A stretch of 21,218 nt of DNA from a virus: positions 1 through 21,218 of IMG/VR virus record IMGVR_UViG_3300033153_009979, one strand, 5' to 3'. The notes beneath the pieces were generated by a model that saw only the letters and a program-made list of their open reading frames with translations, was not told the DNA's origin and ran no database searches. Below are positions 1 through 21,218 of the stretch, piece after piece (position 1 is the stretch's first letter; every line of letters starts with the position of its first letter). Both the position numbers and the translations under genes were made by a program.

Positions 1-28
1 AATTCAGTTAAATTTTAAAACAAACATT

Positions 29-337
29 ATGGAAATTATTACAAAATTAGCAAAAGCAGACAAAAGAAATTTAGTAACAAAAATTGACGGCACTCTTAAA
101 AGTAGAGTTATTGAAGCAGTTAATGTTTGCGTATTTAATAGGATTATATATCCCATTTTCTATACAGGCAAAGAAAATTATGTAAATAAAGTAACATATT
201 TTAATGAACTTACAACAGTTTTAAATCTATTAAATTTAAAATATGAAATAGGTAATGATGCCCCTCGTGGAGGAGCGAATGGGGAGTTTATAAAAATTTC
301 TCAAATAGCATTATCTAAACTAAAAAGCTTGGTTTAG
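29..337 (+). CDS. Hypothetical protein
   Basis: A 102-residue soluble protein that I do not recognise. The start is the first ATG after an A-rich leader (AACATTATG), the usual start context in this window. No signal peptide, membrane segment or cysteine motif is visible; the middle carries a PRGGANGEF stretch that could be a loop. The gene ends right at structured element A, so that element is the leader of the next gene or a processing signal between the two. Coding by length and start context; function unknown. Confidence 0.6.
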   Translation: MEIITKLAKADKRNLVTKIDGTLKSRVIEAVNVCVFNRIIYPIFYTGKENYVNKVTYFNELTTVLNLLNLKYEIGNDAPRGGANGEFIKISQIALSKLKSLV

Positions 338-430
338 CATAATTGTGGGCTAACCCCAGCACTCGGCTATTAACTCGGCAGAGATGTGAAATAATAGCAT
401 CAGAGGTTCAACTCCTCTTATAGCCGCTAA
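334..430 (+). ncRNA. tRNA-like structured element A, copy 1
   Basis: Seen directly: CGGCTAT (364-370) pairs perfectly with ATAGCCG (420-426) as a 7-bp acceptor-like stem. AGAGG-TTCAACT-CCTCT (402-418) is a canonical T-arm. CTC-GGCA-GAG (374-383) resembles a D-arm with a shortened loop. The middle hairpin GATGT/GCATC (383-387 with 397-401) has a 9-base loop, not a normal anticodon arm, and the variable region is missing. TTAGC (334-338) can pair with GCTAA (426-430), and TGGG/CCCA forms a small hairpin upstream. The 63-base core recurs near 1627 with only two differences. I read it as a tRNA-derived or tRNA-mimicking RNA, not a working decoding tRNA: no anticodon can be assigned. Confidence 0.5.
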
Positions 431-452
431 TTTTAACTAAAATATAGAAGTT

Positions 453-716
453 ATGATAAATTGGATGGCTACAAAAAAAGAAGATGCTTTACTCATTGAA
501 ATAGCTAAAAAAGCAGTAAAGATGTATAATTTGGATTATCAAAAATTAGTAATGGACCTAACAGCAACACATTGCAATGGCAATAAATTAAAATTAAAAA
601 ATTTTTTAAATTCAGATAATTTAAATTTTGGACACGATATTTTTGGGATAATAAATAATATAGATCGCAATTCAGGCAAATTACTTAATTGTTTTTTGCC
701 GAGATTTAGTGAATAA
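453..716 (+). CDS. Small conserved phage protein (DUF6874-like, tentative)
   Basis: An 87-residue soluble protein lying between structured elements A and B. Residues about 34-75 (MDLTATHCNGN, FGHDIFGI, DRNSGKLLNCFLPRF) recall, from memory, a small uncharacterised family in Bacteroidetes phages named DUF6874; no function is known to me. The start at 453 follows a TAACTAAAA motif 19 bases upstream; a second ATG at 465 would shorten it by four residues. In the duplicated cassette near 1717 the same slot holds an unrelated gene. Confidence 0.6.
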   Translation: MINWMATKKEDALLIEIAKKAVKMYNLDYQKLVMDLTATHCNGNKLKLKNFLNSDNLNFGHDIFGIINNIDRNSGKLLNCFLPRFSE

Positions 717-728
717 AATTTAAGGCTG

Positions 729-784
729 AACTAAAGCAGTTATCCGGTTCGTTGCCGGCAGTCTTACAAATTAAATACAAGATT
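729..784 (+). promoter_or_regulatory. Structured leader element B, copy 1
   Basis: The 56 bases before the HTH gene at 785 are nearly repeated before the paralogous HTH gene at 2001. Visible pairing: AACT (729-732) with AGTT (738-741), and CCGG (744-747) with CCGG (755-758) around a TTCGTTG loop. In this copy only, TAAGGCTG (721-728) can pair with CAGTCTTA (759-766), closing a three-way junction. No T-run follows, so it is not a simple terminator. It is open in the frame of the downstream ATG (reading LKQLSGSLPA), so an N-terminal extension cannot be fully excluded. Best read as a 5' leader controlling the HTH gene. Confidence 0.45.
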
Positions 785-967
785 ATGAAGTCAGTAATAA
801 AAAAAGTAAAAGAAGAAAGAAAGGCTTTGAAAATGACCGTAAAAGACCTGTGTTTTGCAGCCAAAATAACAGAAACCACATATTACAATTTTTGCACAGG
901 AAAAGATATTGGTTATAAGACTTTATTTAAGTTTTTTGAAATATTAAAAATTGATGTAATCTTTTAA
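785..967 (+). CDS. Small XRE-type helix-turn-helix DNA-binding protein
   Basis: A 60-residue protein that is essentially one HTH domain: KKVKEERKALKMTVKDLC, then FAAKITETTYYNF as the second and recognition helices, then a closing helix ending in EILKIDVIF. This is the Cro/CI-like pattern. I chose the ATG at 785 over upstream alternative codons because it keeps the GATTATGAA context shared with its paralogue at 2001. Likely a dimeric repressor or regulator of nearby phage promoters (family knowledge); the target is unknown. It follows structured leader B. Confidence 0.7.
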   Translation: MKSVIKKVKEERKALKMTVKDLCFAAKITETTYYNFCTGKDIGYKTLFKFFEILKIDVIF

Positions 968-993
968 AGTGTTATACTTCAACACATTAAAAA

Positions 994-1062
994 AACATGT
1001 TATCAAACATATAAAATAGTTGCTAAATTATTTTGTAGTTACGAATACATGTCGTATATTTG
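994..1062 (+). promoter_or_regulatory. Bacteroidetes-type promoter with upstream operator-like half-sites
   Basis: TTTTG at 1031-1035 and TATATTTG at 1055-1062, separated by 19 bases, match the Bacteroidetes vegetative promoter (TTTG-like -33, TAnnTTTG -7). Upstream lie the palindrome AACATGTT (994-1001) and AACATATA (1006-1013), resembling motifs near 2959 and 6183. A small inverted repeat, GTGTT/AACAC, lies at 969-985. The promoter would serve the gene starting at 1087. Confidence 0.65.
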
Positions 1063-1086
1063 TATATACAAACTAAAGATAAACAA

Positions 1087-1380
1087 ATGACAACTACAGA
1101 TAAATATTTAAAGGAAAATAGAGAAGAAATTATTAATATTTTAAAAAGATATGAAGTAGAAATGCAAGGAGTAACCTTAAATCAGTTAATGATTGTTTTT
1201 AAAAATAAAATGGAAGAAACAAACAACAATAAAACCCTTTCTTATTTTGCTGCAAAACAAATACCTCAAAAATTTAACGAAATCAAAACAACTTATTCAA
1301 AATCATATAATGAAAGTAACCATGCAAAAATGGTTAATTATCACGGAAAAGAAAAAACAGAACAATTATATAACATTTAA
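1087..1380 (+). CDS. Hypothetical protein (early, own promoter)
   Basis: A 97-residue charged protein with no recognised domain. The ATG at 1087 (MTTTDKYLKE) is preferred over an upstream in-frame TATATG-region start because the promoter -7 element at 1055-1062 lies directly on the latter, and an AACTAAAG motif lies 17 bases before 1087. Predicted mostly helical by eye, with a Lys/Asn-rich C-terminal half. Its dedicated promoter, flanked by operator-like repeats, suggests a regulated early gene. Confidence 0.6.
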   Translation: MTTTDKYLKENREEIINILKRYEVEMQGVTLNQLMIVFKNKMEETNNNKTLSYFAAKQIPQKFNEIKTTYSKSYNESNHAKMVNYHGKEKTEQLYNI

Positions 1381-1389
1381 AATTCTATT

Positions 1390-1608
1390 ATGAAAAAATT
1401 AACAGCAAAATTCGCATTTGAAAGTATGATTATAACAAAAATTATGCAGGGGTGTAATAAAATGGTAAGAATAGACGCAAAGAGACGTTACAGGGTAGCG
1501 GATGAACCAATGTTCTTTTCAAAATGGGTAACTCGAAAATATGTTAATATGTTGGCGTATGAAAATTACGGAAAAAATGTTAGTGATTTTAATTGTTATG
1601 AATATTAG
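1390..1608 (+). CDS. Hypothetical basic protein
   Basis: A 72-residue protein, not recognised. The region from about residue 25 (MVRIDAKRRYRV, then FFSKWVTRKYVNML) is basic and aromatic, compatible with nucleic-acid binding, but no named motif is visible. The start at 1390 lies nine bases after the stop of the previous gene; internal ATGs at codons 13, 20 and 25 make the true start uncertain. Its TAG stop falls inside the first strand of structured element A copy 2. Confidence 0.5.
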   Translation: MKKLTAKFAFESMIITKIMQGCNKMVRIDAKRRYRVADEPMFFSKWVTRKYVNMLAYENYGKNVSDFNCYEY

Positions 1609-1693
1609 CGGGCAAACACCCGCACCCGGCTATTAACTCGGCAGAGATGTAAAATAATAGCATCAGAGGTTCAACTCCTCTTATAGTCGCTAA
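1605..1693 (+). ncRNA. tRNA-like structured element A, copy 2
   Basis: Second copy of the element at 334-430. CGGCTAT (1627-1633) pairs with ATAGTCG (1683-1689), with one G-U in place of a G-C pair. The T-arm AGAGG-TTCAACT-CCTCT is at 1665-1681. An outer TTAGCG/CGCTAA stem (1605-1610 with 1688-1693) is perfect but competes with the end of the acceptor-like stem and with a GCGGG/CCCGC hairpin (1608-1612 with 1619-1623). Differences from copy 1 in the core are one base in the middle loop and the C-to-U that keeps pairing. No anticodon can be assigned. Confidence 0.5.
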
Positions 1694-1716
1694 TTTTAAC
1701 TAAAAATTTAGAAATT

Positions 1717-1950
1717 ATGATAATTACTAAAAAAGAAATTACCAAAAATGTTAAGTCAGCCCCCAAGGGGCAAGGTCATTTTTATTATGAATACTATGAT
1801 AAAAAAAGTCAGAATTGTTACAAAGTAAGAACAAAAAGACACCGCTGCAATGGAGATATAGAGCACATTACAGATAGTAAAGGAAATGGGTATCAAGAAT
1901 GTTCTAATAAAAAAAAATTTATTGATTTTCTTTTTTTTATATTAAACTAA
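1717..1950 (+). CDS. Hypothetical protein in duplicated cassette
   Basis: A 77-residue, very basic protein with Cys at several positions (NCYKVRTKRHRCNGD, YQECSNKKK), ending in a hydrophobic stretch FIDFLFFILN. Not recognised; the Cys/His content would allow metal binding but no clear CxxC pair is present. It holds the same slot (after element A, before element B) as the unrelated gene at 453. Its TAA stop lies within leader B copy 2. TAACTAAAA lies 20 bases before the ATG. Confidence 0.5.
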   Translation: MIITKKEITKNVKSAPKGQGHFYYEYYDKKSQNCYKVRTKRHRCNGDIEHITDSKGNGYQECSNKKKFIDFLFFILN

Positions 1951-2000
1951 AGCGGTTATCCGGTTCATTATCGGCAGCCTTACAAATTAAATATAAGATT
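1945..2000 (+). promoter_or_regulatory. Structured leader element B, copy 2
   Basis: Near-copy of the leader at 729-784. Arm 1 AACT/GGTT keeps pairing through a G-U. Arm 2 CCGG (1960-1963) with TCGG (1971-1974) keeps pairing with a G-U around TTCATTA. The 3' tail CTTACAAATTAAATA plus AGATTATG is conserved. The outer 8-bp closing stem possible in copy 1 is not conserved. Half of the differences between copies would be synonymous in the frame of the HTH gene, so a translated extension remains an alternative. Confidence 0.4.
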
Positions 2001-2219
2001 ATGAAAAAATATATAGCAGAAATTGAGAAAGAACGCAAAGAAAAAAATATGTCAATAAAACAACTTTGTAAGTTGGCAGATGTTAAAATATTAAACTATT
2101 TGCGTTTTGTTCACAGGAAAGGAATTTCTTGTGAAAATCTTAACAAATTACGAGATGTTCTTGGTATCTTAGATGTTGAGGATGAAATAATAATGAAAAT
2201 TAAAACATTTAAGCAATGA
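2001..2219 (+). CDS. Small XRE-like helix-turn-helix protein, paralogue of the one at 785
   Basis: A 72-residue protein aligning along its length with the HTH protein at 785: EIEKERKEKNMSIKQLCKLA against KVKEERKALKMTVKDLC, followed by a recognition-helix region (ADVKILNYLRFVHRKG) and a closing helix (LNKLRDVLGILDV). It has about ten extra C-terminal residues. The ATG at 2001 follows the conserved leader B; the stop overlaps the next start (ATGA). Likely DNA-binding regulator; target unknown. Divergence from its paralogue in the recognition helix suggests a different operator. Confidence 0.65.
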   Translation: MKKYIAEIEKERKEKNMSIKQLCKLADVKILNYLRFVHRKGISCENLNKLRDVLGILDVEDEIIMKIKTFKQ

Positions 2220-2473
2220 AAAACAAAATATTTGAAATAGCAAAAGAATTAAAAGATTGCAATATAACTGAAAAAGAAGCACAAACTAAATTTTTATTTT
2301 TATTCGGTACTACTAATTGCACTAAGCCGGATAAATTCGGAACACCACGTGTTAAATTTGAACTATCAAATCCTTGCGATTATTGTAAATATAATAAAGA
2401 GGGAAAAAATAGGAATAAAGACGCATGCTCTTATTGCGGCCGTTATTTAAAAGACAATGAATATTATAGTTAA
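2216..2473 (+). CDS. Small protein with paired CxxC zinc-binding motif
   Basis: An 85-residue protein whose C-terminal half has CDYCKYN and CSYCGRY pairs about 18 residues apart, the spacing of a four-cysteine zinc ribbon or knuckle. The N-terminal part is helical and charged, with an isolated Cys (TTNCTKPDKFGTP). Start overlaps the HTH gene stop by four bases (ATGA), implying translational coupling. Exact role not known. Confidence 0.6.
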   Translation: MKNKIFEIAKELKDCNITEKEAQTKFLFLFGTTNCTKPDKFGTPRVKFELSNPCDYCKYNKEGKNRNKDACSYCGRYLKDNEYYS

Positions 2474-2505
2474 AAATATTTTAAAATATTTAACTAAAAT
2501 AAGTT

Positions 2506-2601
2506 ATGAGCTACAAAATAACAAAAGAACAAACAGAAAATGATCTTATCAGATTACTATATTTCTTAGAATTAATAGAATTAAATCAAAACAAAAAATA
2601 A
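2506..2601 (+). CDS. Possible very small protein (31 residues)
   Basis: ATG at 2506 in the TTATGAG context, 15 bases after a TAACTAAAA motif, opens a 31-codon frame (MSYKITKEQTENDLIRLLYF...) ending in TAA four bases before the next ATG. Predicted as one amphipathic helix. It fills the otherwise empty space between two genes and has the same start signals as its neighbours, which is the main support. Confidence 0.4.
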   Translation: MSYKITKEQTENDLIRLLYFLELIELNQNKK

Positions 2602-2605
2602 AATT

Positions 2606-2956
2606 ATGAGAAAAACGGTCAAATCTTGGAGCGGAAATCCGGAAACTGAACCGGATTGCAAAAGTGAAGTAAAATCGTATAATATTATAGCAGATATAAG
2701 CTGTCCAAAAACTTCAACATTAATTGAAGCTATTAATAAGATTATTGACTTATCAGAATTTTATTATCTTGAAGATGTTAATTTTGACAGCGGGGGCTGT
2801 ACGATTTTCGCAACTATTGACATTGAAGACCCTGTTTGTTGTTCAATCGGGAATTTTGATAAACTAAAATCTTATTTCGGTGGAATAGGTGATATTTTTT
2901 ATGAAGAGCAAGAAAATCACTTTAAAACAATGTCTAAAATATTTAAACCTGAATAA
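2606..2956 (+). CDS. Hypothetical protein
   Basis: A 116-residue acidic soluble protein, not recognised. Cys residues are scattered (PDCKSE, DISCPK, GGCTIF, PVCCSI) without a clear CxxC pair. Predicted alternating beta and helical segments, with hydrophobic strands around residues 26-33 and 66-72. Start ATG at 2606 in the AAATTATGA context. It is the last gene before a palindromic operator-like site and probable promoter, so it may end a transcription unit. Confidence 0.6.
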   Translation: MRKTVKSWSGNPETEPDCKSEVKSYNIIADISCPKTSTLIEAINKIIDLSEFYYLEDVNFDSGGCTIFATIDIEDPVCCSIGNFDKLKSYFGGIGDIFYEEQENHFKTMSKIFKPE

Positions 2957-2958
2957 AT

Positions 2959-3016
2959 TATATGTTAAGTAACATATACAGAAATAATTACAATTAATAA
3001 TTTTTTTGTAAATTTG
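2959..3016 (+). promoter_or_regulatory. 20-bp palindromic operator-like site and weak promoter
   Basis: TATATGTTA-AG-TAACATATA (2959-2978) is a perfect 9+9 inverted repeat with a 2-base centre. It has no T-run, so it looks like an operator, not a terminator. Downstream TAAATTTG (3009-3016) fits TAnnTTTG, but no TTTG-like -33 is visible at the right distance and only four bases separate it from the ATG at 3021. Probable control site for the DNA-metabolism operon that follows. Confidence 0.45.
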
Positions 3017-3020
3017 AATT

Positions 3021-3242
3021 ATGAATAATTCGGAAATCGAAATACTTATTAAAAAACACGAAGCAAGAATAAAAATACTCAATGAAATAAAATCTGTGAA
3101 TAAAGATATTGAAATATATTTTTATTTAACTTCCGGAATAAAAAAAGATTCCTTTCCTGGATTAAAAGAAAAATGGGAATCAAAAATAACTGAATTAAAT
3201 TGTCAAAAAACTAAATTGTTGAATAAATATAAACTAATATAA
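3021..3242 (+). CDS. Hypothetical small coiled-coil protein
   Basis: A 73-residue, highly charged protein with heptad-like Ile/Leu spacing at both ends (IEILIKKHEARIKILNEI; then WESKITELNCQKTKLLNKY). Two antiparallel helices joined by a loop with a PG turn would fit. First gene of the run leading to the SSB-like protein, separated from the next by two bases. Function not recognised. Confidence 0.6.
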   Translation: MNNSEIEILIKKHEARIKILNEIKSVNKDIEIYFYLTSGIKKDSFPGLKEKWESKITELNCQKTKLLNKYKLI

Positions 3243-3244
3243 TT

Positions 3245-3709
3245 ATGAAAAAAAGCAAAGATTTAAAAGTTAAAACAGAACATGAAATTGAAAAAAATAA
3301 ACTAAAAGAAAAAATAACCTTTGAGAAAGTATTTAAATTTCTTGAAACTAAGAAAAATAAAGTTCTTGACGGTTATAAAAACGGATATGAACTTGCTTTG
3401 AATTTAAAGAAATTAGAAATTGAGATTGAAAAAATTAAAAATGAAATCCGAAAAACTGTTTGTAATGAAGTAGACGGCGGATATGAATGGTCAGGATATA
3501 AATTTGAAACAACAGCATCCGGCAGATATAATTATTCAGAAAGTGAAAAATGGAATGATATAAACGATAAGAAAAAGGCACTTGAAAAAGATATGAAATA
3601 TTCATTTAAAACAGGAAAAATTATGTTTGATAAAGAAACCGGAGAAGAGATAATATCGGCAAATTACAAACCAAATAAAACAAGTTATAAAATATCTAAA
3701 ATAAAATAA
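3245..3709 (+). CDS. Phage protein with coiled coil, next to the SSB-like gene
   Basis: 154 residues: a long charged helical region (about 1-75, heptad-like), then a short beta-rich part with GGYEWSGYKFETTASGRY and SEKWNDINDKKKALEKDM. This layout resembles uncharacterised proteins found just upstream of recombination or SSB genes in Bacteroidetes phages (memory, no named family). Position directly before the SSB-like gene supports a role in phage DNA metabolism. Confidence 0.6.
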   Translation: MKKSKDLKVKTEHEIEKNKLKEKITFEKVFKFLETKKNKVLDGYKNGYELALNLKKLEIEIEKIKNEIRKTVCNEVDGGYEWSGYKFETTASGRYNYSESEKWNDINDKKKALEKDMKYSFKTGKIMFDKETGEEIISANYKPNKTSYKISKIK

Positions 3710-3733
3710 TTATTAACTAAAAAAATAGAAAAT

Positions 3734-4483
3734 ATGAGTTTATCAAATCCGAGAAAAGTAAATCCTGCAACAAAATTTATTGATTGGTCGGGCAGTAAAG
3801 GACAATTTAAATATTATGATAAAAAAAAAAAGGAAAATGTATTTTTTGAAGAAGACATTTACATTATTCCTTTAGATGATTTAAACACAATCAGAGGTTT
3901 TGACAGTGATAATCAATGTGGATACTATTCAAATGAAGTAAAATATTTGAATAAAGAAGAAATGTTTGTAAAATCTTTTAAAGGCGGTCAAATTGCAAAA
4001 GGTTTATACAATAATTTAAAACTACCTGCCGGATGTAAATTTTCAAAATCTGTATATGCCGCAATGATAATTTATGATGAAGAAAATACAAGTATTGAAC
4101 TTGTAAATTTTCAATTTATCGGAGCCGCTGTTAAGGCCTGGTTTGATGCAAAAATAAAAGTGGAAAGTGGTAATATTATTAAGTTATCAGCATCAACTGA
4201 ATTATTAAAAAAAGGAGCAACTGAATATTATGCTCCAAAGATTTTAAAAGTAGGTAAAAGAAATGATATTTTAAATAAGTGTGTTGAAATGGATAAAGAG
4301 TTGCAAATTTATTTAAAATCTTATTTTAATCAAGATCACAGCGAAGAAACTGAAAAAATTGCGAAAAAAGAAGCTCAAGAGGATATAACAAAATCAGAAG
4401 AAGAAATTACTGCTGAAATGTATATGAAAGAATCGGAGAAAGTTATTGATGATTTTAATGATGTTGATGATTTACCGTTTTAA
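3734..4483 (+). CDS. SSB-like single-stranded DNA-binding protein with acidic tail
   Basis: A 249-residue protein starting MSLSNPRKVNPATKFI, a start I recall in Bacteroidetes-phage DNA-binding proteins. Residues about 1-170 would be an OB-like core. About 195-235 is an acidic Glu/Lys-rich linker. The last residues (DDFNDVDDLPF) form an acidic tail ending in Pro-Phe, as in bacterial SSB (DDDIPF) and analogous to the acidic tail of T7 gp2.5, used to recruit partners. It would coat single-stranded DNA in replication and recombination. The fold assignment is inference; the tail is seen directly. TAACTAAAA lies 20 bases before the ATG. Confidence 0.7.
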   Translation: MSLSNPRKVNPATKFIDWSGSKGQFKYYDKKKKENVFFEEDIYIIPLDDLNTIRGFDSDNQCGYYSNEVKYLNKEEMFVKSFKGGQIAKGLYNNLKLPAGCKFSKSVYAAMIIYDEENTSIELVNFQFIGAAVKAWFDAKIKVESGNIIKLSASTELLKKGATEYYAPKILKVGKRNDILNKCVEMDKELQIYLKSYFNQDHSEETEKIAKKEAQEDITKSEEEITAEMYMKESEKVIDDFNDVDDLPF

Positions 4484-4505
4484 TAAAAAATATGAAATAA
4501 TATAA

Positions 4506-4991
4506 ATGAAAGATAATGATTTTCAAGACATACCACAATTTGTAAAAATCTACCCAAATTTGACACCTGTTAATCGACAGGCATATGACCTGTTAGATTT
4601 GAAAGGAGAGGGTGAAATTTTATACATGAAAGAAGTTGCAAATAGAGATGTAAAATTTCACAGATGTTATTTTTTACTTCTTAATTATATATATGATTAT
4701 TTACCGGAAAGTTTTAAAAATGCTATTCAAAAAGAAGTTTTTTATAAATGGTTAAAACACTTGAAAGGAGAATATAAGGTTCTTTTTGAGTTTAAAGATA
4801 AAACAAAATTTGTCGAATATGATTCAATCAGTTTCGGTAGAATGAATCAAACTCAATTTGAAGATTATGTAAGAAATCAGCTTCCGTTTATTTATGAAAA
4901 TGTTATACATCCGCTATATTCTGATGAAAGATATAAAATGGTAGTTGATAGCATTGAAGATGAATTTAAGAGATTTTTATCAAAGATTTAA
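4506..4991 (+). CDS. DUF1367-like phage protein
   Basis: 161 residues. The N-terminal half (FVKIYPNLTPVNRQAYDLL, EILYMKEVANRDVKFHRCYF) recalls the DUF1367 phage family, in which a conserved RN.kFHR.yF stretch is typical (here NRDVKFHRCYF, about residues 46-56). The C-terminal half is helical with FEDYVRNQLPF. Function of the family is unknown; it usually sits in early recombination or Nin-like regions, as here, after an SSB-like gene. Confidence 0.6.
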   Translation: MKDNDFQDIPQFVKIYPNLTPVNRQAYDLLDLKGEGEILYMKEVANRDVKFHRCYFLLLNYIYDYLPESFKNAIQKEVFYKWLKHLKGEYKVLFEFKDKTKFVEYDSISFGRMNQTQFEDYVRNQLPFIYENVIHPLYSDERYKMVVDSIEDEFKRFLSKI

Positions 4992-4996
4992 ATATT

Positions 4997-5344
4997 ATGC
5001 AAAAAATATTAAAAATAGAAACCGGCAAACAACTCGAAATACAAATCAATGAAATGATCTCAAAAGGTTGGGTTGTAGATTCTATTAAAATTATTGATAA
5101 GTTTGAAGTTAAAATGACTAAATATTCAGGAAATATTCAATATGAATCATATGTTCCGTTATTGATTTATCTTGAAATAAGGATGTTAAAATTAATGTGT
5201 GGAGAATTGGGAATTATGGGTTATTCAGGCAAATCAAAGGCCGTACTGATTAGCAAAATTGAAAAATATAAAAAATCAGAGATTATTAAAATTTATAATA
5301 AATTAACTAAAAAATATGGAAAAAAAGATAAAATTTCTACATGA
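4997..5344 (+). CDS. SAP-domain protein, putative DNA-binding
   Basis: 115 residues. About 63-91 (MLKLMCGELGIMGYSGKSKA, then VLISKIEKY) fits the SAP helix-extended-helix motif: hydrophobic helix, Gly, 'GKsKavLi.ki' second helix. The N-terminal half (LEIQINEMISKGWVVDSI) is a small alpha-beta part. SAP domains bind DNA or chromatin-like targets in nucleases and repair proteins; no catalytic domain is present here. The 3' end overlaps the next ORF by 29 bases in a different frame. Confidence 0.6.
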   Translation: MQKILKIETGKQLEIQINEMISKGWVVDSIKIIDKFEVKMTKYSGNIQYESYVPLLIYLEIRMLKLMCGELGIMGYSGKSKAVLISKIEKYKKSEIIKIYNKLTKKYGKKDKIST

Positions 5345-5537
5345 AACTATTAACAAATATCTTGTAACAGATTATTTTAAGTTACATTTTGAAAAAGTAA
5401 TAACTGCTTTTGAAATTAATTACGATAAAAAACGGCCAAAATTAGCGGAAGAAAATATAAACCGTTGGTTTTTTAATTTCATTCAAGAACTTAGGATTGA
5501 TGAAAAAACACACTTTTTGGGAAATATAAAATTATGA
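5316..5537 (+). CDS. Hypothetical protein, overlapping start
   Basis: A 73-residue charged protein (MEKKIKFLHETINKYLVTDY...), not recognised. It begins 29 bases before the end of the SAP gene in another frame, at an ATG within AAAAATATGGAAAAA, and ends overlapping the next start by four bases. The long overlap is unusual for this window; the next in-frame ATG is absent, so this start is needed if the gene is real. Confidence 0.5.
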   Translation: MEKKIKFLHETINKYLVTDYFKLHFEKVITAFEINYDKKRPKLAEENINRWFFNFIQELRIDEKTHFLGNIKL

Positions 5538-5755
5538 AAGTGTTGAGCAAGCGTGGTTTTTTATACGAAATCGGAGCAAAATATAAATATGATTATCCTA
5601 AGTCGCCGATATTTATATTAAAAAAGGTTGATAGTTTAGGATTTGTATTTTTTTTTGAATGCGGACACTCAATGACTGATTTGGCTTTTGAATTTATGAT
5701 AAATGCAACAACCGGGGTTCCTATTTCACACGACATTGAATTAATATTATTTTAA
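5534..5755 (+). CDS. Hypothetical protein
   Basis: A 73-residue beta-rich protein (GFLYEIGAKYKYDYPKSPIF, FVFFFECGHSMTDLAFEF), not recognised; small SH3-like or barrel folds of this size are common in phages, but nothing proves it. ATGA overlap with the upstream gene and one base to the next ATG indicate a tight operon. Confidence 0.5.
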   Translation: MKVLSKRGFLYEIGAKYKYDYPKSPIFILKKVDSLGFVFFFECGHSMTDLAFEFMINATTGVPISHDIELILF

Positions 5756-5756
5756 A

Positions 5757-5945
5757 ATGAAATACATAAAATTCACAGTATTATTAATCATAACATACAT
5801 ATTATTGTGTGCCGGATATGCTTTGTTGTTTTTTTATTACGATATTGATGTTCATAACAGTAGATTTGTTTTGATTTTGACGGGGACGTTACTTGTTTCA
5901 TATTTAATAACCTCACTAATTTCAAATGGAAATAATAAAAAATAA
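5757..5945 (+). CDS. Small membrane protein with two predicted TM helices
   Basis: 62 residues with two hydrophobic segments, about 7-28 (VLLIITYILLCAGYALLFFY) and 38-57 (VLILTGTLLVSYLITSLI), joined by a short polar loop containing DIDVHNSR, with a basic C-terminus. It would be a bitopic hairpin in the inner membrane. Holin-like size, but the position far from lysis genes gives no support for that; superinfection exclusion or unknown function is as likely. Its 3' end overlaps the next gene by 20 bases. Confidence 0.55.
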   Translation: MKYIKFTVLLIITYILLCAGYALLFFYYDIDVHNSRFVLILTGTLLVSYLITSLISNGNNKK

Positions 5946-6156
5946 CGATTTTGATAATGATGATATTTGCATTTGTGAGGTAAAAATGTTTGACAGGCAG
6001 GATAAGCTTGTTTTTACATTTGAAGACATTCATTGTCCCCTAAGGGAATATAAGCTAAGAAAGCCAAAAAACATGCTTCAAAAAGAATTTAAAAAAGTTA
6101 CAAAAATAATTATAAGGACTATTGAAAAAATTGGAAGTAAAGCGATAATTAATTAA
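5926..6156 (+). CDS. Hypothetical protein
   Basis: A 76-residue charged protein (acidic N-terminus with DFDNDDICICEV, basic C-terminus with KKVTKIIIRTIEKI), not recognised. CIC and a distant Cys do not make a clear metal site. It begins inside the end of the membrane-protein gene in another frame. It is the last gene before a promoter and operator-like repeat, so it probably closes the transcription unit that starts near 3021. Confidence 0.45.
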   Translation: MEIIKNNDFDNDDICICEVKMFDRQDKLVFTFEDIHCPLREYKLRKPKNMLQKEFKKVTKIIIRTIEKIGSKAIIN

Positions 6157-6182
6157 TTGTGTAAAAAAAATAAAAATATTAT

Positions 6183-6211
6183 ACATATATTAAAAAATAT
6201 GTTTATCTTTG
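6183..6211 (+). promoter_or_regulatory. -7 element with overlapping inverted repeat before the KilA-N gene
   Basis: TATCTTTG (6204-6211) matches TAnnTTTG. ACATAT (6183-6188) and ATATGT (6197-6202) form an inverted repeat directly upstream, in the -33 to -7 spacer, where a bound repressor would block transcription. No TTTG -33 is visible at the normal distance. The half-sites resemble those at 2959-2978. Confidence 0.5.
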
Positions 6212-6235
6212 TTAAAAATAATACATAATTAAAAT

Positions 6236-6844
6236 ATGAAAACAGAGGTAATAATGAAACGTGAGTTATTCGGAAGTGATATTTCACAAAAAAGTAAATC
6301 TGAATTTTTTAGTGCAACTGATTTGGTTAGAGCCGGCAATAAATGGCGGATGCTGAACAGTTTACCTTTTTTTAATATGCAAGAATGGCTAAGGCAAAAA
6401 TCTACAAAAGATTTTATAAAAGAACTTGAAAAAGTTTATGAAAAGGTTAAGATTGCAGGAAGGGGGAGGAATGCTCATACTTGGGTGCACCCATTTTTGT
6501 TTATTGATTTAGCTTTAGCAATAAATCCTAAATTAAAAATTGAAGTTTATAAATGGATTTATGATGAACTTATAAAATATCGAAATAATTCCGGAGATTC
6601 TTATAAAAAAATGACAGGAGCATTATGGTTAAATTGCAGTAACAAATCTAAATTTAAAGATGGAATAAAAACAACTGCAAATATGATAAAATTAGCTTGT
6701 AAGGTAAAAAATTGGGAAACAGCAAACGAAAAACAATTGCATTTAAGAGATAAAATACATGAAAATATTTCTCTCTTATGCGATGTTTTAAAAGATAATA
6801 ATAAAGCTGTTAAAATAGGAATAATGAAATCGTTAGAAAAATAG
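6236..6844 (+). CDS. KilA-N domain protein
   Basis: 202 residues. The KilA-N DNA-binding domain spans about 23-112: FFSATDLVRAGNKW at the start, then a helix (FNMQEWLRQ), and the hallmark GRGRNAHTWVHPFLFIDLAL with INPKLKIEVYKWIYDEL. The C-terminal part (about 120-202) is helical and not a recognised domain. KilA-N proteins are DNA-binding phage regulators, antirepressors or host-takeover proteins. Its own promoter with an operator-like repeat suggests it is separately controlled. Confidence 0.88.
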   Translation: MKTEVIMKRELFGSDISQKSKSEFFSATDLVRAGNKWRMLNSLPFFNMQEWLRQKSTKDFIKELEKVYEKVKIAGRGRNAHTWVHPFLFIDLALAINPKLKIEVYKWIYDELIKYRNNSGDSYKKMTGALWLNCSNKSKFKDGIKTTANMIKLACKVKNWETANEKQLHLRDKIHENISLLCDVLKDNNKAVKIGIMKSLEK

Positions 6845-6905
6845 ATAACCGAAAAGAAATATTCAAAGAAATGATTAAAATTAAGAACAAATAAAAAATA
6901 AAAAC

Positions 6906-7133
6906 ATGAATCTAAAAACTGTTAAAAATATAAATGATATTAAGCAAGGCGATACGCTTATAATTACCGGTGATATTTTTAAAAATGATCCTGTAAAAGC
7001 ACAGATAGTTAAGATAACTAAACAAGACGGAACCGAGATAATTATTAATAAAAAAAAGAATTATTATTTTAATTTAGAAATGTATTTGCAAAATAAAAGT
7101 TGGGTTAAAGAAGTAAAAATTGTTACAGAATAA
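6906..7133 (+). CDS. Hypothetical small beta-rich protein
   Basis: 75 residues with an N-terminal region DIKQGDTLIITGDIF followed by KAQIVKITKQDGTEIII and a C-terminal part ending WVKEVKIVTE. The 'GDtl.i.g' strand pattern suggests a small SH3-like barrel. Not assigned to a family. Its TAA stop forms part of a TAACTAAAA motif lying 19 bases before the next ATG. Confidence 0.55.
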   Translation: MNLKTVKNINDIKQGDTLIITGDIFKNDPVKAQIVKITKQDGTEIIINKKKNYYFNLEMYLQNKSWVKEVKIVTE

Positions 7134-7149
7134 CTAAAATAGCTAACAA

Positions 7150-7329
7150 ATGACAACATCAGATAAAAAATTATTAAAAAAATTAGAAACATTATTTTCG
7201 GAAGCCATTATAAATATTACCAAATTAAAAACGGAAAATAGGTTATTAAAAGCCGAAAATGAAAAACTTTGGAATTTATTAAAAGAAAAAAATGAAGATA
7301 AAAGATTTTTTAAAATTGAGAACAAATGA
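7150..7329 (+). CDS. Small leucine-zipper-like coiled-coil protein
   Basis: A 59-residue protein, almost all one charged helix: MTTSDKKLLKKLETLF..., with heptad-spaced Leu/Ile through about residues 8-50 (ITKLKTENRLLKAENEKLWN has a bZIP-like zipper pattern). Likely dimeric; might be a small accessory or regulatory factor. It starts 19 bases after TAACTAAAA and ends in an ATGA overlap with the next gene, supporting a real gene. Confidence 0.55.
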   Translation: MTTSDKKLLKKLETLFSEAIINITKLKTENRLLKAENEKLWNLLKEKNEDKRFFKIENK

Positions 7330-7535
7330 AAAAAATAATTGAAGAATTAAAACAGCACAAAACATTTTTTGATTTTTTAAAGTATATAAAAGACACAGAA
7401 AGCCTTATAATGACACAAGATAATGGATGGTATTGGTTGGAATATAAAGGAGAAGTAATTGAAAAAACAGAAAAAGAGAGGTTCATATCATCATCTGAAA
7501 TGGATGATTTAATGAAATTAGCAGGATTGTGTTAA
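7326..7535 (+). CDS. Hypothetical protein
   Basis: 69 residues, acidic and aromatic (FDFLKYIKDTESLIM, DNGWYWLEYKGEVI), not recognised. A short helix, beta hairpin, helix order is suggested by eye. Start overlaps the stop of the coiled-coil gene (ATGA), so translation is probably coupled. Confidence 0.55.
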   Translation: MKKIIEELKQHKTFFDFLKYIKDTESLIMTQDNGWYWLEYKGEVIEKTEKERFISSSEMDDLMKLAGLC

Positions 7536-7550
7536 TTCTAAATTTGAAAT

Positions 7551-7847
7551 ATGAAATTTAAAATAAAAGACAAAACAAACGATATTAAAGCTGAAAAATT
7601 GGCTAAAAAATACACAAAAATATACATAAGTCATTACAATTATGGTGAGCAGGATATTATTTTATGCGAAAATTGCCGTAAAAGAGCAGTAGATATTCAT
7701 CATATAAAATTTAAAAGCAAAGGCGGAACAAATGATATATCTAATTTAATAGCTCTTTGCCGAAATTGTCATATAAAAGCACATAAAAATAAAGAATTTA
7801 ACAAAAAGTTACAGGAAATTAAAAATAAAGAATTTAATATAAACTAA
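7551..7847 (+). CDS. HNH endonuclease
   Basis: 98 residues with a complete HNH core: zinc-binding C39 and C42 (CENC), the HNH catalytic pair H50-H51 (DIHHI), the asparagine N65 (ISNLIALC), and second zinc pair C70/C73 (CRNCH), followed by H78. The compact, stand-alone form is typical of phage HNH nucleases, which nick or cut double-stranded DNA with a metal ion. It could be free-standing homing, packaging-linked or DNA-processing; distance from terminase argues against the packaging type. Confidence 0.88.
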   Translation: MKFKIKDKTNDIKAEKLAKKYTKIYISHYNYGEQDIILCENCRKRAVDIHHIKFKSKGGTNDISNLIALCRNCHIKAHKNKEFNKKLQEIKNKEFNIN

Positions 7848-7852
7848 AAGAT

Positions 7853-8125
7853 ATGAGAAGTTTAATATTTGACATAAATAATAAAGAGGTTAAAGAGGGG
7901 GATACGCTATCTATTCCGTATATTGACCCTGTTAATAATTTACATGTAGACACAGAGGATTTTCAAGTGGTTGTAATATTTAAACACGGCTGTTTTGGGT
8001 ATAATGGGAATTTAAGATTTGTGCCTTTATTTGAATGGAGCGAAATAAGAAAGGGTGATTATATACCCAATTGGGGCACTGAAGAAATTATTACTGATAA
8101 TTATTTATTTAAAATTGTATCATAA
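7853..8125 (+). CDS. YopX-like phage protein (tentative)
   Basis: 90 residues. IFDINNKEVKEGDTL near the N-terminus followed by VVVIFKHGCFGYNG and a C-terminal hydrophobic end resembles the layout of YopX-type phage proteins (D..G..v.eGD..., then a v.f..g.f strand). The resemblance is weak and the function of that family is unknown. AAACTAAAA lies 12 bases before the ATG. Confidence 0.45.
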   Translation: MRSLIFDINNKEVKEGDTLSIPYIDPVNNLHVDTEDFQVVVIFKHGCFGYNGNLRFVPLFEWSEIRKGDYIPNWGTEEIITDNYLFKIVS

Positions 8126-8151
8126 AAAAGGAAAAATAAAAAATTTAACAA

Positions 8152-8565
8152 ATGAACATTTCAGAGGAAATATTACACAGTCAAATATGTGAATATTTAA
8201 GAATTCAATATCCCAAAATTCTTTTTAAATCGGATATGTCGGGTATTCGACTAACAATCGGACAAGCAAAAAAAGTTAAAAAATTAAGAAGTTCAAATGC
8301 TTTTCCCGACATTGAAATATTAGAAAAATCATATCATTATAACGCACTATTTTTAGAAGTAAAAAAAGAAACACCTTACAGAAAAAACGGCAAACTTAAA
8401 AAACAAACAGCATACGAAATTATCGGCGGTATAAGAGTTAAATACGATCATTTACAAAGGCAAAATAAAGTGCATGAAAAATTAAGAGAAAGAGGATATA
8501 TGGCAGAATTTGTATGGACTTTAGATATGACAATGCAGATTGTTGATGAATATTTAAATTTGTGA
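8152..8565 (+). CDS. VRR-NUC-type (PD-(D/E)XK) nuclease
   Basis: 137 residues. The order of motifs fits VRR-NUC: an N-terminal helix with E6 (EEILHSQICEYL), D53 in NAFPDIEIL, E69 and K71 in ALFLEVKKE, then Q102/Q104 in DHLQRQNKVHEKL and a closing RGYMAEFVWTLD. These proteins are metal-dependent nucleases that cut branched or single-strand/double-strand junction DNA, for example acting like a Holliday junction resolvase in phages. Its place in the DNA-metabolism run fits. Confidence 0.85.
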   Translation: MNISEEILHSQICEYLRIQYPKILFKSDMSGIRLTIGQAKKVKKLRSSNAFPDIEILEKSYHYNALFLEVKKETPYRKNGKLKKQTAYEIIGGIRVKYDHLQRQNKVHEKLRERGYMAEFVWTLDMTMQIVDEYLNL

Positions 8566-8621
8566 TATTGAAAAATACAAACAAAAAAATAGAGAAATTA
8601 ATATAAACTAAAAATAAGAAA

Positions 8622-8882
8622 ATGAAAAAATTAAATCACAAATCGCAAAGAATAGAAATTGGTATTTTGGAAAAAGAATATAACAACAAAACCAAAATAC
8701 ACACACTTAAAATTGTAACGCACGGCGGAATGAGTGAGGGTGATTGTATTACAAACGCAACTTACGTAACCGGTAAGGTTAATTCGTCTGTTGAGCTTAC
8801 AAAAATTATAAGTTCTAAAAAATCAAAAGGGGTTTGGAATGACGGAATTTTACAAGTTGCAAAATTTAAAAAAGTAAATTAA
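8622..8882 (+). CDS. Hypothetical protein
   Basis: An 86-residue basic protein (THGGMSEGDCITNATYVTGK is the most distinctive stretch), not recognised. Beta-rich by eye. AAACTAAAA lies 17 bases before the ATG. A small AT-rich inverted repeat starts at its stop codon, so it may end a transcription unit. Confidence 0.5.
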   Translation: MKKLNHKSQRIEIGILEKEYNNKTKIHTLKIVTHGGMSEGDCITNATYVTGKVNSSVELTKIISSKKSKGVWNDGILQVAKFKKVN

Positions 8883-8911
8883 TTTTGCAAATTCTTTATA
8901 TAAAGCAAAAT
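8882..8911. repeat. AT-rich inverted repeat after a stop codon
   Basis: ATTTTGC (8882-8888) is repeated in inverse as GCAAAAT (8905-8911), with the 10-bp palindrome TTTATATAAA (8895-8904) inside. It starts at the TAA of the upstream gene. No T-run follows on the + strand, so an intrinsic terminator is not supported; a weak processing hairpin or protein-binding site remains possible. Confidence 0.3.
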
Positions 8912-8953
8912 AAAAACAGTTAGTATATTTAAATACATTTAAATCTATTTATT

Positions 8954-9313
8954 ATGAAATACGCATTAAGAATAATATCATTGCCTGGATTTATTTTAAT
9001 ATTAATAACCAAAGCTATAATTTTAAATGTAAAATATTTAATAAATTTTGTCAAATATGGCGGGGAATTTATTGTCTATTCAAAAAAATGTCAAACAAAA
9101 ACAATTTTTGATGTTTTTAAGAAAATTGATAATTTCACAGAAAACGTTAAATATCAATATAATGAAAAAGTTATCTGCCCTTATTGTAATTTTGAGTATA
9201 GTGTAGACATGAAAAAGTCAGGAGAACAAGAATGTTTCAATTGTGGTCAATTTTTTTATCTTGAAGTAGATTCAATAACCCTGTATAATTCAAAAAAACT
9301 TAAAAATGTTTGA
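8954..9313 (+). CDS. Membrane-anchored zinc-ribbon protein
   Basis: 119 residues. An N-terminal hydrophobic segment (about 7-25: IISLPGFILILITKAIILNV) would anchor it in the membrane. The C-terminal domain carries VICPYCNFEYSV and QECFNCGQFFYL, two CxxC pairs 17 residues apart, a rubredoxin-like zinc ribbon. First of three consecutive small genes with such pairs. Role unknown; possible protein or nucleic-acid contact at the membrane. Confidence 0.6.
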   Translation: MKYALRIISLPGFILILITKAIILNVKYLINFVKYGGEFIVYSKKCQTKTIFDVFKKIDNFTENVKYQYNEKVICPYCNFEYSVDMKKSGEQECFNCGQFFYLEVDSITLYNSKKLKNV

Positions 9314-9524
9314 TTTAGAAATAACTGAAAAAGATTGGAATAAAAATACTGTTTCTTTTTGTGGAGAAGAAAATGAAACCATTTCGGTATACAGAAAATG
9401 CCCAAAATGTTGTAGGTATATCAAATCCGGAGATTTGTTAATGAACGGAAACGGAGACGTGTTTCTTGAAAATTGGACTTGCTCTGTTTGTGGTGAAATT
9501 AAGCCGTTTTTTGATAGATATTAA
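9306..9524 (+). CDS. Small zinc-ribbon protein
   Basis: 72 residues with CPKCCRYIKSGD and CSVCGEIKPFF, CxxC pairs about 27 residues apart, forming a treble-clef or ribbon-like zinc site. It overlaps the end of the upstream zinc-ribbon gene by eight bases and its TAA stop is inside TAACTAAAA, which lies 19 bases before the next ATG. Role unknown. Confidence 0.6.
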   Translation: MFDLEITEKDWNKNTVSFCGEENETISVYRKCPKCCRYIKSGDLLMNGNGDVFLENWTCSVCGEIKPFFDRY

Positions 9525-9540
9525 CTAAAAAATAAATATT

Positions 9541-9702
9541 ATGAAAACAATATCATTATCAAAGATTAAAAAAGAAATAAGATATTATCATTTGTTTTTT
9601 TGTCCATATTGTGATGGGATGAATGAATTAAGCTATTGTATTACATATGAAGAAACAATATTTTGTGAACATTGCAATAAAGAAATTGAAATTACTGATT
9701 AA
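9541..9702 (+). CDS. Very small zinc-ribbon protein (53 residues)
   Basis: Starts MKTISLSKIKKEIRYYHLFF, then CPYCDGMNEL and FCEHCNKEIEITD: two CxxC pairs 22 residues apart, a minimal zinc ribbon. The start has the ATATTATGAAA context. The last third of the gene is duplicated at 9893-9934, where it ends a 22-codon fragment. It is the last gene before the first element-C promoter. Confidence 0.6.
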   Translation: MKTISLSKIKKEIRYYHLFFCPYCDGMNELSYCITYEETIFCEHCNKEIEITD

Positions 9703-9704
9703 TT

Positions 9705-9734
9705 TTTGCAGGTTAAAATAAATTAGTATATTTG
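9705..9734 (+). promoter_or_regulatory. Bacteroidetes-type promoter of element C copy 1
   Basis: TTTG at 9705-9708, 18-base spacer, TATATTTG at 9727-9734: an excellent match to the Bacteroidetes vegetative promoter. Transcription would begin shortly after, about 10 bases before the first strand of the P1 helix of element C. The copy at 10182-10212 has the same layout. Confidence 0.8.
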
Positions 9735-9750
9735 TGAACGTAATTAAATG

Positions 9751-9862
9751 AACGCTAATGAAATTTGAAATTTTTAACATACAAATAAATCCCGGTAACG
9801 GACAGAATAGGCAGTTTACAAATTAGCGTTTGGCTGTCTTTTTTTGTTCCTACCGGTTTTTT
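9751..9862 (+). ncRNA. Pseudoknotted leader element C, copy 1
   Basis: Pairings seen: P1 AACGCTAAT (9751-9759) with ATTAGCGTT (9822-9830); P3 GGACAG (9800-9805) with CTGTCT (9834-9839); P4 CCGGTA (9792-9797) with TACCGG (9851-9856). P1 crosses P3 and P4, giving a pseudoknot. A local CCG-GTAA-CGG hairpin competes with P4 and with the first bases of P3. T-runs follow the second strands of P3 (9839-9845) and P4 (9857-9862), as in intrinsic terminators. All three pairings are kept in copy 2 with compensatory changes. Known riboswitch class not recognised; a transcription attenuator is the best guess. Confidence 0.65.
9758..9826 (+). CDS. Leader peptide of element C copy 1 (22 residues)
   Basis: ATG at 9758, overlapping the first strand of P1, opens 22 codons (MKFEIFNIQINPGNGQ...) ending at TAG 9824-9826 inside the second strand of P1. 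It aligns with the 21-residue peptide of copy 2 (MKIELIISNIPGIGQ...): MK.E at the start and PG.GQ in the middle are shared. The downstream ATG at 9866 is in the same frame, exactly 42 bases after the stop, with no other stop between. Confidence 0.5.
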   Translation: MKFEIFNIQINPGNGQNRQFTN

Positions 9863-9865
9863 ATT

Positions 9866-9934
9866 ATGACATATCGAAAACAAAATATAATGTTTTGTGA
9901 ACATTGTAATAAAGAAATTGAAATTACTAATTAG
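9866..9934 (+). pseudogene. Chimeric 22-codon fragment after element C copy 1
   Basis: ATG at 9866 begins MTYRKQNIMFCEHCNKEIEI. The end duplicates the C-terminus of the zinc-ribbon gene at 9541. The TATCGAAAACAAA at its start (9872-9884) also occurs at 9977-9989 in the next gene. It therefore looks like a recombination scar joining pieces of two neighbours, placed where a leader-controlled gene should be. It could still be translated, but only one CxxC pair remains. Confidence 0.55.
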
Positions 9935-9955
9935 TTTTTTTTAAAAATAAATATT

Positions 9956-10180
9956 ATGAAAATAGATTTTGATAATTATCGAAAACAAACGGTTAATCAG
10001 TATAATGATTTAACTGAAAGTTTTAAAAATATTGAATTTGAAGATATTACAAGGGAAGATTTTGAATTTATTAAAAAATAAGTAAAGGATTTAAGGACTT
10101 ATATCGTTACGCTAACCGCTTTAGTTGATTCTGACGGTGAATTTAAATCTTTAGATATTCCGGTTAATGTTTTGAAATAA
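9956..10180 (+). pseudogene. Small gene interrupted by an in-frame TAA
   Basis: ATG at 9956 opens 41 codons (MKIDFDNYRKQTVNQYNDL...) to TAA at 10079-10081. The same frame then continues open for 32 codons (VKDLRTYIVTLTALVDSDGE...SLDIPVNVLK) to TAA 10178-10180. The second part has no start of its own and reads like real coding sequence, so the simplest reading is one protein of about 74 residues broken by a nonsense change (a sense codon such as TAT to TAA). Alternatives: the 41-residue product is the true protein, or the stop is read through. Protein family not recognised. Confidence 0.5.
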
Positions 10181-10181
10181 C

Positions 10182-10212
10182 TTTTGCAAGTTGAAATAAT
10201 TTGTTATCTTTG
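10182..10212 (+). promoter_or_regulatory. Bacteroidetes-type promoter of the replication operon
   Basis: TTTTG at 10182-10186, 18-base spacer, TATCTTTG at 10205-10212. The start point would fall just before the first P1 strand of element C copy 2 (10225). The surrounding CTTTTGCAAGTTGAAATAA resembles TTTTTGCAGGTTAAAATAA at the first copy, so promoter and leader were duplicated together. Confidence 0.8.
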
Positions 10213-10224
10213 TAAGGAATTAAA

Positions 10225-10335
10225 AAGCCACTCATGAAAATAGAATTAATAATATCTAACATACCCGGCATCGGGCAAATATTAGACGGTTTTGCGTAGT
10301 GGCTTCCGTCTTTTTTTGTTCCTGCCGGTTTTTTT
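10225..10335 (+). ncRNA. Pseudoknotted leader element C, copy 2 (replication operon leader)
   Basis: Pairings: P1 AAGCCACT (10225-10232) with AGTGGCTT (10298-10305); P3 AGACGG (10284-10289) with CCGTCT (10306-10311); P4 CCGGCA (10265-10270) with TGCCGG (10323-10328). A local CCCG-GCAT-CGGG hairpin (10264-10275) competes with P4. The second P1 strand abuts the second P3 strand, allowing coaxial stacking. T-runs follow P3 (10311-10317) and P4 (10329-10335). Relative to copy 1, P1 is different in sequence but still paired, and P3 and P4 each show a base-pair swap. It lies directly before the replication initiator ATG at 10339, so it probably sets initiator and helicase-loader expression. Confidence 0.7.
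10234..10299 (+). CDS. Leader peptide of element C copy 2 (21 residues)
   Basis: ATG at 10234, two bases after the first strand of P1, opens 21 codons (MKIELIISNIPGIGQ...DGFA) ending at TAG 10297-10299 inside the second strand of P1. Ribosomes on this frame would open P1, P3 and P4 in sequence, as in leader-peptide attenuators. The initiator ATG at 10339 is in the same frame with 13 open codons between. Confidence 0.55.
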   Translation: MKIELIISNIPGIGQILDGFA

Positions 10336-10338
10336 ATT

Positions 10339-11082
10339 ATGAATAGTGGGTTTATATATTTGCATAGAAAAATAAAAAATAGTTGGATTTGGAAAAAACC
10401 TGAATATTTTCAATGGTTTATTCATATTTTATTCAGGGCAAATTTTAAAGACAAAAAAATATTAGTTGGTTCTGAATTGTATGATATAAAAAGAGGTCAA
10501 TTTATTACATCAATTGAAAAATTGACGTGCGAATTAAATAATTGTACAACTCAAAAAATAAGAACTTTTTTAAAGTTGCTCGAAAAAGATAATATAATTA
10601 GCCGAAAAACAACATCAAAACTAACAATAATAACAGTCTGTAAATATGATAGTTATCAAACGCAGCAACAAACCAATAACAAACCAATAACAAACCGGCA
10701 ACAAACCGGCAACAAACCGGTAACAACAGAGAATAAGGAAGAAATAAAGAAGAATAAAGATAATAATGTAAATAAAAAAGAATATCCTGATTTTTTCAAT
10801 AAAAAATTAATTTCTGTTTATAAAGAATTTTTGCAATTCCGAAAAGAGAAAAAAAAGACAATAACAAAAACCCAAAAGCCTCGTTTTATTGAAAAATTAT
10901 CAAAGTTATCAAATACAAATCCTGAAAAGGCTGAAAAAATATTAATTCAAAGTATAGAAAATGGTTGGCAGGGAATATTTGAACTAAAAACAAACAACAA
11001 AAAGAATTCAAACGCCATAAATAAACAGGACATTGAGAATTTTCAGGGAAATAATCCTGACAGATTAAAATTTAAGAGATGA
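10339..11082 (+). CDS. Phage replication initiator (winged-helix, intragenic origin)
   Basis: 247 residues. The N-terminal domain (about 1-105; SGFIYLHRKIKNSWIWKKPE, then FITSIEKLTCELNNCTTQKI and IRTFLKLLEKDNIISRK) matches the winged-helix start of phage replisome organisers. A low-complexity linker (about 106-150) is encoded by 11-bp DNA iterons. The C-terminal domain (about 151-215) contains EKAEKILIQSIENGWQGIFE, typical of DnaT/DnaD-like ends. It would bind the iterons and load the helicase via the DnaC-like protein encoded next, overlapping by four bases (ATGA). Expression is probably controlled by element C. Confidence 0.8.
   Translation: MNSGFIYLHRKIKNSWIWKKPEYFQWFIHILFRANFKDKKILVGSELYDIKRGQFITSIEKLTCELNNCTTQKIRTFLKLLEKDNIISRKTTSKLTIITVCKYDSYQTQQQTNNKPITNRQQTGNKPVTTENKEEIKKNKDNNVNKKEYPDFFNKKLISVYKEFLQFRKEKKKTITKTQKPRFIEKLSKLSNTNPEKAEKILIQSIENGWQGIFELKTNNKKNSNAINKQDIENFQGNNPDRLKFKR
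10668..10722 (+). repeat. Five 11-bp iterons, candidate replication origin
   Basis: Five exact-period units lie end to end: ACAAACCAATA twice (10668, 10679), ACAAACCGGCA twice (10690, 10701), ACAAACCGGTA once (10712). The 11-bp period is one helical turn and is not a multiple of three, so it was not generated by protein repeats. Placement inside the initiator gene parallels lambda O, whose ori iterons lie within O (established knowledge). Inferred to be the initiator binding site. Confidence 0.65.
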
Positions 11083-11747
11083 AAAAGATAAACGAAATAA
11101 TAAATGAATTTTCTGAAAATTCAAGTAAAAACGAAATTGAAACCGTTAATATTGAATGGGATAAACACGCAAAAATCATTCAATATATTGCCAACAAATA
11201 TGTTTATAATTTTGAAATTGATGATAATAATAAAGATGTTTTAAAGCAGTTACTTCTTTATTTTACAGGGAATTCAGATTTTAACGGCTCATTAAATAAA
11301 GGGCTAATGTTAGTCGGCGGAGTAGGGACCGGAAAAAGTTTATTTTTTAAAATATTCAAAGAATACACAATGAATGTTATTAAAAAAAACAGCTATCAAA
11401 TGCACACAGCAATAGATATTATTGATAGTGTAAATATTTCGGGAGTTAAAATTTTTGAAGAATATTCACATCGTTACGAGGGGAAGCGTGCATATCCTAT
11501 ACGATGTTATATAGATGATATTGCAAGTGCAAATGAAAATGTGAAGTATTTTGGGACAGATACAAGTGTAATTGAACAGCTCTTATCAATAAGATATAAT
11601 ATTTTTGACAAATATGGGACATTAACACATACTTCGTCAAATAAATATCCGAATCAATTATCAGAAAAATATGATCAAAGAATTATCGACAGAATGATTG
11701 AAATGTTCAATATTATTGAATTATCGGGAGATTCAAGACGCAAATAA
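11079..11747 (+). CDS. DnaC-like AAA+ helicase loader
   Basis: 222 residues. Walker A GGVGTGKS (80-87), Walker B CYIDD (143-147), sensor-1-like THTSSN (183-188) and arginine-finger region YDQRIIDRM (198-206, R201 and R205) are all in DnaC/IstB order. It lacks an extra catalytic domain. It would use ATP to load the replicative helicase onto the origin opened by the initiator encoded just upstream (ATGA overlap). No helicase gene is seen nearby, so the host DnaB is the likely partner. Confidence 0.9.
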   Translation: MKKINEIINEFSENSSKNEIETVNIEWDKHAKIIQYIANKYVYNFEIDDNNKDVLKQLLLYFTGNSDFNGSLNKGLMLVGGVGTGKSLFFKIFKEYTMNVIKKNSYQMHTAIDIIDSVNISGVKIFEEYSHRYEGKRAYPIRCYIDDIASANENVKYFGTDTSVIEQLLSIRYNIFDKYGTLTHTSSNKYPNQLSEKYDQRIIDRMIEMFNIIELSGDSRRK

Positions 11748-11786
11748 AGAAGATATTGAAAAAATTAAACTAATTAAATAGAAATT

Positions 11787-11972
11787 ATGAAAAGATTTAA
11801 AATAAAAGACAAAATAGACGGAAATACGGCAATGATTATTGCTGAAAATAAAAAAGAAATGCTTAAATTTATAAAAACGGAAACTAATATTGGTGTTAAA
11901 ATTATTGAAACTATAAAAGTACAAGATGATGAAATAAAAAGGATTATATACAATGATATAGTACCATTTTAA
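11787..11972 (+). CDS. Small protein ending in an SSB-tail-like DIVPF
   Basis: 61 residues, basic N-terminal two thirds (MKRFKIKDKIDGNTAMIIAE) and an end YNDIVPF. The last five residues resemble the SSB C-terminal docking peptide (acidic then x-Pro-Phe) and the DDLPF tail of the SSB-like protein at 3734. Located directly after the helicase loader. It may be a partner-binding mimic, but the preceding residues are not strongly acidic and this is only a resemblance. Confidence 0.5.
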   Translation: MKRFKIKDKIDGNTAMIIAENKKEMLKFIKTETNIGVKIIETIKVQDDEIKRIIYNDIVPF

Positions 11973-12008
11973 TATAAAAAGAAGAAAATAAACTAAAAAA
12001 ATAAAATT

Positions 12009-12800
12009 ATGGAAAAAGTAATTTATTTAAGAGATAAAAATTATCAATGGAAAAAATTTGAATATGATAATATAAAAGAATTATCAGAAGATTTCAAAAA
12101 TAGAAATATTGTTTTCGGAAAAAATTTTAAAATAGGATATAATTTTAAAGTCGGATATAATTTTAAAGCCGAAAATAATTTTAAAGCCGGAGATAATTTT
12201 GAAGCCGGAGATAATTTTGAAGCCGGAAATTATTTTAAAGCCGGAAATAATTTTAAAGCCGGATATAATTTTAAAGCCGGAAATAATTTTGAAGCCGGAA
12301 ATAATTTTAAAGCCGGATATAATTTTAAAGCCGGAGATAATTTTGAAGCCGGAAATAATTTTAAAGCCGGATATAATTTTAAAGCCGGAGATAATTTTGA
12401 AGCCGGAGATTATTTTGAAGCCGGAAATAATTTTAAAGCCGGAGATAATTTTGAAGCCGGAAATTATTTTGAAGCCGGAAATAATTTTAAAGCTGGAAAT
12501 AATTTTAAAGCCGGAGATAATTTTAAAGCCGGAGATAATTTTGAAGCCGGAGATAATTTCAAAATTATCTATCACATAATTATTCCAAATAATTACAAAT
12601 ACAGATCAAGATGTTATTTTAATTTAACTAACAAAAAATGGTATATTCAATTTGGATGCTATTTAAGGACATACGAAGAATGGGTTGAGGATTTTTGGAA
12701 TAATGACAAAGAATTTCCAAATAATAATTCTCAAACATCAAACAAAAGATTAGAACTTTTTAATTTGTATAAAATTATAATAAAAACATTAGAAATTTAA
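12009..12800 (+). CDS. Hexapeptide-repeat protein (24 repeats, predicted beta-helix)
   Basis: 263 residues. Residues 1-39 are a capping segment (LRDKNYQWKKFEYDN). Residues 40-183 hold 24 six-residue units of the form F-(K/E)-A-G-(D/N/Y)-(N/Y). About 184-263 is an aromatic C-terminal domain (CYFNLTNKKWYIQFGCY). The period of six, with a bulky hydrophobic residue every sixth position and Gly in each turn, fits a left-handed parallel beta-helix, as in hexapeptide-repeat proteins; 24 units would make about eight coils of three faces. Role unknown: adhesion, DNA mimicry or scaffold are possibilities. Lys/Glu alternation gives a mixed surface charge. Confidence 0.75.
   Translation: MEKVIYLRDKNYQWKKFEYDNIKELSEDFKNRNIVFGKNFKIGYNFKVGYNFKAENNFKAGDNFEAGDNFEAGNYFKAGNNFKAGYNFKAGNNFEAGNNFKAGYNFKAGDNFEAGNNFKAGYNFKAGDNFEAGDYFEAGNNFKAGDNFEAGNYFEAGNNFKAGNNFKAGDNFKAGDNFEAGDNFKIIYHIIIPNNYKYRSRCYFNLTNKKWYIQFGCYLRTYEEWVEDFWNNDKEFPNNNSQTSNKRLELFNLYKIIIKTLEI
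12126..12557 (+). repeat. 24 tandem 18-bp coding repeats
   Basis: Twenty-four units built on TTTRAAGCCGGARATAAT, varying mainly at the Lys/Glu codon (AAA/GAA) and at the fifth and sixth codons. Because the period is a multiple of three, other frames on both strands are also open; those are shadows. Near-identical units make copy-number change by slippage or recombination likely, always in frame. Confidence 0.9.
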
Positions 12801-12804
12801 AATT

Positions 12805-13044
12805 ATGAAAAAGATCAAACCATTCAGCAACGGAACAGAATTTGAATTATGAAAATGCCATAATTGTTACGGTTGCAGCAAATATGAAAGCGAATCACAG
12901 GAAAGATCAAAAGCAGGCTGTGTATTAGCTTATGATTTAGATTTGGCAAGTGTGTCTGACAGTGAAATATCTATCCGCACAGCTAATAAAATAGGTTACA
13001 ATAAGGAATTAAATAAAATATGTAAGCAAAAGATCCAATGTTAA
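12805..13044 (+). pseudogene. Cys-rich small gene interrupted by an in-frame TGA
   Basis: ATG at 12805 reads MKKIKPFSNGTEFEL, then TGA at 12850-12852, then continues open as KCHNCYGCSKYESES... for 63 codons to TAA 13042-13044. The cysteine cluster C-x2-C-x2-C immediately after the stop and the later conserved-looking Cys (SKAGCVLAYDL, NKICKQKIQC) show that the whole frame was coding; a Trp (TGG) at the stop position would be natural. Reading: recent nonsense mutation. Alternatives are TGA readthrough or a sequencing error. Other genes here use TGA as a normal stop. Confidence 0.6.
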
Positions 13045-13068
13045 TAAATGTTAAAGTTTTATCAAAAT

Positions 13069-13111
13069 AACCTAATAAGGTTGCATATTAACAAAATAAT
13101 ACCTATTTTTA
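13069..13111 (+). promoter_or_regulatory. Probable promoter with inverted repeat
   Basis: TTG (13081-13083) and TATTTTTA (13104-13111), spaced by 20 bases, approximate the Bacteroidetes promoter, with A in place of the final G. AACCT-AATA-AGGTT (13069-13082) is a perfect inverted repeat covering the -33 side, so it may be an operator. The ATG at 13116 is only four bases past the -7 element. Confidence 0.4.
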
Positions 13112-13115
13112 CCAA

Positions 13116-13469
13116 ATGAAAGCGAAAATTCAAATAATAGATTTAATTATATCGGATATTAATAAATTTTTAATACAAGAAAAAATTAATCCGGTTAATA
13201 TTACTTTAATTCAGCTAAACGGCACTCCTGTTAAGTGCGAGGGAGATATTTCTGATGAAAAAAAAATAAAAATTAATGAAAGATTAAAGAAATATAAAAA
13301 TAAATATGAGATAATAAAATTAATTATTGAATATAAATATGGTAATATAACAAAAATGCAAGATAAAATAGGAAAAAAACAAATCGGAAAAAGATATAAG
13401 AATTTTTTTAAAACTGAAGCTGAATTAATGGGACTTATTGATTCCGAAAATATAATTAAACTAAAATAA
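13116..13469 (+). CDS. Hypothetical basic helical protein
   Basis: 117 residues. An N-terminal helix (IIDLIISDINKFLIQEK), a beta-like stretch (ITLIQLNGTPVKCEG), then a long basic helical C-terminus (YGNITKMQDKIGKKQIGKRY). The C-terminal part could be DNA-binding, but no HTH is certain. Separated by four bases from the nuclease gene that follows, so probably co-transcribed. Confidence 0.55.
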   Translation: MKAKIQIIDLIISDINKFLIQEKINPVNITLIQLNGTPVKCEGDISDEKKIKINERLKKYKNKYEIIKLIIEYKYGNITKMQDKIGKKQIGKRYKNFFKTEAELMGLIDSENIIKLK

Positions 13470-13473
13470 TAAT

Positions 13474-13944
13474 ATGAAAACAATAGAAATAGAAGTTGCG
13501 TTAATGAGCGAATTGAATTTTGTAAAAAAATTAATAGTTCCGAATGTAAGTTGGGGAATGGTTTTGGGAGGTAAATGTTTACATGAGTGCGACTTGCTTA
13601 TATTAACAAGTTCTGGATATGCGACCGAAATCGAAATCAAAATAAGCAAATGGGGTTTGATAAAAGATTTTGAAAAAAAACACAATCACAATCACAACCA
13701 TATTAAAAATTTTTATTTTGCCGTTCCTGAAAAAATAAAAAATTTTGCATTACAAGAAATACCTGAAAAAGTAGGCTTGTATATTGTTGAGAAAAAAGAT
13801 AATGATTATATTGTAAAAAAAATAAAAAAATGTGTTCCAAGAAAAAATGCTATAAAATGGACAGAGGCAGAAATGTTTAAACTTGCAAAATTAGGTACAA
13901 TGCGAATTTGTGGATTAAAAGAAAAATTAATCAAAAAATTATGA
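13474..13944 (+). CDS. MmcB-like PD-(D/E)XK nuclease
   Basis: 156 residues. HECDLLILTSSGYATEIEIK (37-56) supplies D40 and the E54-x-K56 pair of a PD-(D/E)XK core, with W60 and D65 in the following helix and FYFAVPEK (80-87) as the next strand. This arrangement is that of MmcB-family repair nucleases and related phage proteins. An HNHNHNH run (70-76) is unusual and might bind metal, but may just reflect CAC/AAT codon slippage. The stop overlaps the next start (ATGA). Confidence 0.75.
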   Translation: MKTIEIEVALMSELNFVKKLIVPNVSWGMVLGGKCLHECDLLILTSSGYATEIEIKISKWGLIKDFEKKHNHNHNHIKNFYFAVPEKIKNFALQEIPEKVGLYIVEKKDNDYIVKKIKKCVPRKNAIKWTEAEMFKLAKLGTMRICGLKEKLIKKL

Positions 13945-14150
13945 AAATAATAACAAACAAAAATGAGATATTAGACATTTGGAAATACCTTAAAACAGCA
14001 GAAAACGAAGAGTTTGTATGGACTGATAAAGGAAAATTCAAACTTTGTGATAATTGTAATTGGTACGACTTTAAATGCAGATGTGATTCAGAGGAAAAGT
14101 TTGGGAGTACTAAAAAGTGGGTATGTAATTTGTGTGGATTGCTGGAGTAA
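13941..14150 (+). CDS. Small zinc-binding protein
   Basis: 69 residues from the ATG at 13941, chosen over an upstream alternative because it forms an ATGA overlap with the nuclease stop. Cys pairs KLCDNCNWYDF, KCRCDSEE and WVCNLCGLLE give six cysteines, enough for one or two zinc sites. The C-terminal half resembles a zinc ribbon. Coupled to the MmcB-like nuclease, it may be its partner; function unknown. Confidence 0.6.
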   Translation: MKIITNKNEILDIWKYLKTAENEEFVWTDKGKFKLCDNCNWYDFKCRCDSEEKFGSTKKWVCNLCGLLE

Positions 14151-14175
14151 TTTTTAAATATTTAAATAAGAAACA

Positions 14176-14241
14176 ATGAATGAAGAAGAATATAACTTAA
14201 TAAATATAAATCTGGGTGGTGATGTTGTAAATTTAGATTAA
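14176..14241 (+). CDS. Doubtful very small ORF (21 residues)
   Basis: ATG at 14176 opens MNEEEYNLININLGGDVVNL, ending in TAA just before the promoter at 14248. The start context AACAATGAA is acceptable, but the length alone gives little support. It fills an otherwise empty gap between two genes. Confidence 0.25.
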   Translation: MNEEEYNLININLGGDVVNLD

Positions 14242-14247
14242 ATAATT

Positions 14248-14278
14248 TTTGCAATTAAGCTAAAAATAAGTAACTTTG
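14248..14278 (+). promoter_or_regulatory. Bacteroidetes-type promoter of the Rha-family gene
   Basis: TTTG (14248-14251), 19-base spacer, TAACTTTG (14271-14278): a full match. The ATG of the downstream gene at 14284 is only five bases past the -7 element, so its mRNA is predicted to be leaderless or nearly so, unless translation begins at the second ATG (14329). Confidence 0.75.
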
Positions 14279-14283
14279 ATATT

Positions 14284-14652
14284 ATGGAAATAAAGAAATT
14301 TGAGAATATTGAACTTGTAAAAGAAAATATGACAAGTTTAGAACTTGCAAATTTTATAGGTAAAAGACATGCTGGCATGTTGAGAGATTTGCGAAATATG
14401 TCTGATGCGTGGGAAAAAGTAACTAAACGCAAATTTGCGTTCAGTGAATATAAAGATTCAACGGGTAGAATGCTGCCAATGTTTGAGCTTTCAAAACCTG
14501 AAATATTATTTATTGCATCAAAATATAATGATGAATTAAGAGCAAGAATAATAACAAGACTTTTTGAATTAGAAATTTATCAAAAAAGGATTATGCAAAT
14601 TCAATTAGACAAACTTTGGGACAAATCATATCAAAAAGATTTATATTACTAA
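14284..14652 (+). CDS. Rha-family phage regulatory protein
   Basis: 122 residues. MTSLELANFIGKRHAGMLRD (16-35) followed by FSEYKDSTGRMLPMFELSKP (53-72) and a helix YNDELRARIITRLFELE (81-97) is the Rha (pRha) domain pattern, in which '.S..vA..fgkrH..vlrdI' is the signature. Rha proteins interfere with phage growth or regulate it in hosts lacking certain factors. No ANT or other C-terminal domain follows. Possible alternative start at 14329 if the transcript needs a leader. Confidence 0.8.
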   Translation: MEIKKFENIELVKENMTSLELANFIGKRHAGMLRDLRNMSDAWEKVTKRKFAFSEYKDSTGRMLPMFELSKPEILFIASKYNDELRARIITRLFELEIYQKRIMQIQLDKLWDKSYQKDLYY

Positions 14653-14698
14653 AACTAAAAAAAATTATAACACAAACAATAATATTAAAAATTAAATT

Positions 14699-14848
14699 AT
14701 GAGTAATCCACTTTATAAAGCTATTATTAAAAATTCAGGAAAAGAGGTTGAAGTTTACAAATTAAATAATGGCGGTTATGCCGATTTTGCTGATTGTAGT
14801 ACAAAATATTCAAAAAAGGAATTGATTATTAAAAACGAAAAGAGTTAA
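14699..14848 (+). CDS. Hypothetical small protein (49 residues)
   Basis: ATG at 14699 in AAATTATGAG context opens MSNPLYKAIIKNSGKEVEVY...; beta-rich by eye (VEVYKLNNGGYADF) with a C-terminal KKELIIKNEKS. The stop lies one base before the next ATG (TAAAATG), fitting a tight operon. Small phage proteins with this short 'i.n.g..vevy' barrel-like pattern are common. Not recognised. Confidence 0.5.
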   Translation: MSNPLYKAIIKNSGKEVEVYKLNNGGYADFADCSTKYSKKELIIKNEKS

Positions 14849-14849
14849 A

Positions 14850-15011
14850 ATGTTAGAAGATATAAAAAAATTAAAAGGAGAGGTAAAAGAATTTAATCCG
14901 ATTATTAAAGAAAAAGAGGAAATCAGACAGCCTAAAAAAGGATGTCTTGACTTTAATAATCTTCCGAACAATTATTTATTTTCTGAAAACAAGGTAATTT
15001 TTAAAAAATAA
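14850..15011 (+). CDS. Hypothetical small protein (53 residues)
   Basis: ATG at 14850, one base after the previous stop, opens MLEDIKKLKGEVKEFNPIIK..., a charged helix followed by a proline-containing tail with GCLDFNNLPNNYLF. Not recognised. Start spacing and base usage like neighbours support coding. Confidence 0.5.
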   Translation: MLEDIKKLKGEVKEFNPIIKEKEEIRQPKKGCLDFNNLPNNYLFSENKVIFKK

Positions 15012-15097
15012 ATTAAGTAACAGAAACTATATAATAAGTAATAATAACAAGGAAAAAATAACAGCTATAAATATTGTTTATTTTAAAATTTAAAACA

Positions 15098-15223
15098 ATG
15101 ACAGATATTAAAATAAAAAACCTAACTGAAAAAGAAATTAAAATATTATTTGAACGAATAATGTTTAATATAATTTCAAAAACTATTTGTGAAAACTTGA
15201 TTAATGAGATAAAATGGAGCTAA
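15098..15223 (+). CDS. Hypothetical small helical protein (41 residues)
   Basis: ATG at 15098 opens MTDIKIKNLTEKEIKILFER..., mostly helical, ending EIKWS with TAA one base before the start of the phospholipase-D-like gene. The tight spacing supports a real, co-transcribed gene. Not recognised. The 86 bases before it (15012-15097) hold nothing I can identify. Confidence 0.45.
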   Translation: MTDIKIKNLTEKEIKILFERIMFNIISKTICENLINEIKWS

Positions 15224-15224
15224 A

Positions 15225-15893
15225 ATGAAAGGAGTTTTTAAAGAAAAAATACCGGCATTTCAAAAATACAAAGGTTTTAAGAAAGGAGAAACATCAGAAA
15301 AATATAAAAAAGATGCAAAAAAATTCTTAGATGAAAATAAAATATTTAAAACCAAACATATCAAAAAAAATACCTTTCAGTATATTTACGATATTAACAA
15401 ATTAAAACTACCCGAAAAAGGAGAACAATTAAGGTTAAGAATTCAACAGGCAATTAATTTAATAACAATAATACTTAAAATAGTAGACAAGTTTAAAACA
15501 TTAGAAAATGTATCAATTGCAACTTATACATTTAATAAAGAAACATTATTAACATTAATTCAATTAGTTGAAGCAAAAAAAGTAAAAAAACTAAATCTTT
15601 TTATTTCGGGATCATATAGCTTCAGGCACAAAGTTTATTATGAAGAACTGAAAGAAATATGCAAAAAAACAAAAAATGTTCATCTTTCTTTTGGTTGGTC
15701 GCATATGAAAATAACTATTATAAAGGCAAAAGACAACTATTTTCAATTTGAGGGCAGCATGAATTATTCGACGAATAATATGGCGGAGCAATTAGTTTTT
15801 GAAAACAATAAAACAACATATGATTTTGATTATAATTTTATAAATGAATTAATGACAGACAAAAAAAACAAAAATTTAGAAATAGTTTGTTAA
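15225..15893 (+). CDS. Phospholipase-D-like (single HKD motif) nuclease-type protein
   Basis: 222 residues. The catalytic half-site is at 160-180: SHMKITIIKAKDNYFQFEGS, with H160, K162 and, downstream, E176-G177-S178-x-N180. This is the H-x-K...G-S/T-x-N pattern of single-motif PLD nucleases such as Nuc, which work as dimers. The preceding region (95-135: NVSIATYTFNKETL, KKLNLFISGSYSF) fits the sheet of a PLD fold. The N-terminal 60 residues are basic. A phosphodiesterase acting on DNA is likely, but a lipid substrate is not excluded. The aspartate normally 4 residues after K162 is not in the usual spot (D170 is the nearest). Confidence 0.75.
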   Translation: MKGVFKEKIPAFQKYKGFKKGETSEKYKKDAKKFLDENKIFKTKHIKKNTFQYIYDINKLKLPEKGEQLRLRIQQAINLITIILKIVDKFKTLENVSIATYTFNKETLLTLIQLVEAKKVKKLNLFISGSYSFRHKVYYEELKEICKKTKNVHLSFGWSHMKITIIKAKDNYFQFEGSMNYSTNNMAEQLVFENNKTTYDFDYNFINELMTDKKNKNLEIVC

Positions 15894-15923
15894 AAACAGA
15901 TCAAAATGTTTTATTTTTAAGAT

Positions 15924-16619
15924 ATGAAAGAATTTTCCGGACGTTCAAATATTAAAATATACAATGCTGATTGCATGGATTATTTTATTGAATTTAAAGA
16001 TAACGAATTTAATTTGGCGATTGTTGATCCGCCTTACGGCTTAAGCATAAGCGGACAGAAAAAAAATAAGAAAGGAAAAAAAAGTGATAGAAAAGGACAT
16101 AAACTAAAAAAATGGGATAATAATATTCCTTCATATGAATATTTTGAACAGTTGTTTAGAATAAGTAAAAATCAAATTATTTGGGGTGGAAATTATTTTG
16201 TAAAACACTTAAACGAAGGACATAAAGGATGGATCGTTTGGGATAAAGCACAACACGGATTAACAATGAGTGATTGTGAGCTTGCATATAGTAATTTTGA
16301 TAGCGTAACGCGAATTTACACCAAAAACCGTGTTGTTTTAGCACAGGAAGGAACTATACATCCTACTCAAAAACCCGTAAAATTATACGAATGGATTTTA
16401 ACAAATTATGCTAATAAAGGAGACACAATAATTGATACGCATTTCGGCAGCGGCTCACTCGGAATCGCGTGTTGGAATTTAAAATACGATTTAACAGCAT
16501 TTGAATTAGATGCAGATTATTACAATGACAGCATAAAAAGGATTGAAAATCATACGAGACAAATACAAATAGATGATAATATTAATATTAAGGGTGCTGT
16601 TCAAAAACAAATTTTCTAA
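15924..16619 (+). CDS. Beta-class DNA methyltransferase (N6-adenine or N4-cytosine)
   Basis: 231 residues. Catalytic motif IV DPPYG (35-39) precedes the SAM-binding motif I FGSGS (174-178) with HPTQKP (146-151) before it, the order that defines the beta class of amino-methyltransferases. DPPY is usual for N6-adenine, although N4-cytosine enzymes (SPPY) are close relatives. No adjacent restriction endonuclease is seen, so it is probably a solitary modification enzyme protecting phage DNA or tuning packaging or transcription. A Lys-rich insertion (46-62) follows motif IV. Confidence 0.9.
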   Translation: MKEFSGRSNIKIYNADCMDYFIEFKDNEFNLAIVDPPYGLSISGQKKNKKGKKSDRKGHKLKKWDNNIPSYEYFEQLFRISKNQIIWGGNYFVKHLNEGHKGWIVWDKAQHGLTMSDCELAYSNFDSVTRIYTKNRVVLAQEGTIHPTQKPVKLYEWILTNYANKGDTIIDTHFGSGSLGIACWNLKYDLTAFELDADYYNDSIKRIENHTRQIQIDDNINIKGAVQKQIF

Positions 16620-16634
16620 TTGTTAAAAATATCG

Positions 16635-16642
16635 TACCTTTA
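16635..16642 (+). promoter_or_regulatory. Weak -7 element before the terminase genes
   Basis: TACCTTTA (16635-16642) is one base from TAnnTTTG. A TTG lies upstream but only 12 bases away, too close for a normal -33. It stands in the only gap between the methyltransferase and terminase genes and could start the late transcript. Weak support. Confidence 0.3.
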
Positions 16643-16654
16643 CAAAAATTCAGC

Positions 16655-17173
16655 ATGACAAAAAATAAACAAAAAATAATAGATTATGCAAAATCGTTGT
16701 ATACGCAGTATGACAGTGAGGGAAAGAAACCATATTCATTAAGAAATATAGAACTAAAAATTTCACAAAAATTTCACAAAAAGTTCACATACAGGACTGT
16801 GAAAAATTGGGCTGAAAAATATAACTGGGATAAATTAAATGAAAAAATAAAACAACAATCAATAGAAAAGGCAACTGAAGAAAAGTTTACAAAAGAAGAA
16901 CAGTTAATTGAAAAAGAAAGCGATAAACTCGCTAAAGATTATAAAAACGCTGAAACACTTGCAAATATCGGTTATAAAATAGTTATTGAGGCATACAGCG
17001 GAAGTGAGTGTGCTTTAATATCAGTCCGAGATGCTTTATCTGCAATAAAAACCGGAACAGATATCAAGTTTAGAATAATGGAGGTTCCTGAAAAGTCAGG
17101 AGATTTAAAAGGAATAATCTTATCAAAAAAACAAATCAAAAATATTAATAACGCTTTGAACGATGCAATTTGA
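16655..17173 (+). CDS. Terminase small subunit (putative)
   Basis: 172 residues. The N-terminal region (about 25-62: PYSLRNIELKISQKF, YRTVKNWAEKYNWD) is an HTH with the 'W..ky.Wd' ending typical of small terminases. The middle (about 64-105) is a charged coiled-coil likely used for ring assembly. The C-terminal part (about 105-172) is alpha-beta and would contact the large subunit. Placement immediately before the large subunit, overlapping by 11 bases, is the strongest support. It would recognise the packaging site; candidate repeats lie inside its own gene at 16762. Confidence 0.75.
   Translation: MTKNKQKIIDYAKSLYTQYDSEGKKPYSLRNIELKISQKFHKKFTYRTVKNWAEKYNWDKLNEKIKQQSIEKATEEKFTKEEQLIEKESDKLAKDYKNAETLANIGYKIVIEAYSGSECALISVRDALSAIKTGTDIKFRIMEVPEKSGDLKGIILSKKQIKNINNALNDAI
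16762..16803 (+). repeat. 11-bp-spaced TTCACA repeats in the small terminase gene, candidate pac site
   Basis: TTCACA occurs at 16762, 16773 and 16784, exactly 11 bases apart (one helical turn), and an inverted copy TGTGAA at 16798-16803. The period is not a multiple of three. In several phages (P22, SPP1) the packaging site lies in or next to the small terminase gene and is bound by that protein (established knowledge). Assignment here is inference. Confidence 0.45.
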
Positions 17174-18620
17174 TAATCTTTCGCAGGAGGAATTATCTGT
17201 AATTAAAGTAAGGTGTGATAATAGTTTATTATATTTTACACGTTTTTTTTTTAGAGTACTTCGAGGCTCAAAATTCATATTAAATTGGCACCACGAGCTA
17301 ATTTGCAAAGAACTTGAAAATGCTGCAAAATATAAATATGAATTTCTTAATATTAACATTCCGCCTCGCTTTTCAAAAACCGAATTAGTTGGAATTAATT
17401 TTATTGCATGGATTTTATCAAAAAATCCTAAAGCAAATTTTCTTTATATTACTGCGTCTGACGAACTTCGCTCCGAAACTTCTACAAGAATAAGAGATAT
17501 TATTACCCACCCTGTTTTTTTTCAATTATACGGAATAAAAATAAAAAGAGATCAGTCAGGGAAAAATCTTTGGCGTACAAATTTTGGGGGTGGGTTAAAA
17601 ACAGCTACAATATTCGGACAGATTATAGGATTTGGAGCCGGTAGAATGGTAGATAATTCAGAACTGACGGATTATATTAAATTATTTGAGGGTTCAATAA
17701 TTTTAGATGATATAAATAAGATTATTGATACCGAAATGGATAATGCCTTAAATCAAAAAGCAAATAAAACAATATTTACAACTATCCTTTCGAGAAAAAA
17801 CACACAAGAAACCCCATTTATTAATATACAACAGAGGGCCGGCATAAATGATGCAGCCGCTGTTTTAATGGAATTTTTTAAAGATGAAAAAATAAAAAAC
17901 ATCATATTACCGGTAATTTCAAAAGGGAAACCACTTTGGGAATGGAAATTGAATAAAGAAAAGATTGAAAAATTAAGAACATCTCCGTTTACTTCAAGAA
18001 TTTTTGAAACACAATATATGCAAAATCCCCAAGAAGATGAGGGCAACAAATTCAAATCTGAATGGTTTGAAATAATAAATAAAACATCTGTTCCGAATGC
18101 CGTAAAATGGCAGATGTTTATTGACGGAGCATATACAAAATCAACTGCGAATGACCCGACAGGTTTAATGATTTGCGGCAAATACAAAGAAATATTATAT
18201 ATTAAAATAAGCATTGACAAATATCTTGAAATGCCTGAATTATTGAAATTTATTGATAATTTTTCAACAGCAAACGATTTTAGAAAAGAATATTCTGTAT
18301 ATATAGAACCGAAAGCATCCGGAATAACTTTAGCCCAACTTTTAAATAAAAAAGGATACAATGCAATAAAAATTAAACACAAATACGTCAATAAAAGCAA
18401 AGAAGAAAGAGCAGATGCAGGGTTGGCGTTTTGTGAAAGTGAAAAAATAAAACTAATAAAAGGAGAATGGAACAATCATTTTTTAGAACAATTAAGAAAA
18501 TTTCCAAATGATTTGCATGATGAACATGTAGATTTAATTTCATATGCTATAATTAAGAATTTTATATTAAGTCGAAAACAAACTCAAAGAATAACAAATT
18601 TATCTCAAATAGGACTATAA
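17163..18620 (+). CDS. terL: Terminase large subunit
   Basis: 485 residues. ATPase: adenine-side region ILNWHHELICKELE (39-52), Walker-A-like IPPRFSKTE (66-74), Walker B GSIILDD (177-183), coupling TTILSRKNT. The linker is QYMQNPQEDEGNKFKSEWF, typical of large terminases. RNase-H-like nuclease: D321 (MFIDGAYTK), E382 (VYIEPKASG) and D457 (DEHVDLISYA). It cuts concatemeric DNA and pumps it into the prohead with ATP. Full length for the family. Confidence 0.95.
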   Translation: MQFDNLSQEELSVIKVRCDNSLLYFTRFFFRVLRGSKFILNWHHELICKELENAAKYKYEFLNINIPPRFSKTELVGINFIAWILSKNPKANFLYITASDELRSETSTRIRDIITHPVFFQLYGIKIKRDQSGKNLWRTNFGGGLKTATIFGQIIGFGAGRMVDNSELTDYIKLFEGSIILDDINKIIDTEMDNALNQKANKTIFTTILSRKNTQETPFINIQQRAGINDAAAVLMEFFKDEKIKNIILPVISKGKPLWEWKLNKEKIEKLRTSPFTSRIFETQYMQNPQEDEGNKFKSEWFEIINKTSVPNAVKWQMFIDGAYTKSTANDPTGLMICGKYKEILYIKISIDKYLEMPELLKFIDNFSTANDFRKEYSVYIEPKASGITLAQLLNKKGYNAIKIKHKYVNKSKEERADAGLAFCESEKIKLIKGEWNNHFLEQLRKFPNDLHDEHVDLISYAIIKNFILSRKQTQRITNLSQIGL

Positions 18621-18633
18621 TAAAAAAATATTG

Positions 18634-18641
18634 TATATTTG
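18634..18641 (+). promoter_or_regulatory. -7 element before the portal gene
   Basis: TATATTTG (18634-18641) is a perfect TAnnTTTG match, four bases before the portal ATG (18646). No TTTG -33 is visible at 18-20 bases upstream. If used, the portal mRNA would be leaderless. Confidence 0.4.
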
Positions 18642-18645
18642 CACT

Positions 18646-20061
18646 ATGAGAGCCTTAGAAATAATAAATTCAGATTTGCCGATTAAAAAGATAATTAAAT
18701 TTTTAAAAACCGAAAAGCCTGAACATCTTCAAAAATATATAGAGTATTACAATGGTATTCAAGACGTAAAAGATAGACCTCATCCTAACGATCCAAGCAA
18801 AAGAGATAAATTAAACAAATTAGTCTTTAATTTATATAAAAAAATTACCGATACGGCTGTATTTTTTCTATTTGGTAAAGACCCTGAACTTATCCTTGAC
18901 AATCCTACTGATGAAAATCTTAAATTATTTGAAGAATTTAAAAAATCTTATAAAGATGCCAAAACAGATGCAATTAATAATAAAGTAGGTGTTGAAACTT
19001 TAGGTTATTCAGAATCGGCAGAATTTATATATGCTCAAGACGGCAAGGTAAAATATCAGTTTTTATCTGCAAAAACAGAGCAGTTGTATCCTTTTTTTGA
19101 TGAAAAAGGTAATTTAGATGCCTTTATGAGAATCTATAAATTGAATGAACTTATTAATTTAGAAGTTAAAGAAGTAGAGTATACAGAAATCTACACAGAA
19201 AAAGAAATGTTTAAATATAGTAAAATTGGTAGTGTATATACTCAAATACCTTATATAAATGAAAAAGGAGAAATATCTGATACTTTAACATACGAGAAAA
19301 TACCTATTGTTTATTATTCAATCGACAAACCGCTTGCGTGGCAAGTGAAGGATTTATTAGATAGATATAATTTAATGTCTTCAACTTTAGGAGATGTAAA
19401 TGATTATTTTGCGTTTCCTATTTTAATGTTAATCGGGGAGCTTGTTGAATCGATAAAAGACAATAATAAAGAGCTTACAGAAGAAGAAGAAATATTAATA
19501 AGAAATATTACAAGCGTCATGCACCTTGCAGGGATGGATGAAAACGGGGATAAAATAACTGCCGATGCAAAATATTTGGTTTGGACGCAGCGGCCGGAAT
19601 CAGCAATCTTTGAACTTGAAAATTTATACGATATAATCTTATTTTTAACATCAACTGCTGACTTATCGTTCAAAAATTTAAAGGGATTAGGAAATGTTAC
19701 CGGTGTAGCTCTTTTATTAATGTTTACTGATTCAATTGCATTAAGTGAAATTTTACAAAATGTTTTCTTTAAATTTCAAAGGCGTATAAATGTACATAAA
19801 TCAACACTTAACAGTATATCTGTTCCGGATAATAAATATGATGTTTTAGATATGAGTATGAAGTTTAGTAATCCTATTCCGGAAAACGTTAAAGAATTAA
19901 TTGAAAGTTTATCAAATGCTAAAATGTCAGGTATATTAAGTACAGATACAGCATTAGCAAACAATCCGTATGTGAAAAATGTTGAAGATGAAAAAAAATT
20001 ATTAAAAGAAGATGAACAATTTGAGGCAAATCAAATTGAAGCAGGAAGTTTTAATCTTTGA
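18646..20061 (+). CDS. Phage portal protein (SPP1 gp6-like)
   Basis: 471 residues from ATG 18646 (MRALEIINSDLPI), which I prefer over the TTG at 18631 because the latter lies in a promoter-like element. The body has the portal pattern: an N-terminal YYNGIQDVKDRPHPNDPSKR stretch, FNLYKKITDTAVFFLFGKDP, and the downstream alpha-rich stem and crown with LTSTADLSFKNLKGLGNVTG and RRINVHKSTLN. Position directly after the large terminase is decisive. It forms the dodecameric DNA channel of the head. TGA stop. Confidence 0.88.
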   Translation: MRALEIINSDLPIKKIIKFLKTEKPEHLQKYIEYYNGIQDVKDRPHPNDPSKRDKLNKLVFNLYKKITDTAVFFLFGKDPELILDNPTDENLKLFEEFKKSYKDAKTDAINNKVGVETLGYSESAEFIYAQDGKVKYQFLSAKTEQLYPFFDEKGNLDAFMRIYKLNELINLEVKEVEYTEIYTEKEMFKYSKIGSVYTQIPYINEKGEISDTLTYEKIPIVYYSIDKPLAWQVKDLLDRYNLMSSTLGDVNDYFAFPILMLIGELVESIKDNNKELTEEEEILIRNITSVMHLAGMDENGDKITADAKYLVWTQRPESAIFELENLYDIILFLTSTADLSFKNLKGLGNVTGVALLLMFTDSIALSEILQNVFFKFQRRINVHKSTLNSISVPDNKYDVLDMSMKFSNPIPENVKELIESLSNAKMSGILSTDTALANNPYVKNVEDEKKLLKEDEQFEANQIEAGSFNL

Positions 20062-20216
20062 AAACAACAGAAGTATATAAGATAAATGATATAAACAAGT
20101 ATCAATATTCTTATTTTATTGAAGCACAGAAAGGATTTTCAATTGTAATTACAAAAATAGATAGGATTGTGTTTTATAACATACGGATAAATACACGTAA
20201 AACTCAAAAAAAATAG
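20058..20216 (+). CDS. Possible small ORF with TTG start (52 residues)
   Basis: A frame overlapping the portal stop opens at TTG 20058 (LKTTEVYKINDINKYQYSYF...) and runs 52 codons to TAG 20214-20216. No ATG is in frame. The composition looks coding (FIEAQKGFSIVITKIDRIVF), but its last ten codons lie in the 31-bp tandem repeat, suggesting that the 3' end was rewritten by the duplication. A degenerate or truncated gene is as likely as a functional one. Confidence 0.35.
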   Translation: MKTTEVYKINDINKYQYSYFIEAQKGFSIVITKIDRIVFYNIRINTRKTQKK

Positions 20217-20248
20217 TATAAATACACGTAAAACTCAAAAAAAATAGT
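20187..20248 (+). repeat. Perfect 31-bp tandem repeat (two units)
   Basis: Units 20187-20217 and 20218-20248 are identical (ATAAATACACGTAAAACTC at the start, then an A8 run and TAGT). Each contains the TAG stop of the frame above. TACACGTA is nearly a palindrome. It lies just before the gene at 20270. Candidate protein-binding site or recent slippage duplication. Confidence 0.85.
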
Positions 20249-20269
20249 AAATTGTATAAAAAAAATAAT

Positions 20270-20470
20270 ATGACAACATTAATTTTAACGAATGGTGAGA
20301 GGTTTGATATTAAAGAAACTGCCGAAAAGGTAACAGGAGAAATTGATGCTTCTGTCGACTGGATTAGATTAACACTTATTATAGATAAATTAAATAGCAA
20401 CCGTAAAGAAAACCAATGTAGGTTTATGATAGCGTCGATTGCATGTTGGTATGAGTGCAGTGAATTGTAA
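20270..20470 (+). CDS. Hypothetical small protein
   Basis: 66 residues from ATG 20270 (MTTLILTNGERFDIKETAEK...), selected over an upstream non-ATG start. Alpha-beta by eye; the C-terminal end contains FMIASIACWYECSEL. The N-terminal 'lTNGErfdi' strand-turn resembles small beta-barrel phage proteins. Not recognised. Confidence 0.5.
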   Translation: MTTLILTNGERFDIKETAEKVTGEIDASVDWIRLTLIIDKLNSNRKENQCRFMIASIACWYECSEL

Positions 20471-20495
20471 GAAAAATAAATAGTATATTTAAATT

Positions 20496-20705
20496 ATGGA
20501 ATTTAAAGCAGGTCAGAAATTTAAAGCACAAATACCATTCGGAGCAAAACCGATGAAAATTCATATTTGTTATGTCTTACCGTCAAAAGCGTATAAAGAT
20601 GAAACTTTAATTATTTATAAAGTTTACGGCAAATATAAGCAATATTGGCATGAATTTATGTGTACAAAAAATTTAATGAAAACTTATATTGATATTGCTA
20701 AATAA
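20496..20705 (+). CDS. Hypothetical small beta-rich protein
   Basis: 69 residues (MEFKAGQKFKAQIPFGAKPM...), aromatic and basic, probably a beta-barrel. The start follows TATATTTAAATTATGG, in which TATATTTA is close to a -7 element. Stop overlaps the next start by one base (TAATG). Not recognised. Confidence 0.5.
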   Translation: MEFKAGQKFKAQIPFGAKPMKIHICYVLPSKAYKDETLIIYKVYGKYKQYWHEFMCTKNLMKTYIDIAK

Positions 20706-20998
20706 TGAAAAAACCAAAAACATTAATTGAAATAAGTCCAATTTCAGATATTTTTAAGGTAATAAAATACAGAAAAGAAAAAGGTGTTTCAAGTAAAAAA
20801 ATGTATATTTCTGAAGATATGTTAAGTATTATCTTAAATAGTTATGAAGCAAAATTGTTATATATATATGACAAAAATGGTTTAATTAATTTTTTTAAAG
20901 ACAAAATAAAAATAATTATAATAAAAAAATCAAAACCAATATTTAAAAATAAAAGACAATTAATAAGATATTTTAAATACAGAATTTTAAATCAATAA
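20705..20998 (+). CDS. Hypothetical basic protein
   Basis: 97 residues, very Lys/Ile-rich (IYDKNGLINFFKDKIKIIII, then KSKPIFKNKRQLIRYFKY). Region 34-50 (KMYISEDMLSIILNSY) is helical. Not recognised. One-base overlap with the upstream gene and two bases to the next ATG show a tight operon. Confidence 0.5.
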   Translation: MKKPKTLIEISPISDIFKVIKYRKEKGVSSKKMYISEDMLSIILNSYEAKLLYIYDKNGLINFFKDKIKIIIIKKSKPIFKNKRQLIRYFKYRILNQ

Positions 20999-21000
20999 TT

Positions 21001-21218
21001 ATGAATAATCAAGAAAAAGCCGAAAAGGCATTGAAAGGATTTTTAAAAGAGCTTGGAAAAAGAGGTTTTACAAAATCAATAAAAAAACATTTGAATTTAG
21101 TTTGGCAAGAAGATGAAGTGTTTACAAATGCTTTAAAAAGGCTTGAAAAAGTTAAATATAAAGTCGGCAGCACTAAATTTATTTCATATAACAGTCCTCA
21201 AAAAATGTATCGTTTTGA
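21001..21218 (+). CDS. Hypothetical protein, cut by window end
   Basis: ATG at 21001 opens at least 72 codons (MNNQEKAEKALKGFLKELGK..., then RGFTKSIKKHLNLVW), with no stop before the window edge. Charged and helical at the N-terminus. Its position in the head region, after the portal, suggests a head or morphogenesis-associated protein, but no domain is recognised. The 3' end lies outside. Confidence 0.6.
   Translation, partial: MNNQEKAEKALKGFLKELGKRGFTKSIKKHLNLVWQEDEVFTNALKRLEKVKYKVGSTKFISYNSPQKMYRF

Follow-up and report, generated by a model that had tools for sequence, protein, structure and literature searches.

A duplicated, pseudoknotted leader RNA of a probable Bacteroidota phage as a candidate ribosome-controlled attenuator of a DnaD-like replication initiator

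What is the role of a structured leader RNA that occurs twice in a phage genome upstream of the replication operon, and could it set the amount of initiator that the phage makes? The two copies (9751-9862 and 10225-10335) lie in the virus record IMGVR_UViG_3300033153_009979, of which we analysed a 21.2 kb stretch (21,218 nt, 26% G+C), hereafter the window. The window encodes a terminase (phrog_38) and an SPP1-like portal at 17163-20061, and the nearest relatives of the terminase are those of the Tenacibaculum phage JQ (49% across 61% of the query) and the Croceibacter phage P2559S. Because of these terminase relatives and the presence of strict promoters of the Bacteroidota type, the host is likely to be a member of Bacteroidota, probably of Flavobacteriia. 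The operon 3' of copy 2 codes for DnaD-like and DnaC-like helicase loaders (Table 1); protein searches recovered no viral relatives of either the DnaC-like protein or the protein encoded at 3734-4480. The window additionally contains an 18-bp unit repeated in tandem about 25 times at 12116-12563, encoding NF(K/E)AG(D/N/Y) hexapeptides within the frame 12009-12800, and a perfect 31-bp tandem duplication at 20187-20249, at the end of the frame 20058-20216.

In each copy the helices P4, P3a and P3 form one continuous rod, whose 3' arm ends about 10 nt upstream of the ATG and is followed by a T-run leading into ATTATG. The 3' arm of P1 sits in the loop of P3 and its partner is the 5' end of the transcript, such that P1 crosses P3 and P4 as a pseudoknot pairing; the spacing from the P1 5' arm to P4 is exactly 32 nt in both copies. 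The positions of the copies, each behind its own Bacteroidetes promoter, were confirmed as originally predicted, as were the P1 and P4 pairings in both. The P3 pairing given for copy 2 also stands, but that given for copy 1 (GGACAG/CTGTCT) is an alternative rather than the homologous pairing, which is AGGCAGT/GCTGTCT; GGACAG is instead predicted to fall within P3a, a helix that copy 2 also has. Since P3a belongs to one continuous rod, the first T-run contributes to the rod's 3' strand and is not simply the tail of a second terminator. The T-run behind the P4 3' arm is intact in all three leaders known to us (tail scores 4.0-4.8), and the combination, in copies 1 and 2, of a stable, G+C-containing hairpin with a T6 or T7 run is that of a predicted intrinsic (Rho-independent) terminator.

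Table 1. Coordinates of the two leader copies and of neighbouring features in the window
Feature	Position	Strand	Detail
Promoter, copy 1	9705..9734	+	Bacteroidota type, TTTGC...TATATTTG; strict pattern match
P1 5' arm, copy 1	9751..9759	+	AACGCTAAT; near transcript 5' end; contains AT of the small frame's ATG
Small frame, copy 1	9758..9826	+	MKFEIFNIQINPGNGQNRQFTN, then stop within P1 3' arm; start ATG 9758
P4 5' arm, copy 1	9792..9797	+	CCGGTA
P3a 5' arm, copy 1	9800..9807	+	GGACAGAA
P3 5' arm, copy 1	9809..9815	+	AGGCAGT
P1 3' arm, copy 1	9822..9830	+	ATTAGCGTT; inside P3 loop
P3 3' arm, copy 1	9833..9839	+	GCTGTCT
First T-run, copy 1	9839..9845	+	T7; partly 3' side of P3a
P3a 3' arm, copy 1	9842..9849	+	TTTTGTTC
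P4 3' arm, copy 1	9851..9856	+	TACCGG
Second T-run, copy 1	9857..9862	+	ATT ATG directly 3'; tail score 4.41
Remnant frame	9866..9934	+	22 codons, 3' of copy 1; end duplicates end of gene 9541-9702 (88% repeat)
Promoter, copy 2	10183..10212	+	Bacteroidota type, TTTGC...TATCTTTG; strict pattern match
P1 5' arm, copy 2	10225..10232	+	AAGCCACT
Small frame, copy 2	10234..10299	+	MKIELIISNIPGIGQILDGFA, then stop overlapping P1 3' arm; start ATG 10234
P4 5' arm, copy 2	10265..10270	+	CCGGCA
P3a 5' arm, copy 2	10273..10279	+	GGGCAAA
P3 5' arm, copy 2	10284..10289	+	AGACGG
P1 3' arm, copy 2	10298..10305	+	AGTGGCTT; inside P3 loop
P3 3' arm, copy 2	10306..10311	+	CCGTCT
First T-run, copy 2	10311..10317	+	T7
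P3a 3' arm, copy 2	10315..10321	+	TTTGTTC
P4 3' arm, copy 2	10323..10328	+	TGCCGG
Second T-run, copy 2	10329..10335	+	ATT ATG directly 3'; tail score 4.78
DnaD-like helicase loader / replisome organizer	10339..11082	+	Gene behind copy 2 leader; phrog_2514, 1.1e-33
DnaC-like helicase loader	11079..11747	+	Overlaps DnaD-like gene; phrog_3277, 9e-12

Bacteroidota promoters have the consensus TTTG/TAnnTTTG (PMC7366714), and under a strict form of this pattern (TTTGC, then TAnnTTTG) the window contains three promoters, two of which lie directly upstream of copies 1 and 2, with 12-16 nt between promoter end and P1 5' arm in both cases. The third (14248-14278) adjoins a frame at 14284-14652 without such a leader. 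At 6520-6610 of another contig (L007), whose terminase is 97% similar, a hairpin with a T-run (AAGCTCCGAGAGATCGGGGCTTTTTT) lies no more than about 70 nt behind a TATATTTG promoter, an arrangement that is possibly a short RNA gene.

The rods of copies 1 and 2 have predicted folding energies of -26.3 and -28.8 kcal/mol (RNAfold; z -4.5 and -5.0), as against -13.5 and -21.9 kcal/mol for the complementary strand, which folds worse because the copies use G-U pairs that are possible only in the RNA of the plus strand. The much better folding of the plus strand therefore indicates that plus-strand RNA is what has been kept. Dinucleotide shuffling reached P1 alone in 17 of 5000 cases for copy 1 and 37 of 5000 for copy 2, and the full architecture, with the T-run kept, in 4, 12 and 21 of 20000 for copy 1, copy 2 and a third leader (L015, below), i.e. 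a chance level between 2e-4 and 1e-3 for each leader. Scanned with a descriptor, the window gave scores of 51 and 53 for copies 1 and 2 and one weaker match (score 48), with zero matches in 100 Markov-shuffled windows; as the descriptor was composed after the leaders had been seen, these chance figures are guides rather than strict probabilities.

The third leader was found among relatives of the DnaD-like protein fetched by protein similarity, on the contig WJIO01000013.1 (L015). Here too a promoter (TTTG-N19-TATATTTG), P1, P3, P4, a T-run and an ATG follow one another in the same order in front of a DnaD-like gene. Its P1 (GTCACGAAG/CTTCGTGAC) differs in its letters from those of copies 1 and 2 and again has the 3' arm in the P3 loop, while P3 reads GCGGT/ACCGT and P4 ACCGGAT/GTCCGGT, followed by T5 and the ATG; in addition a further helix, GTCGTAC/GTACGAC, lies outside P1, and the rod contains a small hairpin. 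The sequence likeness, mostly confined to ACATACC..GG and TTCCT..CCGGTTTTT, is weak yet above that of shuffled sequences (1 of 2000 against copy 2, 6 of 2000 against copy 1). Across the three leaders 13 of 19 pairs are changed on both sides (7 of 8 in P1), none is broken and all 57 cells pair, counts that are not independent support, as the arms were chosen because they pair. Independent support for the L015 leader comes from its P1, which a test limited to the relevant region reached in 9 of 5000 shuffles, from the architecture test, and from a descriptor scan of about 1.07 Mb of mostly Bacteroidota phage DNA, in which nothing else equalled the score of the two copies. Two of the outcomes that the original prediction named as refuting it are thus partly averted, in that a related leader exists and that the pair changes in three leaders extend the covariation beyond two copies. 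Against this, a covariance model built on P4 and P3a of the two copies (R1) recovers both of these and misses L015. The L015 contig is binned as Ca. Poribacteria, but as this is the sole genome of 85 in that phylum to encode a DnaD-like protein, it is probably a misassigned phage piece of uncertain host; besides the DnaD-like gene it carries, by eye, a NinG-like gene. On the sequence evidence we consider the leader to be real, a conserved, covarying and pseudoknotted element known three times in two distantly related contigs.

The leader is rare in the sequences searched, which limits any claim of novelty. IMG/VR DNA-pattern scans for the shared 3' end gave nothing or chance matches in unrelated DNA, and with blastn each leader matched phages and plasmids only in promoter-like or low-complexity sequence. 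No such leader precedes the DnaD-like relatives L033-L038 and L011-L014 (L037 starts inside the gene and is not judgeable), the Poribacteria genomes contain it only in L015 itself, and the 193 genomes of the phylum of G008 (Omnitrophica) returned marginal covariance-model matches only and none by descriptor. No Rfam family reached its gathering threshold in the window and relaxed searches with the window leaders and L015 gave chance matches only, in keeping with the earlier view of an unrecognised RNA class. Searches of the open-access literature gave no account of such a leader in a phage.

A feature absent from the original prediction, which alters the likely mechanism, is a short reading frame (22, 21 and 29 codons in copy 1, copy 2 and L015). 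Its start codon lies in every leader at the 3' edge of the 5' arm of P1, from where the frame extends over the 5' arms of P4, P3a and P3. The frame of L015 (VNNLKNIPDMETDMETSQGGFFVTTVRHS) starts with GTG at 1191 and ends just before the P4 3' arm; in both copies about 40 nt separate the end of the frame from the downstream ATG. The chance of the observed frame-start position under shuffling was 0.28, 0.007 and 0.11 (product about 2e-4), figures that are post hoc. The distance from start codon to AACATA is 18, 24 and 15 nt, in each case a multiple of three, and between copies 1 and 2 the PGxGQ codons differ only at third positions, by changes that also preserve pairing. The frame may be translated. 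The peptides MKFEIFNIQINPGNGQNRQFTN, MKIELIISNIPGIGQILDGFA and VNNLKNIPDMETDMETSQGGFFVTTVRHS contain, by eye, no amino-acid codon run or stall motif of the sort expected of an amino-acid- or drug-sensing leader peptide. In copies 1 and 2 the stretch from the TAG to the ATG is open and in frame; read-through of the stop codon into the downstream gene was rejected, because the two copies read their shared letters in different frames and L015 is out of frame.

Folding of successive prefixes, in which P1 and the rod are treated as exclusive because only nested structures are allowed (as a pseudoknot they could coexist), has P1 as the best structure first in all three leaders. Once the 3' arms have been made, copies 1 and 2 switch to the rod, while in L015 P1 with the extra helix remains best. 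Within nested folding, then, an earlier structure competes with the terminator as in alternative-structure attenuators, in agreement with the original proposal that P1 competes co-transcriptionally. The further proposal of an attenuator setting initiator and helicase-loader levels gains from this competition and from the lack of an Rfam match, but attenuation is a prediction, as is termination itself.

Based on these observations we propose that the leader is most likely an attenuator of the phage replication initiator. That it attenuates transcription of the downstream gene, which for copy 2 and L015 is the DnaD-like initiator, is a view to which we incline somewhat, and the fuller explanation, a cis-acting, leader-peptide attenuator that lies between the gene and a promoter of its own, appears to us evenly balanced. 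A ribosome-controlled attenuator is favoured because P1, by covering the start of the small frame, would exclude the ribosome, and because a ribosome on the frame would cover the 5' arms of the terminator. On the nascent RNA the start codon of the small frame (21-29 codons) would lie at the free 5' end, bordering the 5' arm of P1. Without a ribosome there, this end would pair with the newly made P3 loop, shutting the small frame, and the P4/P3a/P3 rod would close at the T-runs, halting the polymerase just short of the replication gene's start codon. A ribosome trailing the polymerase would instead block P1 and open the 5' arms of P4, P3a and P3 at the time when termination needs them, allowing read-through, and the dose of initiator would thus track the ease of ribosome loading on the fresh transcript. 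In E. coli the translating ribosome represses almost completely a Rho-independent terminator that lies just behind a gene, which supports this reading, but terminators placed in the first 100 bp of coding sequence remain efficient (PMC4824070), which argues against the ribosome always arriving in time. Against our preferred explanation, too, the frame of L015 starts with GTG and extends further than those of copies 1 and 2; moreover, a ribosome at the TAG of copies 1 and 2 re-exposes the P4 and P3a 5' arms, and P4 could still form. The sign of control, with the ribosome as the on state and P1 as a latch on the off side, is offered tentatively, as something short of probable; P1 itself might be an antiterminator, in which case the sign would be reversed. 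More speculative, and on balance doubtful, is the idea that by docking the start of a tiny frame in the terminator loop the 5' end serves as a direct RNA sensor of host ribosome supply, and we are just as reserved about regarding such a sensor as an undescribed class of phage attenuator.

The same features could in principle serve a translation switch, in which the whole transcript is made, the rod hides the start of the replication gene until translation of the small frame opens it, and the T-runs are incidental. The closeness of the rod 3' arm to the ATG and the small frame in all three leaders would suit such a switch, as would the role of the gene as a replication initiator, for which leader-peptide translation is needed in a plasmid case (PMC10286972). 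Yet the T-runs after P4, needless for translation control, are intact in every leader, and in both copies the small frame ends well upstream of the ATG, leading us to consider this unlikely.

The surroundings of copy 1 bear on a further alternative. The original placement of the leader upstream of the replication operon is true of copy 2, which precedes the DnaD-like and DnaC-like genes, but copy 1 precedes only the 22-codon remnant. A 58-bp repeat, 88% identical (9650-9707 and 9882-9939), has copied the end of the CxxC gene 9541-9702 behind copy 1, and recombination has therefore rearranged the leader region. Copy 1, which retains its promoter and all helices with no real gene following, could be a relic, could supply a short RNA, or could insulate copy 2 as a terminator. 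This retention, an apparently strong terminator and a docked 5' end that could protect a short RNA would all fit a stand-alone pseudoknotted small RNA, with the leader itself being a gene that ends at the terminator and acts in trans. We judge this no likelier than the translation switch: two of the three leaders, in two distantly related contigs, directly precede the start codon of a DnaD-like gene, a non-coding RNA needs none of the coding features of the small frame, and no trans target is known.

Pseudoknots overlapping terminators occur in riboswitches, which raises the possibility that a metabolite, the initiator or another phage protein binds the pseudoknot and picks between P1 and the rod, the frame being accidental. 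The initiator might also recognise the CCGGYA of the P4 arms, as this motif recurs in five 11-bp direct repeats, AACAAACC(AAT/GGC/GGT), at 10657-10726 within the DnaD-like gene. Most of the 24 CCGGYA occurrences in the window lie elsewhere, the letters of P1 vary freely across all three leaders with no conserved binding core outside P4, and no relation to an Rfam family was found; such a sensor thus seems to us a shade less probable than either preceding alternative. The 11-bp repeats themselves are possibly iterons of the phage replication origin. A role of P4 as a DNA operator for the initiator was set aside, both because CCGGYA is common in the window and because the strand asymmetry of folding favours RNA.

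The nearest functional parallels to the proposed ribosome-controlled attenuator are the initiator leaders of plasmids, namely those of pT181/pIP501 and IncI. The rep attenuators of pT181 and pIP501 likewise have an initiator leader in which an intrinsic terminator immediately precedes the start codon and an upstream pairing competes with it (PMC5703833), but differ in that here no counter-transcript promoter was found, the 5' arm pairs with the terminator loop, and a small frame is present. Counter-transcript attenuation of that kind, in which antisense RNA bound to the leader would set off the terminator, is very improbable and was dropped for want of a promoter: although a terminator directly upstream of the replication gene is as in pT181 (PMC5703833), the minus strand has no strict promoter across the whole window, and none within or just after the leader, the only two -7-like minus-strand matches in 9501-11100 (10623 and 10908) being about the number expected by chance, and P1, unlike the pT181 pre-emptor, does not use the 5' arm of the terminator. 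The repZ leader of the IncI-complex plasmid ColIb-P9 has a leader peptide whose translation governs a replication initiator, as proposed for the small frame here, and, like our leaders, a long-range pseudoknot pairing (PMC10286972); the control there acts on translation and employs an antisense RNA, whereas here the structure ends in T-runs and no antisense promoter was found. Ribosome-controlled attenuators, among them those of ermK and mef(E)/mel, similarly have a short frame overlapping alternative structures before a terminator (PMC4335068), but our leaders lack a drug or amino-acid codon signature and place the start codon at the arm of the competing helix. With the structured families of Rfam they share a conserved, covarying leader, though none of these matches.

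RNA control is well known for the replication initiators of plasmids, but we found none described for Bacteroidota phages in the open-access literature. If the leader works as proposed, it would provide a compact and testable case in which phage replication is tied to co-transcriptional folding and ribosome loading, in a phylum where the coupling of transcription and translation has been little studied, and it would define a new RNA family to search for. Were the more doubtful sensor reading also true, a single ribosome-loading event at the 5' end of the transcript would decide the production of the initiator and, with it, the replication of the phage.
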